In this document: piece after piece, positions 1-64,000 of the stretch
Layout of the letters: each line of letters starts with the position of its first letter
Position numbering within the stretch: the first letter of the stretch is position 1
Source of the DNA: Edaphobacter flagellatus
GTDB taxonomy: Bacteria > Acidobacteriota > Terriglobia > Terriglobales > Acidobacteriaceae
Assembly (NCBI RefSeq): GCF_025264665.1
Contig: NZ_CP073697.1
Coordinates: forward strand, 3,515,501-3,579,500
DNA: 64,000 bases
Direction of reading: 5' to 3'
Position numbers and translations under genes: made by a program
The notes under the pieces: model-generated
Seen by the model: the letters and a program-made list of their open reading frames with translations, nothing else
What the model was told of the DNA's origin: nothing
The model's database searches: none

Positions 1-989
1 GGCGACTTGGTTGAGTGATATGCGATGGTGTACTGCGTGCGAATGTCCTGCGCGACCTCGGCGGCGATAGGGTCGACTTCCTTCAGTGAGCGCGGGAAGT
101 AAGCTGCGCCGCCAGTCTGTTCGCTCAAGGTCTCCAGCACGCGGCGGGCATGACGTGCCTCGCGCTTGTCCGTATCCTGCCCGAAGAGCAAACCGATGCA
201 GTAGATCACGGGGCCATCGAGGTCCTGAATCCTGCGGATCGCCTGCTCCAGCGTGGCGGTTGAAGCGTTGTCCTCGCCGTCTGTCACAATCAGGAGTACT
301 TGTTTGGGATGCCTGGCGTTCTTGGATAGGTAATCGGCGGAAGCTACAAGCGTGTCATAGATCGCCGTGCCGCCGCTGGACTTTACGTAGCTCAATCCCT
401 GCCGCAGCTTTTCAACGTCGTTGGTGAAGTCCTGATCGATGTAAGGCTCCCAGGAGAAATCGACGAGGAATGCCTCGTCCTCCTTGTTGGAGAGCTTCAC
501 GAGATTCAAAGCCGTTTGCTCGACTGCGGCGCGCTTGTCGTACATCGAGCCGGAACTGTCGATCAGGATGCCGAGCGAGACCGGAAGATCCTCGTGCCGG
601 AACGAGGCGATGGTCTGTGGAACGCCGTCCTCGTAGACGTGAAAGTCGTCTTTATTCAGTGTCAGGATGGACTTGCCGTTCTGGTCGAGTACCGTTGCAT
701 TCAGCCGTACCTCGTAGGCGTCTGTGCGCAGCGTGTACTTGCCATGATCGCGCTCGATCACACCGGGGCCTGCTGGAGCCTGCTGGTCCTTATCCCCGCG
801 AGGAGCAGGAGTATCGGGATCGGGTGAGGCTATCGGGTCGCGATCTATCGTCAGCGAAGGCTGCGTCGCCGGGACAGACTGCGGCTGCTGTTGCAGTGTC
901 TGCGGATCGATTGTGCCTGCGTCCAAACGCAGCGCCAGCAATAAGATTGCCGCGGCTGCCAGCGACAGAACTCTACTCCGAAGGTGCAT
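1..989 (-). CDS. VWA-domain secreted protein (acidobacterial VWFA-related), 3' end cut by window
   Basis: Reading the minus strand from an ATG at 989 gives at least 329 residues with no stop before the window edge, so the C-terminus is missing. Residues 1-25 form a signal peptide (MHLRSR then a run of Ala/Leu). A Pro-rich linker follows, then a beta-rich segment (about 88-135, with DFHVYEDG) and a von Willebrand A domain from about 136 whose MIDAS motif is DSSGS at 144-148, followed by the TDGED strand near 237. This arrangement is that of the VWFA-related proteins abundant in Acidobacteria, which are presumed extracytoplasmic metal-dependent adhesion or scaffolding proteins; their function is unproven. 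Its start lies 17 bases inside the end of the upstream VWA gene, so the two are surely co-transcribed and probably translationally coupled. Confidence 0.85.
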   Translation of the reverse strand, partial: MHLRSRVLSLAAAAILLLALRLDAGTIDPQTLQQQPQSVPATQPSLTIDRDPIASPDPDTPAPRGDKDQQAPAGPGVIERDHGKYTLRTDAYEVRLNATVLDQNGKSILTLNKDDFHVYEDGVPQTIASFRHEDLPVSLGILIDSSGSMYDKRAAVEQTALNLVKLSNKEDEAFLVDFSWEPYIDQDFTNDVEKLRQGLSYVKSSGGTAIYDTLVASADYLSKNARHPKQVLLIVTDGEDNASTATLEQAIRRIQDLDGPVIYCIGLLFGQDTDKREARHARRVLETLSEQTGGAAYFPRSLKEVDPIAAEVAQDIRTQYTIAYHSTKS

Positions 990-2061
990 AGTACCCCTGG
1001 CGATTGTGCACCGTCAGCGGAGGCAGTCCGGGCGGCGGCACAAGCCGTATCTTCAATTTACGCCAGTTGCCGTCCTTCTTCACTTCCGAGGGCCTGTAAC
1101 CCAATACGTACTCGTTGCGCAGTTCGGCACTGATGCGCGTGGCTATATCGCCCAGGTCGGCGATGTCGTTTACGCGGAACAGGCGTCCTCCGGTCATCTC
1201 GCAGATATCGGTCAGCAGTACAGGGCCCATCTGTTCTTCCTGTGTCGGCGCGTATTGATCGAAGATGCCGATGGAGTAGATCTGCACATCGCTCTCACGC
1301 ACGGCGCGGCGTAACTCGCCTTCGGTATACCGGCTGCGGTTGTCGCCGCCGTCAGAGATGATGAGCAGCGCCTTTCGCTCGTACTTGGCGTCGCGCAACT
1401 TGTTCATTGCCAGGTAGACAGCATCGATCAAGGCGGTGCGATTCTCCGGCTTCAGCATCACCATGCGGGCTTCGATATCGTCCACTTCGGAGGTGTAATC
1501 GACGATCACCGCAGGTTTGTCGTTAAAGCCGACAACGAAGAACTCATCGGCCGGATTCGAGGTCCGCAGAAACTCGCTGAGCGCCTTGCGTGCCCGCATG
1601 AACTTCGAGCTCATGCTTCCGCTGAGATCGAAGACAATGCCGATCGTCACAGGGGCGTCTTCGGTGGAGAAGCTCTTGATCACCTGGCCGATATTGTTGT
1701 CATAGACCTCGAAGTTCTCCTTTTCGAGCCCAGTGACCAGGCGGTTCATCGGGTCGGTGACGGTTGCCGGCACCAACACCAGATTGACGTCAACGCGGAT
1801 GCGCGAATCGCGCCGGTGCGCGGTTGCCTCTCTGGCAACGTTCGCTGCCCCTTCGATGACAGGCTTGGACTCTTCTGGAGTCTTCGGCGGTGGCGGGGGA
1901 GTCGAGGTATGCACCTCGCCCAGAGGATTCTCCTGTGCTGTCGCAGTGGCAGCTGCTCCACCCAGCACAAATGCAATCGCCACCCATACGACGGCCAGCC
2001 TGACGGACAGGGCTAATTGTGTTGCCCACCTGCACTTGCTTACGATCTTCGTCTTCTGCAT
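973..2061 (-). CDS. VWA-domain secreted protein (acidobacterial VWFA-related)
   Basis: 362 residues. A long basic-hydrophobic N-terminus (1-42, ending ATATAQ) reads as a signal peptide; a Pro-rich stretch (54-62) links it to the strand-rich segment RVDVNLVLVPATV and the VWA domain from about 138. The MIDAS motif DLSGS is at 145-149 and a second metal-site region, ISDGGDN, lies near residue 235. The C-terminus (NEYVLGYRPS followed by the RKLKIRLVPP segment) is typical of the acidobacterial VWFA-related family. It is the promoter-proximal member of a two-gene operon with the overlapping VWA gene downstream, suggesting the pair acts together, perhaps as interacting surface or periplasmic proteins. 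Start ATG at 2061; no alternative looks better. Confidence 0.88.
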   Translation of the reverse strand: MQKTKIVSKCRWATQLALSVRLAVVWVAIAFVLGGAAATATAQENPLGEVHTSTPPPPPKTPEESKPVIEGAANVAREATAHRRDSRIRVDVNLVLVPATVTDPMNRLVTGLEKENFEVYDNNIGQVIKSFSTEDAPVTIGIVFDLSGSMSSKFMRARKALSEFLRTSNPADEFFVVGFNDKPAVIVDYTSEVDDIEARMVMLKPENRTALIDAVYLAMNKLRDAKYERKALLIISDGGDNRSRYTEGELRRAVRESDVQIYSIGIFDQYAPTQEEQMGPVLLTDICEMTGGRLFRVNDIADLGDIATRISAELRNEYVLGYRPSEVKKDGNWRKLKIRLVPPPGLPPLTVHNRQGYYAPSE

Positions 2062-2414
2062 GGCCTGGTCATCTCCGCGACCTGAACTGCATTTGGCCGG
2101 TATCTGTGAATCCTTCGGATCACTTACCGGTAGAGCAGACGTGTTGCGAATTCCATCTCCGTCCGCAGACTATACACCCAAATCGGTGTGCCAGCCCCTT
2201 CAGCCGTAAGATAGACGGATTTTCCGTGGTCATTGTCATCTTTTTGCAAACATCTTTGTCAAAAAGAGAGGCCATTCGATCCATCGAAGCCGATGCAGCC
2301 TGCTCTATAAGACGCCTCTTCGGCTGGATTCGTGGCCTGTAACCGGTTGTACGTCTGCGAACCCTTACAATCGAGTGCATACCCCTTTTTCGTCTGGAGA
2401 CCTGAGAGAACAGC
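2062..2414. other. Divergent intergenic region between VWA operon and DUF1015 gene
   Basis: 353 bases with no supported gene. It must hold both divergent promoters. On the plus strand a TACAAT hexamer at 2366-2371 could be the -10 box for the DUF1015 gene, about 44 bases before its ATG, but no good -35 box stands in front of it. No convincing hairpin or operator was seen. Confidence 0.4.
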
Positions 2415-3770
2415 ATGGCCCGTATTTATCCCTTCCGCGCCCTTCGCTACGACCCTGCCCGCGTCCACATGGAAGACGTCGTTACCCAGCCCTACGACAA
2501 GATCACCCCGACCATGCAGGACCGGTACTACGCGGCCAGCCCTTACAACCTCGTGCGGGTCATCCTCGGTAAGCACCTGGCCGGCGATACCGAGGAGAAC
2601 AATGTCTACACGCGCGCCGCCGAGACGCTGAAAGACTGGCGCAAGGAACACATCCTCGTCGAGGAAGCCGAGCCTGCTCTCTACGGCTACTCGCAGACCT
2701 ACACCGTGCCGCATTCGGACGAAGTGCGTGAGCGCCGGGGCTTTATCGCGCTGGGTCACCTTTACGACTATGCCGACAAGGTCGTCTATCGTCACGAGCA
2801 GACGTTCCCCAAGCACAAAAGCGATCGCATGAGCCTGTTCAAAGCGACACGTGCCTACTGCGAGCAGATTTACATGCTCTACTCCGACCCGGCCTTTACC
2901 GCCGAGAAGCTCATCTTCGGCACCAAGGGACCGAATGGCTTTGACGACAATCCGGCCGATCTCGCTATCACTGACGAGTATGGTGTTGTTCACAAGGTCT
3001 GGAAGCTGACCGATCCGACGTTGATCAACCTGATCGTAACGGCCATGGCCGACAAGAAGCTCATCATCGCCGACGGTCATCATCGTTATGAGACTTCGGT
3101 GGCCTATGCGAAGGAACGTTCCGCTCAACTGAAGCTGCCTCTCAACCAGCCTGCCGACGAGGACGAGAAGTTACCCTCGAACCATCTTCCTTCGCCTCCG
3201 TTCGCTGAGGCGGCGATGATGATGACCTTCGTCAACATGGATGCGCCTGGCATTACGATTCTGCCGACGCATCGCGTCGTTCATGGCATCGAAAACTTCT
3301 CTTCGCCCGACTTCATCACGAAGGCCAGCTACTACTTCGATATCAAGGAGCTGGATTCGCCTGACACTTCGATCCTTGCCGGGATCGACAAAACAGCCTT
3401 TATCGCAGTCACCATCGACGGCAGCTATCTGCTTACGGCCAAGCAGGATGTGATTGATGCGGCGCTTCAGGACATCCCAGCACGTCAGCGCAATCTTGAG
3501 GTCGTCCAGCTCCATCGCATTGTGTTGGATAAGCTGCTCGGGCTCGATCAGGAGACGATCACCCGGCTGGGTAGCGTCAGCTATATCCGCGAGGCTGCGG
3601 AGGCGATTTCGATGGTTACGGAGGGTGACTCGAACATCGCCTTCCTCATCAAGCCTATTACGCTGGAGCAATTGAAGGAGGTTTCCTTCGCCGGTGACGT
3701 GATGCCGCAGAAGTCGACCGACTTTTATCCCAAGTTGCTGAGCGGTTTGGCGATCTACGCTCTCGACTAA
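2415..3770 (+). CDS. DUF1015 family protein
   Basis: 451 residues, the usual length of the DUF1015 (PF06245) family. The N-terminal signature RIYPFRALRYDP and PYDKI (residues 3-14 and 28-32) and the central ADGHHRYETS (around 220) are family hallmarks; the HHRYET segment resembles a ParB/Srx-like phosphotransfer motif, and the family has been linked in some bacteria to free-serine kinase activity (SbnI/SerK-like). The precise substrate here is not known. The protein is soluble with no signal peptide. It stands alone on the plus strand, 139 bases ahead of the amidase gene. Start ATG at 2415 gives the expected N-terminus. Confidence 0.9.
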   Translation: MARIYPFRALRYDPARVHMEDVVTQPYDKITPTMQDRYYAASPYNLVRVILGKHLAGDTEENNVYTRAAETLKDWRKEHILVEEAEPALYGYSQTYTVPHSDEVRERRGFIALGHLYDYADKVVYRHEQTFPKHKSDRMSLFKATRAYCEQIYMLYSDPAFTAEKLIFGTKGPNGFDDNPADLAITDEYGVVHKVWKLTDPTLINLIVTAMADKKLIIADGHHRYETSVAYAKERSAQLKLPLNQPADEDEKLPSNHLPSPPFAEAAMMMTFVNMDAPGITILPTHRVVHGIENFSSPDFITKASYYFDIKELDSPDTSILAGIDKTAFIAVTIDGSYLLTAKQDVIDAALQDIPARQRNLEVVQLHRIVLDKLLGLDQETITRLGSVSYIREAAEAISMVTEGDSNIAFLIKPITLEQLKEVSFAGDVMPQKSTDFYPKLLSGLAIYALD

Positions 3771-3780
3771 CCGTATCATC

Positions 3781-3824
3781 GCACCCGGCCATAACGCTTT
3801 GGAACGCTGCCTTATGCCGGGTGC
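3781..3824. other. Inverted repeat downstream of DUF1015 gene
   Basis: GCACCCGGC at 3781-3789 pairs with GCCGGGTGC at 3816-3824 across a 26-base loop. It lies 10 bases after the DUF1015 stop and may end transcription or protect the 3' end, but there is no T run. Confidence 0.35.
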
Positions 3825-3909
3825 GACCCATTTGAGATGCCATTTCGACAATAACCTCTCCAAAATTCCAGCGCCGTCGTTACAATCGAACTCGCACTCC
3901 CCAAGAGCC

Positions 3910-4794
3910 GTGACTGAAACTCACCTTGCCATCCTCAAAGCTGCAACCGTGCTGATTCTGAGCGCAACGGCAGGTATTTCTCAAACGCCAGCTCCCGCAG
4001 CAACACCGGTGCAACCCACGCAGCCTGCCCTCCCAAAACCGCTGCCGGGCTTCTATCGCAACCTTATTGTCGTCGATCCCGCTCACGGTGGTCCGGATGC
4101 TGGTGCGCGCTTAGCCGACAATGCAGTCGAGAAGAGCGTAACGCTTACCTTCGCGCAACGCCTTCGTCCTGCGCTTCAGGGTCAGGGTTTTACCGTTACC
4201 AGTACGCGCGATTCGGACCCGTCCGATCTGCTCTCCACCGATCAACGCGCCGGAGTGGCCAATCATGATCGTCCACTTGTCTGTCTGGTCCTTCATGCGA
4301 CGTCGACAGGCTCAGGTGTTCATATCGTCTCTTCTGCGCTTGAGCCCGCTGCGGAGTCATCACGCGCCTTGCGCTGGAATGAGGCGCAGAGCGCAACGAT
4401 TCCTCTCAGTCTCAAACTTGCGAATGAGGTTGGCCTGGCGCTGACGAATGCACACCTGAGCGTCAACCTGCTCCGCGCCTCGGTGCCTCCCATCGACAAT
4501 CTGATTTGTCCTGCAGTCCTGATCGAGATCGCCCCACTCGCTCCGCAGGGAGGAAGCCGCACGCCCGTGACGGACGCGGCCTATCAGCAGCGTGTCGCAG
4601 AGGCTATTGCGCTTGGCCTGGCCAGCTTCCGCACGCACAATGCACCTGCTCCGTCGTCGGTGCCCCCGGCAGCACCACCGCCTCTGCCTCGTGCTGTTCC
4701 GCCCGCACCTGCGGCAAAGCCAGCGACGAATCCTGCGGCTGCCAAGCCCTCAGTCCAACCGGCGAAACCTGCTGCTTCGGGAGCGTCGCGATGA
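3910..4794 (+). CDS. N-acetylmuramoyl-L-alanine amidase (Amidase_3 family)
   Basis: 294 residues from GTG 3910, chosen because it places a signal peptide (about 1-25, ending AGISQ) at the N-terminus; TTG 3799 and ATG 3814 would only add an unlikely leader. The catalytic domain spans about 50-230. Zinc ligands are visible: H59 in DPAHGG, E74 in NAVEKS and H129 in VLHAT (usually IHAN); E206 in LIEIAP matches the catalytic glutamate. The family cleaves the amide between MurNAc and the stem peptide in the periplasm during division and wall turnover. The C-terminal 60 residues are a Pro/Ala-rich tail. It overlaps the GerMN gene by ATGA, and murI follows, forming a wall-metabolism operon. The LHAT variation may affect metal binding slightly. 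Confidence 0.85.
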   Translation: MTETHLAILKAATVLILSATAGISQTPAPAATPVQPTQPALPKPLPGFYRNLIVVDPAHGGPDAGARLADNAVEKSVTLTFAQRLRPALQGQGFTVTSTRDSDPSDLLSTDQRAGVANHDRPLVCLVLHATSTGSGVHIVSSALEPAAESSRALRWNEAQSATIPLSLKLANEVGLALTNAHLSVNLLRASVPPIDNLICPAVLIEIAPLAPQGGSRTPVTDAAYQQRVAEAIALGLASFRTHNAPAPSSVPPAAPPPLPRAVPPAPAAKPATNPAAAKPSVQPAKPAASGASR

Positions 4795-5417
4795 TCCCGC
4801 GTTACCAACGTATTCTGTTCTGGAGCCTCGCGAGCGCGTGCCTGTTGATGTTTGCTTTTCTCCTGCGAGGGTGCCAGCAGGCCCACAAGCGACTGACTGC
4901 GCTGAACAACGAGACGCCGATCGCCGCCCCAACTTCAACTTCAACCGAAGACGTCACGCTCTATATAGCGAACGACGATGATGCGACCATTGTGGCCACA
5001 AGCGCAAAGACTGCATTGCCGCAGGAGCCGTCGCAACGCGCTCGCGTTCTGCTGGAATATCTGCTGGCGCAGTATGCGATGCCGAAGTCTCCTCATCCCA
5101 TCCCGAGCGGTTCTTCGATCGACGATGTCTTTTTGTTTGCGGCCCCCGCATCAAAAGGGAAGGGACAGGTTGCAGTCATTAACCTGCACGGCTCGTTCGT
5201 GGCCAACCATCCCTCTGGCGTGCTGGTCGAGGAGCTAACCATCGAGTCCATCATTGGCACGCTTCATGCGGCCCTCCCTCAGGTCGCAGAGGTTCGCTTC
5301 CTGGTGGACGGCCAGCAGGTGGATACGCTTGCCGGCCATGCTGATCTGGAGCGCTCTTATCCAGCCGTCGATACAACGATGCGTCCTACGGCGCCAAGCG
5401 AGGCTGCAACTGAATGA
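4791..5417 (+). CDS. GerMN-domain membrane-anchored protein
   Basis: 208 residues. An N-terminal membrane segment (about 8-25, LFWSLASACLLMFAFLL followed by RGC) could be an uncleaved anchor or a lipoprotein signal with the Cys near 27. Residues about 55-190 form a GerMN domain, recognised by the RARVLLEYLL helix, the VAVINLHGSF strand, the EELTIESIIGTL helix and the closing FLVDGQ...TLAGH. In spore formers GerMN proteins are germination factors; in non-sporing bacteria, as here, they are envelope proteins of unclear role found next to amidases. The gene starts at the ATGA that ends the amidase gene and ends in the ATGA that starts murI, so all three are tightly coupled. Confidence 0.85.
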   Translation: MIPRYQRILFWSLASACLLMFAFLLRGCQQAHKRLTALNNETPIAAPTSTSTEDVTLYIANDDDATIVATSAKTALPQEPSQRARVLLEYLLAQYAMPKSPHPIPSGSSIDDVFLFAAPASKGKGQVAVINLHGSFVANHPSGVLVEELTIESIIGTLHAALPQVAEVRFLVDGQQVDTLAGHADLERSYPAVDTTMRPTAPSEAATE

Positions 5418-6244
5418 ACCGCAACATTCCAACCATAGGCGTCTTTGACTCTGGCTTCGGTGGCTTGACTGTCCTTCGCTCGCTGCTTTCGCTGGTGCCG
5501 TCGGCCAACTATGTTTATGTGGGCGATACGGCGCGCCTTCCGTACGGCTCCAAGTCGCGCGAGACCATTGCGCGATACGCGCTTTCGAGCGCGCACTTTC
5601 TCGCAGAGAAGGGAGCAGACCTGCTGGTGATTGCCTGCAATACCGCTTCGGCTCTCGCGCTCGACGATATCAAAGCCGATATGCCGATCCCCGTCGTTGG
5701 TGTCATCGAGCCAGGCGCTGAAGCAGCGCTCCATACCTCGCAGGGATCAAAGCCCCATGTCCTTGTTCTTGCAACTGCGGCTACCACGCAGTCGGGGGCT
5801 TACACGCGTGCCCTCCACGCACTGGGGCTGAGGGCGACGGAGAAGGCATGCCCGCTTCTTGTCCCGTTGGTTGAAGAGGGCTGGTTAGCAGAGCCTGCAC
5901 AGGCTGCAGTCACACTCGAGGTCTTGCATATCTACCTTCTCGAAGCGCTCGCACAGGCTCCGGACGCTTCGATCCTGCTGCTGGGCTGCACGCACTATCC
6001 GCTTTTGAAGCCGCTGATTGAGGCGACACTCCGCAATCTTCACCATCCCATGCGCATCATCGACTCAGCCGAGGCTACTGCCGGGGCCGTAGCCGCATTG
6101 CTGCCAAGAGCGACTGCAGCTCCAGACGTGTCGCCAGAATGCCAGTTCTATGCCACCGATTCGGTGGATAAGTTTCAGCGACTTGGCTCGGTCTTTCTGG
6201 GACGCCCACTCCATCAGGTTCATCTGCTCGATCTCGGGGGCTAG
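5414..6244 (+). CDS. murI: Glutamate racemase
   Basis: 276 residues, normal for MurI. It interconverts L- and D-glutamate, supplying D-Glu for the peptidoglycan stem peptide. The N-terminal IGVFDSGFGGLTV (8-20), the catalytic Cys75 in ACNTAS and Cys192 in LGCTHYPLL are the diagnostic sites, and VGDTARLPYG (36-45) is also family-typical. It is cytoplasmic and cofactor independent. It is the last of a three-gene chain with the amidase and GerMN protein, joined by four-base overlaps, a sensible grouping of wall precursor supply and wall remodelling. Confidence 0.96.
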   Translation: MNRNIPTIGVFDSGFGGLTVLRSLLSLVPSANYVYVGDTARLPYGSKSRETIARYALSSAHFLAEKGADLLVIACNTASALALDDIKADMPIPVVGVIEPGAEAALHTSQGSKPHVLVLATAATTQSGAYTRALHALGLRATEKACPLLVPLVEEGWLAEPAQAAVTLEVLHIYLLEALAQAPDASILLLGCTHYPLLKPLIEATLRNLHHPMRIIDSAEATAGAVAALLPRATAAPDVSPECQFYATDSVDKFQRLGSVFLGRPLHQVHLLDLGG

Positions 6245-6297
6245 CCGTTTAGGATCGCTGGCTGACAACAGCAACCTGCAGCTTGTACTCTGTCCCC

Positions 6298-6678
6298 ATG
6301 CCTTTCCTGCTCAAGACAGAACCGAACAAGTACTCTTACGACGATTTGCTGCGCGATGGCGAGACCGTGTGGGACGGGATCTCGAACCCGCAGGCATTGA
6401 TGAGCCTTCGCAACATGAAGAAGGGCGAGAAGCTCGTCATCTATCACTCGAACATCGGCAAGGCTGCTATCGGTACGGCGAAGGTTGTCTCCGTCGATCC
6501 CACTGATCCGAAGAACCCCATTGTGCGGATTGCGCCGGTCAAGAAATTGAAACGCGAAAAGCCTCTGGCTGAGATCCGCGATGCCGCGGTCTTCAAGGGC
6601 TCCATCATGTTTCGCCAGTTCCGGCTCTCGGTTGTGCCGCTCACAGAGGAGCAGTACGACTGGCTGATTGCGCCCTAG
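6298..6678 (+). CDS. EVE domain-containing protein
   Basis: 126 residues from ATG 6298 (an in-frame TTG at 6283 would add five residues). MPFLLKTEPNKYSYDDL, the WDGISNPQA segment, and GEKLVIYHSN with IGTAKV are the standard EVE (PF01878) signature, a PUA-like fold that binds modified bases in DNA or RNA. It is slightly shorter than the usual 135-155 residues. EVE proteins are common in restriction contexts, but a housekeeping standalone version like this is widespread and no defence gene adjoins it. It sits 53 bases after murI and converges with the DUF2203 gene. Confidence 0.88.
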   Translation: MPFLLKTEPNKYSYDDLLRDGETVWDGISNPQALMSLRNMKKGEKLVIYHSNIGKAAIGTAKVVSVDPTDPKNPIVRIAPVKKLKREKPLAEIRDAAVFKGSIMFRQFRLSVVPLTEEQYDWLIAP

Positions 6679-6681
6679 CGA

Positions 6682-7119
6682 TTAGTTCGGGCGATCACGT
6701 TGCGGTTTGCTGAAGCGTGCGTCAATCGGCTTGCGTCCAGCAAAGCCCTCTTCGATGCTGTGCCAGAAGGCGATCTCTTTCTCGCCTTGTTTCCAGCAGA
6801 GCAACACCGTTTTACCATCGATGATGCAGGGGAAATCCAGAAGACCCTGTTCGAGGTCCTTGACCTGAACGCCGATAGCTTCGATCTCGGCCAGTGCATC
6901 TTTCGTATCCTGGAGTGCCTTATCTCGCTCGGCCCGACGGCGAGCAACTCTGGCAACATCCAGGTGCATGCCGCCTGCGAGCGCGATCTGCTGACGCACC
7001 TGCTCGAGCTCGACTTCGATCTCGGCACAGATGCGCCCCTGCTTCTGCGCTCGCAGCAGCAAACTTTCCAGCACCGGTAACAGAGACTGGGCCTCGTCGA
7101 GAGTGAAGGTCCTGCTCAC
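6682..7119 (-). CDS. DUF2203 family protein
   Basis: 145 residues from GTG 7119, chosen because AAGGAG lies eight bases upstream; a TTG at 7149 would overlap nadA. RTFTLDEAQSLLPVLESLL opens the protein, followed by a long helical region and a C-terminal KTVLLCWKQGEKEIAFWHS...GFAGRKPI, the hallmark of DUF2203. The helical part suggests a coiled coil. The function of the family is unknown. It follows nadA by 13 bases on the same strand and is probably co-transcribed with it. Confidence 0.85.
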   Translation of the reverse strand: MSRTFTLDEAQSLLPVLESLLLRAQKQGRICAEIEVELEQVRQQIALAGGMHLDVARVARRRAERDKALQDTKDALAEIEAIGVQVKDLEQGLLDFPCIIDGKTVLLCWKQGEKEIAFWHSIEEGFAGRKPIDARFSKPQRDRPN

Positions 7120-7132
7120 GCCCCTGTCTCCT

Positions 7133-8275
7133 TCAAGCTTTGACCTCAAGCATGCGGTCGAGAGCGACCTTGGCCCAGTGCTTTACGTCATCGTCTACCT
7201 TTATGCGATTGACGACGTTGCCCTGTACCAGATTCTCCAGCGACCAGGCTAGATGCTGCGGTGAGATACGGTACATCGTCGTGCACAGGCAACCGGAGTC
7301 ATCGAGTGTGATGATTTTCTTACCCAGCGGAGCGAATCGCTTCGCCATGCGATTGACGAGGTGGATCTCCGTGCCGACGGCAAAGCTCGCGCCTTCGGGA
7401 GCCTTCTCAATCACATCGATGATGCGTTCCGTTGATCCGATAGCGTCGGCTTTCTGGCAAACCTCCCAGCGGCATTCGGGATGCACGATGACCTGCATGT
7501 CGGGGTAAGTCGCACGAATACGATCGACATGCTCCGGCAGAAAGCGTTGATGCACCGAGCAGTGTCCCTTCCACAGGATGACCTTCGCGGCTTTGAGCCG
7601 ATCAGGCATTACGCCGCCGTTGATCTGGTAGGGGTCCCATACGACCATCTCGCTCAGGGGAATGCCCATCGCGAAGGCCGTGTTGCGGCCAAGGTGCTGG
7701 TCAGGCAGGAAGAGGATCTTCGACTTCCGCGCAAAGGCCCACTCAAACGCGCCACGTGCGTTCGACGAGGTGCAGACCAGGCCGCCGCGCTCGCCACAGA
7801 AAGCCTTGATGGCTGCAGCAGAGTTCATGTAAGTCAGCGGCAGGATATCTTCGGTGAGCCCGGCACGCTCCAGCGAGTCCCAGCAGTCCTCGACCTGGCC
7901 GATCTCGGCCATGTCAGCCATCGAACAACCGGCGTTGAGATCGGGCAGGATCACCTGCTGGAATGGCTTCGCCAGCACGTCGGCTGTTTCCGCCATGAAG
8001 TGCACACCGCAGAAGATCATGTACTTCGCATCTGTCTGCGAGGCGACTTTCGACAATTTGTAGCTGTCGCCGGTGTAGTCGGCAAACCGGATCACCTCGT
8101 CGCGCTGGTAGTGGTGCCCCAGCAGGACGACGTCGGTTCCCAGTGTGGCGCGCGCTGCCGCAATGCGGGCGTCCATCGTGTGGTCCGGCTGCGAGAGATA
8201 GTGATCGAGGGAACAGGACTCTGTAGCTGCCAATGCCGCGGGCTGTGCCGCGACCTCTTCCAGTAAAACGCTCAA
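7133..8275 (-). CDS. nadA: Quinolinate synthase
   Basis: 380 residues. NadA condenses iminoaspartate with dihydroxyacetone phosphate to quinolinate in NAD synthesis, using an oxygen-sensitive [4Fe-4S] cluster. Likely cluster cysteines are C89 (FCGVHFMAET), C168 (LVCTSSNA) and C331 (GCLCTTM). The LLGHHYQRDEV strand and the HPECRWEVC segment are conserved. The start is TTG 8275; no ATG is available upstream of the conserved region, so a slightly shorter product is possible. nadB and nadC are not in the window. The gene is first in a two-gene operon with the DUF2203 gene and diverges from the tat genes. Confidence 0.95.
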   Translation of the reverse strand: MSVLLEEVAAQPAALAATESCSLDHYLSQPDHTMDARIAAARATLGTDVVLLGHHYQRDEVIRFADYTGDSYKLSKVASQTDAKYMIFCGVHFMAETADVLAKPFQQVILPDLNAGCSMADMAEIGQVEDCWDSLERAGLTEDILPLTYMNSAAAIKAFCGERGGLVCTSSNARGAFEWAFARKSKILFLPDQHLGRNTAFAMGIPLSEMVVWDPYQINGGVMPDRLKAAKVILWKGHCSVHQRFLPEHVDRIRATYPDMQVIVHPECRWEVCQKADAIGSTERIIDVIEKAPEGASFAVGTEIHLVNRMAKRFAPLGKKIITLDDSGCLCTTMYRISPQHLAWSLENLVQGNVVNRIKVDDDVKHWAKVALDRMLEVKA

Positions 8276-8618
8276 GTTACTCCGCCTTCAGTCTCACCGA
8301 AGCGTCGGGGGCCGATCGACTGGCTCCGTCATTTGCCTCTGAGACGGGGATGTTGAAAGCATGCACTGCATGGTTGCAGTGGACTCGCTGTACCGGCTTT
8401 GCAGCCATTACCCAGCCCACGGGGATGTTGCAACCTGTTTCTTACCGCTTACTGCACCTGCCAGCGGCCGTCGCCGCTTTACATCATTGGACGCATAGGC
8501 AAGGGAAAAGAAGCATCTTTTCCCGCTACGCCGTACACCATTCATCTTACAACAGTGTAAAGGCGGGGGGGTGGACGTTGTTTGCACCTCGCCCGAGGCC
8601 GTATCATGGAATCCAAGT
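8276..8618. other. Divergent intergenic region nadA / tat
   Basis: 343 bases without a supported gene. It contains an eight-base-pair inverted repeat, GGGAAAAG at 8503-8510 and CTTTTCCC at 8517-8524, with a six-base loop and no following T run. Promoters for both sides must lie here but no box stands out. Confidence 0.4.
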
Positions 8619-9158
8619 ATGCCGAGCCTCGGCGATAGCGCCTTTCTATTTATCCTCGCCCTCATCCTCTTCGGTCCGAAGAAGTTGCCCGAACTTGCGC
8701 GCCAGTTGGGCAAATTGATGGGTGAGTTCCGCCGTGCTTCCAACGAGTTCCGTATGCAGATGGAAGAAGAACTGCGCGTCTCCGAGCAACAGGAGCAGCA
8801 AAAGAAGATCGCCGCGATGGAAGCCGCCGCGCCTGCTGCGCCGGCGCTGGAGTCCAACTCCGAAAATACTATCGCTGCTCCGGCCGAGAACGTTTCAACG
8901 GAGACACCGGCAGAAGGTACTTCTCAAGAACCTCTCCCCATAGCCACTTCGGGCGAACTGAATCTGATGCCGCCGTCCACCGGGCTTCCTGTAGCCAGCT
9001 CGACATCGGTGTCGCATGCCTTTGACTCGGTTCCTCATGTTGAGGACCCTGAGCTATCCCAGAACCACATCGTGACCGACCGCTCTGAAGGCCACACGCC
9101 GGATGCTCCCGATCACACCGCAGACCACACTGTAAGCGAGGCCCAAGTTCATGGCTGA
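8619..9158 (+). CDS. tatA: Twin-arginine translocase TatA/TatB family protein
   Basis: 179 residues from ATG 8619; GTG 8571 would add an unsuitable polar leader. Residues 5-20 are the single membrane helix, followed by the hinge FGPKKLPELARQLGK (FGP then an amphipathic helix to about residue 60), the structure shared by TatA and TatB. A long polar tail (about 65-179) rich in Ala, Pro, Glu, His and Asp follows. The protein forms the pore or receptor part of the Tat pathway for folded proteins. TatA and TatB cannot be separated confidently from sequence alone. It overlaps tatC by eight bases. Confidence 0.88.
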   Translation: MPSLGDSAFLFILALILFGPKKLPELARQLGKLMGEFRRASNEFRMQMEEELRVSEQQEQQKKIAAMEAAAPAAPALESNSENTIAAPAENVSTETPAEGTSQEPLPIATSGELNLMPPSTGLPVASSTSVSHAFDSVPHVEDPELSQNHIVTDRSEGHTPDAPDHTADHTVSEAQVHG

Positions 9159-9936
9159 TCTGGTCGACCGCGCTCGCGCCGCTGTTACGGACCGCGCCGA
9201 GCTGCCAGGCATGAGCCTGATGGAGCATCTTACGGAGCTGCGCACGCGGCTCATCCACTCCGTTGTCTATCTGCTGATAGGCTTTGTCGTTGCCTACATC
9301 TTTCATGAACGGCTCTATGGCTTTGTACAAGCTCCGCTTGACCAGCTTCATATTGATCTGAACTTCACACATCCTACAGATGGCCTCAACCTGTATCTCA
9401 AAACATCGCTAGTGGCGGGTGCGATTCTTGCGTCACCGTTCATTCTGTACCAGATATGGCTTTTCATTTCGCCCGGAATGTATGCCAACGAAAAGCGCTA
9501 TGTAGTCCCTTTCATGGGGGCGACGATAGGCCTCTTTTTTGCCGGCGCGTGGTTTGGATACCGCTGGGTGCTTCCTGGCGCGATCAAGGTGCTTGTCCTC
9601 GAGTTCGGCAAACGATTTCATCCTATCCTCACCATTGAGGATTACACCGGCTTTTTCATGGCAGTCATCCTCGGCCTCGGTATCTGCTTTGAGCTGCCGA
9701 TTCTCATCTTTTTTCTTTCACTCTTTGGCCTGGTTGATGCAAAGTTTCTTCTCAAGCATTTCCGCTATGCCGTGCTGATCATCTTCGTTATCGCCGCAGT
9801 CATCTGCCCTTCACCTGAGCCTACGGCGATGTGCCTTTTCGCATTGCCTATGCTTGCGTTGTATTTCCTCGGTGTTGGGGTTGCCTTCTTCGTCCATCCA
9901 AACCGTCGTAAGCCGAAAGAAGCCAACGTCGCATGA
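9151..9936 (+). CDS. tatC: Sec-independent protein translocase TatC
   Basis: 261 residues with six membrane segments. MSLMEHLTELRTRLI (about 21-35) is the conserved N-terminal cytoplasmic motif that binds twin-arginine signal peptides; FISPGMYANEKRYV in the middle and the PSPEPTAM region near the last helices are also conserved. With the upstream TatA/B protein it makes a minimal Tat translocase. The eight-base overlap upstream and ATGA overlap downstream put it in a three-gene operon with a glutaminyl-cyclase-like enzyme. Confidence 0.95.
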   Translation: MADLVDRARAAVTDRAELPGMSLMEHLTELRTRLIHSVVYLLIGFVVAYIFHERLYGFVQAPLDQLHIDLNFTHPTDGLNLYLKTSLVAGAILASPFILYQIWLFISPGMYANEKRYVVPFMGATIGLFFAGAWFGYRWVLPGAIKVLVLEFGKRFHPILTIEDYTGFFMAVILGLGICFELPILIFFLSLFGLVDAKFLLKHFRYAVLIIFVIAAVICPSPEPTAMCLFALPMLALYFLGVGVAFFVHPNRRKPKEANVA

Positions 9937-10868
9937 AGCGCCTCCTCCTCCTCTTCATATACATTCTTGCGGTTTCACTCACGGTTACCGCGCAAAAAAC
10001 CGTATTGCGCGGGGCAGGGAAGTTCAGCGGTCAGGCTGCCTATGATCTGACGAAAGAGTTCCTCGCCGCTGCACCTCATCGCTGGATTGGCTCGCCCGAC
10101 CACGTTAAGGCAGAGGCTTTTATCAAGTCACACTTTGCCGCCGAAGCCGCAAAAGGCAACTTCGAGACGGACACCTTCACTGCCTCTACTCCTGCTGGAC
10201 AACTGGCGATGAAAAACTTCATCGTGCGCTATCCAGGCAAGAAGGATGGCGTAATCGTTCTCGCCAGTCACTACGAGACGAACTATCCGCTGCGCGATAC
10301 TGGTTTTGTCGGAGCCAACGACGGTGCATGCACTTCAGCCTTCCTTGTCGAGCTGGGCAACTATCTGCGCGCGCATCCGCCTGAAGGCTATAGCGTATGG
10401 CTCGTGTTCGATGACGGCGAAGAGGCCATCCAGTCCTGGAGCGACCGCGATTCGCTCTACGGTACGCGCCACCTGGCCGCGAAATGGTCGCAGGACAATA
10501 CTCTCAAGAAGATCAAAGCCTTCATCGTCCTCGACATGATCGGCGACAAGGACCTGAACATCGATCGCGACGCCAACTCCACTGGTTGGCTGCTCGATCT
10601 GCTGGCGACCGCGGCGAAGAATACCGGCCACTCCAGCTACGTCTTCAAGAACCAGAACGCGTTGCAGGACGACCATCTTCCGTTCCGGCAGCGCGGAGTT
10701 CCAGTGCTCGACATCATCGACATTGAGTACGGCACACCGTCGAGCCAGTATCCCGAGGGCTACCACCATACTCCGCTCGACACACTCGACAAGATCAGCG
10801 CGCACTCGCTGCAAGTCGTGGGTGACATGGTCATCGAACTGCTTCACCTGATTGACCAGCACGGCTAA
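9933..10868 (+). CDS. Glutaminyl-peptide cyclotransferase-like M28 family protein
   Basis: 311 residues with a Sec-type signal peptide (1-20, ending VTA-Q). The fold is M28 metallopeptidase, but several segments match animal-type glutaminyl cyclases better than peptidases: SHYETNY, VGANDGA with zinc-ligand Asp130, FDDGEEA with Glu163/Glu164, the WSDRDSLYGTRHLAAKW stretch (169-185), and QDDHLPFRQRGVPVLDII. The enzyme would convert N-terminal Gln to pyroglutamate on exported proteins. The Trp before the last metal-ligand His in the human enzyme is His here (YHHTPLDT). It overlaps tatC by ATGA, so it is co-expressed with the translocase. A plain aminopeptidase is the alternative. Confidence 0.82.
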   Translation: MKRLLLLFIYILAVSLTVTAQKTVLRGAGKFSGQAAYDLTKEFLAAAPHRWIGSPDHVKAEAFIKSHFAAEAAKGNFETDTFTASTPAGQLAMKNFIVRYPGKKDGVIVLASHYETNYPLRDTGFVGANDGACTSAFLVELGNYLRAHPPEGYSVWLVFDDGEEAIQSWSDRDSLYGTRHLAAKWSQDNTLKKIKAFIVLDMIGDKDLNIDRDANSTGWLLDLLATAAKNTGHSSYVFKNQNALQDDHLPFRQRGVPVLDIIDIEYGTPSSQYPEGYHHTPLDTLDKISAHSLQVVGDMVIELLHLIDQHG

Positions 10869-11035
10869 GCAACTCTAAAAACGAGGATATGACGGCGCTC
10901 CCAAGCGAAGCGAAGGGGCAGTGTTTCTATTTCGTCCTTCGGCTGCCTTTTCTGCGAATTCGCACTATGCCAGAGTATGCGTAAATGTGATAGCGTTATA
11001 AGTCTCATTTATGGTAGGTGCAGAAGGAGACGCTG

Positions 11036-12193
11036 ATGTTTGGGTTGACCGCAGAGCAGGAGCAGCTGCAAAAAGAGGTTCGTGCCTTCGCTGAGCGTGA
11101 AGTGGCACCGCATGTTTCAGAGTGGGACGAGAAGAGCGAGTTCCCGCATGCAGTCGTCAAAAAGCTGGGCGAGATGGGCTTGCTTGGCGTGATATTTCCT
11201 GAAGAGCTCGGTGGCGCCGGTATGGGCTACGTCGAATATGTGCTTGCTATCGAAGAGCTGTCGCGTGTGGACGGAAGTGTGGGTATTATCGTCGCGGCAC
11301 ACAACTCTCTCTGCACAAACCACATCATGCTTGCAGGCAATGACGAGCAGCGCAGTCGGTGGATTCCTAAGCTTGCCAGTGGCCAGTGGCTTGGCGCGTG
11401 GGGACTCACCGAACCCGGCTCAGGCTCTGATGCCGGAGGCGCAAGAACCACTGCGGTCAAGCGTGGTGACAAGTGGGTGATCAATGGCTCGAAAACGTTT
11501 ATCACCAATGGAAGCTACGCCAACTGCGCTGTTGTTCTTGCTGTGACCGACAAGGAGAAGGGAACCCGCGGCGGGATCTCGGCTTTCGTCGTCGAACGCG
11601 GTACGCCGGGTTTTCGTTCCGGTAAGAAAGAGAACAAGCTCGGCCTGCGTGCCAGCGATACAGCAGAATTGATCTTCGAAAACTGCGAAGTGCCGGAAGA
11701 GAACCAGATCGGCAAGCCGGGAGATGGGTTTAAAGATGCCATGCGCGTGCTTGATGGTGGGCGCATCTCGATTGCTGCGTTGAGCCTCGGCATGGGCCGC
11801 GGTGCGCTGGACTCTGCCATGAAGTATGCGCAGGAGCGTAAACAGTTCGGCAAGGCCATCAGCGAGTTTCAGGCTATCCAGTTCAAGCTGGCCGACATGG
11901 CAACCGAACTCGACGCAGCGTGGTTGCTGACCATGCGTGCGGCGCATATGAAGGACAAAGGCCAGAAAGTGACTCTGGAGTCGGCAATGGCCAAGCTCTA
12001 CGCGAGCGAAGCTGCATGCCGCATCTGCGATGAAGGTGTGCAGATTCACGGTGGCTATGGCTTTATTAAGGACTACCCGGCTGAGAAGTTTTATCGTGAC
12101 GTCCGTCTCTGTCCCATCGGCGAGGGAACCAGCGAAATTCAGCGTATGGTCATCGCTCGCGAGCTGCTTGGGAAAGCTCCTAGCCGCGGCTGA
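11036..12193 (+). CDS. Acyl-CoA dehydrogenase
   Basis: 385 residues from ATG 11036, which has AAGGAG six bases upstream; GTG 11018 lies before that site. FAD-dependent alpha,beta-dehydrogenation of acyl-CoA is the family reaction. [13 protein letters not shown] (about 124-136) and the [10 protein letters not shown] segment bind [16 protein letters not shown] and [19 protein letters not shown] are family signatures. The catalytic base is expected to be the Glu in [10 protein letters not shown]. Length and motifs fit a short- or medium-chain enzyme; substrate cannot be told. It stands alone and converges with the kinase gene. Confidence 0.94.
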
Positions 12194-12216
12194 AAGAAAG
12201 GACTACTTCGACACGA

Positions 12217-14511
12217 CTAAACTTCGAAGTTCTCCCACTGCTCACGAACGCGATCGATAAGGTCGTCAAATCCGGCGGACTTGCGGATGGACGCCAGCAG
12301 AGGGTCCCAGCGGCTAATCATCGGGTAGTTGATAAAACCCTTCAGGCGAGCTTTTTCAAGCCATTCGACAGCGTGTTGCTCGTCGCCAAGGATGGCATAG
12401 CACTGAGCAATATTCCAGGAGTAGTGTGGGTCGCATTCCGCGATCTGGCTTAGCTCCTGCGTCAAAGAGCGATCAAGGCTATCCCGGTCTCCAGTGAGCG
12501 CAGCCTGCATGACAATGCCCAACTGCGAGAAGAAGTGGCCGGGGTGCATCTCGTCGATGGCGCGGAATTGTGCGATTGCATCCTCATCACGCCGCAGCAG
12601 AGCGAGGATCTGTCCGCGGCACCAGAGAAGCATGGCGTTGGAGGAATCCAGCCGGATAGCGTCGTCAAAGGATGGAAGAGCGTCCGCAAACTCTCCCCCC
12701 ATGAGCGAGAGCAGGCCGGGGATAAAGCGATAGACTGGCGTGAGCGGGTCTATCTCAAGGATACGTCTTGCCAGAGGCATGGCAGCATGAGCCTTACCGC
12801 TGAGTCCGCAGACAGCGGAGTACCAGCTCAATGTGTCGGAGTCATTCGGGTTGGCTGCGATAGCCCGCTTCAGCAAACGCACTGCAAGCTGGCTGTCGCC
12901 TTCCTGAACGCTGATCAGGCCAAGAAGACGGTAGGCATGTGCCGATTCAGGATCAAGCTCAAGGGCTTCATTGGCGCATTCTCGTGCTTTGGCAAGATAG
13001 GATACATCCGATGAGATGCCCGCGTTGATGTATTGCCAGTAGACTTGCCCCTTGGCTGCAAGAAGAAGCGCATTCTTGCCGACAATCGCTTCGCCGGTTT
13101 CGAGATACTCAAGAGCGCGGGTCAACGCGTCGGCGGAGTAGTTGAGGATCTCGTGCTTCGCCATCAGGTAATAACGGTATGCTTCGACGTCTGGGAGCGG
13201 TCTTGCAAGCATATGTTTGTCCTCGGCGGGAGTGAGCTTGATCTTGAGCGAAGAGACGATCTGGCGAGAGATATTTTCCTGGATCGTAAAGACATCGTCC
13301 ATCGTGCCGGTGAACTTTTCAGCCCAAAGAAGAGATTGATTCAGCGGATCGACCAGTTGGGCCGTCACACGTATCTTCGTATCGCCATTGCCAGAATTCT
13401 GTCCTAATCGCACCGAGCCTTCGAGCACGTAACGAACATTCAGGTCATTGGCAATCTTCTGCAGAGGTTCTCGCGTTCCTTTGAGCTGCATGGCAGACGC
13501 ACGGCAGATGATCCTCAGTGAGTGAACACTGGAGAGATCTGTGATGATCTCGTCTGTAAGGCCATCGCAAAAATAATCGGCGTCTTTTTCGTCACCCATG
13601 ATGGTGAAGGGAAGCACGACGACAGAAGGTGTATCAGCACTTCCGCTGTAGTCCACCATCAGCGTAGGTAGCGTCACGGTATAGTGCGATCCCGATGAGG
13701 TGAGTGTGCCGAGTGCTGCAATAAACTCAGCGGCGTCCTGGAAGCGATCCTCAGGAGACTTCATGAGTGCCCTGTCGACTGCTTGCCGCAGACTACCCGG
13801 AAGATCGGAGCGGAAGTTACTTATAGGATGGGGTGTCGTCCGAAGGATGCCTTCAAAGACGGTGTATGGATTATCGCCGGGGAAGGGAAGCTTCCCGGTA
13901 AGCATCTCGTAGAGGCAGACCCCGGTTGCCCACAGATCGGTGCGTTGATCGATCGTCTTCGAAAGCACCTGCTCTGGAGCCATGTAGTTGATTGTTCCGA
14001 CAATGATGCCGGTCTCTGTAAGAGAGCGCTGAATATTCGGGCGTCTGGCCAAGCCAAAATCGACGATCTTTACCTCGCCGCTGGGGGAGATGATCAGATT
14101 CGATGGCTTGATATCACGATGAATAATGCCCTTGCTGTGCGCATGCTGCAATCCAGAAAGAATCTGCGTTGCGATAATAGACGCAGAGACTGCTTCCAGT
14201 GGACCGCGGCGGATTTGATTCGCGAGCGTCTCCCCTTCGTAGTACCCCATGACGAGAATGATCTGGCCGTCCGGCAGTTCCTCAATGTGATGGATACGGC
14301 AGATGTTTGGATGATCGAGAACTGAGGCGGCGCGGGCCTCTTCGAGCAGGCTATGCTTCTGCGTGTCGTCGGCAAGAACAGAGGAAGAGAGGCTCTTGAG
14401 AGCGACGGTGCGATGCAGCAACATATCTTCTGCTTTGCATACAACACCCATCGCCCCGACACCAAGCTGTTCGAGGACTCTGTAGTGCGAGATGATCTGG
14501 CCTTCAACCAT
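12217..14511 (-). CDS. Serine/threonine protein kinase with TolB-like and TPR regions
   Basis: 764 residues. The N-terminal 265 residues are a Hanks-type kinase: Gly loop LGVGAMGVV (16-24), Lys39, HRDIKPSN (131-138), DFG (151-153) and MAPEQ. About 295-420 is a TolB/adenylate-cyclase-associated region (VVVLPF, FCDGLTDEIITDL, YVLEGSVR), and the rest is TPR repeats. No membrane helix is evident, so it is likely cytoplasmic. This kinase-TolB-TPR architecture is common in Acidobacteria and thought to be regulatory. Its ATG overlaps the stop of the haem-oxygenase-like gene by eight bases, so the two form an operon with the small Lys-rich gene. Confidence 0.92.
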   Translation of the reverse strand: MVEGQIISHYRVLEQLGVGAMGVVCKAEDMLLHRTVALKSLSSSVLADDTQKHSLLEEARAASVLDHPNICRIHHIEELPDGQIILVMGYYEGETLANQIRRGPLEAVSASIIATQILSGLQHAHSKGIIHRDIKPSNLIISPSGEVKIVDFGLARRPNIQRSLTETGIIVGTINYMAPEQVLSKTIDQRTDLWATGVCLYEMLTGKLPFPGDNPYTVFEGILRTTPHPISNFRSDLPGSLRQAVDRALMKSPEDRFQDAAEFIAALGTLTSSGSHYTVTLPTLMVDYSGSADTPSVVVLPFTIMGDEKDADYFCDGLTDEIITDLSSVHSLRIICRASAMQLKGTREPLQKIANDLNVRYVLEGSVRLGQNSGNGDTKIRVTAQLVDPLNQSLLWAEKFTGTMDDVFTIQENISRQIVSSLKIKLTPAEDKHMLARPLPDVEAYRYYLMAKHEILNYSADALTRALEYLETGEAIVGKNALLLAAKGQVYWQYINAGISSDVSYLAKARECANEALELDPESAHAYRLLGLISVQEGDSQLAVRLLKRAIAANPNDSDTLSWYSAVCGLSGKAHAAMPLARRILEIDPLTPVYRFIPGLLSLMGGEFADALPSFDDAIRLDSSNAMLLWCRGQILALLRRDEDAIAQFRAIDEMHPGHFFSQLGIVMQAALTGDRDSLDRSLTQELSQIAECDPHYSWNIAQCYAILGDEQHAVEWLEKARLKGFINYPMISRWDPLLASIRKSAGFDDLIDRVREQWENFEV

Positions 14512-15217
14512 AAACCGGAGAGAGTGCTTCGAGTGTACTCTTCGAAGCCGTGTGCGCTTCCATCAACTCTTCGAAGACGGATGCGACTGCATCGATCGTG
14601 TGGAATGCGCTTAATGCAACATACTCCTGATGTTCGGCCGTGAGGAGCATCTTGTCGAGCGTTTCGTTGAGTTCCGCAATATGATGCGGATCATTATCGG
14701 CGTGCTCCATCAGGCATCGAAATGCGGTTGCCGGAAGGCCGGTGCGTCGTTGGATAGCTTTAAGCTGCGAGGCGATGGGCGGCTTGCCCTCCAGCACAAT
14801 CAGGTAGCCGAAAACAGCGACAGGATGCATATTCAATGCCCAGAAATACTGGGCTCCCAGCAGAGAGACGACGGAATCAAGGGGCATCGCGATGGCAACG
14901 TCTCGCGGTGATATTCCGAGCGTTCCAATGTCATCCAGCAACCATGCGTCATGGTCTTGTTCTTCGATGATGTGTTCTTCGAGGTAGGGAACCAGGACCG
15001 CTGCAACGGCATCGTCATCAAGAGAGGCTGCGCGATCACGCGCTACGCGCATCAGCGTAATTCCACCCTGCATCACTCGATGGAGTTGCACCAGAAAAGG
15101 AGGCACAAGCTCCGCCAGGTCTGGATGTGTCCAGAACCTATTGCTCGCAGCGTTGAGTCTGGGCTCTGCCAGACGGATTTTGCTCCAGAGAAGTTCGCTG
15201 TTTGAGGTGGGCATCAT
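14504..15217 (-). CDS. Haem-oxygenase-fold iron-containing redox protein
   Basis: 237 residues from ATG 15217 (TTG 15256 sits inside a strong hairpin and is less likely). All-helical. Two metal-site motifs are visible: HIIEEQDH (about 82-89, an HxxxExxH pattern) and MEHADNDPHHIAE (about 170-182), both typical of the Haem_oxygenas_2/iron-containing redox enzyme family (PF14518), whose members are often di-iron oxidases or oxygenases of the HDO type. The substrate is unknown. It overlaps the kinase gene by eight bases and follows the Lys-rich small protein gene by 76 bases, which suggests that one of these may be its partner or substrate. Confidence 0.75.
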   Translation of the reverse strand: MMPTSNSELLWSKIRLAEPRLNAASNRFWTHPDLAELVPPFLVQLHRVMQGGITLMRVARDRAASLDDDAVAAVLVPYLEEHIIEEQDHDAWLLDDIGTLGISPRDVAIAMPLDSVVSLLGAQYFWALNMHPVAVFGYLIVLEGKPPIASQLKAIQRRTGLPATAFRCLMEHADNDPHHIAELNETLDKMLLTAEHQEYVALSAFHTIDAVASVFEELMEAHTASKSTLEALSPVYG

Positions 15218-15246
15218 GTACGCAACACGTAGGGGGAGGGCATCCT

Positions 15247-15270
15247 GCCGGCTCAACGTTTAGAGCCGGC
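15247..15270. other. GC-rich hairpin between small Lys-rich gene and iron-enzyme gene
   Basis: GCCGGCTC (15247-15254) and GAGCCGGC (15263-15270) pair perfectly across eight bases. It lies just downstream of the small gene's stop and before the next gene's ATG. Without a T run it is more likely to stabilise or attenuate the transcript than to end it. Confidence 0.55.
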
Positions 15271-15293
15271 GGAGGGGATTGTCGCAATCGGTA

Positions 15294-15581
15294 CTAGACC
15301 GGGAAGTTTGGAGCCTGATCGTCGCCGCCAGCGGCGGGAGATGCAGCCGCAGTAAGCGGTCCCAGCTTAGAGCGCAGCTTGATCAGAGTCTTGACCTCGG
15401 TAGGACTCAGTTTGTTGATGGCCTTGTGATTGTGTTTGTCGACGTTATGCGGCAGGATAACGCCGCCTGCGACAAGGCGCTCGATATTTGATTTCTTTGG
15501 AGCCGCCTTCTTAGCGGAAGCTTTCTTCGCGACAGTCTTCTTGGCAGGTGACTTTTTTGCGGGCACTTTCTTTGCAGGCAC
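15294..15581 (-). CDS. Small protein with Lys/Ala-rich N-terminus
   Basis: 95 residues. The first 30 are repeats of the PAKK/AKKA type, as in histone-H1-like or nucleoid proteins. Residues about 31-75 form a compact part (NIERLVAGGVIL then INKLSPTEVKTLIKLRSKLG) and the tail is Ala/Gly-rich ending in APNFPV. The LSPxEVxxLI..KLG segment recalls small precursor-like proteins associated with modified-peptide clusters, but that is only a weak visual resemblance. It is first in a likely three-gene operon with the iron enzyme and kinase. It may instead be a simple DNA-binding protein. Confidence 0.75.
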   Translation of the reverse strand: MPAKKVPAKKSPAKKTVAKKASAKKAAPKKSNIERLVAGGVILPHNVDKHNHKAINKLSPTEVKTLIKLRSKLGPLTAAASPAAGGDDQAPNFPV

Positions 15582-15759
15582 GAGTCGTTCTCCTTGATCG
15601 GAACAAGTACCGAACGGCGATTAGGCCGTCGGGAACAGCAATAAAGCCAATGAAAAGCTTGCGCCAATTGTATACGTCAGTTGGTAAAGGATGGTGACCG
15701 TGTCCAATAAGTCACAAAGATTGCCACGAAGGGAGATTGTTATCTCTGCCCGGCAAAGA

Positions 15760-17901
15760 TTACTTTGCCGTTTCCAGAATAGTGGAGGAGCGATTCAGCG
15801 CATCGGTGAGCGCTCCCAGTTGTGCCTGGGCTCGTAATGCGTCTGGAGCGCTGATCGCTTCATTGACTCCTGGAATGACGACGGCAGCATAACCGGTATA
15901 CTCGCCCGGGGCATAGATTAGGTGCTTATACCACGGCCGATGCGGCAGCCCTGCTTCACTTAGAAGAGCTGTCTCCGCATCGCGCAACGCCTTATTCATA
16001 CCGGCTGCATTAGTCGAGGGCGTCGCCTGGCGTGTTCGGACGGTTGTCCCCGCCGCTTCGAATCGCCTTGCAGCGGTAAGTGCTGGTCCGAAGTCCAACG
16101 TGAGCTTGGCGGAGTTGGCCTGCTTCTGCGCAGCTTCAAGATAGCCAACGATCTCCTTGCCGTAGACCTGATAGTCATACGGCAGTACATCGGCATCCGC
16201 CATATGCAGAATCTCCAGGCCGAAGACACGTGCCTGCTGTTGCTCATACACAAATGTCGGATCGGCAAACTTCACGAACCAGTTGTAGTTATCGAACACC
16301 GAGTGATAGACCCCATAGGGTCCTTCCGAACCGATATCAGTCGACGGCACGCCAAGGTGCTGAATAAACGGTGTGTAGTCCGAGCCGGAGCCAAGATTTC
16401 CGACACGAACTTCGTTCTCTGTGTCGGCGTTCGCGTGCCCAGCCGCTGCTGCACGGCGATCCACCTCGGCCAGCTGCGTGCTCTTCCATTGATCGTAGAC
16501 CGTGCCGCCTTTGGGAGAAGGAACCTGCTTTGCGACCTCACGGACGAACTGCTTAAGCGACGGGACGGCAGCAGCTTTAAATTCAGAGCCAGAAACGCCC
16601 ACATCCGTATTGAAGTAGGCTACTGCGTGCGCAAGTCGCGCTGCATTGTCTTCCGCCCATTCGGTAGAGCCGATCAGCCCTTCTTCTTCCGCGTCCCATG
16701 AGCCGATTACAATCGTGCGCTTTGGACGCCAGCCCTGTTTCAGCAGCTCGCCCAGGCCATGCACTGTCTCCAGCATCGCAGCTGTGCCGGAGTTAGGGTC
16801 AACGGCTCCGTAGACCCATGCATCGCGATGATTTCCTGCAATCACCCAATCATCCTTCTGCGCCTTGTCGGTTCCGGGTATGACGCCAATAACGTCCCAG
16901 ATGGTTCGATCGGCGATGTCCTGTTCAAGGTGCATGTGGACCGTCACCTTGCCCGTGTTGCTGCCACCGAGGTGATAGGTGAAGGGGAGCGCTCCTTGCC
17001 AGGCGCGGGGAGATTCCGGACCGCCCAGTGCCTTGAGAATCGGCATCGCATCCTTATAGGAGAGCGGGTTCGCCGGGATGTTGGCTTCATTCCCCTTCGG
17101 GTCCACACGCTTCGACTGAGCAAGATCTTCGGTCGAGGCGAAGCCTGGCGTCTCGGAATCGCCTGGATAGATGGGGAGAAACTGCACCGAGCCACGCTGC
17201 ACGGCCGTCTCTGGACGGAAGGGGCCTTTCGGATAAACGTCGCCGCGGAAGTAGCCGTCATCGGCGGGATCCGAGTAGATCAGAACTCCCTTGGCTCCGA
17301 ACTGCTGCGCGATGTAAACCTTCACGCCGCGAAAGTTCCCGCCATAGCGGACGAGAACAATCTTGTCCTTGACGCTGACACCCAGATCGGCGAGCTTCTT
17401 GAAGTCCGCGAGCGTGCCGTAGTTAGCGTAGACCACTTCGGCGGTTACGTCGCCTGAAGGCGAGGACCCGTTGAAGGCAGGCAAGACACGGGGGTCGTCC
17501 TGAAAAGGATCGCCGCCGTATTTTTTCGGATCAACGTGCTCTGGTGTCGGCCCCGACATCAGCTTCTTGCCGTTCTCGTCGAAGGCCTCGATCTCAATCT
17601 TGATCGGCTTATTGAGCCTTACTTTATACGGGACGATCTTCGTATCGAGACCGGCGGCCTTGAACTTATCGGCGACGTAGACGGCGGTTGCATAATCTTC
17701 CGGCGAGCTGGCCCAGTGGGGGGCTGCCGTGAGTGTTTTCAGGTGCTCGCCTGCCAGCTTTGCGTCGGGAACTGCCAGAAAAGCAGCATCCCACTTTGCC
17801 TGCTGCGAGAAATCGCGATAGCCGAAGACGTGAGATGTTTGGGCCGAAGCAGAGAGAGTCGCAACGATAAGAGAGCAGGACAGAAAACGGACAGCGCGCA
17901 A
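15760..17901 (-). CDS. M28 family metallopeptidase, glutamate carboxypeptidase II-like
   Basis: 713 residues with signal peptide (1-20). The protein has the three-part plan of PSMA/GCPII: a protease domain interrupted by a PA domain (about 150-300) and a C-terminal transferrin-receptor-like dimerisation domain (about 590-710). Zinc ligands are expected in GNHRDAWVYGAVDPNSG (His and bridging Asp), DAEEEG (catalytic and ligand Glu), NTDVG (Asp) and VYHSVFDN (His). It should trim acidic or other C-terminal residues from peptides outside the cytoplasm. Start TTG 17901 with an AGAGG box about eight bases upstream. It stands alone between the small Lys-rich gene and mscL. Confidence 0.92.
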   Translation of the reverse strand: MRAVRFLSCSLIVATLSASAQTSHVFGYRDFSQQAKWDAAFLAVPDAKLAGEHLKTLTAAPHWASSPEDYATAVYVADKFKAAGLDTKIVPYKVRLNKPIKIEIEAFDENGKKLMSGPTPEHVDPKKYGGDPFQDDPRVLPAFNGSSPSGDVTAEVVYANYGTLADFKKLADLGVSVKDKIVLVRYGGNFRGVKVYIAQQFGAKGVLIYSDPADDGYFRGDVYPKGPFRPETAVQRGSVQFLPIYPGDSETPGFASTEDLAQSKRVDPKGNEANIPANPLSYKDAMPILKALGGPESPRAWQGALPFTYHLGGSNTGKVTVHMHLEQDIADRTIWDVIGVIPGTDKAQKDDWVIAGNHRDAWVYGAVDPNSGTAAMLETVHGLGELLKQGWRPKRTIVIGSWDAEEEGLIGSTEWAEDNAARLAHAVAYFNTDVGVSGSEFKAAAVPSLKQFVREVAKQVPSPKGGTVYDQWKSTQLAEVDRRAAAAGHANADTENEVRVGNLGSGSDYTPFIQHLGVPSTDIGSEGPYGVYHSVFDNYNWFVKFADPTFVYEQQQARVFGLEILHMADADVLPYDYQVYGKEIVGYLEAAQKQANSAKLTLDFGPALTAARRFEAAGTTVRTRQATPSTNAAGMNKALRDAETALLSEAGLPHRPWYKHLIYAPGEYTGYAAVVIPGVNEAISAPDALRAQAQLGALTDALNRSSTILETAK

Positions 17902-17982
17902 GAGCAGACCTCTTCAAGGAATGTGGCTAGAGTACAGCATTCTGCGCGCTGGGCACAGAATGCCGTACTCCCTTGAGATGGC

Positions 17983-18378
17983 CTAAGCGACAGGCTGGCC
18001 GCAGAATTTGCAGCGGTGAGCTCCGACGGGAATATCGGAGAGGCACTCCGGGCATGCCTTGGTGGCTGCTGCTTCAGGGCCTTTAAGGCGGGTCAGAAGC
18101 TTCTGCACCGGCAGGACGAGGAAGAAGTACACCACGAAGGCGATAAGCAGGAAGTTGATGCAGGCCGTCAGAAAGCTGCCGTATTTGATGGGCGTTGTTC
18201 CGACAGTAAAGACAAGAGCAGAGAAGTCGGGTTTGCCTACGACTGCTGCGATGAGCGGCATGATGACGTCATCTACTAACGATTTGGTAATCGCAGAAAA
18301 AGCTCCGCCGATAATTACGGCGACTGCCAGATCGATAACGTTTCCCCGAAGTATAAAGTCGCGAAAGCCTTTGAGCAT
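17983..18378 (-). CDS. mscL: Large-conductance mechanosensitive channel MscL with C-terminal zinc ribbon
   Basis: 131 residues. Residues 1-100 are MscL: KGFRDFILRGNVIDLAVAVIIGGAF (N-terminal helix and pore-lining TM1), the DDVIMPL loop and TM2 around 68-90. MscL opens on membrane tension to release solutes during osmotic downshock. Instead of the usual charged helix, the C-terminus carries two CxxC pairs, Cys109/Cys112 and Cys123/Cys126, spaced like a zinc ribbon. The ribbon might stabilise the cytoplasmic bundle of the pentamer or link gating to metal or redox state. The frame is continuous, so this is a real fusion. It is monocistronic by position. Confidence 0.93.
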   Translation of the reverse strand: MLKGFRDFILRGNVIDLAVAVIIGGAFSAITKSLVDDVIMPLIAAVVGKPDFSALVFTVGTTPIKYGSFLTACINFLLIAFVVYFFLVLPVQKLLTRLKGPEAAATKACPECLSDIPVGAHRCKFCGQPVA

Positions 18379-18470
18379 CTGTTGTTATCCCTCCGAGAGG
18401 ATTTGGAATTGAACGGAGTCTATCATTGGCAGGCAGGTACTTAGGGACAACATTTCGTAACGATGTCTAA

Positions 18471-18773
18471 CTAGTGCGCTGTCAACCACAGCGCGTAAGG
18501 GTACAGCAGGAAAAACAGGATCATGCTGATGGCCATCAGATCCATATAAACCAGCAGGACGACGCCGCCGTGATACCAGCTCCAGCGGGTCTTCATGCAG
18601 CGAAGATGGTCGATAGTTCCGGCGATGGTCGCCAGCACAGGCAGAACCAGATAGGGATTTGCCCGGTTGTTGGGAAAGTCGGAGAGTCGCATGGCGACTC
18701 CCAGACTGAAAAGTACCAACAGGGCTCCCCGCAGAAGAGACCGGTTGCGCGGGTTGAGGATGCGGGGAACCAC
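18471..18773 (-). CDS. Small membrane protein of unknown function
   Basis: 100 residues from GTG 18773, which has AGGGAG six bases upstream. About three membrane segments can be drawn (residues 14-28, 40-53, and 66-93). No family recognised. It begins 10 bases after mtnA ends, so it is probably the last gene of the pyrE-mtnA transcript. Nothing in it suggests a link to methionine salvage. Confidence 0.7.
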   Translation of the reverse strand: MVPRILNPRNRSLLRGALLVLFSLGVAMRLSDFPNNRANPYLVLPVLATIAGTIDHLRCMKTRWSWYHGGVVLLVYMDLMAISMILFFLLYPYALWLTAH

Positions 18774-18783
18774 AATGGACTCC

Positions 18784-19851
18784 CTAAGCCGTTGTCAGCT
18801 CCGGCTTCGCCGTCTCGAACATCTCGCGGATCGACTGCTCATAGGGAGCGCGCAGCACGCCGTGCTCCGTGATGATGGCGGTGATGTATTTGGCTGGCGT
18901 GACGTCGAAGGCCGGGTTTTGGATGGCGGCTCCGTTGGGTGTCATCTGCTTGCCGTTCGAGTGCGTGACCTCGGTGGCCGAGCGCTGCTCGATTGGGATC
19001 TCATCGCCATGCACCGTGGCGACATCGATGGTGGAGAGAGGAGCGGCAACGTAGAACGGAATGCTATGCTCCTTGGCAAGAACGGCGACGGAGTAGGTGC
19101 CGATCTTGTTGGCGGTGTCGCCGTTGGCGGCGATACGGTCGGCGCCGACGATGACGGCCTGGATCTTGCCCTGGCGCATCAGCGAACCGGCCATGTTGTC
19201 GCACAGAACGGTGGTGGGAATGTTGTCATGCAGCAGCTCCCATGCAGTAAGACGTGCTCCCTGCAGGTAGGGTCGCGTCTCGTCGGCGTAGACGTCGATC
19301 TTGTGGCCACGCTCGACAGCAGCGCGGATGACGCCGAGCGCCGTACCGTAACCGCAGGTGGCGAGAGCGCCGGCGTTGCAGTGGGTGAGGACGGTCCCTT
19401 CCTGCGGAAGAAGGGCTGCTCCATGTGCTCCCATTTGCTTGCAGGCGGCGATGTCCTCGTCGTACATCTGCTGCGCTTCCTTAATGAGGGCTGCTTTGAT
19501 CTCCGGGATGGAAGCTCCTGCCGTGGCGAGCGCGCTGTACTTGTTGCGCATGCGCTCGATGGCCCAGAAGAGGTTGACGGCGGTGGGCCGCGTCTCGGCG
19601 AGGGTCTTCGAGATGAGCGCAACCTCTTCGTTGAGGTTGGAGATATCGGTGGCCTTCGACTGGCTGACGCCGAGGGCAACGCCCATCGCTGCCGAGACGC
19701 CGATGGCAGGCGCGCCGCGAACGATCATGTCGCGGATGACGGTTGCAACCTGCTGGTAGTCGGTGGCGAGGACGTAGGTTTCCTCTAAGGGAAGCTTGGT
19801 TTGATCGAGGAAGTTAACGCCGTTCGGGAGCCATTCTAGGGTGGGAATCAT
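18784..19851 (-). CDS. mtnA: S-methyl-5-thioribose-1-phosphate isomerase
   Basis: 355 residues, the family length. MtnA converts methylthioribose-1-phosphate to methylthioribulose-1-phosphate in methionine salvage. Recognised from [14 protein letters not shown] near residue 45, [22 protein letters not shown] with the catalytic Cys, and [19 protein letters not shown] with the catalytic Asp. It is cytoplasmic. Other salvage genes are not in the window, so the pathway must be completed elsewhere or the enzyme may work in a shortened salvage shunt. It lies 67 bases downstream of pyrE on the same strand. Confidence 0.95.
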
Positions 19852-19918
19852 GTCTCTACTAGTTTACCTTTTAGCCGCGTCGAACGCCTCTATAGGCCAC
19901 GAAAGAGGAATACACGTC

Positions 19919-20536
19919 TCATGGCTGTTTCAAGGCAATATGCGCGGCGCGGACGTCGTTCGCGGTGAAGAGGGCGTGGAACGGCGCGTGTGGGACTGCG
20001 GCTTCGATGTTGGCTCGGCCACCTTGTTCGCGATCGACGAGGCAGAGGACGCCGATGACGTTCATGCCGGATTCCTGCGTGGACTCAATGGCGGTGATTG
20101 TTGAGCCGCCTGTGGTGCAGACATCGTCGACGATGACGACGTGCGCGCCGATCTTGTGGAAGCCTTCGAGGCGGCGTCCGGTTCCGTGCATTTTTTCGGC
20201 TTTGCGGACGAGGAAGCCGTGAACCAGCTCGTTGTCGTGCGGCGGGCGGTTGTGGTGGTGCTGGTGGAAGTGCCATGCGCTAGCCGAGGCCGTGTTCGAG
20301 ACGAGCGGGTCGGCTCCCATGGTGAGTCCGCCGACGGCTTCGGCCTGAGGGAAGTGCTCGCGGATGAGATCGTAGAGAAGCAGGCCGGAGAGGCGGCCGC
20401 CTTCGGCGTGCAGCGTGGTGGTGCGGCAGTCGATGTAGTAGTCGGACTTCTGGCCGCTGGCGAGAGTGAAGTCGCCGAGGCGGAAGGAGTGGGTCGCGAT
20501 CAGATTCAACAGGGCGGTACGGTTGTCGGTGGACAT
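19919..20536 (-). CDS. pyrE: Orotate phosphoribosyltransferase
   Basis: 205 residues. PyrE makes orotidine monophosphate from orotate and PRPP. FTLASGQKSDYYIDCR at the N-terminus, GGLTMGADP in the middle and the PRPP motif VVIVDDVCTTGGST near residue 132 are diagnostic. Between the GADP loop and VRKAEKMHGTG there is an extra His-rich segment (HFHQHHHNRPPHD) of about 18 residues that most PyrE proteins lack; it probably forms a surface loop. The gene heads a transcript that continues into mtnA and a small membrane protein. Start ATG 20536. Confidence 0.93.
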   Translation of the reverse strand: MSTDNRTALLNLIATHSFRLGDFTLASGQKSDYYIDCRTTTLHAEGGRLSGLLLYDLIREHFPQAEAVGGLTMGADPLVSNTASASAWHFHQHHHNRPPHDNELVHGFLVRKAEKMHGTGRRLEGFHKIGAHVVIVDDVCTTGGSTITAIESTQESGMNVIGVLCLVDREQGGRANIEAAVPHAPFHALFTANDVRAAHIALKQP

Positions 20537-20606
20537 GGTCTCGGTCGATTGTAGATGAGGGTACCCCCTCCCCCCTCCTTCTTTGTAAGATACTTAGTTT
20601 CAACCG

Positions 20607-20711
20607 TTTACACGATTTGCACAGGGTAAAATATTCGATTGAAAGGGTTTATGGGTCAAAATATTGATTCTAAAGGGGAAGGCCTCCGGCTTTGGGCAGG
20701 AGGCCTTTTTT
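20607..20711 (+). ncRNA. Candidate short plus-strand RNA
   Basis: TTTACA (20607-20612) and AATATT (20630-20635) are spaced 17 bases like a sigma-70 promoter; a start near 20642 would give an RNA of about 70 nt that ends at a classical intrinsic terminator. No convincing ORF fits in between. The promoter is imperfect, so this is a proposal only. Confidence 0.35.
20680..20711 (+). terminator. Intrinsic terminator, plus strand
   Basis: AGGCCTCC (20680-20687) pairs with GGAGGCCT (20699-20706) across an 11-base loop and is followed directly by a T run. There is no plus-strand gene upstream for more than 10 kb of same-direction sequence, which is why a small RNA was considered. Confidence 0.7.
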
Positions 20712-20900
20712 CTTTGATCTGTTTCTATTGTAGCGAATGACCGATAACTGATCGGCAACTTTGGGCGGGTTTGTTTGATGTCCGTAAGCTATTGATGTGT
20801 CGATTGTTATCTCGGTTTTGGTGGCTGGAGTGGGATGGCGTGGGGCTTGACAGGTATTTCACTCAGGGCCGGTCGTGAAGTTCCTGGCCCTGGCTCCGTT

Positions 20901-22010
20901 TTAGAGATGAAAGACTCGATCCGCACCCCAGACGAGACCAAGCGTGATGACGGCGATGGCGATTTCGCCGATGGCTCCTACGATGAAGGGACGGAGGCCT
21001 TGTTTGCTGAGATCGCGGAAGCTGGTACGCAGGCCTACTCCGGCGAAGGTGAGCAGAAAGGCCCAGCGGGAGAGATTGCCGAGTGCGAGAAGGCCAGGCT
21101 TTGAGAAGAATCCAACTGTGGCGAGTAAAGAGATCAGCAGAAAGCCGAGGACGAATTTGGGGAACTTGCTCCACAGGAACGCCGCTTTGTTCTGGACTCC
21201 TGCAGCCTGTCCTTTGGATGCCCAATAAAGGGCGTAGCCGAGAACGACAAAACCGATGAGGGCGTTGCGGCAGGTTTTGGTGAGGACCGCGACCTTGCCT
21301 GCGGCGTCGGAATAGAGTGCGCCTGCGGCGGCGGTTTCTGCCGTGTTATCGACGGCGAGCCCGGTCCAGACACCATACGCATGATCGCTGAGGTGAAGTG
21401 CGTGGCCGACGATGGGGAAGATGAAGAGCGAGATGGCACCGAGAGCGAGGATGGCGGCGATGGCGTAAGACGAGTCTTCTTCGTCGGCTTCGATGGCTCC
21501 CTGGGTGGCAATGATGGCGGAGACGCCGCAGACGGATGCACCGACCGAGAGTAGTGAGACAAGCTTTGGGGCGAGGTTGAAGCGTTTGCCGAGCCAGGTC
21601 ATGAAGGTGAGAGCCAGGGCGATCTCGACGAAGACGAGAAGAAGAGAGATGCCGCCGAGTTTGGCGATATCGCCAAGGATGAAGCGGGCACCAAGGAGGA
21701 CGATTCCGGTTTTGAGCCAGAACTCGTAGGTGGCTACACCGCGGCGAAAGATCTCAGGAACGCCGATGGTATTGGCGATGACGAGGCCGATCAGAATGGC
21801 CCATAAAACGTACTCGATATTGGGCAGAATAAGATGATGGGCCTTGCCATAACGGGCGATGAACTGCTCGATAAACTTGCCGCCATATCCGACGACGGCG
21901 AGGAGAAGAATCCCGGGAAGCAGGCCAAGGAAGCCAGTCAGACCGGCGGGTGCCGTGGAGAGGTCTTTGGCGAGAGGTGCTGGAGGGACAACGGCGTTGT
22001 TGGCTGACAT
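20901..22010 (-). CDS. YeiH family putative sulfate exporter
   Basis: 369 residues from ATG 22010, preceded by CCGGAG. About ten membrane segments. GLLPGILLLAVVGYGGKFI, the NIEYVLWAILIGLVIANTIG segment, LGARFILGDIAKLGG, VCGVSAIIAT and VDNTAETAAAGALYS are characteristic of the UPF0324/YeiH (PF03601) family, annotated as sulfate exporters although transport has little direct proof. A 34-codon membrane ORF ends 16 bases upstream, and may encode a partner helix. No sulfur gene is adjacent. Confidence 0.9.
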   Translation of the reverse strand: MSANNAVVPPAPLAKDLSTAPAGLTGFLGLLPGILLLAVVGYGGKFIEQFIARYGKAHHLILPNIEYVLWAILIGLVIANTIGVPEIFRRGVATYEFWLKTGIVLLGARFILGDIAKLGGISLLLVFVEIALALTFMTWLGKRFNLAPKLVSLLSVGASVCGVSAIIATQGAIEADEEDSSYAIAAILALGAISLFIFPIVGHALHLSDHAYGVWTGLAVDNTAETAAAGALYSDAAGKVAVLTKTCRNALIGFVVLGYALYWASKGQAAGVQNKAAFLWSKFPKFVLGFLLISLLATVGFFSKPGLLALGNLSRWAFLLTFAGVGLRTSFRDLSKQGLRPFIVGAIGEIAIAVITLGLVWGADRVFHL

Positions 22011-22026
22011 GGTTTCTCCGGTCCCT

Positions 22027-22131
22027 TTACCAGGGCACAACTTTGAGGATTCCGAAACGAACGAGAAGAGCCAGCGCGAGGGAGAGCAGCACGGCCCAGG
22101 TATCTGGGGAAAGTCGGCGAGAGGCTGACAT
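22027..22131 (-). CDS. 34-residue membrane peptide upstream of YeiH-type gene
   Basis: ATG 22131 to TAA 22029-22027 encodes a short polar start (MSASRRLSPDTW), one hydrophobic helix (AVLLSLALALLVRFGIL) and KVVPW. Its stop is 16 bases before the transporter's ATG with that gene's ribosome site in between, the spacing of a coupled operon. The SPDTWAVLL segment recalls the extra N-terminal helix I remember from longer YeiH-type proteins, so it may be a split-off piece of the transporter. The evidence is composition and position only. Confidence 0.55.
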   Translation of the reverse strand: MSASRRLSPDTWAVLLSLALALLVRFGILKVVPW

Positions 22132-22424
22132 AGGAGTGTGTCCTGTAGATAGAAGCGCACGGAAGATATCCGTGGCGCTGGGTTTAGGTTGGGAACGGGA
22201 ATTGAGGAGGGGTCAGTAGCGACAACAACAATGGAGAGGTACGGCAAGGAGGGAAGATTGGAGATGGGTGCGCATACCTGCTTAGCTTGTATCACTGGTC
22301 TGCGAGCTGGGCAAGGGGTTTGCTGTGACGAAAAATCGCGAGTGGACCCGAAGTTTCCTCGACTCCACTCGACGCGCCTTGCGTGCTCCGTGGCCCTCGG
22401 AATGGCACTACATGCAGTTGGGCT
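22132..22424. other. Intergenic region between sugar porter end and YeiH operon
   Basis: 293 bases, no supported gene. The stretch about 22353-22412 (TCCTCGACTCC ... CGGAATGGCAC) resembles TCCTCGACTTCG ... CGGAATGACAC at about 26992-27025, pointing to a dispersed repeat family. The promoter of the YeiH operon should be here, but no clear boxes were found. Confidence 0.4.
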
Positions 22425-23765
22425 TTAGTGCAGGCCGAGGTGAGCCTGCATGCCCTCGAGCGTCTGTCCCTTGGTTTCGGGGTAAAAGATGAGGACGGTG
22501 AAGAACTGCACGACCATCATGGCGGCGAAGAAGGCGAAGGGCATCGCCTTGGAGTAGGCGGCTACGTAGGGGAAGATGTTGGCGATGATGCCGTTGGCGA
22601 TCCAGTGTGAGGAGGAGCCGAGGGACTGTCCTTTGGAGCGGACGTTGGTGGGGAAGACTTCGGAGAGATAGACCCAGATGACGGCTCCCTGCGAGAGGGC
22701 GAAGGAGGCGATGAAGAAGACGAGGAAGGGCAGCAGGAGATGGAGGTGCGAGTTGGTGTGGAAGACCCAGGCAACGCCGGAGAGGGCGAGGCAGGTGCCG
22801 ACGGCTCCGATGAGGAGGAGAGGCTTGCGGCCAATCTTGTCGATGATGGCGATGCCGATGAGGGTGAAGACGAGGTTGGCGAGTCCGACGAAGACGGCCT
22901 GCACGTTGCCGGAGACGGAGCTGAAGCCGGCGAAGCCGAAGATGTCGTTGAGGTAGTAAAGGATGGCGTTGATGCCGGAGAGCTGGTTGAAGAGGCCGAT
23001 GGAGACGGCGAGGAAGATCAGTTTGGCGTAGCGCGACTGGAAGAGCGAATGCTGGGCGGTTCCGCCTTCGGCGCGGATGGAGGCGGCGATGGCGTCGACT
23101 TCGGCCTGCGAGTCGGGTGAGCCGAATTCGGCGAGGATGCGGTAGGCCTCGTCGAGGCGGTTTTGCGAGATGAGCCAGCGCGAGGAGTGCGGCACGGTGT
23201 AGAGCAGCGCCATGAAGAGCATGGCGGGCAGGACGCCGACGCCGAGCTGGACGCGCCACTCGATCGCGCCGAGCGCGAAGTGCGCGACGACGGCGTTCGA
23301 CAGGTAGGCGAGCAGGATGCCGATGACGATGTTGATCTGGAAGAGGCCGACAAGGCGTCCGCGCCACTTGGCCGGGGCGAGTTCGGCGATGTAGACGGGG
23401 CCGAGGACGGATGAGCCTCCGATGCCGAGTCCGCCGAGGAAGCGGAAGAAGAGGAAGGTCCACCAGGGACCGGCGAAGGCGCAGCCGAGAGAGGAGATGA
23501 CGTAGAGCACAGCCATGATGCGCAGCGCGGCGCGGCTGCCGATCTTCTGGCCGAGAGGCCCGGCGAAGATGGCCCCGAGGACGGTGCCGTAGAGCGCGAT
23601 GGCGACGGTGAATCCTTTTTCGCCTTCTGTGAGCGCGTAGTGAAGCTGGAGCGAGTGCGTGACGCCGGAGATGACGGCGGTATCGAAGCCGAAGAGCAGG
23701 CCTCCGAGGGCTCCGGTAAGAGCGCTTTTGGCGAGGAGGTAGAAGGAGCGGTTCTGTGAGCTCAT
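22425..23765 (-). CDS. Sugar porter family MFS transporter
   Basis: 446 residues from ATG 23765 (an upstream extension to 23849 lacks the family N-terminus). Twelve membrane segments. GGLLFGFDTAVISG in TM1, FLGGLGIGGSSVLGPVYIAELAPAKWRGRLV, the QLSGINAILYY motif in TM7 and the closing FYPETKGQTLEGM are the sugar-porter (GLUT/XylE) signatures; the family usually imports a hexose or pentose with protons. The substrate cannot be told. It is monocistronic and diverges from the small zinc-ribbon gene. Confidence 0.94.
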   Translation of the reverse strand: MSSQNRSFYLLAKSALTGALGGLLFGFDTAVISGVTHSLQLHYALTEGEKGFTVAIALYGTVLGAIFAGPLGQKIGSRAALRIMAVLYVISSLGCAFAGPWWTFLFFRFLGGLGIGGSSVLGPVYIAELAPAKWRGRLVGLFQINIVIGILLAYLSNAVVAHFALGAIEWRVQLGVGVLPAMLFMALLYTVPHSSRWLISQNRLDEAYRILAEFGSPDSQAEVDAIAASIRAEGGTAQHSLFQSRYAKLIFLAVSIGLFNQLSGINAILYYLNDIFGFAGFSSVSGNVQAVFVGLANLVFTLIGIAIIDKIGRKPLLLIGAVGTCLALSGVAWVFHTNSHLHLLLPFLVFFIASFALSQGAVIWVYLSEVFPTNVRSKGQSLGSSSHWIANGIIANIFPYVAAYSKAMPFAFFAAMMVVQFFTVLIFYPETKGQTLEGMQAHLGLH

Positions 23766-23886
23766 GCGTTTGATGGCGAGGGTACATGGTTGTGGGGCGG
23801 TTGTCGATTGCCGTGGCGCGGCGGGAACGCCGAGTTTCTTGCGCCACACAGGATCTCAATGTAGTGTCGATGCGAGGGTCGGCTGG

Positions 23887-24135
23887 ATGGCAATCTTTCT
23901 ATTCTTCGTGATGCTTTGTGTGCTGGTTGCAGGCCTGGTTTTGCTGGTGCGTGGCACGGTCAAGAAAAGTAAATGGGGAATCAATATACAAGCTGTTGCG
24001 TGTCCTCGGTGCCATGCTGCGTTGCCGCAGATTCGTAAGCCTACTTCGTTCAAGCAAGCGATGTGGGGAGGCAGCTCATGCCAGAGCTGTGGGGCGGAGC
24101 TGGATAAGTGGGGCCGGGAGATCGGCAGAGGGTAA
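23887..24135 (+). CDS. Small membrane protein with zinc ribbon
   Basis: 82 residues from ATG 23887. One membrane helix (about 2-23) is followed by a cytoplasmic domain with CPRCHA (about 37-42) and CQSCGAE (about 65-71), two CxxC pairs that should bind one zinc. No specific family recognised. It lies alone between the sugar porter and the sigma factor gene and converges on the latter. Start chosen because it places the helix at the N-terminus; the longer reading has no sensible start. Confidence 0.65.
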   Translation: MAIFLFFVMLCVLVAGLVLLVRGTVKKSKWGINIQAVACPRCHAALPQIRKPTSFKQAMWGGSSCQSCGAELDKWGREIGRG

Positions 24136-24186
24136 CAGGCGGGAAATCCTGCTCGCAGATGCTGCGACTACACTTCCGTGGTCGCT

Positions 24187-25509
24187 TCAGGCTTTAGTTG
24201 AAACGCAGGCTTTGGCGCGGTCGAGGAGCAGGGCTTGTTCACGTGCGTTGCGGGTGAGGGAGGCGGCGCGCTCGAACTCGGCGCGAGCTTCGTCGAATCG
24301 GTTGAGCTTGAAGAGGAGGTCGCCGCGGACACTGGGCAGCAGGTGGTAGCCCTTGAGTGAGGGTATTCCTGTCAGGGTGTCGACGATGGCGAGTCCGGCG
24401 GCGGGCCCTTCGGCCATCGAGATGGCGACAGCGCGGTTGAGCTCGATGATGGGCGACGGTGCTGTGAAGTTGAGCTGCAGGTAGATCTGGGAGATGCGCG
24501 TCCAGTCGGTGTCTTCGGCAGTGGCGGCGCGTGCGTGGCAGGCGGCGATTGCGGCCTGCAGGACGTAGGGACCGGGCTGGGTGTTGGATGATGCGAGGAG
24601 ATTTTCCGCAGCGGTGAGTGCGGCGAGGCCGCGGCCGATGAGGAGCTGGTCCCAGCGTGTGCGGTCCTGGTTGAGGAGGAGGATGGGCTCGCCGGTGGGG
24701 CTGATGCGCGCGTGAAGGCGCGAGGCCTGAATCTCCATGAGAGAGACGAGACCGTGGACTTCGGGTTCGTCGGGGGTGAGCTCGGCAAGGATGCGGCCGA
24801 GGCGGAGTGCGTCTTCGCAGAGTGCGGGGCGTGTCCAGTCGTCGCCTGCGGTGGCGGCGTAGCCTTCGTTGAAGACGAGGTAGATGACCTGGAGGACGGA
24901 GGCGAGGCGCGCGGTGAACTCGTCGCCGCGAGGGACTTCGAAGGGAATCTTTGCGTCGCTCAAGGTGCGTTTGGCGCGGACGATGCGCTGGGCGACGGTG
25001 GGTTCGGAGAGGAGAAAAGCGCGGGCGATCTCGTCGGTAGTGAGGCCGCCGAGAAGGCGCAGCGTGAGGGCGACGCGCGATTCGGCCGAGAGGATGGGGT
25101 GGCAGGAGATGAAGATGAGGCGGAGAAGATCGTCGGCGACGGGGGAGTCGATGGCGTCGTTGATGTCGTCGGGGGTGAGCTGTCGGGTTCCGGTGAGCTC
25201 GTAGCCGAGCTGCTCGTGTTTACGGTCGAGGAGCTTGTTGCGGCGCAGGTTGTCGATGGCGCGGTGCTTGGCAGTGGCCATGAGCCAGGCGCCGGGGTTG
25301 TCGGGAATGCCGGCCTGGGGCCAGCGCTCGAGTGCGACGACGAGGGCGTCCTGGGCGAGATCTTCGGCTAGGCCGACGTCGCGGACGATGCGGGTGAGCG
25401 CGGCGATGAGACGCGGGGATTCGATGCGCCAGATGGCGTCGATAGAGCGATGAATCTCCTGCGTCGGTTGGCTGTCGGCGGCTTGCGGCATCACGAATGA
25501 TGAGAGCAT
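24187..25509 (-). CDS. ECF RNA polymerase sigma factor, ECF42 type with C-terminal TPR-like extension
   Basis: 440 residues from ATG 25509 (ATG 25491 is equally possible). Sigma region 2 covers about 20-90 (LIAALTRIVRDVGLAEDLAQDAL, NPGAWLMATAKHRAIDNLRR) and region 4 about 120-180 (LRLLGGLTTDEIARAFLLSEPTVAQRI). The remaining 250 residues are the helical extension of this group (LVFNEGYAAT, EVHGLVSLMEIQASR, ELNRAVAISMAEGP), which in ECF42 proteins is needed for activity and replaces an anti-sigma factor. ECF42 genes characteristically adjoin DGPF proteins, exactly as here. It is divergent from the VOC gene; no autoregulatory TGTCGA promoter precedes it. Confidence 0.93.
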   Translation of the reverse strand: MLSSFVMPQAADSQPTQEIHRSIDAIWRIESPRLIAALTRIVRDVGLAEDLAQDALVVALERWPQAGIPDNPGAWLMATAKHRAIDNLRRNKLLDRKHEQLGYELTGTRQLTPDDINDAIDSPVADDLLRLIFISCHPILSAESRVALTLRLLGGLTTDEIARAFLLSEPTVAQRIVRAKRTLSDAKIPFEVPRGDEFTARLASVLQVIYLVFNEGYAATAGDDWTRPALCEDALRLGRILAELTPDEPEVHGLVSLMEIQASRLHARISPTGEPILLLNQDRTRWDQLLIGRGLAALTAAENLLASSNTQPGPYVLQAAIAACHARAATAEDTDWTRISQIYLQLNFTAPSPIIELNRAVAISMAEGPAAGLAIVDTLTGIPSLKGYHLLPSVRGDLLFKLNRFDEARAEFERAASLTRNAREQALLLDRAKACVSTKA

Positions 25510-25580
25510 CTTCGGTGGCTGAGGTGCAAGGCGGGCTGTGAATCGGATGCGAATGATTTTTACGAGATTTACAACGGAAG

Positions 25581-25609
25581 TGTCGATTTCGGGTGTTCTC
25601 AAACGACAT
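25581..25609 (+). promoter_or_regulatory. ECF42-type promoter for the VOC gene
   Basis: TGTCGA (25581-25586), 17 bases, then CGACAT (25604-25609). The same boxes and spacing occur twice before the DGPF operon. Transcription would start near 25616, giving a leader of about 34 bases that contains the AGAGAGG ribosome site. From memory, TGTCGA and CGAC-like boxes are those reported for ECF42 sigma factors. Confidence 0.8.
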
Positions 25610-25649
25610 ACTGGTAGGCGCTGGATGCGCCAGAGAGAGAGGATCAAGG

Positions 25650-26060
25650 ATGAAGCTAATGACCTATGTCAATTACTCCGGCAACTGCGCGGAGGCGTTT
25701 CGTTATTACGAGAAGCATTTGGGCGGGAAGCTGGTCTTCATGATGACGCATGGCGAGTCGCCGGTTCCGCAGCCGGATCTTGGAACGGACTGGAAGGATG
25801 CGGTGCTTCATGCGCGGATCGATATTGGGGGGACTCCGCTGCTGGGTGCGGATATCCCAAAGGCCGAGCCGATGCGGAGTGCTTATCTGACACTGAATGT
25901 CGACAGCAATGAGGAGGCGGAGCGTATCTACGCGGCGCTCTCAGAAGGCGGCGAGATTTTTATGCCAATCCAGGAGACGTTCTTTGCCTTCCGGTTTGCG
26001 ATGGTGCGGGATAAGTTTGGAGCTTCGTGGATGATCCTGCGCGAGCGTCCGCCACAGTAG
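25650..26060 (+). CDS. VOC family (PhnB/glyoxalase-like) protein
   Basis: 136 residues from ATG 25650, preceded by AGAGAGG. The MKLMTYVNYSGNCAEAFRYYEKHLGGKL opening (as YVNYSGNCAEAFRYYEKHLGG), the ADIPKAEP stretch and the closing RFAMVRDKFGASWMIL place it in the PhnB/3-demethylubiquinone-like VOC group, small paired beta-alpha-beta proteins of mostly unknown substrate. Lying behind an ECF42-type promoter and opposite the sigma factor, it is almost certainly part of the regulon. It shares the bidirectional terminator with the convergent DoxX-like gene. Confidence 0.9.
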   Translation: MKLMTYVNYSGNCAEAFRYYEKHLGGKLVFMMTHGESPVPQPDLGTDWKDAVLHARIDIGGTPLLGADIPKAEPMRSAYLTLNVDSNEEAERIYAALSEGGEIFMPIQETFFAFRFAMVRDKFGASWMILRERPPQ

Positions 26061-26077
26061 GTTTTATAGAGTTGATT

Positions 26078-26117
26078 AAAAAACAAAGGCACGGCTTATA
26101 CCGTGCCTTTGTTTTTT
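26078..26117. terminator. Perfect bidirectional terminator
   Basis: A 17-bp perfect stem, 26078-26094 against 26101-26117, with loop CTTATA; the GC core GGCACGG is flanked by an A run on one side and a T run on the other, so it ends transcripts from both strands. It closes the VOC transcript and the DGPF-DoxX operon. Confidence 0.95.
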
Positions 26118-26129
26118 AGCTGGCCGCGA

Positions 26130-26924
26130 TTATTTGCGGATAGGAAGCAGTGCGCGGACGCGGAGGTTGCGCAACCAGAGGCCAGCCCAGAGGACGATGC
26201 CGATGTAGACGGTAACGAGGCTGGTGGAGACGGGTTGGCCTCCACGCAGGCAGATAGCGGTCGCTCCACCGAGATAGCCGGTGAGAAGAACATTGCCGAG
26301 GAACGAGGTGGAAGGGAAGAGATAAATCAGGACGCAGAAAATCTCAAGGATGCCGAGAGCGTGTACGTGCTCGGGTGGGAAAAGGGGCGGAGGTGAGCCT
26401 GCGGGCGGAACGTAGATGAACTTCATGAGGGCGGTGAAGAGCATGAGGAGTGCGGAGAGCGCGGTGAGAACGTAGCCGGTGTAGAGCGCTCCCTTTGCCG
26501 CCGGTGGCTGCGATGGCCCCTTAACGATGGGAAAGAGGCTGCGGAGGTTGGCGTCGCGGAGCCAGATGCCTCCCCAGATGAAGAGAGCGACATAGATGGG
26601 AAAAAGGATGTGGGAGAAGAGCGGGTTGCCGACGCGCCAATGAATCGCGATCGCTCCGCCGAGATAGCCGGTGAGGAGCACGGCTCCGAGGACGGTTGTG
26701 GCAGGGATAGCATAGAGCGCGATGCAGACGAGAGCGATCACACCGAGTGCGGGTGTGAGCTGCATGGGAAATTGAAGCTGCTTCTGTGCCTCAACGACCT
26801 GCGGATTGGTGGTGAACTTGAATCCGGCGTCCATCAGGAAGAAGAGGATGGAGAGCGTGGTGAGGGCGTAGCCGGTGTAGAGGCGGGCTTTCGATGGAGA
26901 GCCTGTCTGGATGTCGACCGTCAT
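26130..26924 (-). CDS. Membrane protein of two tandem DoxX-like units
   Basis: 264 residues, eight membrane segments in two similar halves. Each half starts LYTGYxLTxLS (about 15 and 147), contains VLLTGYLGGAxAI (about 82 and 215) and ends in WLRxxxxRxLxPI. A single DoxX-like protein is about 130 residues, so this is an internal duplication or fusion. DoxX-like proteins are small integral membrane proteins of uncertain, often redox-related, function. It is the last gene of the DGPF operon, 132 bases after the nearest DGPF gene and just before the terminator, and DoxX-like partners are known around ECF42 clusters. Confidence 0.85.
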   Translation of the reverse strand: MTVDIQTGSPSKARLYTGYALTTLSILFFLMDAGFKFTTNPQVVEAQKQLQFPMQLTPALGVIALVCIALYAIPATTVLGAVLLTGYLGGAIAIHWRVGNPLFSHILFPIYVALFIWGGIWLRDANLRSLFPIVKGPSQPPAAKGALYTGYVLTALSALLMLFTALMKFIYVPPAGSPPPLFPPEHVHALGILEIFCVLIYLFPSTSFLGNVLLTGYLGGATAICLRGGQPVSTSLVTVYIGIVLWAGLWLRNLRVRALLPIRK

Positions 26925-27056
26925 GTTGTTTTCTCCGTTTTGGAGGATGTGTGATGCAGGGTTTGTGGCGAGGCAGCGAAATGCGGTGGTGTCCTCGACT
27001 TCGCTGCGCTCACCCGGAATGACACTTTTGAAGCGGTACAGATGTAGATGAGTGGC

Positions 27057-27488
27057 TTAGTTTGGCTTGCGTGCGGCGAGTTCGGCGCGGAGGCGCTCTT
27101 CACTCTCACGTAACTTGTGTGTGACCTCGTCACCGAAGTCTTCGAGCTCGAAGACCTGGCGGATCTCGATCTCGCTCTCTTCGTTGAACGGGTTAGGGCA
27201 GCGCTTAACCCAGGCGATAGCTTCGTCGAGCGACTTGCACTGCCAGATCCAGAAACCGGCGACGAGTTCTTTTGTCTCGGCGAATGGGCCGTCGTGAACG
27301 GTGCGCTTGTCGCCGCTGAAGGTGACGCGCGCGCCCTTGGAGCTGGACTGGAGGCCTTCGCCGGAGAGCATGATGCCGGCGGCGGCGAGCTCTTCGTTGA
27401 ACTTGCCCATGGCTTCGAGGATCTTGGCGTCGGGCGTGCCTCCGGCTTCGGAGGTGGGGGTGGCTTTGATGAGGATGGCGAAACGCAT
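27057..27488 (-). CDS. DGPF-domain (YCII-related) protein
   Basis: 143 residues. MRFAILIKATP opens the protein, GARVTFSGDK precedes the signature HDGPFAETKELVAGFWIWQ (about 65-83), and EAIAWVKRCPNP follows, matching the PhnB-neighbour YCII-related (DGPF, COG3795) family. The fold is a small ferredoxin-like dimer; the reaction, if any, is unknown. In ECF42 loci these proteins are the main target genes. The last 25 residues form a charged helix. Third DGPF gene of the operon. Confidence 0.9.
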   Translation of the reverse strand: MRFAILIKATPTSEAGGTPDAKILEAMGKFNEELAAAGIMLSGEGLQSSSKGARVTFSGDKRTVHDGPFAETKELVAGFWIWQCKSLDEAIAWVKRCPNPFNEESEIEIRQVFELEDFGDEVTHKLRESEERLRAELAARKPN

Positions 27489-27545
27489 CTTTTGTTGCTC
27501 CTTATTTTCTCGGTTGCGGTGAAATGGTATTCGGTTGCAGCGCTC

Positions 27546-27974
27546 TCAGGAAGCGCGTGAGCCGGGATGGTGAGGCTGCATCTCGGGGAACCTGCCGAGC
27601 TCTTTCTGGACGTCGTCGGGAAAATCGGCGAACTCCTGTACCTGACGAACCTCGATGGTGTCGTTGCCGAGGACGGGGCAGCGCTTTGCCCACTCGATGG
27701 CTTCTTCGCGCGAGCGTACCTGGATCATCCAGTAGCCGCCAAGAACTTCTTTGGCTTCGATAAAGGGGCCATCGATGACGTGAGGCTTGCCTCCGTCGAA
27801 GGTGACGCGCGCGCCCATCGAAGGAGGGTGCAAGCCGTCGAGCGAGAGCAGCACACCGGCCTTCCTGAGGGATTCGTTGTACTTCATCATGGCGGCGACG
27901 GCCTCAGCAGAGGGCATCGCGCCGGGTTCGGCGCTCTCGTAGCCTTTGGGGATCATGAGCATCATGAATCGCAT
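27546..27974 (-). CDS. DGPF-domain (YCII-related) protein
   Basis: 142 residues. MRFMMLMIPKGYES, GARVTFDGGKPHVI, the signature DGPFIEAKEVLGGYWMIQ and EAIEWAKRCPVLG follow the same order as in its neighbours. It is closer to the 27057 protein than to the shorter 27999 one. It starts 24 bases after the upstream DGPF gene ends and precedes the next by 57, so it is certainly in the operon. Function unknown; expected to act as a dimer in the cytoplasm. Confidence 0.9.
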   Translation of the reverse strand: MRFMMLMIPKGYESAEPGAMPSAEAVAAMMKYNESLRKAGVLLSLDGLHPPSMGARVTFDGGKPHVIDGPFIEAKEVLGGYWMIQVRSREEAIEWAKRCPVLGNDTIEVRQVQEFADFPDDVQKELGRFPEMQPHHPGSRAS

Positions 27975-27998
27975 GGTGTTTCTCCGTGTGGATAGTGA

Positions 27999-28373
27999 TT
28001 AAAGCGTGGCGGTGTCGCAGGCCGGTTGGTCGTAGAGGGTGAGGATCTTGACATCGCCGCCGCCGACGATCTCGAGGAACTCGTGAGCTTCGGCGATGGC
28101 CTCGCGCATGGAGTTCAGCTTGAAGATGGCGAAGCCGCCGACGATCTCCCTGGCTTCGGAGAAGGGACCGTCGGTGATGGAGAGCTTGCCGCCTGTGAGA
28201 TTGACGAGCGCACCCTTGGAGCTGGGCAGACAGCCTTCGGTGGAGATCAGCTTGCCTTCGGCAAACTTTCTCTGGATGAGCTCGCCCATCTTCTGCATCA
28301 TCTCGGGGGTGGGCGGTGCGCCGGCTTCAGAGGCTGCGGTGTCGGCGGGGCGGGAAATCATGAGGAAGCGCAT
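27999..28373 (-). CDS. DGPF-domain (YCII-related) protein, short form
   Basis: 124 residues from ATG 28373, preceded by AAAGGAG with five-base spacing. MRFLMISRPAD, KGALVNLTGGKLSI, DGPFSEAREIVGGFAIFK and the C-terminal GGGDVKILTLYD are recognisable. It lacks the charged C-terminal helix of its paralogues. An ECF42-type promoter lies 76-104 bases upstream. Unusually, the frame is open upstream to an ATG at 28601 that has its own ribosome site and ECF42-type promoter, so a longer product with an N-terminal membrane segment is also possible. Confidence 0.85.
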   Translation of the reverse strand: MRFLMISRPADTAASEAGAPPTPEMMQKMGELIQRKFAEGKLISTEGCLPSSKGALVNLTGGKLSITDGPFSEAREIVGGFAIFKLNSMREAIAEAHEFLEIVGGGDVKILTLYDQPACDTATL

Positions 28374-28601
28374 TGTTTCTCCTTTGGGTGTAAATCGTTG
28401 TTCGGGACGATCGTGGCACGAAGACCGGGTTCGTCCGCTCTTACCTATACGTCGAACGGAGTCGGTCGATATCGACACGCCCGTGAAGTTTTTCTGGAAA
28501 ATTATTTCGAGCGGTGCGATCGCGGTTTGTGAGCCAGCCAGAAGCGCAAGGCCATAGATGACGACAAATGTAGTGAAAGCGGACCAGTTGCTTGAGCGCA
28601 T
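28374..28601 (-). other. In-frame upstream extension or gene remnant with its own promoter and RBS
   Basis: From ATG 28601, with GGGAGGG five bases upstream, 76 codons run without a stop into the start of the 27999-28373 DGPF gene. The first 30 residues contain a hydrophobic helix (FTTFVVIYGLALLAG); the rest (DSVRRIGKSGRTRSS...) is low in coding character and overlaps the second promoter. It may be the head of a deleted membrane-protein gene, or an alternative N-terminus for the DGPF protein. Confidence 0.45.
28449..28477 (-). promoter_or_regulatory. ECF42-type promoter P1 of the DGPF operon
   Basis: On the minus strand TGTCGA (28477-28472), 17 bases, CGACGT (28454-28449). Start near 28442 gives a leader of about 70 bases to the DGPF gene at 28373. 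The -35 region is part of a GTCGATATCGAC palindrome. Confidence 0.8.
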
Positions 28602-28630
28602 GGTGTCCCTCCCGTTGGAGCTTCACTACT

Positions 28631-28659
28631 ATGTCGAACGGGAAGGTGCCGGATCGACA
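28631..28659 (-). promoter_or_regulatory. ECF42-type promoter P2 of the DGPF operon
   Basis: On the minus strand TGTCGA (28659-28654), 17 bases, CGACAT (28636-28631). Start near 28624 would leave a leader of about 23 bases holding a GGGAGGG ribosome site before ATG 28601. It lies in the gap after the 28688 DGPF gene. Confidence 0.8.
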
Positions 28660-28687
28660 CGCTCGGAAGATTTTTATTGCTGAGTGG

Positions 28688-29134
28688 CTAGACGGTCTGA
28701 AGCTTGAGGAGTCTTTCGGCGTCGGCGGCCATGGTCTTCGAGGCGTGCAGGGTGAGGGGCTCGGCGCAGTCGGCGGGGAAGTCGGAGGCTTCGACAACCT
28801 GACGGATTTCGGCCTGGGCGTCGACGACGCCGGTGAGGGTGGGGCAGCGGCGAGCCCAGCGAATGGCTTCTTCGAGGGAGGGGACTTCGATGACGATGAA
28901 GCCGGCGATCACTTCCTTGAGTTCGGTGAAGGGACCGTCGACGACGGTTTGTTTGCCCTGCGAGGCAACGATGCGTGCGGATTTGGCGGTGGGGCGGAGC
29001 CATTCGCCAGCGACGAGGACTCCGGCGTCGCGCATGTCCTGGTAGTAACGGCCGATGGCGGCGAGGAGGTTCTTGTCGGGGAGAGCGCCGGTCTCCATGT
29101 TGGCGTCGGATTTGCGGATGATCATGAAGCGCAT
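28688..29134 (-). CDS. DGPF-domain (YCII-related) protein
   Basis: 148 residues. MRFMIIRKSDANMETG, the ARIVASQGKQTVV strand, signature DGPFTELKEVIAGFIVIE and EAIRWARRCP are all present, with an extended acidic-to-basic C-terminal helix to LLKLQTV. It is the most upstream DGPF gene of the cluster and lies before both ECF42-type promoters; none of that type was found in front of it, so it may have a different promoter and contribute basal read-through. Role unknown, same family as the other three. Confidence 0.9.
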   Translation of the reverse strand: MRFMIIRKSDANMETGALPDKNLLAAIGRYYQDMRDAGVLVAGEWLRPTAKSARIVASQGKQTVVDGPFTELKEVIAGFIVIEVPSLEEAIRWARRCPTLTGVVDAQAEIRQVVEASDFPADCAEPLTLHASKTMAADAERLLKLQTV

Positions 29135-29204
29135 GGGAACTCCTGGTGGTCGATTGTACTAGCGCGACTCACGAGCATCGAGTCTCTTCCTAAGAAAGTG
29201 AGCC

Positions 29205-29654
29205 ATGCTAGCCTTCCAAAGAATGACGACCGAGCAGAAGAAATTTCTTGAAGGTAGATATAGGGAGGCAGTAGCTGAACAACCAGAGTTGAAGCCGCTG
29301 AAAGCACTTCTTCTTCGATTTGGTGGAATTTTCCTTGTCGCTCCTCCAAAACCAGATCCTGACATAACCCTATTGCTTGAGTCAGGCTTTCTTATGCATG
29401 GGCGGGTAGTAACAAAACCCATGAGATCAAGTATGTGTCACCAAAATGTTGCTGCTGTTTGGAAACGACGTAAGCCACGAATTGTTGGCATTGCGACAGG
29501 TTATGCATTGACCGAGGATGGCCTTTGGCGCCAACATTCTTGGGGCATCCTACGCGATGGAATGCTCGAAACGACTTGTGAACGGGAGAAATATTTCGGC
29601 GTTCTATTACGTGGTGCCGAAGCAGATCATTTTGCCGAATCTAACCCTTATTGA
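29205..29654 (+). CDS. Hypothetical protein, AT-rich orphan
   Basis: 149 residues from ATG 29205 (ATG 29223 possible). No family recognised with confidence. Seen features: a helical start (TTEQKKFLEGRYREAV), a middle strand region, and the phrase GYALTEDGLWRQHSWGIL (about 98-115) that looks like a conserved core. There is no signal peptide or membrane helix. Its codon use and base composition (visibly below 50% GC, many AAA, GAA and TTT codons) differ sharply from the GC-rich DGPF and CPBP genes on either side, suggesting recent acquisition. It converges with the CPBP gene with one base between stops. Confidence 0.65.
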   Translation: MLAFQRMTTEQKKFLEGRYREAVAEQPELKPLKALLLRFGGIFLVAPPKPDPDITLLLESGFLMHGRVVTKPMRSSMCHQNVAAVWKRRKPRIVGIATGYALTEDGLWRQHSWGILRDGMLETTCEREKYFGVLLRGAEADHFAESNPY

Positions 29655-29655
29655 A

Positions 29656-30621
29656 CTAACGCGCCAGACGCTCTAGATGGCGATAGCCTCCGGTCGCGAT
29701 GAAGAGTGTCAGGAAGACGGATGCGTTGTAGCTGGCGTGGACGAGGGTTGAGCAGGCTACGGAGCGGGTCTTGATGCGCACGATGGAGAGGACCAGCGAG
29801 ACGCAGAAGAGGACGAAGAGGGCGACCCAGGCGTGGGCGAGCTGTTCGGCGTGCAGCAGGGCGAACAGGATGCTCGACAGGATGGTCGAGAAGACGATGG
29901 CTGCCGTGGTGAGGCCGGTGGTGTTGTGCCAGCGTTCTCGGGCGGCGGGGGTTTTGGGCAGCGAGAGCCAGTCGTAGGCGATGGCGAAGGCGGGGAAGAG
30001 GAAGCCGCGGAAGGCGATCTCCTCGAACAGCGGAGCGACCAGGGTGCCGAATGCCGTGACCAGCCAGACGTCGGAGGTATGGCGGAAGAAGTCGTCCATG
30101 GGGATCGACTTGGGCACGGGGATGAGCGAGGAGATGGCCTGCACGGCGAAGCCGGTGATGAGGCCTATGGGGATCAACTTCCAGGCGTTGCGGCGGGCGG
30201 TGGCGAAGTCCCACTGGATGCCGTCGGCGAAGCTGCGCTGCCAGAGCAGCGGAAAGAAGAAGAAGGAGATGCCGAGCGTAACGAGGTAGGTGATCGCTTG
30301 TGAGGCGATGATCAGCTTGGGGTGGAGCGCTGCGTTGGCTGTACGGTGCGGATCGGCTACCGGATGCGACAGGCCAAGCAGCGTAATCTGCGTGAAGACC
30401 AGAACAAGAGCCGCCAGGGAGACGAAGAGCACGGCGTGGCCAAGGTGCGGGACGCGCGCGGGGACTCCGGGGCCGGGGGCGACAGAGGGCGGCGGAGCCT
30501 CGATGATGATGGCTTCGACTTCCTTGGGCAGAGGCGCAATGGGCCGGACGGCCGGTGCCTGCGGCTGGGAGAAGTCCCGCTTGAGGTCTTCAGGAAGCGG
30601 AGGTGTGGAAGGGTGGCTCAT
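29656..30621 (-). CDS. CPBP family intramembrane metalloprotease
   Basis: 321 residues. An N-terminal Pro-rich cytoplasmic stretch (1-58) precedes about seven membrane segments. The active-site motifs of the CAAX protease/bacteriocin-processing family are visible: [12 protein letters not shown] (EExxxR, about 198-209), FALLHAEQ and LVHASYN. Members cleave prenylated or leader-containing peptides or act as immunity proteins; the role here is open. It begins in the ATGA that ends uvrA, so it is translated with the repair gene. No peptide precursor was seen nearby. Confidence 0.9.
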
Positions 30622-33600
30622 GCCTTCTTCTTTGATTTGGCGGTCTTTCCGGCGGTGGATTTTTTCTTCTTTGATGCTGAGTCCGTTGCCTCAGCAAGTT
30701 TAACTGTCCGCGGAGTAGGTACGCCGGTTTTCTTCTCAGGAGGAACGAACTTGCCTTTGGCTTTTTTGTCGGGGTCGGTGGCGGCGCTGATGCTGGCTGA
30801 CTGCGGTCCGACGTGACTGCTTCCGTTGCGGCTGGCGGCGAGCTGCGCCGGGGTGTAGTGGCGGGCGAGGAACTCGGCGGTGTAGGAGCCTTTGACCGTG
30901 GCGACCTGTTCCGGCGTGCCGTGGGCGATGATCTGGCCACCGCCTTCGCCGCCTTCGGGGCCGAGGTCGAGGATGTAGTCGGCGTTGCGGATGATGTCGA
31001 GGTTGTGCTCGATGATGACGACCGTGTTGCCGAGGTCGGTGAGGCGGTGGAGGACCTCGAGGAGCTTGCGGACGTCGTCGAAGTGGAGGCCGGTGGTGGG
31101 CTCGTCGAGGAGGTAGAGGGTGCGGCCGGTCTGGCGCTTGGAGAGCTCGCGGGCGAGCTTCATGCGCTGGGCCTCGCCGCCGGAGAGGGTGGTGGCGGAC
31201 TGGCCGAGGTGGATGTAGCCGAGGCCGACATCGACGAGGGTCTGGAGCTTCTGGTGGACTGCCGGGATGTCCTTGAGGACAGGCAGCGCGTCTTCGATGG
31301 CGAGGTCAAGCAGGTCGGCGATGGAGTAGCCGTTGAACTTTACGGCGAGCGTCTCGTGGTTGTAGCGGCGGCCATTGCAGACCTCGCACAGGACGTAGAC
31401 GTCGGGCAGGAAGTTCATCTCGATGCGGCGCTGGCCTTCGCCCTGGCAGGCCTCGCAGCGTCCGCCCTGCACGTTGAAGGAGAAGCGGCCGGGTTTGTAG
31501 CCGCGCTCGCGCGACTCGGGCAGCATGGCGAAGAGGTCGCGGATGGCGGAGAAGACACCGGTGTACGTCGCGGGGTTCGAGCGAGGGGTACGGCCGATGG
31601 GCGACTGGTCGATCTCGATGACCTTGTCGATCTGCGAGATGCCGCGGACTTTGCCGTGCTGGCCGGGCTCTTCGCGCGAGCCGTAGAGCTCTTTAGCGAG
31701 GGCACGGTAGAGGATGTCGTTGACGAGGGTGCTCTTTCCACTGCCGCTGACGCCGGTGATGACGGTCATGACGCCGAGGGGGAAGTGGGCGGTGACGTTC
31801 TTAAGATTGTGGGCGGTGGCGTTCTCGACGGTGATCCAGTTGCCGGTGAGCGGGCGTGGAGCCTGGCCGGGTGTGGGGCGGGTGACGATGTCGATCTTTC
31901 CGGCGAGGTACTGCCCGGTCACGGAGGCCGGGTTGTCCATGATCTGTTGCGGGGTGCCATCGGCGATAAGGTGGCCGCCGTTTTTGCCGGCTCCGGGGCC
32001 GAGGTCGAGCACGTAGTCGGCCTTGCGGATGGTGTCTTCATCGTGCTCGACGACGAGGACGGTGTTGCCGAGGTCGCGCAGGTTTTCGAGCGCGGAGATC
32101 AGCCGCTGGTTATCGCGCTGGTGCAGGCCAATGCTCGGTTCATCGAGGACGTAGAGAACGCCGCGGAGGCGCGAGCCGATCTGCGTAGCGAGGCGGATGC
32201 GCTGGCCTTCGCCTCCGGAGAGCGTGGCGGCGGAGCGATCGAGAGACAGATAGCCGAGGCCGACGGCGTTGAGGAATTCGAGACGCTCGATGACCTCGCG
32301 CTGGAGGCGGTCGGCGATCAGGCGCTCACGGCCGGTGAAGTTCATGGTCTTCGCGCTGGTGAGGGCTCTTTCGAGGGACAGCCCGGTGAAGTCGGCGATG
32401 CTTTGTCCGTTGACGGTGACGGCGAGGGATTCGGGCCGCAGGCGTTTGCCGTGGCAGCGCGGGCAGGTGGTCGCGGACATGTACTGCATCATGTACTCGC
32501 GATAGCCCTCGGACTTGGAGTCTTCGAGGTTGGCACGGAGGTAGGCGAAGATGCCGTGGAAGCCGGTGCGTCCTGCCTCGCCCTTGGGTGGCCCGTAGAG
32601 GAAGAGATTTTGCTGCTCGTGCGTGAGTTTTTCGAACGGCTGATTGATGTTGATCTTGTATTTTTCGGCGGCGAGCTTGATGAGGCGCAGGAGGTATTGG
32701 GAGGCGGAGCCGGGACCCATCGCGCCATCGAGGAGCGGTTTGGACCAGTCGGTGATGGTTTTCGCGGGGTCGAAGTCGTAGATGGAGCCGAGGCCGTGGC
32801 ACTCGGGGCAGGCACCGTAGGCGGAGTTGAAGGAGAAGCTACGCGGCTCGAGCTTGGGGACGTTGATGCCGCAGTCGGGGCAGGCCATCGACGAGGAATA
32901 GAGGGTCTCTTCCTGGTGGCGGGTGACGGGGTCCTGGATGCCGATGAGGACGAGGCCGTTGGCCATCTGGAGGGCCTTGGCCACGGAGGCCTCGAGGCGG
33001 CGGGTATCGTATTTGGGCGCGGCGCCCGCGAGCGCGGCAGAGGTGTTATCCGGCGGCAGCGGCTTGAGGATGATGCGGTCGACGATAGCCTCGATGGTGT
33101 GGTTCTTACGCTTTTCGAGGCGCATGCCGTCGGTGATCTCGATCATTTCGCCGTCGACGCGGGCGCGGAAGCCCTGCTGGTCGAGCGCTTCGAGCTCTTC
33201 GCGGAACTCGCCTTTGCGGCCGCGGACGATAGGAGCGAAGACGGTGATGCGCTCGCCGGGGGCGAGGGCGACGATGCGTTCGACGATCTGATCTGCCGAC
33301 TGGCGTGAGATGGGGCGGTGGCAGTTGGGGCAGTGCGGCTGGCCGACGGAGGCATAGAGCAGGCGCAGGTAGTCGTAGATCTCAGTGATGGTGCCGACGG
33401 TGGAGCGCGGCGAGCGGGAGGTGGTCTTCTGCTCGATGGAGATGGCGGGGGAGAGGCCGTCGATGGAGTCGACGTCGGGGCGCTCCATCTGGTCGAGGAA
33501 CTGGCGGGCGTAGGCGGAGAGGGTTTCGACGTAGCGGCGCTGGCCTTCGGCGTAGATGGTGTCGAAGGCGAGGGAGGATTTCCCCGATCCCGAAAGCCCG

Positions 33601-33746
33601 GTGACGACGGTGAGTGTATTGCGTGGGATGGAGACGGAGACGTTGCGCAGGTTGTGCTGACGTGCTCCCCGCACGGTGATGTGGGTGATGCCTGGCCGGG
33701 GGGACCGGGTCTTCGTTTCCGGCGCGGTAACGGGTGAGGTGCTCAT
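30618..33746 (-). CDS. uvrA: Excinuclease ABC subunit A
   Basis: 1042 residues, about 100 longer than usual. UvrA dimers find helix-distorting lesions and load UvrB in nucleotide excision repair. Walker A motifs [12 protein letters not shown] (near 46) and [14 protein letters not shown] signatures [12 protein letters not shown] and [12 protein letters not shown], and zinc modules CPDCG/CPECHG and [16 protein letters not shown] are all present. The excess length is a C-terminal tail after about residue 975 that ends in Lys-rich repeats ([17 protein letters not shown]), reminiscent of a nonspecific DNA-binding tail. It is followed by the CPBP gene with a four-base overlap. No LexA-type box was recognised upstream. 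Confidence 0.97.
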
Positions 33747-34012
33747 AGAGATGTCTGGGCTCCAGATAGCGCCGCGGACGGCTCAGGGGCCAAGTTATTA
33801 GGATACGGCATTCGGCGCCGGGACGGAGGAAGGGTGGCGGCGGGCCTGTTCGAGGGGGCGGATACAACCAGAGTGGGACGCTATGTATCTGAAGGTGCAA
33901 TAGCGAAAACTGCACGGTGCATTGTAATTGGGAGTGAGTTTGTCACAATGGTGTACGGAATAGACGTCCGGAGGGTGGCTGAAATACCTTCGACAGGGCT
34001 TCAGGAGCAGTT

Positions 34013-34186
34013 GTGAACTCGATCGTGTTGGTCTCTGCGGTACTTTCATCGTTGGCTGTTGGCGTACTTGGCGCATACGGGATATGCGTTTCGATGTTCC
34101 GGATCTTTCGGATTCATGCGAAGCAGGTTGCTGCGGAGAGACAGGCGAGAGCTGCGATGGCGGCTACGCAGGTGGTCGAAGGCTAA
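34013..34186 (+). CDS. 57-residue small membrane protein
   Basis: GTG 34013 has AGGAG five bases upstream. The product has one hydrophobic helix (about 4-29, IVLVSAVLSSLAVGVLGAYG) followed by a basic amphipathic part (RIFRIHAKQVAAERQARAA). It is a typical single-span small protein; no family was recognised. It stands between uvrA (divergent) and the STN-domain gene (convergent) and is likely monocistronic. Confidence 0.6.
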   Translation: MNSIVLVSAVLSSLAVGVLGAYGICVSMFRIFRIHAKQVAAERQARAAMAATQVVEG

Positions 34187-34268
34187 TCCGCATAAACCAT
34201 GCGCTATCAGACGGCTGGTGCCGTATCGATTCTTATTCCAATTAGAAACTGAGTAACGCTGAGCAGCT

Positions 34269-35090
34269 TTAGTGCTGTTGTTGCTGTTGCTGGCGCAGCT
34301 TCATCAGCTCGTCGAAGATCTGCTGTGGCGTTTTTACGCCGTTGGGTGACTGCTGGTTGGAGTCACTACTTGTCGTCGTAGCTGAGGCTGGTGCGCTGTT
34401 ATCAACCGTCGGAGGCGGGATGGGCGTAGCAACGGCAGGCGGTGCAGGCTGCGACTGCGAGCCAGAAGGCGGTGGTGGCGGCTCCGGCGGGTTGTTGACG
34501 ATCTGGCGGACAGGCGCATCGTCATCCGAATCGGAGTTTTGGATGGCATTCGGGTTAGGTGGCGTTGGCCCCCCGGTCCTGGTTGTCAGCACCAGCTCTG
34601 AGGGACGGCCATCGATGCCCTGCACCAGCAGCATGTTGCTTCCCGTGCCATCGAGCAATGTAGAGAGAACCTGCGACGGCGAGGCCGGTCCATAGTCGCC
34701 GAAGACGCGCTCGTCCTGAACACCGCCGGTGATCTTGATTCCGGTTTGTCGGGAGATATCGCGCAGAATCTGGTTCAGGCTGGAGTTGGAGGCCGAAACC
34801 GAAATCTGCCCATCGTGATAGGAGATAGTAGCCCGGTGCGCCGGCCCTTGTACGGGTGCGGGAGCCGCAGCCGGAGCAGGTGCTGTATTGTCTGTATCCG
34901 AAGTTGGCGCTGTGGGGGGAAGCGTCGCTGGGGTTGCCTGCGGTGGCGGGCTGGCAGGAGAGTTTGCCGGATTTGCCTGCACAGCCGCCGGGGGCAGGCC
35001 GGGATAGTTGGTGCGGTTTTGCGCGCAGAGGGGCACCGTTGCCGGGAGCAGCGCAAGCGTGAACAGACGAATTAGCTTTCCAGCAGTCAT
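34269..35090 (-). CDS. Secreted STN-domain (secretin/TonB short N-terminal-like) protein
   Basis: 273 residues from ATG 35090. Signal peptide 1-23 (ending PLCAQ). After a Pro/Ala-rich linker, residues about 85-165 read as an STN domain: ISYHDGQISVSASNSSLNQIL, DISRQTGIKITG, and GDYGPASPSQVLSTLLDGTG. Such domains occur at the N-terminus of secretins and TonB-dependent receptors, where they contact periplasmic partners. Here it is standalone, with a low-complexity Pro/Ser/Gln C-terminus ending in a Gln run. Possible role in pilus or secretion assembly is inference; no secretion genes are nearby. Confidence 0.75.
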   Translation of the reverse strand: MTAGKLIRLFTLALLPATVPLCAQNRTNYPGLPPAAVQANPANSPASPPPQATPATLPPTAPTSDTDNTAPAPAAAPAPVQGPAHRATISYHDGQISVSASNSSLNQILRDISRQTGIKITGGVQDERVFGDYGPASPSQVLSTLLDGTGSNMLLVQGIDGRPSELVLTTRTGGPTPPNPNAIQNSDSDDDAPVRQIVNNPPEPPPPPSGSQSQPAPPAVATPIPPPTVDNSAPASATTTSSDSNQQSPNGVKTPQQIFDELMKLRQQQQQQH

Positions 35091-35272
35091 GCTGTTCGAA
35101 TTTCGGTAAAGCCCCTGTAGAGATACGACGCCGTGCTGCGGCAAACGTTATCGTCGCTGATAGTGTATTCCTCCCACGTCTGGAATCGCAGCGATGCGGG
35201 ATGGGTGTACTAGACTTGATTCGATATTTGGCATCTGACAGAGTAGGTCTGTTTTGCCGGGAGAAGGATTCG

Positions 35273-36301
35273 ATGAAACACAGGACGGCGTGTCGCGTGT
35301 TGGCAGGAATGCTCTTAGTGGCAGGAGCGACCTTTGCGAGGGTCAACGCAGAGACATGCACGACGCAGTCGGCGATGAGCGCGTCGGACCGGGACGCTCT
35401 GGCGACGGCTGCACGCGGCCTGGCGCAGAAGGTGGAGACGAACGACAGCGCGGGATTGCGTGCCGTAACGATTGCTACCTATGCGCGTGACTTTGGAGCG
35501 ATCCAGAATCTGGTTGCCAGTACATCCGCGAAGGTGAAGGGCGCTACGCCGATGGTGGAGCAGGTCTATCTTCTGGATGCCAGCGACCTGAAGTCAGCCG
35601 CGGATGGTTCACCGGGCAACGCGCAGTTTGCCTGCATGCTGAATAACTCGATCGCCGAGGCCGACTTTTCGATTCCCGGCCTGCCTGCGGGTAAGTATGC
35701 CTTTGCCATCGTGGAGATGCGCGGCGGCGTTGCTCCGTGGAGGTTGTCTTTCCTCCTGCAGCAGGTGCAGGGACAGTGGCAGATGGCGGGCTTCTATCCG
35801 CGTCCGATGACAGCCGCGGGTAAGGATGGATTGTGGTACTGGACGCAGGCGCGCACGATGGTGAAGAACAAGGAGCCGTGGACGGCGTGGCTCTACTATC
35901 AGCAGGCCGAGGTGCTGCTGAACCCGGCAAACATGATCCAGAGTACGCATCTGGACAAGCTGCGCAATGAGCAGACAACGGCTGCTCCGCCTACGATTTC
36001 GAGTGGTGTGAGTGCCGATACGCCGCTGGTGGTGAAGGGAGTCGATGGCGCGGAGTATCACTTCACCGGTCTTGGCGTGGATGATTCGCTTGCGAAGGAG
36101 AAGGTGGATGTTACGGCGAAGCTGAAGGTCGATCAGCTTGGCGACGCAGTTACAGCTCGCAAGCGCAATGCCGATGCTGCGAGCGCGCTGGTGGCCGCAT
36201 ATCCAGAGCTCAGGAAAAATTTTCACGGCGTTTGGATCTTCGCCGAGGTTCCTGGCCAAAACCCCTATGCCACGGAGATGGCTATGAACGAGATTCACTA
36301 A
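35273..36301 (+). CDS. Secreted protein of unknown function
   Basis: 342 residues from ATG 35273, preceded by AAGGA. Signal peptide 1-26 (ending VNA-E). The mature protein has a helical start (MSASDRDALATAARGLAQKVE), a central part with repeated aromatic residues (FLLQQVQGQWQMAGFYPRP, GLWYWTQARTMV) and a mixed C-terminus (YHFTGLGVDDSLAKEKVD). No family recognised. The WYWTQAR...AWLYYQQAE stretch resembles a TPR-like helix pair. It diverges from the STN-domain gene and stands alone. Confidence 0.75.
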   Translation: MKHRTACRVLAGMLLVAGATFARVNAETCTTQSAMSASDRDALATAARGLAQKVETNDSAGLRAVTIATYARDFGAIQNLVASTSAKVKGATPMVEQVYLLDASDLKSAADGSPGNAQFACMLNNSIAEADFSIPGLPAGKYAFAIVEMRGGVAPWRLSFLLQQVQGQWQMAGFYPRPMTAAGKDGLWYWTQARTMVKNKEPWTAWLYYQQAEVLLNPANMIQSTHLDKLRNEQTTAAPPTISSGVSADTPLVVKGVDGAEYHFTGLGVDDSLAKEKVDVTAKLKVDQLGDAVTARKRNADAASALVAAYPELRKNFHGVWIFAEVPGQNPYATEMAMNEIH

Positions 36302-36451
36302 GAGGAACGGAATCGTAAACAGGGTTTTCACGTTGCCGGGATTTCGGCAGTGCTATCTTCTTGAAGACGCCTTCATCCGTATGCAGCGGACTGCTCCCGA
36401 GCCATGGAGCGAAGAAGGACGACGCAAGTAGAACCGGAAGACAGGGGAACG

Positions 36452-37099
36452 ATGGCAAAGATCAGGAAGACATTGAGTCAGGCAATTGAGGAGAGACGCG
36501 CGACACCGAGCTTCGACAGCGCGCCTCTTCCGCCAGAGGACCTGAAGCAGATTCTTGAGGCTGGACTACGTGCGCCCAGTGGGTACAACATGCAGCCGTG
36601 GCGTTTTGTGGTGGTGCAGTCGCCGGAGCAGAAGCGGCGTCTGCGTGCAGCAAGCTACAACCAGGCCAAGGTAGAGGAGGCCTCTGCCGTCATTGTTGCC
36701 TGTGGCGATGCCGATGGCTGGCGCAAAGATGTTGACCTGATGCTGGAACAGGGACGGAGCGGCGGCATGCCGGAGAGTTACGCAGCACAGGCACGCACCA
36801 GCATCTCGAACTTCCTGAGCGGCTTTACGACGGAACAGATGCATGCCTGGCTCAACAAGCACGTTATGATCGCCTTCACCCACATGATGCTGATGGCCGA
36901 GGTGATGGGATACGATACGGCTCCAATGGAAGGCTTCGAGCAGGATAAAGTGCACGAGGCATTGCGGTTGCCGATGAGCTACTGGGTGGTGGCGCTGCTG
37001 GGGATCGGACATCTGAAGGGGCCGGACAAGTACAACGGCGGACGTTTCGAGATGTCGCACACGGTCTTCGGCGAAGAGTACGGTAAGCCGCTGAAGTGA
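36452..37099 (+). CDS. Nitroreductase family protein
   Basis: 215 residues from ATG 36452, with AGGGGAA upstream. An FMN-dependent NAD(P)H oxidoreductase by family. The AIEERRATPSFDSAPL start, APSGYNMQPWRFVVV (FMN contact, about 46-60), the helix KHVMIAFTHMMLMAEVMGYDTAPMEGF and VALLGIGH are standard. The substrate is unknown; these enzymes reduce quinones, nitro compounds or flavins. It precedes a NUDIX gene by nine bases and an alpha/beta hydrolase, suggesting a small operon for metabolite clean-up. Confidence 0.9.
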   Translation: MAKIRKTLSQAIEERRATPSFDSAPLPPEDLKQILEAGLRAPSGYNMQPWRFVVVQSPEQKRRLRAASYNQAKVEEASAVIVACGDADGWRKDVDLMLEQGRSGGMPESYAAQARTSISNFLSGFTTEQMHAWLNKHVMIAFTHMMLMAEVMGYDTAPMEGFEQDKVHEALRLPMSYWVVALLGIGHLKGPDKYNGGRFEMSHTVFGEEYGKPLK

Positions 37100-37108
37100 G
37101 CCCGAACC

Positions 37109-37585
37109 TTGTCTACGGACAGCGATGAGATCAGGCCGCGGCGCGAGTATCCTCGCGCACCAATCGTTGGCGTAGCCGGTGTTGTGCTGTGTGGGGACAG
37201 GGTTCTACTGATCCGCCGTGGGCGCGAACCGCTAATCGGGGCATGGTCGTTGCCGGGCGGTGCGCTTGAGCTTGGCGAGACGACAGCCGAGGGAATTTCA
37301 CGCGAGATATTCGAAGAGACCGGGGTGCAGGTGCGTCCGATAGCCATCATCACAACGCTGGATCGCATCCTGCGCGATGCGGATGGCGCCGTGCAGTTCC
37401 ACTATGTGCTTGTGGAGTGGTTCTGCGTTGCCGATGATTGCTGCGATCCGATCTGCGGCGATGACGCGGCCGATGCACGTTGGGTTTTGTGCGAGGAGGT
37501 TTTTTCTGCGACCTATAAGCTCGACGAGACTACACTGGGCGTGATCGAAGGTGCGCTGAAGATCGCGGAGACGATGCAGAGATGA
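37109..37585 (+). CDS. NUDIX hydrolase
   Basis: 158 residues from TTG 37109, the only start that keeps the N-terminal strand. The complete Nudix box is GGALELGETTAEGISREIFEETGV in positions about 50-73 (G-x5-E-x7-REIxEETG), binding the metal that helps cut a nucleoside-diphosphate bond. RAPIVGVAGVVLCGDRVLLIRR is the leading sheet. The domain is preceded by a short basic leader and followed by a strand carrying several Cys residues (CVADDCCDPIC). The substrate is not predictable. It overlaps the alpha/beta hydrolase gene by ATGA. Confidence 0.92.
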   Translation: MSTDSDEIRPRREYPRAPIVGVAGVVLCGDRVLLIRRGREPLIGAWSLPGGALELGETTAEGISREIFEETGVQVRPIAIITTLDRILRDADGAVQFHYVLVEWFCVADDCCDPICGDDAADARWVLCEEVFSATYKLDETTLGVIEGALKIAETMQR

Positions 37586-38547
37586 TGAAGATCGCGCTGC
37601 GCTTATTTGCGGTAATAGCCGTGCTGCTTCTGGTTGCCGGGTTGATCTTCTACTTCAACCCGCTATGGGTGGTCGATCAGCAGGTGCGTCTGCACTTGTG
37701 GCGCGAAGGCGTCAAGAGCGACTATGTCGACGCCGGCGGATATCGGCTGCACTACTTTGAAGCTGGCAAGCCGGATGGAACTCCGCTGCTGCTGGTTCAT
37801 GGGCTGGGCGCACGCGGCGAAGACTGGCGCGAGATGATTCCTGCGCTGGCTGCACGTGGATTTCACATCTATGCGCCGGATCTTCCCGGCTATGGTCGCT
37901 CCTCGAAACCGGCGAATGCGGATTACTCCATTGCGATGGAGGAGGCAGCGGTCGTTTCGTTTATGCAGGCTGTTCATCTTGCCCACGCCGATATCGGCGG
38001 ATGGTCGATGGGCGGATGGATTGCGATGAAGCTGACATTCGATCATCCGGAGCTGGTCGATCGGCTCGTCGTTTATGACAGCGCTGGCGTCTATTTCCCG
38101 GCAACGTTCGGCGCCGATCTCTTTGTGCCGACTGATGCCGATGGCGTCACGAAGCTGATGGCGATCCTCTCTCCGCATCCGCAGCCTATACCAGCCTTCG
38201 TGATGCGCGACGTGTTGCGCAAGATCGCCCATAATGGCTGGGTGACCGAGCGCAGCATGGCGTCTATGGTGAGCGGACGCGACCTGATGGACTTTCGTCT
38301 GCACGATATCCAGAAGCCGACGCTGATTGTTTGGGGATCTGAGGACGAGTTGATTCCGCTTGAGTCCGGCCGCAAGATTCATGAAGGCATTCCGAATTCG
38401 GTGCTGAATATCGTTAAAGGTTGCGGGCATCTTGCGCCGCTCGAGTGTTCGCAGCCAGTCGCCGAAGCAACTGATGTGTTTCTGAAGGCGCAGCCTCCGA
38501 TGCAGGGCGGTGAGAAGGTCTTTCTTACTATTGGGATTCCGCGCTAG
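37582..38547 (+). CDS. Alpha/beta hydrolase, membrane-anchored
   Basis: 321 residues. An N-terminal membrane helix (about 5-25) probably anchors it facing the periplasm. The alpha/beta fold begins near 48 (YRLHYFEAG, LLLVHGLGA oxyanion region), with nucleophile Ser in GGWSMGGW (about 141), acid in WGSEDELIP and His in GCGHLAPLE. Family members are esterases, lipases or haloalkane-type hydrolases; the substrate is unknown. The gene starts within the ATGA of the NUDIX gene and overlaps the end of ubiX by four bases, tail to tail. Confidence 0.9.
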   Translation: MMKIALRLFAVIAVLLLVAGLIFYFNPLWVVDQQVRLHLWREGVKSDYVDAGGYRLHYFEAGKPDGTPLLLVHGLGARGEDWREMIPALAARGFHIYAPDLPGYGRSSKPANADYSIAMEEAAVVSFMQAVHLAHADIGGWSMGGWIAMKLTFDHPELVDRLVVYDSAGVYFPATFGADLFVPTDADGVTKLMAILSPHPQPIPAFVMRDVLRKIAHNGWVTERSMASMVSGRDLMDFRLHDIQKPTLIVWGSEDELIPLESGRKIHEGIPNSVLNIVKGCGHLAPLECSQPVAEATDVFLKAQPPMQGGEKVFLTIGIPR

Positions 38548-39155
38548 TCGGTATCAGGCTGCCACTGGTACGCGCCGGGTTGCGGCATGCCGATATGCGC
38601 AAGCACGCGGTGGACGAACTGCTGTGCCATCTCCGTTGTGCTCTGCGGAAGATTGTAGAGCGTGGGAATAGTCGGGAAAATAGTTGCGCCAGCTTCAGCC
38701 GCAAGCTGCATGTTACGCAGATGAATGCGATTGAACGGGGTCTCCCGCACGCACAGAATCAGCGGACGCCGCTCTTTGAGAGTGACATCGGCTGCGCGAT
38801 GAATCAGGTTCGATGCAAGGCCGTTGGCGATAGCTGCGAGCGTCCCCATGGAGCAGGGAAGCACGATCATCGCGCCTGTGGGATAACTGCCGCTGGCGAT
38901 ACTGGCTCCAATGTCGGAATCGGCGTGCTGACGAAGCTTGGTGCATGGGGCGCCGAGTAGCTTCTCTACCAGTCCGTTGCGTCCACTCAGTTGCAGCTCT
39001 TCTGCAAAGACGCGCAGCGAGTTTTCTGACGCAATAAAGTTGATGTGTGCGACGCGTGCATCGGCGGCAAGCGCGCGCAGCATCTCGGCGGCATAGATGC
39101 TGCCGCTGGCTCCGGTGACGGCGAGGGTGATGTTGCAGGCTTCAGTCACAGGCAT
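38544..39155 (-). CDS. ubiX: Flavin prenyltransferase UbiX family
   Basis: 203 residues. The enzyme attaches dimethylallyl to FMN, making the cofactor of UbiD decarboxylases. LAVTGASGSIYAAEML (flavin loop), the D-x-GASIASGSYPTGAMIVLPCSMGTLAAIANG segment (about 82-112), ERRPLILCVRETPFNRIHLRNM and MPQPGAY-type end are diagnostic. It is cytoplasmic and forms dodecamers in known members. No ubiD-like gene is in the window. It shares a strand with, and sits close to, the cysteine-cluster gene, 23 bases downstream of it. Confidence 0.95.
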   Translation of the reverse strand: MPVTEACNITLAVTGASGSIYAAEMLRALAADARVAHINFIASENSLRVFAEELQLSGRNGLVEKLLGAPCTKLRQHADSDIGASIASGSYPTGAMIVLPCSMGTLAAIANGLASNLIHRAADVTLKERRPLILCVRETPFNRIHLRNMQLAAEAGATIFPTIPTLYNLPQSTTEMAQQFVHRVLAHIGMPQPGAYQWQPDTD

Positions 39156-39178
39156 GATTATCGCCGATGCGGCTGGTG

Positions 39179-39787
39179 TCAGGCATTCCGCAGTGCAAAG
39201 GCGACAATCGTTTCGCCGTGCAGATGGTGCGCGACATCGAAGGCGGCATTGCTTGCCGTCTCTTGCGCGGGGAGGGTGGGGTCGAGTTCGGCAGCGGCGA
39301 TCTCCTCGGTTGTCGCCGTGATGAAGCAGAGCTCGCAGGTCGCAAGATCGCCTTCAGCCGTGCGCATCGGCGGTCCGAAGGTACGACAGACAATAGGGCG
39401 CGCTGCGTACAGATCACAGGTCCCGGTGACTGGATCGAGAACAGGACAGGGCTCGTTATCGCCGATGCTTTCTTCGTCGGCGAAGAGGGCCGCCTCTTCA
39501 TAAGCATCATTGAGAATGCCAGTGACGAGATCGCCTGGGAAGAGTGGTGCGATGCGAGCGAGCGAATCGACCACACGAGCGCGAATACGCTGCGCTGCAG
39601 AAGTATCACCGTGTTCAAGTGCGCTGAGCGCATTGCGGAGGCGTGATGCGTCTTGTTGCGAGATGGGAAAGACGCCGTGACAACACTGCGTGCATCCAGG
39701 CCGACAGGCAAGATGCGTGCCGCCCCGCTCTACAGCGGAGACCAGAGCGGCATCTACGATATGGACAAGCCTGTCGTCGGTAGACAT
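39179..39787 (-). CDS. YkgJ-type zinc/iron-chelating cysteine-cluster protein
   Basis: 202 residues. CRPGCTQCCHGVF near residue 28 and CPVLDPVTGTCDLYAARPIVCRTFG near 113 give the CxxxCxxCC ... CxxxxxxxCxxYxxRPxxCRxF pattern of the Fe-S or zinc-cluster family CxxCxxCC (PF03692). The role is unknown; members are thought to be oxidoreductase-associated or metal-binding. It lies 13 bases downstream of purB and 23 upstream of ubiX on the same strand, so all three probably share a transcript. Confidence 0.9.
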   Translation of the reverse strand: MSTDDRLVHIVDAALVSAVERGGTHLACRPGCTQCCHGVFPISQQDASRLRNALSALEHGDTSAAQRIRARVVDSLARIAPLFPGDLVTGILNDAYEEAALFADEESIGDNEPCPVLDPVTGTCDLYAARPIVCRTFGPPMRTAEGDLATCELCFITATTEEIAAAELDPTLPAQETASNAAFDVAHHLHGETIVAFALRNA

Positions 39788-39799
39788 AACGCAAACAAA

Positions 39800-41101
39800 T
39801 TATTTTCCAAGCACACGCTTGAAGATGGCATCCACATTCGCCAGCTGGCGGTTGTAATCGAACGCATGTGCCAGCTTCTCGGGTGAGAGCCGTGCGGTGA
39901 TCTCCGGCACCTTGGCGATCTCTTCGCGGAAGACGAGATCGTTCTTCCATGAGTTCATCGCATGGCCCTGCACGAGGCGGTAAGCGTCTTCGCGGCTCAT
40001 GCCGGACTCGGCGAGATCGAGCAGAAGCTGGCCGGAGAAGATGAGGCCGCCGGTGGATTCGAGATTCTTCAGCATGCGCGCCGGGTAGACCAGCAGCTTG
40101 TCGATCAGGTTCGTTGTCTTCGCCAGCAGGTAGTCGGCGAGGATCGTCGAGTCGGGGAAGATGACGCGCTCGGCAGAAGAGTGCGAGATATCGCGCTCAT
40201 GCCAGAGGGCAACATTTTCGAGAGCCGTCTGCGCATTGGAGCGCATGACGCGCGCAAGCCCGGAGATCTGCTCGCTGGTGATGGGGTTGCGCTTGTGCGG
40301 CATAGCGCTTGAACCCTTCTGCTTCTCGGAGAAGAACTCCTCGGCTTCGCGAACCTCGGTGCGCTGCAGATGGCGAATCTCGGTGGCGATCTTATCGAGC
40401 GTGCTGGCCAATACTGCGAGTGTCGAGATGTAAGCCGCATGGCGATCGCGTTGCAGTACCTGCGTGGCGATGTCGGCAGGCTTCAAGCCCAGCTCGGCGC
40501 AGATGGCCTCTTCATGCTCGGGCTTCAGGTGGCCGAAGGTGCCGACCGCGCCGGAGAGCTTGCCCACGCGCAGATCTTCTGCGGCGGCATCGAAGCGTGC
40601 GAGGTTACGTTGCATCTCCGAGTACCAGAGCAGGAGTTTCAGCCCAAAGGTAGAAGGCTCGGCATGGATGCCGTGCGTGCGGCCGATGATCGGCGTCATC
40701 TTGAACTCGAGCGCGCGGCGCTTCAAAACATCAGAGAGCGCGACGATGCCTTCGCGAATGATTACCGACGCTTCGCGAATCTGCAGCGCCTGCGCCGTGT
40801 CCACAACGTCGGTGGACGTGAGGCCGTAGTGAAGCCAGCGCGAGTATTCAGGATTGTTGATGTGTTCGGCAACCGTGGTGGTGAAGGCAATCACGTCGTG
40901 CCGCACCTCGGCTTCAATCTCGTTGATGCGCTCAACGGTGAAGTTCCCCTTATCGCGGATGGCGTCGGCGGCTTCCTGTGGCACCAGGCCAAAGCGCGCG
41001 AGCGCTTGCGATGCGGCGGCCTCCACCTTCAGCCAGCTGCGGTACTTGTTCTCGTCGGACCAGATGCGGCCCATCGCGGGGCGTGTATAGCGAGCGATCA
41101 A
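39800..41101 (-). CDS. purB: Adenylosuccinate lyase
   Basis: 433 residues from TTG 41101, which gives the family N-terminus (M)IARYTRPAMGRIWSDENKY and has GGAG ten bases upstream. PurB makes fumarate plus AICAR or AMP in two steps of purine synthesis. The flexible signature loop is KGSSAMPHKRNP; TSTDVVDTAQ (catalytic His is in the nearby RTHGIHAEPSTFG) and ERVIFPDST are conserved. Homotetrameric and cytoplasmic. It is divergent from the MarR gene; the large palindrome at 41187-41219 lies 86 bases before its start and could affect it too. Confidence 0.96.
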   Translation of the reverse strand: MIARYTRPAMGRIWSDENKYRSWLKVEAAASQALARFGLVPQEAADAIRDKGNFTVERINEIEAEVRHDVIAFTTTVAEHINNPEYSRWLHYGLTSTDVVDTAQALQIREASVIIREGIVALSDVLKRRALEFKMTPIIGRTHGIHAEPSTFGLKLLLWYSEMQRNLARFDAAAEDLRVGKLSGAVGTFGHLKPEHEEAICAELGLKPADIATQVLQRDRHAAYISTLAVLASTLDKIATEIRHLQRTEVREAEEFFSEKQKGSSAMPHKRNPITSEQISGLARVMRSNAQTALENVALWHERDISHSSAERVIFPDSTILADYLLAKTTNLIDKLLVYPARMLKNLESTGGLIFSGQLLLDLAESGMSREDAYRLVQGHAMNSWKNDLVFREEIAKVPEITARLSPEKLAHAFDYNRQLANVDAIFKRVLGK

Positions 41102-41186
41102 AGCGTGTGTTCTCCAGAATTTGCGGGAGTTTTCGTAACTCTTCCATTCTACCGCCTTGATGCGATGAGGATGGTTGGGTCCATAA

Positions 41187-41219
41187 ATATCGTATTGCGA
41201 TATAATCGCAATACGATAT
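41187..41219. promoter_or_regulatory. Perfect 33-bp palindromic operator of the MarR gene
   Basis: ATATCGTATTGCGAT (41187-41201), centre ATA, ATCGCAATACGATAT (41205-41219). Each half is itself near-palindromic (ATATCG-TATTG-CGATAT and ATCG-CAATA-CGAT), so two dimers could bind side by side. It ends four bases before the marR ATG, where a bound repressor would block transcription or initiation. Confidence 0.88.
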
Positions 41220-41223
41220 AACG

Positions 41224-41688
41224 ATGACCCACCGAAAAAGTAAGGCCGCATCTCTGGATTGGGCGAAGCTGGCCGATCTGGCCGAGTTCCGCTATCAGCT
41301 GCGACGCTTTGTCAGCTTCAGTGAAGCAGCCTGCGAACGAGCCGGGATCTCAGCACAGCAGTATCAACTGCTTCAGGTGGTGGCGACCGTGCCTGCAGGG
41401 CAAGAGTCGTCCATCTCCTACATCGCCGAGCGCATGGTGGTGCGTCACAACACCGCGGTCGAGCTTGTGGACCGTGCCGAAAAATCGGGGCTGGTGCAGC
41501 GCGTTGCCGACCCAGCCGATCATCGCCGGTCACTGGTCGAGGCGACATCGCGTGGAAACGATCTTCTGGCACAGCTCGTGCCTGTTCACCTGGCCGAAGT
41601 CCGGACGGAAAATGGCGATCTTCTCCACAGCCTGGAGCAGCTGATTGGGCGTAAAACATCTTCTTCAAAACGAGGAGCAGAACGATGA
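41224..41688 (+). CDS. MarR family transcriptional regulator
   Basis: 154 residues. The winged helix covers about 40-115: QQYQLLQVVATVP, the recognition region SYIAERMVVRHNTAVELVDRAEKSGLVQRV, and wing ADPADHRRSLVEATSRGNDLL. It likely represses its own operon through the palindrome ending four bases before its start. It overlaps the downstream chloride channel gene by ATGA with a GAGGAG site inside its last codons, so its regulon probably includes the channel. The inducing ligand is unknown. Confidence 0.92.
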   Translation: MTHRKSKAASLDWAKLADLAEFRYQLRRFVSFSEAACERAGISAQQYQLLQVVATVPAGQESSISYIAERMVVRHNTAVELVDRAEKSGLVQRVADPADHRRSLVEATSRGNDLLAQLVPVHLAEVRTENGDLLHSLEQLIGRKTSSSKRGAER

Positions 41689-43592
41689 ATCAGGAAGAAT
41701 CAGCCTCCAGTTTGCGGGACTACTCGGCAACGAACAGGATGCTGTTCATCAGCGGGCTGGCAGCGATCCTCGGCGTGGCTGGAGCCATCCTGGCGTGGGT
41801 GCTGTTAGGCCTGATTCGTTTTGCGACGAACATTTTCTACTACCATCGCCTCAGCTTTGCCGATGTCAGCCCGGCGAACAACACTCTTGGCTGGATGGCA
41901 GCCTTTGCCCCGATCCTCGGTGGACTTTTGATTGGTGTGATCGCGCGTTACGGGTCGGAGAAGATTCGCGGCCACGGCATGCCTGAAGCCATCGAGGCCA
42001 TCATCTTCAAGGGTGGCAAGGTTCCTCCACGCATTGCTGTGCTGAAGCCGATTGCTACGGCGATTGCCATCGGCTCGGGCGGTCCGTTCGGTGCGGAAGG
42101 CCCCATCATCATGACCGGCGGCGCAACCGGTTCTCTGATCGGCCAGCTGCTGCGCATGACCGATTCGGAACGCACGACGCTACTGGTTGCTGGTGCTGCT
42201 GCGGGTATGTCGGCGACCTTCTCGTGCCCGTTGTCGGCAGTGTTGCTTGCGGTCGAGCTTCTGCTCTTTGAGTGGAGACCGCGCAGCCTGGTGCCGGTCG
42301 CGGTTGCATCCGTCACCGCGGGGGCGATTCGCAGGCTGCTGCTGGGACCGGGGCCGATCTTTCCCATGCTGCCGACCACGGTGCCCATCCATCACGCAGC
42401 CATGCTGGGAGCGCTTTTCATTGGACTTTTGGCCGCGCTGCTGTCGACAGGGCTGAGTCGCATACTGTATGCGATCGAGGACGTGTTCGAGCGGCTGCCC
42501 ATTCACTGGATGTGGTGGCCTGCCATCGGCGGCGTTGTCGTCGGGCTTGGCGGTCTGATCTTTCCGCAGGCACTCGGTGTTGGTTATGAAGTTATCCAGA
42601 AGCTTGTTACCGACGATGTGACATGGAAGCTGATTCTCGGCGTGCTGGTGATCAAGAGTCTTATCTGGACCTTCTCGCTGGGTTCGAATACATCCGGCGG
42701 TATTCTCGCTCCGCTGCTCATGATCGGCGGAGCTATGGGGGCAGCAGCAGGTCATCTGCTAACGCCCGTGTCGCAGGGAGCGTGGGCGCTGGTCGGCATG
42801 TCGTCCATCCTTGCCGCGGCCATCGGCGCACCTCTGACGGCCGCCATGCTCGCCGTCGAGTTGACACACAACGGCGGCCTGATGCTGCCTGTCCTGCTGG
42901 GCTGCGTGGTCAGCTACGCCGTAAGTGTTCTGCTGCAGCCGCGCTCCATTCTGACTGAGCGGCTAAGCCGCCGCGGCTTCCATCTCAGCCGCGAATACGG
43001 CGTCGATCCGTTAGAGACCGTGATGGTACGTGACGTAATGCACACCAGCGTCTTTGCCTTGCCGATGGATGCAACGCGTCAGGATGCAGCCGACTGGCTG
43101 AAGAAGATGAATGAGCGTGGCAGCGAGGCATGGTCGCACTGGCAGCGACTCTTTCCTCTGGTGGATGCGGATGGCCGTCTGGGCGGCATTCTGACGCGCG
43201 GTCAGATGATCACCGCAGGACGCGACAACAACCTGAAGGGATCGCTACTTGAAGCCGGTAGCGCGAAGCCCGCCGTCGTGGCGCCGAACGACACGCTGCG
43301 TTCTGCTGCCGAGAAGATGGCAGAGTTGCATCTGACGTCGTTTCCTGTGGTCAACGCTCAGGGAGCACTCTCCGGCATCCTCACGATCGAAGATCTGCTT
43401 TCGGCAAGGAGCAAGGCACGGATGCGCGACAGCGATCGCCAGCGTGTCCTGACGCTGCGCTGGCCGTTTGGAAAGCCGCTTCGCGCCGAGCATCCAATCG
43501 ATGATCTCGTGGATCGGGCGTACGACAGTGCGGTTCGCGACCAGGAGAGATTGTTGGCGGCCGAGGAAAAGATCGAGAGTGGACTCGACTAA
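41685..43592 (+). CDS. ClC-type chloride channel/antiporter with CBS domains
   Basis: 635 residues. About 1-440 is the ClC membrane core: the ion-path motif GSGGPFGAEGP (about 125-135) keeps the gating Glu but has Ala where many antiporters have Arg; GSNTSGGILAPLLMIGG is the second signature. About 445-600 holds two CBS repeats (VRDVMHTSVFALP and SLLEAGSAKPAVVAPNDTL...LSGILTIEDLL), usually nucleotide sensors. It may move chloride, fluoride or nitrate; the retained Glu favours a proton-coupled exchanger. It is co-translated with the MarR regulator. Confidence 0.94.
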   Translation: MNQEESASSLRDYSATNRMLFISGLAAILGVAGAILAWVLLGLIRFATNIFYYHRLSFADVSPANNTLGWMAAFAPILGGLLIGVIARYGSEKIRGHGMPEAIEAIIFKGGKVPPRIAVLKPIATAIAIGSGGPFGAEGPIIMTGGATGSLIGQLLRMTDSERTTLLVAGAAAGMSATFSCPLSAVLLAVELLLFEWRPRSLVPVAVASVTAGAIRRLLLGPGPIFPMLPTTVPIHHAAMLGALFIGLLAALLSTGLSRILYAIEDVFERLPIHWMWWPAIGGVVVGLGGLIFPQALGVGYEVIQKLVTDDVTWKLILGVLVIKSLIWTFSLGSNTSGGILAPLLMIGGAMGAAAGHLLTPVSQGAWALVGMSSILAAAIGAPLTAAMLAVELTHNGGLMLPVLLGCVVSYAVSVLLQPRSILTERLSRRGFHLSREYGVDPLETVMVRDVMHTSVFALPMDATRQDAADWLKKMNERGSEAWSHWQRLFPLVDADGRLGGILTRGQMITAGRDNNLKGSLLEAGSAKPAVVAPNDTLRSAAEKMAELHLTSFPVVNAQGALSGILTIEDLLSARSKARMRDSDRQRVLTLRWPFGKPLRAEHPIDDLVDRAYDSAVRDQERLLAAEEKIESGLD

Positions 43593-43598
43593 GGTGCT

Positions 43599-43853
43599 CT
43601 ACGACGAGACGCCGAACAGCTCTTCCATCTCGTCGTAGAGAAATCCCTCGCCGGGCCGGTAGGGCTGCACCCATTTGCCATCGATAACAAATTGGGGAAT
43701 CGCACGCTTGCCGACATTGGCCAGCACCAGATCGGCCGCGCCCGGCGTTCTCTCGATGTCCACCTCTTTGTAGGGGATGTTGTGGGTATCGAGAAAGCGC
43801 TTGGCCTCACGGCAGTCGCGGCACCAGGCTGCGGTGTAAACGGTCAGGTCCAT
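43599..43853 (-). CDS. Glutaredoxin family protein
   Basis: 84 residues from ATG 43853 (TTG 43868 would add five). MDLTVYTAAWCRDCREAKRFL holds a CRDC active site; IPYKEVDIE and AIPQFVIDGKWVQPYRPGE include the cis-Pro loop. It is close to the NrdH/mycoredoxin-like glutaredoxins that reduce disulfides or mixed thiols. It converges with the chloride channel gene, six bases between stops. Confidence 0.9.
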   Translation of the reverse strand: MDLTVYTAAWCRDCREAKRFLDTHNIPYKEVDIERTPGAADLVLANVGKRAIPQFVIDGKWVQPYRPGEGFLYDEMEELFGVSS

Positions 43854-43889
43854 AGCTTCAGTGTACAAACAGTTTTTCCGCTGCGTGTG

Positions 43890-44444
43890 TTAGTCAGGAA
43901 CCTGCCAGCCTGCCAGCGTTTGTGCCAGTGTGATCTCGCCTGTGCCTCCGCTGTTGATTGCGGTTGCCATCTGCGGATAGGCGTTCTGCACATCCACCGT
44001 TTTTGCCCATACAGGAACATCTTCGAGCGTGTAGTGGTACGTGACCTTGGTCTCAGGAAATCCGGTGGCACCCTTCGCAGGCGGAGTCGAGCTCTCGATC
44101 GAGCTCACCGTGCGATGTCCATAGCAGAAGCGCGGCGCATACCGCTGCCCGGCAGTTGCCACCGTAAATCGCGTCGTCTTCACGGCCGACTCGTAGCTGG
44201 CTTCCAGCAGTTGCGACTTCACCAGGGTGTTGAGCTGCTTCGTCATGGCTGGGTCCGATGTCGCATAGGGGAACCGGATATTCGCGAGCAGGCAGTCAGG
44301 ATGCTCTGTATAGAAGGCATTGATGGTCTGCGTATAGTTCGCTGCCGTCGGCTTGGTCTTGGAATCGCAGCCTGCTGCCAGCAGGATCATCGTCACCGGC
44401 AGTAAGGCAGTAAGAAAACGCGTACAGATGGGAGAGGGCTTCAT
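43890..44444 (-). CDS. Lipoprotein of unknown function
   Basis: 184 residues from ATG 44444, which is preceded by AAGGAG; an ATG at 44459 lies before that site. The lipobox LLAAGC (about 21-26) marks a lipid-anchored protein. The mature part starts with a Thr/Lys linker and a domain of mixed strands (NAFYTEHPDCLLANIRFPY, RYAPRFCYGHRTV, KVTYHYTLEDVP). Three Cys residues beyond the lipobox could form a disulfide. No family recognised. It is followed by the glutaredoxin gene after 36 bases on the same strand. Confidence 0.72.
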   Translation of the reverse strand: MKPSPICTRFLTALLPVTMILLAAGCDSKTKPTAANYTQTINAFYTEHPDCLLANIRFPYATSDPAMTKQLNTLVKSQLLEASYESAVKTTRFTVATAGQRYAPRFCYGHRTVSSIESSTPPAKGATGFPETKVTYHYTLEDVPVWAKTVDVQNAYPQMATAINSGGTGEITLAQTLAGWQVPD

Positions 44445-44842
44445 GGGGAACTCCTTCATCGATCATGATGGGAAAAGCGCACTTTGCAGCAGATGGGTGA
44501 GATGCAATCCCTGCCGAGTCAGTTTGTTGTCACCGGATTTCTATCGAAAAGGAGATGCAGAGGGGGTAGCAGTAGCCGGTGATCGAACAGCCCTCTTTTC
44601 CACGCCTTCCACCGCCCTCCACAGCCTCTGCACCACTCCTGCGCCTTGCCTTGGAAGTCCTGAAACCCTACTCTCACAAAGTGCAACGAAAGTTGTAATG
44701 GGCACCCCGAAAAGCAGCGTCAAAACGGTGCGGGAAACTTCGCCTCCAAAGCGGCGATTTGCGGTCTTCCACAGCAAAATCACGGATTTCCACCGCCTTC
44801 TTCCCGTTACAGTCAGATAAATAGGGGTATTCCCACTGCCAA

Positions 44843-44856
44843 CACAACATGTTGTG
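44843..44856. promoter_or_regulatory. Palindrome CACAACATGTTGTG, candidate NrdR-type site
   Basis: A perfect 14-bp inverted repeat eight bases before the -35 box of the nrdJ promoter. Its form is similar to an NrdR box, the repressor site of ribonucleotide reductase genes, but the usual second box at a fixed distance is not obvious. Confidence 0.45.
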
Positions 44857-44864
44857 CTTTATAC

Positions 44865-44893
44865 TTGACACACCCCATAGGGGGCGGTACTTT
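44865..44893 (+). promoter_or_regulatory. Sigma-70-type promoter for nrdJ
   Basis: TTGACA (44865-44870), 17 bases, TACTTT (44888-44893). The consensus -35 box and ideal spacing make this the best candidate; the spacer contains CCCCATAGGGG, an inverted repeat. Transcription would begin near 44900. Confidence 0.6.
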
Positions 44894-45149
44894 CACCACT
44901 GCAAGGGACTCGCGTGAGTTTCGGTAAGACTCACCCCCTCCCTCAAAAATCCGGTTTCCTGTACGACCTTCAGCCGCTCGATTGCCTCCGACACCTGCTC
45001 GGCCAGGCCGGATTAGTCAGCGCCCTGAAGTCAAGTTTTAGCCCTCGCCTTGCCCGTAATTTGTGCGAGTTCCGGGGCCAGTACCAATCACGAAACGATC
45101 TGCCGCCAAGGCATCAAATATTCATAGAGAAGAAGGAGCAAACTCCCCG

Positions 45150-48100
45150 ATGGCAACGATTCCCAACCAGACCACCAGCGCCGCCTATCAGACATCCTCG
45201 CAGGCCTCCGGTTCCACTGGCCGCACCCCGGGACTCACCTTCTCGCGCCACTTCACGCGCCCTGGCGTCTCGCCCTTCGACGAGATCGTCTGGGAGCTTC
45301 GCGATGCTGTTATTCAGGACTTCAAGGGCAAGACCATCTTCGAGCAGAAGAACGTCGAGGTTCCCGCCGACTGGTCGATGACGGCGACCAACATCGTCGC
45401 GTCGAAGTATCTCCACGGCCAGCTTGGCACCCCCGAGCGCGAGACCGGCGTCCGCCAGCTTGTTACCCGCGTCGCCGAATCCATCCGCGACTGGGGCATC
45501 GAAGGCGGCTACTTCGCCTCTGCCCAGGATGCCGAGACCTTCTTCGCCGAGCTCTGCCACCTTCTCCTCAACCAGAAGGTCGCCTTCAACTCGCCCGTCT
45601 GGTTCAACGTCGGTTGCGACCGCCTGGAGCCGAACTCCGACGCACAGAACTGGCACTGGAACCCGCACACCTGCGCCGTTGAGTTTTCCGTCACCGGCTA
45701 CAAGAAGCCGCAGTGCTCGGCCTGCTTCATCAACTCCGTGCAGGACTCGCTCGACTCCATTCTCAACCTCGCCAAGACCGAGGGCATGCTCTTCAAGTGG
45801 GGATCGGGCACCGGCTCGAACCTCTCCAGTATCCGTGGCTCGAACGAGACACTGAGCGGCGGCGGCACCGCCTCTGGCCCGCTCTCGTTTATGCGTGGCT
45901 TCGACGCCTTCGCCGGCGTTATCAAGTCCGGCGGCAAGACGCGTCGCGCTGCGAAGATGGTCATCCTCAACGTCGACCATCCCGACATCATCGACTTCAT
46001 CGAGTGCAAGCAGAAGGAAGAGGCCAAGGCCTGGACCCTCGTGCAGGCTGGCTACGATGGCTCCGGCCCTGACTCCGAGGCCTATAGCTCCATCTTCTTC
46101 CAGAACGCCAACAACTCCGTCCGCGTGACCGACGAGTTCATGGCCGCTGTCGAAGCCGACGCTACCTTCGTGACTCGCACGGTCAAGAACCGTCTGCCCG
46201 TGAAGGAGTACCGCGCCCGCGACATCATGAACAAGATTGCCGAAGCCACCTGGCAGTGCGGCGATCCCGGCATGCAGTACGACACCACCATCAACCGCTG
46301 GCACACCAGCAAGAACTCGGGCCGCATCAACGCCTCCAATCCCTGCTCCGAGTACATGTTCCTCGACGACTCGGCCTGCAACCTTGCTTCCTTCAATCTC
46401 CTGAAGTTCCTCACACCGGGAGGTCAGTTCGATATCGCCAGCTACCGTCACGGCATTGCCGTCGTCACCACCGCGATGGAGATCATCGTCGATGCTGCTG
46501 GCTATCCCACGGAGTCGATCGCGAAGAACTCGCACGACTACCGGCCGCTTGGCCTCGGCTATGCCAACCTCGGCGCGCTGCTGATGGCCTTCGGCCTCCC
46601 GTACGACTCCGACGCTGGCCGCGACTTCGCCGCCACCGTCACCAGCATCCTCTGCGGCGATGCCTACTGGCAGTCCTCGCGCATCGCCGAGCTCTGCCCG
46701 CCGCTTGGAGCAGCCACACCGCTCACGCAGCAGGCGCACATCGCCGGCGGAGCCTGCCCCGGCTTCTACGTCAATCGCGAGCCCTTCCTCGACGTCATCC
46801 GCATGCACCGCGCGGAAGTCAACCGCATCGGTGCGTCGTTCGATTCGCCCGAGCCCTTCGTCGCTCCGCAGCTCGACGAGATGATCGAAGCCTCGCGCCA
46901 CTCCTGGGACGGTGCTCTCGCTCACGGCGAGCGCTTCGGCTATCGCAACTCGCAGGTCACCGTGCTTGCGCCTACCGGCACCATCGGCTTCATGATGGAC
47001 TGCGACACCACCGGCATCGAGCCCGACCTCGCCCTCGTCAAGTACAAGAAGCTCGTTGGCGGCGGCATGATCAAGATCGTCAACAACACCGTCCCCTCGG
47101 CGCTCTTCAAGCTCGGCTACACCAACGCCGAGGTCGACGCCATCGTCAGCTACATCGACGCCACCGGCACCATCGAGGGCGCGCCCCACGTTCGCCCCGA
47201 GCACCTCGCCGTCTTCGACTGCTCCTTCAAGGCCGCCAAGGGCACCCGCTCCATTCATTACATGGGCCACATCAAGATGATGTCCGCCACGCAGCCCTTC
47301 CTCTCCGGAGCCATCTCCAAGACCGTCAACCTGCCGCACGACGCCACCGTCGACGACATCGCCGAGGCCTACATCGAGTCCTGGCGCCAGGGCCTCAAGG
47401 CCGTAGCCATCTACCGCGACGGCTCCAAGGGCTCGCAGCCGCTCAACGTCTCCGCTGAAGACAAGAAGACGACCAAAACCGAGGCTGTAGCCACCGTCGA
47501 CAACTCTGCCGTCCTCGCCGCTGCCGAGTCTCGCCTCAACGCGCAGGCTCTGCAGATCGCCGACCTCGAGCAGCAGATTCGCCACGTCACCGAGGCCGCC
47601 ACGCAGAACGCCGACGCCCCCGACGCTCAGGCTCCGCCGCGCGCCGTCCGTCATCGCCTGCCCGCCGAGCGTGCATCCGTCACGCACAAGTTCGGCCTCT
47701 CCGGCCACGAGGGCTACATCACCGTCGGCCTCTACCCCAACGGCCAGCCCGGCGAGATCTTCATCCGCATGGCCAAGGAAGGCTCCACCGTCTCCGGACT
47801 GATGGACTCCTTCGCCACCGCCGTCTCGCTCGCCTTGCAGCACGGCGTCCCGCTGCGCGTCCTCTGCGAGAAGTTCGCCCACACCCGCTTCGAGCCCTCC
47901 GGCTGGACCGGCAACGAGCAGATCGGCTACGCCAAGTCCATCATGGACTACATCTTCCGCTGGCTGCAGATCCGCTTCCTCTCCGGCCAGCAGCTCTCCC
48001 TCTTCGCAGGACTCGCCCCGCAGCAGGCCGTCCCGGTCGAGGGCAGCGTCAACGCTCCCGGCAACCACGTCATCTCCTCGCTCAACGCCGCAGCCGACTC

Positions 48101-48413
48101 GCACAAGGAAGGCTACTCCGCCGTCGAGCAGAGACCCGCGTCTCTCCCCGGCATGTACACGGAGACCTACACCACCACACCGCCGCAGCAGGGAATCGCC
48201 CCCGACTACGCCGCACCGCCATCCCGCGGAGCCGAAGGATCGACTTCACCCCTCTCCATGGAAGACCGCGGAATCTACCACGCGGCCACAGCCATGAAGT
48301 CCATGGTCGACATGGGAGACGCCCCAAGCTGCTCTACCTGCGGAGCCATCATGACCCGCAACGGAAGCTGCTACCGCTGCATGGAGTGCGGAAGCACCAG
48401 CGGCTGCAGCTAG
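45150..48413 (+). CDS. nrdJ: Adenosylcobalamin-dependent (class II) ribonucleotide reductase
   Basis: 1087 residues from ATG 45150, with AAGGAG upstream; the longer frame to 45063 lacks a ribosome site. It reduces ribonucleotides using coenzyme B12, independent of oxygen. ACFINSVQDSLDSI, GSGTGSNLSSIRGSNETLSGGG, SGGKTRRAAKM, the NPCSEYMFLDDSACNLAS active site (Asn, Cys, Glu), and LAPTGTIGFMMDCDTTGIEPD are diagnostic. The C-terminal 140 residues contain a Ser/Pro-rich linker and CSTCG...CYRCMECG, the thiol tail that is re-reduced by thioredoxin. It is the only nrd gene in the window and lies after a long leader. Confidence 0.97.
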   Translation: MATIPNQTTSAAYQTSSQASGSTGRTPGLTFSRHFTRPGVSPFDEIVWELRDAVIQDFKGKTIFEQKNVEVPADWSMTATNIVASKYLHGQLGTPERETGVRQLVTRVAESIRDWGIEGGYFASAQDAETFFAELCHLLLNQKVAFNSPVWFNVGCDRLEPNSDAQNWHWNPHTCAVEFSVTGYKKPQCSACFINSVQDSLDSILNLAKTEGMLFKWGSGTGSNLSSIRGSNETLSGGGTASGPLSFMRGFDAFAGVIKSGGKTRRAAKMVILNVDHPDIIDFIECKQKEEAKAWTLVQAGYDGSGPDSEAYSSIFFQNANNSVRVTDEFMAAVEADATFVTRTVKNRLPVKEYRARDIMNKIAEATWQCGDPGMQYDTTINRWHTSKNSGRINASNPCSEYMFLDDSACNLASFNLLKFLTPGGQFDIASYRHGIAVVTTAMEIIVDAAGYPTESIAKNSHDYRPLGLGYANLGALLMAFGLPYDSDAGRDFAATVTSILCGDAYWQSSRIAELCPPLGAATPLTQQAHIAGGACPGFYVNREPFLDVIRMHRAEVNRIGASFDSPEPFVAPQLDEMIEASRHSWDGALAHGERFGYRNSQVTVLAPTGTIGFMMDCDTTGIEPDLALVKYKKLVGGGMIKIVNNTVPSALFKLGYTNAEVDAIVSYIDATGTIEGAPHVRPEHLAVFDCSFKAAKGTRSIHYMGHIKMMSATQPFLSGAISKTVNLPHDATVDDIAEAYIESWRQGLKAVAIYRDGSKGSQPLNVSAEDKKTTKTEAVATVDNSAVLAAAESRLNAQALQIADLEQQIRHVTEAATQNADAPDAQAPPRAVRHRLPAERASVTHKFGLSGHEGYITVGLYPNGQPGEIFIRMAKEGSTVSGLMDSFATAVSLALQHGVPLRVLCEKFAHTRFEPSGWTGNEQIGYAKSIMDYIFRWLQIRFLSGQQLSLFAGLAPQQAVPVEGSVNAPGNHVISSLNAAADSHKEGYSAVEQRPASLPGMYTETYTTTPPQQGIAPDYAAPPSRGAEGSTSPLSMEDRGIYHAATAMKSMVDMGDAPSCSTCGAIMTRNGSCYRCMECGSTSGCS

Positions 48414-48439
48414 AAAACTAGATAGAAGGAAGCATAGAC

Positions 48440-48463
48440 GGCGGCTGGCTGGTGTCAGCCGCC
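48440..48463 (+). other. Hairpin after nrdJ
   Basis: GGCGGCTG (48440-48447) pairs with CAGCCGCC (48456-48463), eight-base loop, 27 bases after the nrdJ stop. No T run follows directly. It probably marks the 3' end of the nrdJ transcript and is the boundary to AT-rich DNA. Confidence 0.5.
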
Positions 48464-48481
48464 TGCGCTTTAAGCCAAGTA

Positions 48482-50452
48482 ATGCTGATCAATTTATCAA
48501 CGTGGCAATGGGCAAAAGATGTGCAGCGTCATCCGGACGATAAATTTCTGGATGCGATCAAAGCACGTCTTCTATCAGATTTCGATCAGACATTTGAAGT
48601 AATCAAAACTCAAAAGCTCTTATCTCGTTCGCGTGATACTTGTTTGACAGAAGAAGTGTGTAATCAACTAGAAGCCTGGGCACTCAAAGCTCCGCTGTCG
48701 GGGGCAAGGCGATCAAAAATTCGCAGACACTGCCGACTTACAGTTGCATTTCAACAAATGGCATCAAGTTTACGTGATACTACAGCCAAACTGAATATTT
48801 GGGCTTTGAATTACGACGATCTCTGCACAGTCGTATTAACCTCGCTCGAACTTCTCGCTTTATCACTACGACAGAAAATGAAATCAAGCGCGGACTCAAT
48901 CGGAGATGACCTTGAAAAGCGGATGCAGCGCACCAGGGACAAACAATTTGTTCTGCGAGATATCATAGATAAGGGGCTAGTCATTATCAATGAAGGGAAA
49001 AGACGTTGCGCTGCGCAATCAGATAGTGAGGTAGGTTCTTCAGAAGCGTTTCTGGAATCTATCGATGTGGCAACGAACACCGAATCTTTATTCAATGTTT
49101 GGGACGCGTATTCCTTTTCACGAGCTCAGGTAAGCCTCCTTGGTAAAACCATCCGAGTGCATAAGCCCACAAAAGAATGGCTTACTAGAACGGAACGCTT
49201 CATAAGTCGTTCACATACTCAAGACGTCATGGCGCAATCTAAACACGCGACAAGGTTTCTCAAGATCCATGACAAATCTGTTCAGGAAATTGATGTTTCA
49301 ATGTACCCTACATTCGGCCAATTGTTAGCTTCAAATGACGGCAAGAATTTGGCGGGTCTTTTGCGGGCTCCCACTCTAGAATTTGCCCAAATATTGGAAT
49401 CCCAAGTTTCCTCATTGGTAGATATTGGCCAGCGCGTTCGGATTGGAACCGAAAAATTTATATATAAAGAGCTTATTTCAGCTTGGGCATCTGTTTATGC
49501 TCTGGCTTTTCTAGCGAGAATTTGGGTTAGCGCTTGGCATGAGGTACAGCCAGAAGTAAAGTCGGCTTTTCTAGGGATCAAGGAAATTGAAAAAACAACA
49601 AGTGAGATAGCTGGATTTCCGTTAAGACCTGAGCTTTTTTATTTGTTTGTTTCTCGTTTTGAGGATAGAAATTTTCAAGACCTTTTCTATAAACCTCTTG
49701 TAGTAACTAGCGAAGATAAAATACAAATCCCTATTTCTATAATCGAAATATCGCGTTTTGATAGAAATCTTTTACACATGATCGCCAAAGAAGTAAATGA
49801 GTCGTTGGCGGTAAAGGGCAGGAAGCCGATTTCGAAGCTACGGCAAAAATTTATATCTGCGGGGTTCAAAGTAATTCTGAACTATCCGCTAATCGACTCA
49901 AATGGCAATCTGTTGACAGACATCGATATTATTGCCATGAAAGACCGCCACATCTTTCTTTTCCAGTGTAAAGTCCTAGAGATCTCAGATAGCTTATATG
50001 AGCTATGGAAAAATGAACAATCTCTTCGGCGAGCAGCTGCGCAGATGCGGCTGTCGTTAGACAATCTTGACATTTGTAAAGATTTGCTGCGTAAATCACA
50101 TGGAATTAGCGGAGATGAGACGATAACTCCATTCATCCTGACGAATGTCTTATCTCACGCTGGAGAGAACATAGAGGGTTTTAGGGTGGTTGATTTTAGT
50201 CATCTAGAAAACATCTTAGATGGTGCATTTACAAAAGCCATGAATTTGCAGAGCGATGAGATTGTTAATCTGTACTCGCCACTTAAAGGAAAATTTCCCT
50301 CAGCGAAAGAGTTAATCGATCTCATTTATAAATTCGATTTGGCTTCTAGCCCGTCTCCCAGGCCATTCCTTGAAAACACTCTTCAGATAGGAGGCTGGGA
50401 GATAATCATTCCCGCAAGAAAAGCTGACTTAGGACTCGGAAAAAATGTGTAG
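48482..50452 (+). CDS. AT-rich gene for large protein with C-terminal PD-(D/E)XK nuclease-like domain
   Basis: 656 residues from ATG 48482; GTG 48452 lies in the GC-rich flank. The first 400 residues are mostly helical and unrecognised. About residues 445-500 (from this ATG) read KLRQKFISAGFKVILNYPL then LLTDIDIIAMKDRHIFLFQCKV: a helix, strand, Asp-Ile-Asp and Gln-Cys-Lys, the order seen in Mrr/NERD-type restriction-endonuclease folds where D and (E/Q)xK bind the metal. A helix NEQSLRRAAAQMRLS follows. Base composition is far below the neighbours, with A/T-ending codons throughout, so the gene is probably horizontally acquired. A defence nuclease is a hypothesis; no partner methylase or ATPase is adjacent. 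Confidence 0.7.
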   Translation: MLINLSTWQWAKDVQRHPDDKFLDAIKARLLSDFDQTFEVIKTQKLLSRSRDTCLTEEVCNQLEAWALKAPLSGARRSKIRRHCRLTVAFQQMASSLRDTTAKLNIWALNYDDLCTVVLTSLELLALSLRQKMKSSADSIGDDLEKRMQRTRDKQFVLRDIIDKGLVIINEGKRRCAAQSDSEVGSSEAFLESIDVATNTESLFNVWDAYSFSRAQVSLLGKTIRVHKPTKEWLTRTERFISRSHTQDVMAQSKHATRFLKIHDKSVQEIDVSMYPTFGQLLASNDGKNLAGLLRAPTLEFAQILESQVSSLVDIGQRVRIGTEKFIYKELISAWASVYALAFLARIWVSAWHEVQPEVKSAFLGIKEIEKTTSEIAGFPLRPELFYLFVSRFEDRNFQDLFYKPLVVTSEDKIQIPISIIEISRFDRNLLHMIAKEVNESLAVKGRKPISKLRQKFISAGFKVILNYPLIDSNGNLLTDIDIIAMKDRHIFLFQCKVLEISDSLYELWKNEQSLRRAAAQMRLSLDNLDICKDLLRKSHGISGDETITPFILTNVLSHAGENIEGFRVVDFSHLENILDGAFTKAMNLQSDEIVNLYSPLKGKFPSAKELIDLIYKFDLASSPSPRPFLENTLQIGGWEIIIPARKADLGLGKNV

Positions 50453-50570
50453 TGCCGTACGGGTGGTTAATACAGTGGCAGTTATCATCGGAGGGGTTCG
50501 ATCATTAGAGTGAAGTCTGAACCCTGGGCGGGTGCCTCATTCATGCGGTCTCATCGCATGGGTGGGATCA

Positions 50571-50587
50571 TTCGAGCGAAGCTCGAA
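50571..50587. repeat. Palindromic repeat TTCGAGCGAAGCTCGAA
   Basis: A 17-base inverted repeat of the form TTCGAG-N5-CTCGAA. A second copy of the same form is at 50672-50688, and a decayed one (GGTTCGA...TCTGAACC) lies near 50498. All fall in the 300 bases after the AT-rich gene. Confidence 0.65.
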
Positions 50588-50601
50588 CGCCTCGCTTAAG
50601 G

Positions 50602-50619
50602 GCACGGCTTCAGCCGTGC
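50602..50619. repeat. REP-like palindrome GCACGGCTTCAGCCGTGC
   Basis: Perfect inverted repeat with core CGGCTTCAGCCG. Related copies occur at 50640-50655, 51235-51248 and 51271-51288. Confidence 0.7.
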
Positions 50620-50639
50620 TGCAACAGTCACTAAATAAG

Positions 50640-50655
50640 AGCGGCTTCAGCCGCT
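50640..50655. repeat. REP-like palindrome AGCGGCTTCAGCCGCT
   Basis: Same core as the 50602 copy, with 16 bases nearly perfectly inverted around the TTCA centre. Confidence 0.7.
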
Positions 50656-50671
50656 GAGGTACGTTTTACCA

Positions 50672-50688
50672 TTCGAGTGAGACTCGAA
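50672..50688. repeat. Palindromic repeat TTCGAGTGAGACTCGAA
   Basis: Same plan as the 50571 element, with both arms matching in six bases. The two element types alternate along this gap. Confidence 0.65.
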
Positions 50689-50750
50689 CCGCTACTTCCC
50701 CAACTCGCTCCACTGTCCGACGCATCTAAGGAAGAAGAGGGGGCAGTCCT

Positions 50751-51200
50751 ATGCGCTATGAATTCCCTACACGATACCTCGCGATCCTCACCTTAGCCTT
50801 TGCCGTCTGCAGCCAGAGCGTCTCGGCCCAGAACGCCCAGACCGCTCCTGCGGCATCCCAGACCCCGGCCCAAGCCCAGACCCCATCGCAACCCCAACCC
50901 CGCAGCCCCGGCGGCGATGTTGGCAGCGGAGCCGGTGACATCGGCAAGGGCGCCGCCAAGGGAACCGGAGCCGCAGCCGAAGGAGTCGGCAAAGGCGCTG
51001 GCGATCTCGTCACCCTCCATCCCGTCGACGCGGCCGGGAACGTGGGCAAGGGTGCAGTTGGCGCCGGAAAGGACGTCGGCGTCGGCGCCGCCAAGGGCAC
51101 CGCCAAAGTCACTAAGGGCACAGGTCGCGGCATCGGCAAAATCGTCCATCGCGGCCATCACGATGAGCCAACCCCGCCCCCATCCAACCCACAAAACTAA
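50751..51200 (+). CDS. Secreted Gly/Ala-rich low-complexity protein
   Basis: 149 residues. Signal peptide 1-26 (ending VSAQ). A Gln/Pro/Ala-rich segment (28-52) is followed by repeats of the type GxGxGxxGKGAAKG and a Lys/His-rich C-terminus (GIGKIVHRGHHDEP). The Gly-Lys periodicity suggests an extended or amphipathic structure in the envelope. No family recognised. It is GC-rich like the rest of the chromosome and lies just after the palindromic repeat cluster; GAGGGGG serves as ribosome site. Confidence 0.65.
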   Translation: MRYEFPTRYLAILTLAFAVCSQSVSAQNAQTAPAASQTPAQAQTPSQPQPRSPGGDVGSGAGDIGKGAAKGTGAAAEGVGKGAGDLVTLHPVDAAGNVGKGAVGAGKDVGVGAAKGTAKVTKGTGRGIGKIVHRGHHDEPTPPPSNPQN

Positions 51201-51234
51201 ATCCACAATTGGCCGCGGCTAGACGAGTACCTCA

Positions 51235-51248
51235 GCGGCTGAAGCCGC
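51235..51248. repeat. REP-like palindrome GCGGCTGAAGCCGC
   Basis: Inverse-orientation copy of the element at 50641-50654, placed downstream of the Gly-rich gene. Confidence 0.7.
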
Positions 51249-51270
51249 CCCATATCCCACATTGGGAACG

Positions 51271-51288
51271 GCACGGCTGAAGCCGCGC
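51271..51288. repeat. REP-like repeat GCACGGCTGAAGCCGCGC
   Basis: Fourth copy of the CGGCTGAAGCCG element, with slightly degenerate outer arms. Confidence 0.65.
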
Positions 51289-51406
51289 CCTTAAGCAAAA
51301 CTCCCGGCCGGTTACTGTGATCAACGGCACTTGCCGCGCTCTCCCGCGCAGATTAACCTAGCTCCGGTCCCCTTGCTTTCATTTTGCAGTACTGGAGAAC
51401 GGATTT

Positions 51407-52108
51407 ATGCGTCGCTCTGTTCTGGCAGTCCTCAGCCTTGCTCTTCTCGCTGCGCCGTGCGCCTTCGCGCAGCAGCTTGTGAGCGTCTACGTCACCAGCG
51501 ACAACAACGGCTTCAGCGCGCCGGGCGCGAACGACTCCGCGATCGACCTGCAGAAGTCTCTGGCCAACAAGAAGTCCCTGCGCGTCGTCAACTCCGCGCA
51601 GGAGGCCGATGTTATCGTTCGCATCGACTCCCGCGACTCGCACAAAGAGGTCGACGGCTACACCAGCAACCGCACCACCAGCGACGACGGACGTTCCTCC
51701 ACCCGAACCACCACCCAGAACGATAAGACCGTCCGCAACCTCCACGCCACACTGATGGCGGGCAGCTACACACAAGCCCTCGAAGCCCAGAGCGAGATGA
51801 GCTGGCGCTTCGCCGCTGACAACATCGCCGGTCAGATCGATCGCTGGACTCGAGAAAATTACGCCAGGCTGATGTCGCAACACGCCGCAGGCGGAAATGC
51901 CACTCCACCCCCGTCCGCGCAAAACTCTGCGCCGCCTCCCGTACAGACCGATGAAGCCACGATCCATCCCGGCATGACTCCCGACCAGGTCACCAGGGCC
52001 CTCGGCGAGCCGCAGAAGAGGGTGAACTTCGGAACCAAATCCCTCTGGACGTACAAAGGCATGCAGGTCGTCTTCGACAGCGGAAAGGTCACGGACGTAA
52101 AGTTCTAG
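51407..52108 (+). CDS. Secreted protein with C-terminal SmpA/OmlA-like segment
   Basis: 233 residues from ATG 51407 with GGAG upstream. Signal peptide 1-21 (ending AFAQ). The N-terminal half (SAIDLQKSLANKKSLRVVNSAQEADVIVRI) looks like a periplasmic domain with a beta-alpha-beta pattern; the middle has Ser/Thr-rich low complexity. The last 48 residues (IHPGMTPDQVTRALGEPQKR...SLWTYKGMQVVFDSGKVTDVKF) match the small SmpA/OmlA-like fold of outer-membrane assembly lipoproteins, although no lipobox is present. Role in the envelope is likely, specifics unknown. Confidence 0.72.
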   Translation: MRRSVLAVLSLALLAAPCAFAQQLVSVYVTSDNNGFSAPGANDSAIDLQKSLANKKSLRVVNSAQEADVIVRIDSRDSHKEVDGYTSNRTTSDDGRSSTRTTTQNDKTVRNLHATLMAGSYTQALEAQSEMSWRFAADNIAGQIDRWTRENYARLMSQHAAGGNATPPPSAQNSAPPPVQTDEATIHPGMTPDQVTRALGEPQKRVNFGTKSLWTYKGMQVVFDSGKVTDVKF

Positions 52109-52430
52109 GGCGCACGGCTCGAACGCTGCGGTCTCCAAAGCTGTCAACCCCCAATTCGTTGCAACTTGATGAAAGCAAAAGAGAACCGAGTTGCCGATAA
52201 GTTACTCTCCATCCGCTACACTTAAAAAAGAGCCGAAAAATGCAAAGCTCCAGCCACGTAGCCTGACCGCTGGCCGCAAAAAGGTAACCGTCGCTGTAAC
52301 CCTCAATCTTTGAATACTTTGCAGGAAAAGGTACAGGGGAGGGGGCATACAGGCCCCGGCGAGTCCGTAGGAACCACAACTTCTCCACACGCCGATGCGT
52401 CCTATCGCGTAGGAGGAAGACACCAATTCC
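52109..52430. other. Intergenic region before the WxxGxW-type gene
   Basis: 322 bases with no supported gene or strong hairpin. GTAGGAGGAA at about 52409-52418 is a good ribosome site for the next gene, though 12-13 bases from its ATG. AT-rich sequence around 52190-52250 could hold the promoter. Confidence 0.4.
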
Positions 52431-52730
52431 ATGCGCCGATTCCTGATCTGCTGTGCTCTGGCTCTCACGATTACAACAGCCCACGCTCAACCCCCGCCTC
52501 CCGGGCCGATGATGGCTCCCCCTCCTCCTCCAAATGAAGTGATCGGCCCCATTCCAGCGCAGCACCCAAACTGGGTCTGGCGCGGCGGCTATTATCGCTG
52601 GTATCGCGGCCAATATGTCTGGGTTCCAGGATCGTACATGCGCCCGCCGCGCCCCGGTTATCGCTGGTATCCCGGCCGTTGGCGCCAAACCCCGCGAGGC
52701 TGGGTATGGGTGCCAGGCCACTGGCGCTAA
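52431..52730 (+). CDS. Small secreted Tyr/Trp-rich repeat protein (YXWGXW/WxxGxW type)
   Basis: 99 residues. Signal peptide 1-19 (ending AHAQ), a Pro-rich linker (20-42), and then aromatic repeats: WVWRGGYYRWYRGQYVWVPG, YRWYPGRW and WVWVPGHW. This pattern belongs to the short YXWGXW-repeat envelope proteins, thought to bind cell-wall or outer-membrane components. No enzymatic motif. A strong 12-bp hairpin follows its stop. Confidence 0.78.
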   Translation: MRRFLICCALALTITTAHAQPPPPGPMMAPPPPPNEVIGPIPAQHPNWVWRGGYYRWYRGQYVWVPGSYMRPPRPGYRWYPGRWRQTPRGWVWVPGHWR

Positions 52731-52739
52731 AGCAGAACA

Positions 52740-52777
52740 GAGCGATTCGGCGGCGAGCATGCTCTGCCGAATCGCTC
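52740..52777. other. 12-bp inverted repeat after the aromatic-repeat gene
   Basis: GAGCGATTCGGC (52740-52751) pairs perfectly with GCCGAATCGCTC (52766-52777); the loop contains a smaller palindrome GAGCATGCTC. It starts nine bases after the stop and likely ends or protects the transcript, although there is no T run. Confidence 0.65.
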
Positions 52778-52802
52778 CGCAGCCGTCACGTATCATCGAG
52801 AG

Positions 52803-53384
52803 ATGACTGCTGAAGAACGCGCAAAGAAAATCAAAGTTCTCATCTTCGACGTCGACGGCGTCCTCACCGACGGCCAGATCTTTGTCATTCCCGGCCCGGA
52901 TGGCAAGGGAATCGAATCGAAAGGCTTCGCCGCTCACGACGGCCTCGGCATCTCGCTCGGGCGCCTCGGCGGCCTCCGCATTGGCATCATCACCAAGCGT
53001 AACTCGCAGACCGTTGCCATCCGCGCCCGTGACCTGAAGCTCGAATTCGTCTACCAGGGCCAGGCCCACAAGATGGAGGCAGCCAAAGACATTCTCGCCA
53101 AGACGGGTTATTCGCTCGATGAGATGGCTTATGTGGGCGACGACATTATCGACCTTCCGGTCATGCGTGCCTGCGGGCTTTCCATCGCCACGGCTAACGC
53201 AAGGCAACAGGTCAAAGATGCAGCCCATTACATCACTCCCAATGCAGGAGGGCAGGGAGCAGGGCGCGACGCCATCGACTTTATCCTCTCGGCACAGGGC
53301 TCGCTGGAACGCGTCATCGAAGCGTATCTCGACTACGAGAATCCAGCAGCAGGAGTTGCTGACGTAGGTGTTGGGAATATGTAA
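52803..53384 (+). CDS. kdsC: KdsC-type HAD phosphatase (3-deoxy-manno-octulosonate 8-phosphate phosphatase)
   Basis: 193 residues. The HAD fold is clear: FDVDGVLTDG (nucleophile and acid Asp, about 15-24), IITKRNS (motif II; usually ITGR), KMEAAKDILAK with the Lys of motif III, and YVGDDIIDLPVM (motif IV). The TDG plus HDGLGI pattern and KxxA...NAGGQGAGRDAIDFIL end point to KdsC, which makes Kdo for LPS. The ITKRNS variant is unusual but keeps the Thr. It is an orphan here, with no kdsA, kdsD or lpt genes beside it, and precedes the helicase gene by 66 bases. Confidence 0.87.
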   Translation: MTAEERAKKIKVLIFDVDGVLTDGQIFVIPGPDGKGIESKGFAAHDGLGISLGRLGGLRIGIITKRNSQTVAIRARDLKLEFVYQGQAHKMEAAKDILAKTGYSLDEMAYVGDDIIDLPVMRACGLSIATANARQQVKDAAHYITPNAGGQGAGRDAIDFILSAQGSLERVIEAYLDYENPAAGVADVGVGNM

Positions 53385-53450
53385 ATTGTTGGCAGCATTG
53401 CCACTGGCGCTAAGCGAATAAAAAACGAACAAATCGAGCTACAATAGCGC

Positions 53451-56400
53451 ATGGCTTCCCCTGCCGTAGTCGCTGAAGCGCTCGAGATTCCTGCCGCATT
53501 GGCGTGGGCGCATCCGGTAACGGCGGAGTGGTTTGTGCGCCGCTTCGGATCGCCCACAGAGCCGCAGGAAGAGGGCTGGCCTGCGATTCTTGCGGGTGAG
53601 GCGACATTAATCTCTGCGCCTACCGGAAGCGGCAAGACACTCGCTGCGTTCCTTGTTTGTATCGATCAGCTGTTGCGTCATGCGATTGCCGGAACGCTAG
53701 CGGCAACGACGCAAGTGGTCTACGTCAGTCCACTCAAGGCGCTTTCGAACGATGTTAAAAAGAACCTCGAGCAGCCATTGCGCGAGATTCAGCAGCTTGC
53801 CTTTGAGCGCGGTTATCTCTCAACAGAGATTCGCGCTGCCGTCCGCACTGGCGACACGCTGGCCAAAGAGCGTGCGGCCATGCTGCGTAATCCGCCGCAC
53901 ATTCTGGTGACGACGCCGGAGTCGCTCTACATCATGCTGACTGCCGGCAAGCCGCGCGAAAATCTGCGCCGTGTCCGCACCGTTATCGTCGATGAGATTC
54001 ATGCTGTCGCCGATGACAAGCGTGGTGCGCATCTTGCACTCTCGCTGGAGCGCCTGGACGCTCTCGTCTGCGGTGAGAACAGACTCTCACCCGGCCAGTG
54101 GCTGACTGGGCTGGCTACGCCTCCGCAGCGAATCGGTTTGTCGGCAACGCAGAACCCGATTGAGCTGGTCGCCGATTTCCTCACGGGTGTTCATCCTGAG
54201 CGGCGGCCTGCGAAGATCGTTCAGGTGGGGCAGCGCCGCCAGCTTGATCTTGCGATTGAGGTGCCAAGCGACGAACTTAGTTCCGTCCTTACTACAAAAA
54301 TGTGGGAAGAGGTCTTCGACAAGCTTGCAGCTTACACGCAGACGCATCGTTCCACGTTGGTCTTTGTTAATACACGCCGGCTTGTGGAGCGCATTGCCTT
54401 TGCACTGGCCGAGCGGGTTGGTGCAGAAAACGTCGCGGCGCATCACGGTTCGCTTTCGCGCACGTTACGTCTCGATGCTGAACAGCGGCTGAAGAGCGGC
54501 GAGATCAAGATTCTTGTTGCGACTGCATCGCTGGAACTCGGTATCGACATCGGCGATGTTGACCTCGTCTGTCAGGTTGCGACCACGCGCTCTGTCGCTG
54601 TCGCGATGCAGCGCATTGGACGCGCTGGGCATTGGCGTGGCGCTGTTCCGAAAGGGCGCTTCTTCGCGACGACGCGCGATGACCTGGTCGAGCAGGCTGC
54701 GCTTATTCGCAAGATGCGCGCTGGCGAGTTGGACAGACTTGAGGTTCCGCCTGAGCCGATCGACGTGTTGATGCAGCAGATTGTTGCTGCCTGTGGAGCT
54801 GAGTCATGGAAGGAAGATGCGCTTTTCAGCATATTCACGCGCGCTCTGCCGTATCGTCATCTCACACGTGCGCGTTTCGATGAGATCATCGGACTGCTGA
54901 CAAACGGTATCGAATCCAGCCGCGGCCGTTATGGAGCCTATCTGCTACGTGACGGCATCCACGGCGAGCTTCATCCGCGTCGCGGTGCACGTATGACGGC
55001 GATCTCCAATGGTGGAGCGATTCCGGAGACGAACGTCTACTCGGTTGTGTTGCAGCCCGAGGGAGTGCCGATTGCTACGCTTGACGAACATTTCGCTGTC
55101 GATTCTTCGCCAGGGGATGTTGTTCTGCTTGGCAATGCGAGCTGGCGAATTCAGCGTATTGAGGCTGCGGGGCGTGTGCTGGTCGAGGACGCACATGGCG
55201 CGCCGCCAACGCTTCCGTTCTGGTTTGGCGAGGCTCCGCAGAGGACGGCTGTGCTCTCTGATGGCGTCAGTGAGCTACGTGAAAAGGTTTCAGAGCTGAC
55301 TCGCAACATCACACCCGGTTACATATCGCCCGCCGATTCCGAAGTTGATACAGCGATTGCATGGCTGATGGAGAACTGCGGACTTTGCGCGGGCGGCGCG
55401 ATGCAGTTGATCTCGTACATCGTTACCGGACGCGCTGTACTGGGCAATGTGCCGACTAAATCCAGCATCATCGCAGAGCGTTTCTTTGATGAAGGTGGGG
55501 GCATGCAGCTTATTCTGCATACGCCCTTTGGGGCACGCATTAATAAAGCCTGGGGACTTGCGCTGCGCAAGCGCTTTTGCCGTGGATTCAACTTTGAACT
55601 GCAAGCTGCTGCAACCGACAACGGCATCAATATCTCACTGGCCGAGCAGCATAGTTTTCCATTAGCCGATGTTTTTCAGTTTCTTACCGAGCATACAGCC
55701 AAGGAGCTGTTGGAGCAGGCGTCGCTCGCGTCGCCCATCTTCAAGACGCGCTGGCGCTGGGCAGCAAACCGCAGCTTGCAGCTTCTTAGAAATTCCAAGG
55801 GCAAGCGCATTCCTCCACAGATTCAGCGCACACGTTCGGAGGATCTGCTGGCCAGTGTCTTCCCGCAGGCTGCGGCGTGCTTTGAAAACATTGAAGGCGA
55901 CATTCAGATTCCCAGCCATCCTCTGGTCGATGAGGTCATGAAGGATGTGCTGCAGGAAGCGATGGATCTGGAGGGACTGATCGACGTACTGCGCGGTATC
56001 AAGAACGGCAGTGTGCGTTGCCTCGCTGTCGATACGCCGGTGCCGTCGCAGTTCGCGCACGAACTGCTGAACGCGAACCCGTATGCCTATCTTGATGAAG
56101 CAGGTCTCGAAGAACGCCGCGCCCGTGCCGTTTCGCTTTCACGTGCGTTGCCGGCAAGTGTGCTTGAGGAAGCTGGGCGGCTCGATCAGAACGCGATCGA
56201 CGAGGTGCGGCGTGAGTGCTGGCCGGATATTCGGGATGAACACGAACTGCACGATCTGCTGCAGGCGCTTGTCCTTCTTCCGTTAGAGTTTTTTGCCGGC
56301 AGGGCAGAGGCGCAGCATTGGCCAACGCTTTACGAGCGTCTTGTGCGTAATGGACGTGCGCATACCGTCGAACACGATGGGATTGTGTGCTGGACCTCAT

Positions 56401-57857
56401 CTGAGCGCGAGGCTTATGCCGCCGCCTTATTTGATTCAGGTGCGGATGCCATAACAAGAGAGCATGCGCTGAAACAATGCGTGCAAGGCTGGGTGCAGAT
56501 TTTGGGACCCACAACGGCGAACAGTTTTGCGGCAAATCTTGGCATCGATCCGTCCAGTATCTTCCAGGCTTTTCTAGCGATGGAGATGCAGGGACTTCTG
56601 ATGCGCGGCATCTTTGAACACACGAAGCCTGAGCACGACTACGACATTGAGTGGTGCGAACGCCGCATTCTGCAGCGCATCCATCGCCGCACCCTGCATA
56701 CGCTGCGCAAACAGATTGAGCCTGTCGCCCCTGCGGTATACATGCGCTGGCTATTGGAATGGCAGCATCTGGCTCCGCAGACGCAGCTATCCGGTGAAGA
56801 GGGAGTACTTCAGGCGCTGCATCAGCTTGAAGGGTTCGAGGCACCGGCTATTGAGTGGGAGCGTTCTCTGCTGACATCGCGTGTAGCCAACTATGATCCG
56901 AAATGGTTGGACGCACTGTGCCTCTCAGGGGCTATTGGCTGGGGGCGCATCTCACCGCATCCTGCGTGGTCGAATGCAGATGGAACAGGGCCGCGCCGCG
57001 TTGTGCCGACGAATGCCGCGCCGATTACTTTTTACATTCGCGAGACAGCAGAATGGCTGCCGCATGCACTCGCTCGCGAACGGGTTGAGGAGGCACGCCT
57101 TAGCGAGTCTCTCAGCAAAGAAGCGCTTGACGTACGTTCGCTGCTGCGCGAGCGTGGTGCCTGCTTTGCAAGCGATATTCAACGCATTTTAGGTTTCTCG
57201 AAGTTCCAGACGCATCAGGCGTTGTGGGAGCTTGCGACGGCAGGTCTCGCTGCTGCCGATGGATTCGATCAGCTGCGTGTCATCATGGATCCTCGCCGCA
57301 AGCAGGCCAGTCATGCAGCGGCAGGCCGCAGGCCAGTTCGATCGAGTGCAGGCCGGTGGTCGCTGCTCACTGAGGATGCACACACAGCCCCCACGGCTAT
57401 TGAGCAGGCTCGTCGCACTGAGGCCGCACTTGAGTCTTATGCGAGGATGTTGCTTGCACGTTATGGCATCCTCTTTCGCGATCTGTTGACGCGAGAGTCG
57501 AATGCTCCGCGCTGGCGCGATCTTGTGGGCGTATTGCGGCGTCTTGAGGCCCGTGGAGAGTTGCGGGGAGGTCGCTTTGTTACCGGTTTTGGAGGAGAAC
57601 AGTTTGCCCTGCCTGAAGCTGCCGATTCACTGCGTGCTTCGCGCTCGCGGGAGTCATCAGCAGTTGTAACGGTCGCAGCTGCTGACCCAGCCAATCTTGC
57701 AGGCATCGTGCTGCCGGGGGAGCGTGTCGCTTCCATTCCTGGTAGACAGGTTTGTTACCGCAATGGCCTGTTGCACCTTGAAGGACAGGGCGCTGAGGCG
57801 GCCGATACAGTCCAAACAGTTGCAGAGGCTGCGGCTATCCATTTACCGATCTTTTAA
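53451..57857 (+). CDS. lhr: Lhr-type ATP-dependent DNA helicase
   Basis: 1468 residues. Helicase core about 25-420: GSGKT in APTGSGKTLAAFL (about 58), DEIHAVADDKRGAHL, SATQNP, and motif VI QRIGRAGHWRGA. Lhr proteins translocate 3' to 5' and unwind RNA-DNA hybrids in repair. Following are the Lhr winged-helix and beta-barrel parts and a C-terminal region of about 600 residues with several winged-helix-like stretches (EWERSLLTSRV, LLRERGACFASDIQRIL). TACAAT at 53440-53445 is a possible -10 box very close to the ATG, implying a short leader. The stop overlaps the next gene by one base. Confidence 0.94.
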   Translation: MASPAVVAEALEIPAALAWAHPVTAEWFVRRFGSPTEPQEEGWPAILAGEATLISAPTGSGKTLAAFLVCIDQLLRHAIAGTLAATTQVVYVSPLKALSNDVKKNLEQPLREIQQLAFERGYLSTEIRAAVRTGDTLAKERAAMLRNPPHILVTTPESLYIMLTAGKPRENLRRVRTVIVDEIHAVADDKRGAHLALSLERLDALVCGENRLSPGQWLTGLATPPQRIGLSATQNPIELVADFLTGVHPERRPAKIVQVGQRRQLDLAIEVPSDELSSVLTTKMWEEVFDKLAAYTQTHRSTLVFVNTRRLVERIAFALAERVGAENVAAHHGSLSRTLRLDAEQRLKSGEIKILVATASLELGIDIGDVDLVCQVATTRSVAVAMQRIGRAGHWRGAVPKGRFFATTRDDLVEQAALIRKMRAGELDRLEVPPEPIDVLMQQIVAACGAESWKEDALFSIFTRALPYRHLTRARFDEIIGLLTNGIESSRGRYGAYLLRDGIHGELHPRRGARMTAISNGGAIPETNVYSVVLQPEGVPIATLDEHFAVDSSPGDVVLLGNASWRIQRIEAAGRVLVEDAHGAPPTLPFWFGEAPQRTAVLSDGVSELREKVSELTRNITPGYISPADSEVDTAIAWLMENCGLCAGGAMQLISYIVTGRAVLGNVPTKSSIIAERFFDEGGGMQLILHTPFGARINKAWGLALRKRFCRGFNFELQAAATDNGINISLAEQHSFPLADVFQFLTEHTAKELLEQASLASPIFKTRWRWAANRSLQLLRNSKGKRIPPQIQRTRSEDLLASVFPQAAACFENIEGDIQIPSHPLVDEVMKDVLQEAMDLEGLIDVLRGIKNGSVRCLAVDTPVPSQFAHELLNANPYAYLDEAGLEERRARAVSLSRALPASVLEEAGRLDQNAIDEVRRECWPDIRDEHELHDLLQALVLLPLEFFAGRAEAQHWPTLYERLVRNGRAHTVEHDGIVCWTSSEREAYAAALFDSGADAITREHALKQCVQGWVQILGPTTANSFAANLGIDPSSIFQAFLAMEMQGLLMRGIFEHTKPEHDYDIEWCERRILQRIHRRTLHTLRKQIEPVAPAVYMRWLLEWQHLAPQTQLSGEEGVLQALHQLEGFEAPAIEWERSLLTSRVANYDPKWLDALCLSGAIGWGRISPHPAWSNADGTGPRRVVPTNAAPITFYIRETAEWLPHALARERVEEARLSESLSKEALDVRSLLRERGACFASDIQRILGFSKFQTHQALWELATAGLAAADGFDQLRVIMDPRRKQASHAAAGRRPVRSSAGRWSLLTEDAHTAPTAIEQARRTEAALESYARMLLARYGILFRDLLTRESNAPRWRDLVGVLRRLEARGELRGGRFVTGFGGEQFALPEAADSLRASRSRESSAVVTVAAADPANLAGIVLPGERVASIPGRQVCYRNGLLHLEGQGAEAADTVQTVAEAAAIHLPIF

Positions 57858-58060
57858 TGATGTTGAAAATAGCGATGTCAAAAAGTGACGAAGATACCCC
57901 CAAGCAAATGGATAAGCCACCTCCTTTTGAGGAACTGCCACAAGCTCTTGCGCCTGAAGACTTTTATTACGAAGGCCCTTATCTTGTCTTTACAGAGGCA
58001 TATCATCGGAAACGGGGCTATTGCTGTAACAGCGGCTGCCGCCATTGTCCGTATCGATAA
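57857..58060 (+). CDS. DUF5522-type small cysteine-rich protein
   Basis: 67 residues. The only structured part is the end: LAPEDFYYEGPYLVFTEAYH then RKRGYCCNSGCRHCPYR, with four Cys that may bind a metal. This is the signature of the short DUF5522 family; its function is unknown. The ATG begins in the TAATG that ends the helicase gene, so they are co-translated. Met codons at 57860 and 57875 are alternative starts. Confidence 0.8.
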   Translation: MMLKIAMSKSDEDTPKQMDKPPPFEELPQALAPEDFYYEGPYLVFTEAYHRKRGYCCNSGCRHCPYR

Positions 58061-58124
58061 CCTCTCCTCTTATCTTGTGGCCTGCTTTTGCACTCGGATA
58101 TAGTGAGTCTAGCCACCCTAACGG

Positions 58125-59375
58125 ATGACCGAGATCACACACCAGCAACAGGACACTCGTCTTGCGAAGTTCTACCGGCGAGCCACGCTGGTTTACATGG
58201 CTGTTGTCGCCTTCGTAACGCTGATCTATGCGTTTATCAACATTAAGATAAAGGCCAACTGGGCGATCGGTGATTGGCTGATTAATTACAGGGGCGGTTT
58301 TGTGCGCCGCGGGCTAACCGGAGAGATTGCGCTCCGTTTGTCTCACCTATTGTCCGTCTCCCCGCTTATCATCGTTGCTTTGCTTCAACTCTTCTTCTAT
58401 GCAGTGATCCTTTATGCAGTATGGAAGCTGCTGGCGAAAACGAACTGGAGCCTGTGGCTTGTCCTCCTGATCTTTTCACCGGCAACGCTGGCATTCCACG
58501 TCCTCGATCCAACGGCCGGGTCGCGTAAAGAGATCATCCTCTTTGCCGGCCTTGGTGTCCTTTTACTGTGGTTGCTGCATGGAGCTAAACATTATGTCGC
58601 AATCGTTGTGTATCTGACAGCGTTGTGCACTAGCTGTGTCTTAAGTCACGAAGCGCTCATTGTCTTTCTTCCTTACACCCTTGCAGCACTTTTAATCTGC
58701 ATGAAGGATGTTGCCCAAGTTCTGAAATTTACATGTATTCCCGTGATCGTCACCCTGCTTGCGACGTATTCGGTGGTTCATCATCCGGGGAATCAAGCGT
58801 CGGCAGACACGATCTGCGCATCACTCTCGCAACCCGTGACTATGCCGCTTAGTGGACTTTGTGGCGGAGCAATCCAGGGGCTTGCCTACAGCACCGCAAT
58901 GGCTCGGCAGGATGTGATTGATTATGAACGAGGCTTTCACTACAGCACGCTCTACTCGATCACGGGACTGCTTGCTTTGCTTCCGGTACTTCTGGCATTT
59001 GCGACGTTGTGGCGATATCCTGCGTTGCGCCGAAACCTGACCGTTCTAGCTGGAGCGGCGTTGATCTCCGGGCTGGCTTCGTCCATCCTTTTCGTCTACG
59101 CAACGGACTGGGGACGATGGATTTATATTCACGTATTCTGCATCTTCCTGATCTTGCTGGTGATGGATTATAAACGCCAATCTGATCCGACGACAGTGGG
59201 GCCTGAGCCGGTATTGACTACAAGTCGTGCGAAAAATATGGTGATTGGCACACTGATACTAATCTATGTCTTTTGCTGGGATCTTCCGCACGTTGGCCTG
59301 TATAGTGGGCGCTTCGGATACTTCGGGCTAATTCAATACTTCGTACACTATCGCCAGCTTCACCCTCATCTGTAG
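58125..59375 (+). CDS. Polytopic membrane protein of unknown function
   Basis: 416 residues with about nine to ten membrane helices. A conserved-looking motif, GDWLINYRGGFVRRGLTGE (about 48-66), lies in the first extracytoplasmic loop, and FSPATLAFHVLDPTAGSRKEIILF near 125. The layout, with acidic-basic motifs in loops and Trp near membrane edges, resembles GT-C-like or oligosaccharide-related membrane enzymes, but I do not recognise a named family. It converges with the TPR gene with no gap. No glycosyltransferase genes are adjacent. Confidence 0.75.
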   Translation: MTEITHQQQDTRLAKFYRRATLVYMAVVAFVTLIYAFINIKIKANWAIGDWLINYRGGFVRRGLTGEIALRLSHLLSVSPLIIVALLQLFFYAVILYAVWKLLAKTNWSLWLVLLIFSPATLAFHVLDPTAGSRKEIILFAGLGVLLLWLLHGAKHYVAIVVYLTALCTSCVLSHEALIVFLPYTLAALLICMKDVAQVLKFTCIPVIVTLLATYSVVHHPGNQASADTICASLSQPVTMPLSGLCGGAIQGLAYSTAMARQDVIDYERGFHYSTLYSITGLLALLPVLLAFATLWRYPALRRNLTVLAGAALISGLASSILFVYATDWGRWIYIHVFCIFLILLVMDYKRQSDPTTVGPEPVLTTSRAKNMVIGTLILIYVFCWDLPHVGLYSGRFGYFGLIQYFVHYRQLHPHL

Positions 59376-60293
59376 CTAGTGCTTCGTTCCTGCATCAGGT
59401 GGCAGCGGAGGAGGTGCCGTGCCAGCGGCGGCGATTGGAATGCCTTTAGTCCTCATCTCCTGCGCATTCTTGACCAGTAAAAGTACGCGAGGATCTTTAC
59501 GGTAGCGGCCGAGAGCGCTGTCATAGGTCATGTGATCCAACACGTCGAAACCTGCTTCGCTGGACATCGTGAGGAAGTGAAACATCATCTCTTCATCACC
59601 GCGCTCTGCATAGAGGCGTGCCAGTTCGAAGCAGAATCGGGCATGGTCCTCTGGAGACAACATGCGTGCTGTGACACCGACCGTGCTGTGATGCTCCATC
59701 AGGTTGGGATCGAGCTTCAGAGCGATCTCATATTGCTTTCGCGCGTTATCAAAATCCTTCTTTTCGAAGTAGGCCGTGCCGAGATTCGAATGATATGTGG
59801 ATGAATCCCTATCCAGCTTGATGGCCTTTTTATAGTTACTGATGGCGTTATCGAAACGCCCAGTCAGATATTCGATTGCGCCGAGATTATTCCAGCCCTC
59901 TGGGTTTTTCTTCTGCAGCTTTACTACGCGGTTGAAGTAGTTTTTTGCAGCTGCCGGGTCACGCAGCTCAATCTCTGACACGCCGAGTTTGTTCAGCAGA
60001 CGTACTTCGTTGCCTCCGCGGCGCAGAGCAAACTCGTAGTAATCCATTGCGTCAGCGAGGAAGCGGCGGGCACGCAGAATGTCGGCTGCGCTCTCCAACT
60101 GCGCGGCTGTGGCCGATGTAGGATCAGGCAAATGCGACCGCACGGAATCCCATACCGGGTTCTGGTGATCCAGAGTGCGCACTTCGTCGCGTGTCAGTTG
60201 ATGAATTTGTTGCGCGACAACCGGCGAAGCGGCAATTAAAAGGACTACTGCGGCGATGAAGAGAAGCGAGAGACGAAGCGTTCGGATGAACAT
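59376..60293 (-). CDS. Secreted TPR-repeat protein
   Basis: 305 residues from ATG 60293, with GGAGG six bases upstream; the ORF extends 27 bases further without a site. Signal peptide 1-27 (ending VVAQ). TPR motifs run from about 68 to 235 (AADILRARRFLADAMDYYEFAL, NPEGWNNLGAIEYLTGRFDNAISNYKKAI, STYHSNLGTAYFEKKDFDNARKQYEIAL), then a helical domain and a Pro-rich end. TPRs mediate protein contacts; placed after an Oar-type receptor and a VWFA gene on the same strand, it may act with them in the envelope. Confidence 0.85.
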   Translation of the reverse strand: MFIRTLRLSLLFIAAVVLLIAASPVVAQQIHQLTRDEVRTLDHQNPVWDSVRSHLPDPTSATAAQLESAADILRARRFLADAMDYYEFALRRGGNEVRLLNKLGVSEIELRDPAAAKNYFNRVVKLQKKNPEGWNNLGAIEYLTGRFDNAISNYKKAIKLDRDSSTYHSNLGTAYFEKKDFDNARKQYEIALKLDPNLMEHHSTVGVTARMLSPEDHARFCFELARLYAERGDEEMMFHFLTMSSEAGFDVLDHMTYDSALGRYRKDPRVLLLVKNAQEMRTKGIPIAAAGTAPPPLPPDAGTKH

Positions 60294-60408
60294 GACATAC
60301 CTCCGAAAAGGTACGCACACATGATCTGCCTCCGCTCAGATGCTGTCAATGACGCTTTGTCACTAAAGAACCGTCATCTGTAACGGGTTTCCAAGTCATT
60401 TTCTCAAT

Positions 60409-62595
60409 TTATTGACCAGTCGCCGTGGATACAGTCTGGGGTGCGGCAGCAGGGGCTTGAATTCGCAGGGCTAGCCTAGGGAAACTGAAGCTTCCGCCTG
60501 CGTCGTCAATCACATTGACCTGGCAGATGTAGACGCCGGGCTTCAGCTGGGACAGAGGCACGTCGAACTGAAAGGCGACAGCTTCCCGGTCGGGTATATT
60601 CACGGCATCTGCCTCGACCAGTGGGGTCTCGTAGACCTTCACCCCTCCACTCAGAAACTCGATATTTGTCAGTACTTTGACGGCGCCTGCCGGCCGGCGG
60701 TTAAGGCCGGGCGAAGGTGCAGGCGCCGTACTATCGGCCTTCTGACGCGTCGGGTCGTAGACCTCATAGAGCAGATACAGGTGCTGATCCTGTCTGAAGA
60801 CGTGGGGCACGTTGGGAATCCATTCCACGCCATCGCGAATGAGTGGATTTGTCGCCTTTTTCGCTGTATTCGGAGTCTGCTGGCTAGCCAGAACGATAGA
60901 GCTTAGCTTCAGAGGAATCTTCTTGAGATCCGGTACCTGCAAATCGGTCTCAAAGCTACCCATTCTTCCTGTCTCGTTCTCGCGCACCACAAACTTCAGG
61001 TGATAGCGACCCGGCGCCAGTGTGAAGCCTGTGGAGTATTGGATGTTCTTTCGCTGTACCTGCTGTGTCTGATCGAGTGCCAGCTTGATCGTGTCGCGCG
61101 CATTGCCCACGATAATGCCCTGCGCATTCTTTATCTGGCCGATGACGTCGATCGTTGCCTTATCGCGATCACCATTTTTAACGAAGGGAATCTGGGAGCC
61201 GGGAACGATCAGGGAAACAGGGATGAAGAAACGATTATCTGCCAATCGGAAGTACAGGGCCTGAAGATATAAAGCGACATCTGTGGCTGGAAGATCGCTA
61301 CGCATCTGCTCGGTGAGAGCCAGTTCACGGTCTTCAGTCTTCTGGTGCTGGAAGTCTGCTGGGGCATAGTAGCCCGGGCGATACTCCAGCTTAGCGTCGT
61401 TGCGATTCAACTTGACGGTCAGGCGGCGATACGAACCGTCGCGTGCCGTGTTGCTCGAGCGATAGCCAAGGATGTAGTAGGCCTCCGTGTCGCGCTGAAT
61501 CTGCTGAAAGACTGGACCGAAGTCGTTGGAGTCAAAGAAGGCTTTGCCGCCAGTGTCGCTGGATAGTGTAGCCAGAACTTCCTGCGAGCCGAAATTGGTA
61601 TCCAGCTGGCTCTGCATGGCGCCGCCGCTGTAGGCTGCCGTACCGCGCAGGCTCCCTTTAGAGGCATCACCTACGGGCGGAAGTGCCTGTAGCCCCCGCG
61701 AGTCCACGCTATAGATCGCCATATTGGCACGAACAGCAGCGTTGGTGGCGGCACGCATGCTGGCCTGATTTTCAATGCCTTGTCGTGTCAACCCACCAGA
61801 GAAATAGAGTAGGCTTTTGCGCTGGTCAACCCGCTCGAGACTTTTCGCAATGGTGCGGATTGCGTAGAGCTCGCGATCCGTATTCAGCGCGTTGTATTCA
61901 GAGTCATCAGCCGTAAAGCTGGATGAGTCGTCCGATGTGCCTCCGGAGTTGCCGCCTTCATTGCCGTTTGCGAATCCTGTACCTTCAGTCCCGTTATAAC
62001 GTCCGACCCCGCGCAGCAGAGCCGCTTTATCTGCGGTAAAGTCCTGATCCATGCTCAATGCTGTCGACATGCTGACCAGAGCGACCAGATCTGCGGGCTG
62101 CATCTTTTTATTGATATAGTCCGTTGCCGATTCGACGGCCCGGTCTATGTCTTCTGGCTGCATGCTGCTCAGATCGAAGAACATGACGATAAGTCGATGA
62201 TCTTTCAGCTGTTTTGGATCGGCAGCGAAGTTCCCGTTCACCAGATCAGCGATAGAGGCTGACTTGCCGCTCACCGTCGCATTTTCATTCAATGCAACGG
62301 CTTCATCGACAGTCTGAAAGTCGAAGCTCGAAATTGCCTGAGGTTTGCCGTTTTCGAGAATGGTGAAATCGCTGGCTTTGAGCCCTTTTACGATGGCTCC
62401 AGTTTTCTTGTCCCGCACGACGACATTCGTTAATACGATATCGCTCTGTATCTTCAGGGTATACGTGCCGTCGCCGGCGGCCTGCTGCCCATACGCCTCG
62501 CAGGATGTGGTGACTGGAACTCCTGCCAGTATGCCTGCCAGTGCTGCTGCTGTTGCTCGCCGTGTGATCGTTGCCTGTCGCATGAAAGTCGCCAT
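60409..62595 (-). CDS. VWFA-related secreted protein (acidobacterial type)
   Basis: 728 residues. N-terminal signal (1-38, ending YGQQA). Residues about 47-100 make the strand-rich lead (IVLTNVVVRDKKTG, DFTILENGKPQAISSF), followed by the VWA-like domain from about 133 whose metal motif is DLSSM at 141-145, not canonical DxSxS. Segments LIFLS... through YILGYRSSNTARDGSYRRLTVKL close it; the final 250 residues contain Ig-like strands and a C-terminal AVQ-type tail. It lies five bases after the Oar-type gene and 115 before the TPR gene, so a shared transcript is likely. Confidence 0.9.
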   Translation of the reverse strand: MATFMRQATITRRATAAALAGILAGVPVTTSCEAYGQQAAGDGTYTLKIQSDIVLTNVVVRDKKTGAIVKGLKASDFTILENGKPQAISSFDFQTVDEAVALNENATVSGKSASIADLVNGNFAADPKQLKDHRLIVMFFDLSSMQPEDIDRAVESATDYINKKMQPADLVALVSMSTALSMDQDFTADKAALLRGVGRYNGTEGTGFANGNEGGNSGGTSDDSSSFTADDSEYNALNTDRELYAIRTIAKSLERVDQRKSLLYFSGGLTRQGIENQASMRAATNAAVRANMAIYSVDSRGLQALPPVGDASKGSLRGTAAYSGGAMQSQLDTNFGSQEVLATLSSDTGGKAFFDSNDFGPVFQQIQRDTEAYYILGYRSSNTARDGSYRRLTVKLNRNDAKLEYRPGYYAPADFQHQKTEDRELALTEQMRSDLPATDVALYLQALYFRLADNRFFIPVSLIVPGSQIPFVKNGDRDKATIDVIGQIKNAQGIIVGNARDTIKLALDQTQQVQRKNIQYSTGFTLAPGRYHLKFVVRENETGRMGSFETDLQVPDLKKIPLKLSSIVLASQQTPNTAKKATNPLIRDGVEWIPNVPHVFRQDQHLYLLYEVYDPTRQKADSTAPAPSPGLNRRPAGAVKVLTNIEFLSGGVKVYETPLVEADAVNIPDREAVAFQFDVPLSQLKPGVYICQVNVIDDAGGSFSFPRLALRIQAPAAAPQTVSTATGQ

Positions 62596-62600
62596 GGTGG

Positions 62601-64000
62601 TTAGAACCTGTATCGCGCTAGGAAGGTGATGCGGCGCATGGAGGCGGCCGATGTTACTTGCCCGAATGTGCGGGAGTTCAGTGTCGTGTCGATGCCTGCG
62701 TACTGCACGGTATTGAAGACATTGGTTGCCGTCATCCGAGCTTCAAAGGACCGCGTATCTCCTAGGGACACGGTTTTTGCCAGCGATGCATCCGCCGCAA
62801 CCGTTCCAGGGCCTTCAATCGAGCCGCGTGATGCGGTGCCGAATACATTGGCCGGAGTCTTGAAGGCAGCCGCATTGAACCAATCGAGGATCGTTCTTCC
62901 GCCTGGAATCGGTTGCGAAAAGACGCGATCAGGTCGTAACGAATTGTTCGTGCCTGTAGCTGTTTCTGCCACGGTCGCCGTGTAGTGCGGAGTGTAGTAC
63001 GTTCCGGTAGCGAAGGTGAAGTCTCCCGAGAGTGAGAAACCGTCAAGGGCCTTCGACCAGAAACCACCTTTCGACAGCAGGGCGCGATTGGGTCCAAAGG
63101 GAAGCTCCAGAACCCAGTTGCCGGTCAGTTTCTGACGAATGTCAAAGGAACTGTTTCCTTCCTCTGCCGCAAGATCCTTGTCGTTTTGGGCTGGTACAGC
63201 AGTTGAGCCTCCGATAGAAGATGCGTTATCGATTGAGTGGCCGTACTGGTACGTTGCCTGCAACGAGACCCCCTTTTGCATACGCTTGCGGGCATTGATG
63301 CTCAATGCATGGAAACGGGAGAAGCCAAGCGAGTCTTCGTAGTTGAATGGTTGTACCGTGGGATTCAATACGCTGCTCGCCGTACGGTTCGGTGCGCGCA
63401 CGATGTCGAGATTGCCGCCTTGCGCACCGTTATAGCCAACATTGAGGACGATACCCATTCCCAGTGTGCGCTGAATGTCGAGGTTCCAGACCTGAACATT
63501 TCCCAGTCTGTAGTTCAGGTTCACGCTGTAGTTGTTCTGCACTGCCGCCGTTGAGCAGTTGAATGCATTGACCAGCTGCAACTGACCACAACCCTGCTTA
63601 TTGGCAATGTTGGTTTGTGTAACAGCAAAGGGCGGTTGGAACGCAAGTTGCCGTGCGAAGCTAGCGGGTTGTTGCGTGTTGTAGTTGATGCCATAACCGC
63701 CACGAACCACCATCTGTGTGAACAGCTTGCCCTTTGGCCTGTATGCGAACCCAATGCGTGGTGAAAACATGGATCTATCGGGGGCGACCAGCGATTTTGG
63801 GAAGGCGGTTCCACTGTATGGCCCAGTCTGTCCCGGTTGTACGGCTGCGATCTGTGTGAAGTCAGCATTGTGATCGAGATTCACCAGGTGATTGTTCTTC
63901 TCGATGTATGGCGAGAAGTATTCATAGCGGAGGCCATAGTTCAAGGTCAGGTTTGGTAGAAGGCGCCAATCGTCCGTTGTATATAGATCAAACACATTTC
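62601..64000 (-). CDS. TonB-dependent receptor-like Oar-type outer-membrane protein, N-terminus beyond window
   Basis: The reading frame is open through the right edge, so only the last 466 residues or so are seen. They form beta-barrel strands with alternating hydrophobics: YTTDDWRLLPNLTLNYGLRYEYFSP, GFAYRPKGKLFTQMVVRGGYGINY, GIVLNVGYNGAQGGNLD, and SLQATYQYGHSIDNASS, ending RRITFLARYRF with an aromatic C-terminus used for BAM insertion. The FGPNRALLSK...LDGFSLSGDFTFATGTYYTP part is typical of the Oar/carboxypeptidase-regulatory-domain barrel family that is amplified in Acidobacteria. The ligand is unknown. The VWFA gene follows after five bases. Confidence 0.88.
   Translation of the reverse strand, partial: NVFDLYTTDDWRLLPNLTLNYGLRYEYFSPYIEKNNHLVNLDHNADFTQIAAVQPGQTGPYSGTAFPKSLVAPDRSMFSPRIGFAYRPKGKLFTQMVVRGGYGINYNTQQPASFARQLAFQPPFAVTQTNIANKQGCGQLQLVNAFNCSTAAVQNNYSVNLNYRLGNVQVWNLDIQRTLGMGIVLNVGYNGAQGGNLDIVRAPNRTASSVLNPTVQPFNYEDSLGFSRFHALSINARKRMQKGVSLQATYQYGHSIDNASSIGGSTAVPAQNDKDLAAEEGNSSFDIRQKLTGNWVLELPFGPNRALLSKGGFWSKALDGFSLSGDFTFATGTYYTPHYTATVAETATGTNNSLRPDRVFSQPIPGGRTILDWFNAAAFKTPANVFGTASRGSIEGPGTVAADASLAKTVSLGDTRSFEARMTATNVFNTVQYAGIDTTLNSRTFGQVTSAASMRRITFLARYRF

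Follow-up and report, generated by a model that had tools for sequence, protein, structure and literature searches.

The window, a stretch of 64,000 nucleotides from the genome of Edaphobacter flagellatus, holds a compact locus (Table 1) in which a sigma factor gene is followed by a VOC gene on the opposite strand, a gene for a double DoxX_2 membrane protein and four YCII/DGPF genes. The Pfam matches (a VOC protein, two DoxX_2 stretches and four YCII/DGPF proteins) bear out the gene content given in the original prediction. The VOC protein also matches PRK10148, under the cut-off of that model, and has relatives in the PDB (1u6l and 3oms). A common terminator had been predicted too, and a stem of 18-19 pairs (z -7.4) does lie where the VOC and DoxX genes converge. 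The second DGPF gene most likely starts at 28373, since the start of most homologues falls at residues 63-77 of the long open reading frame. An in-frame, membrane-like extension (28374-28601), with a ribosome site that looks good by eye, is unsupported; it has no Pfam match, and a search of 298 genomes of the order with its first 53 residues gave no convincing relative (best E 0.011).

Table 1. Features of the ECF42-type locus, in positions of the window
Feature	Position	Strand	Basis
ECF42-type sigma factor gene	24187..25509	-	sigma r2, r4_2, DUF6596, weak C-terminal TPR (Pfam)
ECF42-type promoter of VOC gene, TGTCGA-N17-CGACAT	25581..25609	+	predicted start 25616; matrix 20.3
VOC leader, 5-bp hairpin GGCGC/GCGCC from +2	25616..25649	+	fold z -2.17 on 35 nt, -2.77 on 25 nt
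VOC-superfamily protein, PhnB / YjdN-like	25650..26060	+	PF06983 and PF00903 above cut-off
Terminator hairpin, A/T runs on both sides	26076..26119		fold of plus strand
Double DoxX_2 membrane protein	26130..26924	-	two DoxX_2 stretches, E 1.5e-30
YCII/DGPF protein 4 (DGPF4)	27057..27488	-	Pfam; DGPF motif present
YCII/DGPF protein 3 (DGPF3)	27546..27974	-	Pfam; DGPF motif present; PDB relative 1s7i, E 4.6e-12
YCII/DGPF protein 2 (DGPF2)	27999..28373	-	Pfam; in-frame extension to 28601 not conserved
ECF42-type promoter P2, TGTCGA-N17-CGACGT	28449..28477	-	predicted start 28442; matrix 46.3; R1 E 7.5e-8
ECF42-type promoter P1, TGTCGA-N17-CGACAT	28631..28659	-	predicted start 28624; matrix 46.2; R1 E 8.9e-8
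YCII/DGPF protein 1 (DGPF1), upstream of P1	28688..29134	-	Pfam; without own ECF42-type site

The sigma factor has the layout expected of ECF42, with sigma-70 regions 2 and 4_2 (PF04542 and PF08281, both above cut-off, and no region 3 model found in Pfam) and a C-terminal extension of about 200 residues that carries DUF6596 at 122 bits (cut-off 27) and a TPR_2 match at 22.2 bits, under its cut-off of 27. The most likely start of its gene is 25509 or 25491, not the TTG at 25647, and the full-length relatives among the matches listed start at residues 1-20 of the 25491 form. Relatives at E<=1e-30 occur in 146 of the 298 genomes of the order. The domain layout, the linked YCII genes, four at this locus by Pfam, and the promoters, which at all window sites have the form TGTCGA/G-N17-CG(A/T)C known for ECF42, agree with the predicted membership of this group. 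No anti-sigma gene was found among the neighbouring open reading frames scanned with Pfam (a small one at 23764-24135 and genes further out lay outside the scan), as had also been foreseen.

The three TGTCGA-N17-CGAC boxes lie exactly where they had been predicted, on the same strands, and a chance origin is unlikely: the window has four exact matches, the fourth being the P1 site read in reverse, against a mean of 0.25 in dinucleotide shuffles, and none of 100 shuffles had four. A genome scan with this pattern had been proposed as a way to define the regulon; it is not specific (15 matches, against 8 in a reversed control). An extended pattern derived from the three window sites themselves, GTGTCGAT-N16-CGACRTA, matches perfectly exactly three times in the 4.45-Mb genome, all at this locus, and the extended motif separates true sites from chance better than the two boxes. 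With up to two mismatches there are 20 matches against 12 in the control, and both matches with one mismatch are inside long open reading frames elsewhere in the genome. The scores in Table 1 come from a matrix trained only on sites of relatives (54 training sites), which is independent of the window-derived pattern, and the reversed window scores -0.8 at best. By this measure the VOC promoter is the weakest of the three, and it was absent from a whole-genome search with the R1 profile even at E<=10 (150 of 1447 first-look candidates were scored).

Another DUF6596 sigma gene lies 1.25 Mb away in the genome, and its product, which belongs to the same family, could use the promoters alone or together with the one in the window. 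We find this quite improbable, since no TGTCG-N18-CGWC is found in the 13 kb around its gene, and since a gene of that class adjoins a variant motif, TGTCGAATTC...CGTTCGTCGT...TGAAGG, in two relatives.

P1 and P2 are predicted to serve DGPF2-4 and DoxX, and the 25581 site to serve the VOC gene. It had been claimed that all four DGPF genes belong to the regulon, and this is not supported for DGPF1, which is upstream of the promoters and before which no ECF42-type promoter was found within about 400 nt (best matrix score -16.2). DGPF1 is found near the promoter in the same-genus loci L058, L059, L060 and L080 as well. The description of the locus as self-contained is mostly right, with three good sites in the whole genome, but there is one weak and distant candidate before a YCII-RibD_C pair, which may belong to the regulon too.

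The original prediction implied that the sigma gene belongs to its own regulon, and a matrix scan does not support this, as it found no ECF42-type promoter within about 400 nt upstream of the gene. The near symmetry of the motif leaves one way to keep autoregulation, namely that the promoters are bidirectional and that the sigma gene, divergent from the VOC gene, is driven from the VOC promoter as well: TGTCG-N18-CGACA differs little from its reverse complement, and at 25581/25582 and 28632/28633 boxes are present in both orientations. The matrix scores led us to reject this very improbable explanation, as scores of 20 to 46 in the forward direction contrast with -16.6 and -12.1 in reverse, and the 54 training sites have a median of -28 in reverse. 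In orthologous loci the sigma gene is at most 250 nt from an upstream regulon gene on the same strand (51 of 60), and an unbroken gene chain runs down to it in 30 of the 35 loci that have an upstream promoter. The sigma factor could accordingly amplify itself in most of the relatives examined, since its gene there lies directly 3' of regulon genes, and this strain probably lacks such a positive loop, because the inverted VOC gene and the terminator separate the sigma gene from the operon. A general positive loop is disfavoured, because the YCII-rpoE10 operon of Sinorhizobium meliloti is described as unresponsive to overexpression of RpoE10 (PMC6180224).

The promoter extends beyond the two boxes. 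It consists of an A-tract, TGTCGAT-N16-CGACRT and T-RRAG at the start site, and the VOC site is without the A-tract. We set +1 by the mapped RpoE10 (ECF42) start of the S. meliloti gene SMc01149, reported to lie 35 nt downstream of the T in TGTCGG (PMC6180224). The same promoter type is present in other phyla; 98 sites from several phyla, chosen on a core score of at least 20 alone, have T at -1 in 78 cases, while +1 is a purine in 95, +2 is G in 67 and +3 is A in 82.

In the window, where starts are predicted, a clear hairpin is seen in the VOC leader alone. Pairing in the P2 leader begins at +1 and is weak (z -0.17), and the structure in the P1 leader does not begin at +2 (z -0.71). Rfam has no match over the leader in nine relatives or in the window, and three weak Rfam matches in the window, at the terminator and over a gene, are under the gathering scores.

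A comparison with relatives suggests that transcripts from ECF42-type promoters frequently open with a hairpin at +2, as a trend at the level of the family. In 45-nt windows from 55 sites the mean folding z is -1.59 at the start site and lies between -0.47 and +0.37 for the eleven other offsets, and 47 further sites, picked on a promoter score that covers the first 6 nt of the transcript and excludes the 3' arm, have a mean of -0.83. The value at the start site is -1.26 for Bacillota (44) and -0.79 for Pseudomonadota (21); the hairpin appears to be common in Acidobacteriota and Bacillota and to occur in part of the Pseudomonadota. Many of the compared loci are related, and the sites are thus not independent. 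A universal hairpin finds no support in a mostly plasmid set of 16 loci (15 plasmid ECF42 loci and pSymB), where 17 pattern sites have z between -1.0 and +1.4 and no group effect (the mean, worked out by hand, is about -0.06), and where several alphaproteobacterial leaders are 13-22 nt long and have no hairpin. In the close relative L058 the stem has one broken pair (z -0.7).

The arms of the hairpin vary together. A word complementary to 5 nt close to the 5' end was found in the tail of the same leader in 33 of 93 cases, against 11.6 when permuted (0/5000), and four control offsets gave nothing. Among non-redundant leaders it was found in 14 of 41, against 5.1 (3/10000; GC-stratified 5/10000), with a moderate signal for 6-nt words (54/10000; 214 GC-stratified) and a weak one for 4-nt words (436/10000; 1704 GC-stratified). 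The 5-nt tests on both sets are independent of any alignment. The new order set gave a weak result in the swap test (13 of 47 against 8.3; 238/5000). The arms are fully compensated between the same-genus leaders AGAGCGGC/GCCGCUCU and AAAGCGGC/GCCGCUUU, and in S. meliloti the mapped leader of SMb20475, unrelated in sequence, forms a 9-bp hairpin from +2 that is significant on 31 nt (z -2.85) but not on 40 nt (-0.8) or 51 nt (-0.32). RNAalifold found no consensus structure in a MAFFT alignment of 32 leaders. A pair count on this alignment, for a structure named by the analyst and with rows chosen for the long hairpin class, leans in favour of the structure: covariation was 0.262 against 0.183 in shuffles (0/500) and there were 20 further pair types against 16.4 (16/500), with pairs changed on both sides not above the shuffles (7 against 5.9; 151/500).

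Conservation around +1 could also reflect transcription initiation only, through start preference or promoter escape, with the hairpin as a side effect. The purine at +1 and the A at +3 are indeed more widespread than the hairpin, but initiation alone does not predict that the downstream 3' arm co-varies with the 5' arm, and we regard this as unlikely. Rather improbable is that the inverted repeat is a DNA operator, where a repressor overlapping +1 would add a second layer of control. The repeats are located at the start site and some are perfect, e.g. TAGAGC-N-GCTCTA; in stems of 6 bp or more, however, the arms enclose anything from 3 to 40 nt, a spread more in keeping with RNA than with a dimeric operator, and the arm sequences vary among leaders.

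The reading that we consider probable is an ECF42-type one-component regulon with three promoters, a shared terminator and a separated sigma gene, together with the family trend towards a leader hairpin that would protect the mRNA. The sigma factor would bind the extended promoter at three places and direct transcription of DGPF2-DGPF3-DGPF4-DoxX from P1 and P2 and of the divergent VOC gene from 25581, and both units would end at the one terminator. The activity of the sigma factor is probably controlled through the C-terminal DUF6596/TPR region and not by an anti-sigma factor, as the literature on the group has it. A hairpin from +2 would leave no free 5' end for pyrophosphohydrolase or for RNases that depend on the 5' end, and would give the message a longer life; protection of the mRNA 5' end is the likely role of the leader hairpin. 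More tentatively, it is possible that many ECF42 regulons, in several phyla, use a compound cassette of extended promoter and 5'-terminal hairpin from +2, selected together. If that is true, one sigma factor sets both the timing and the lifetime of its messages, and a functional leader hairpin would be a built-in post-transcriptional layer that studies of the two boxes only would miss. Sigma factors of the ECF42 group are spread over many phyla together with their DGPF partners, and the three good sites of this regulon offer clean reporters for finding the ECF42 signal.

5'-terminal stem-loops are known to stabilise mRNA, as in ompA of Escherichia coli and ermC/aprE of Bacillus, where the hairpin is near the 5' end and upstream of an unstructured ribosome site. 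The ECF42 leader hairpin would have a comparable position, with a stem that starts within about 2 nt of the predicted 5' end in the VOC leader and, as a family trend, in many leaders (weakly so for P1 and P2), but unlike those cases it recurs with the promoters of one sigma family while sequence and length change. We found no description of it in the ECF42 literature, where one is possible in Liu 2018, Wu 2019 or a 2014 P. putida paper, and the account of ECF42 in PMC8999054, as far as it goes, does not mention it. Searches found nothing that joins ECF42 with DGPF, or YCII with a sigma factor and DoxX; by title, the matches listed for DGPF were unrelated, and none of the work on ECF sigma factors and untranslated regions, stem-loops or mRNA stability was about ECF42. 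The gene cluster itself looks like a known kind of system.

The ECF42 factors Sven_0747, Sven_4377 and Sven_7131 of Streptomyces venezuelae are described with a C-terminal extension of about 200 residues with TPR and a linked YCII gene, and control through this extension in place of an anti-sigma factor has been proposed (PMC8999054, citing Liu 2018). As far as that account goes, the sigma factor here is alike in its regions 2 and 4, its extension and its linked YCII gene; the locus differs in that its three sites are predicted to serve three DGPF genes together with a double DoxX and a VOC gene, and in that the sigma gene stands apart from the operon. RpoE10 of S. meliloti, also ECF42, is reported to use TGTCGG-N17-CGTC promoters at a few targets on two replicons, including glyoxalase-like genes, and to have YCII upstream of the sigma gene with predicted cotranscription (PMC6180224). 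From what is described there, the two systems share a similar promoter form, few targets with glyoxalase-like genes among them, the link to YCII/DGPF and, in the mapped RpoE10 leader, an opening hairpin, whereas the S. meliloti -35 box ends in G, the -10 box is CGTC, the targets are spread over two replicons and the sigma gene is predicted to be transcribed with YCII.

The original prediction placed three matching promoters in an ECF42-type regulon, and the boxes are where it put them (table): TGTCGA-N17-CGAC has 4 exact matches in the 64-kb window, one of which is P1 read in reverse, and 0 of 100 shuffles of the window gave 4 matches. As a means of defining the regulon by a genome scan the short pattern failed, since there were 15 matches in the 4.45-Mb genome vs 8 in the reversed control. 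A longer pattern common to the three window sites, GTGTCGAT-N16-CGACRTA, matches the genome perfectly at these 3 places and nowhere else; allowing at most 2 mismatches gives 20 matches vs 12 for the control, and the two with a single mismatch fall within long ORFs. This pattern was derived from the window sites themselves, and the independent test is therefore a matrix made from relatives' promoters only, which scores them 46.3, 46.2 and 20.3 (maximum in the reversed window -0.8). The weak one is the VOC promoter, which lacks the A-tract and GTT.

Features of the locus and of related loci (window coordinates unless a locus is named)
Feature	Position	Strand	Remark
Sigma gene	24187-25509	-	ECF42-type
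VOC promoter	25581-25609	+	
VOC gene	25650-26060		Pfam 3-dmu/glyoxalase (VOC)
DoxX gene	26130-26924		Pfam, two DoxX_2 stretches
DGPF2 extension	28374-28601		in frame, 76 codons, between P1 and P2
P2	28449-28477	-	
P1	28631-28659	-	
DGPF1	28688-29134		
CAAX protease homologue	29656-30621		Rce1-like
Second DUF6596 sigma gene (L025)	G000:C1:2288356-2291000		own genome; YCII and RibD_C genes upstream
YCII and RibD_C pair (L120)	G000:C1:2378200-2379361		own genome; distant pair
Weak place	2379305-2379361		own genome; ahead of the YCII-RibD_C pair
Acido-Lenti-1 RNA (L066)	7803-7848		RF01687
Acido-Lenti-1 RNA (L075)	6191-6236		RF01687; ECF42 promoter directly downstream

By Pfam the sigma factor has sigma r2, r4_2 and DUF6596, with a TPR_2 match under its cut-off, and its solved relatives are sigma-domain ones only; solved-structure relatives were also found for DGPF3 (1s7i) and the VOC protein (1u6l). 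Four window proteins are YCII, all with DGPF. The motif reads DGPY in a fifth protein, encoded at the genome's second ECF42 locus, DGP being invariant across the five. The common terminator proposed between the convergent VOC and DoxX genes is borne out by a folding z of -7.4. The extension 5' of DGPF2 has a ribosome site that looks good by eye and includes a membrane-like segment; a search of 298 genomes of the order gave no convincing relative for its first 53 residues.

The genome was also searched with a sequence profile (A1, R1) built from 52 promoters of relatives, 150 of 1447 first-look candidates being scored. Among these it lists P2, P1, the weak place (E 9.8e-4) and two chance-level matches, and the VOC promoter is absent. 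The weak place has an ECF42-like promoter, TGTCGA...CATTCGTTGA...TGAAGG, whose -10 (CGTTGA) and start (TGAAGG) are nearer to a variant that occurs close to second-class sigma genes. That variant, TGTCGAATTCCGG...CGTTCGTCGT with start TGAAGGC, occurs in L164, L168, L170, L171, L179 and similar loci, adjoins a second-class sigma gene in L164 and L168, and is possibly a second promoter dialect. The 13 kb examined around the second DUF6596 sigma gene contain no TGTCG-N18-CGWC, so its promoter probably differs. No ECF42-type site was found in the roughly 400 nt that precede DGPF1 or in those that precede the sigma gene (best matrix scores -16.2, -16.6). DGPF1 is near the promoter in L058, L059, L060 and L080, and an alignment of these with the window revealed by eye no common element upstream of it. 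Three of these loci, L058, L059 and L060, all of the same genus, also have a CAAX protease homologue close to DGPF1.

When 298 genomes of the order were searched at protein level, 146 had sigma relatives at E<=1e-30, and 60 loci were taken at identity of at least 55% among the matches listed, about ten at that level being left out. A same-strand YCII, VOC or DoxX gene lies <=250 nt upstream of the sigma gene in 51 of the 60, the exceptions being L060, L061, L066 (gap 294), L083, L089, L101, L102, L116 and L117. The order in the two closest loci, L058 and L059, is DGPF1, promoter, VOC, DGPF2-4, DoxX, sigma. The window differs: its VOC gene shares only 45% identity with theirs and lies in reverse orientation between DoxX and sigma, under a promoter of its own, and DGPF2 has two promoters ahead of it, spaced by 182 bases. 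The operon thus stops short of sigma. Acido-Lenti-1 RNA was seen in 2 of 9 ECF42 loci scanned.

A search of the 60 loci with TGTCGA-N17-CG(A/T)C in the forward direction yielded 54 sites, spread over 39 loci; leave-one-locus-out scores of -21 and -18 mark two of the sites as clear chance matches. The consensus extends beyond the boxes, with A-rich sequence 12-18 bases 5' of TGTCGA, a T directly after it, CGTT ahead of CGACGT, and TAGAG shortly 3' of the -10 box. Table 1 of PMC6180224, where a lower-case letter denotes agreement of two methods, marks in this way a mapped RpoE10 start for S. meliloti SMc01149; it is 35 bases downstream of the T in TGTCGG, which makes TAGAG -1 to +4.

Leaders read from this start tend to show excess predicted folding at their 5' end. 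In 45-nt windows from one base before +1, compared with dinucleotide shuffles, the mean z of 55 sites (including the three window sites) was -1.59 at the start and -0.47 to +0.37 at eleven other offsets. With the 5' end fixed, pairing of +2 to +5 was 0.71 vs 0.43, and 30 of 55 exceeded their own 90th percentile. A further 47 sites from 41 loci (40 chosen from promoter matches, and L120) gave -0.83 (seven other offsets, -0.29 to +0.15), 17 being over the 90th percentile. A scan of named genomes, of which the best 80 loci were kept (seven phyla, judged from record titles), had promoters with core score >12 in 64, 103 sites at <=4 per locus; 93 were left after removal of low totals and two loci already used. 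Start-site z was -1.26 in Bacillota (44 sites), -0.79 in Pseudomonadota (21), -0.72 in Acidobacteriota (13), -0.97 in Actinomycetota (7), -0.69 in Chloroflexota (2), +0.10 in Myxococcota (2) and -1.36 in Gemmatimonadota (4), the last saying little since offset -40 is likewise low (-1.21). Averaged over the leaders, pairing is scarce at +1 (0.11), increases at +2 to +5 and, from about +46 towards the ribosome site, is below that of shuffles. A 5'-anchored stem of 7 bp or more occurs in 33 of 195 leaders vs 11.3 in shuffles.

If the arms pair, the complement of a leader's 5' arm is expected more often in its own tail than in those of others. By permutation with 5-nt words this held in the order discovery set (17/52 vs 8.6; 4/5000 as high), weakly in the new order set (13/47 vs 8.3; 238/5000), and in the other genomes (33/93 vs 11.6; 0/5000), including Bacillota (16/44 vs 5.5; 0/5000) and Pseudomonadota (9/21 vs 2.8; 0/5000); four other offsets were null. 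Among 41 non-redundant leaders under 65% identity, 5-nt words gave 14 vs 5.1 (3/10000; GC-stratified 5/10000), 6-nt words 54/10000 (214/10000) and 4-nt words 436/10000 (1704/10000). Between same-genus leaders the changes in the two arms compensate fully, as in AGAGCGGC...GCCGCUCU and AAAGCGGC...GCCGCUUU, though the L058 stem has one pair broken. That the start-site repeat is instead an operator seems to us improbable, as the loops between the arms vary in length.

The S. meliloti SMb20475 leader, AUCAGGUCGGGCUCUCGAUCUGA, unrelated in sequence, would form nine pairs starting at +2 if +1 is the last base of the promoter as printed in PMC6180224; its z is -2.85 over 31 nt, -0.8 over 40 and -0.32 over 51. 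A set of 15 plasmid loci plus pSymB, with 17 pattern sites in all, showed no group effect; 6 of these 16 loci are without a pattern site, and two of the sites are chance, within a transposase. The leader hairpin is therefore common among ECF42-type promoters, not universal. On one plasmid, pPNP1 (NZ_CP073662.1), an ECF42-type sigma gene and an MBL-fold gene are flanked by two IS6100 copies, and the segment adjoins a class 1 integron.

Within the window the hairpin is clear in the VOC message only, and the weak structures of P2 and P1 may reflect the rearrangement. Attenuation would be another role for such a stem, and against it no U-run after the stem was seen by eye among the leaders listed. 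A hairpin that leaves a single unpaired nucleotide at the 5' end, with a less structured ribosome site after it, is known to block 5'-end-dependent decay, and this protection works in bacteria with RNase E as well as in those with RNase J. By analogy, the stem of the ECF42-type leaders would match this design.
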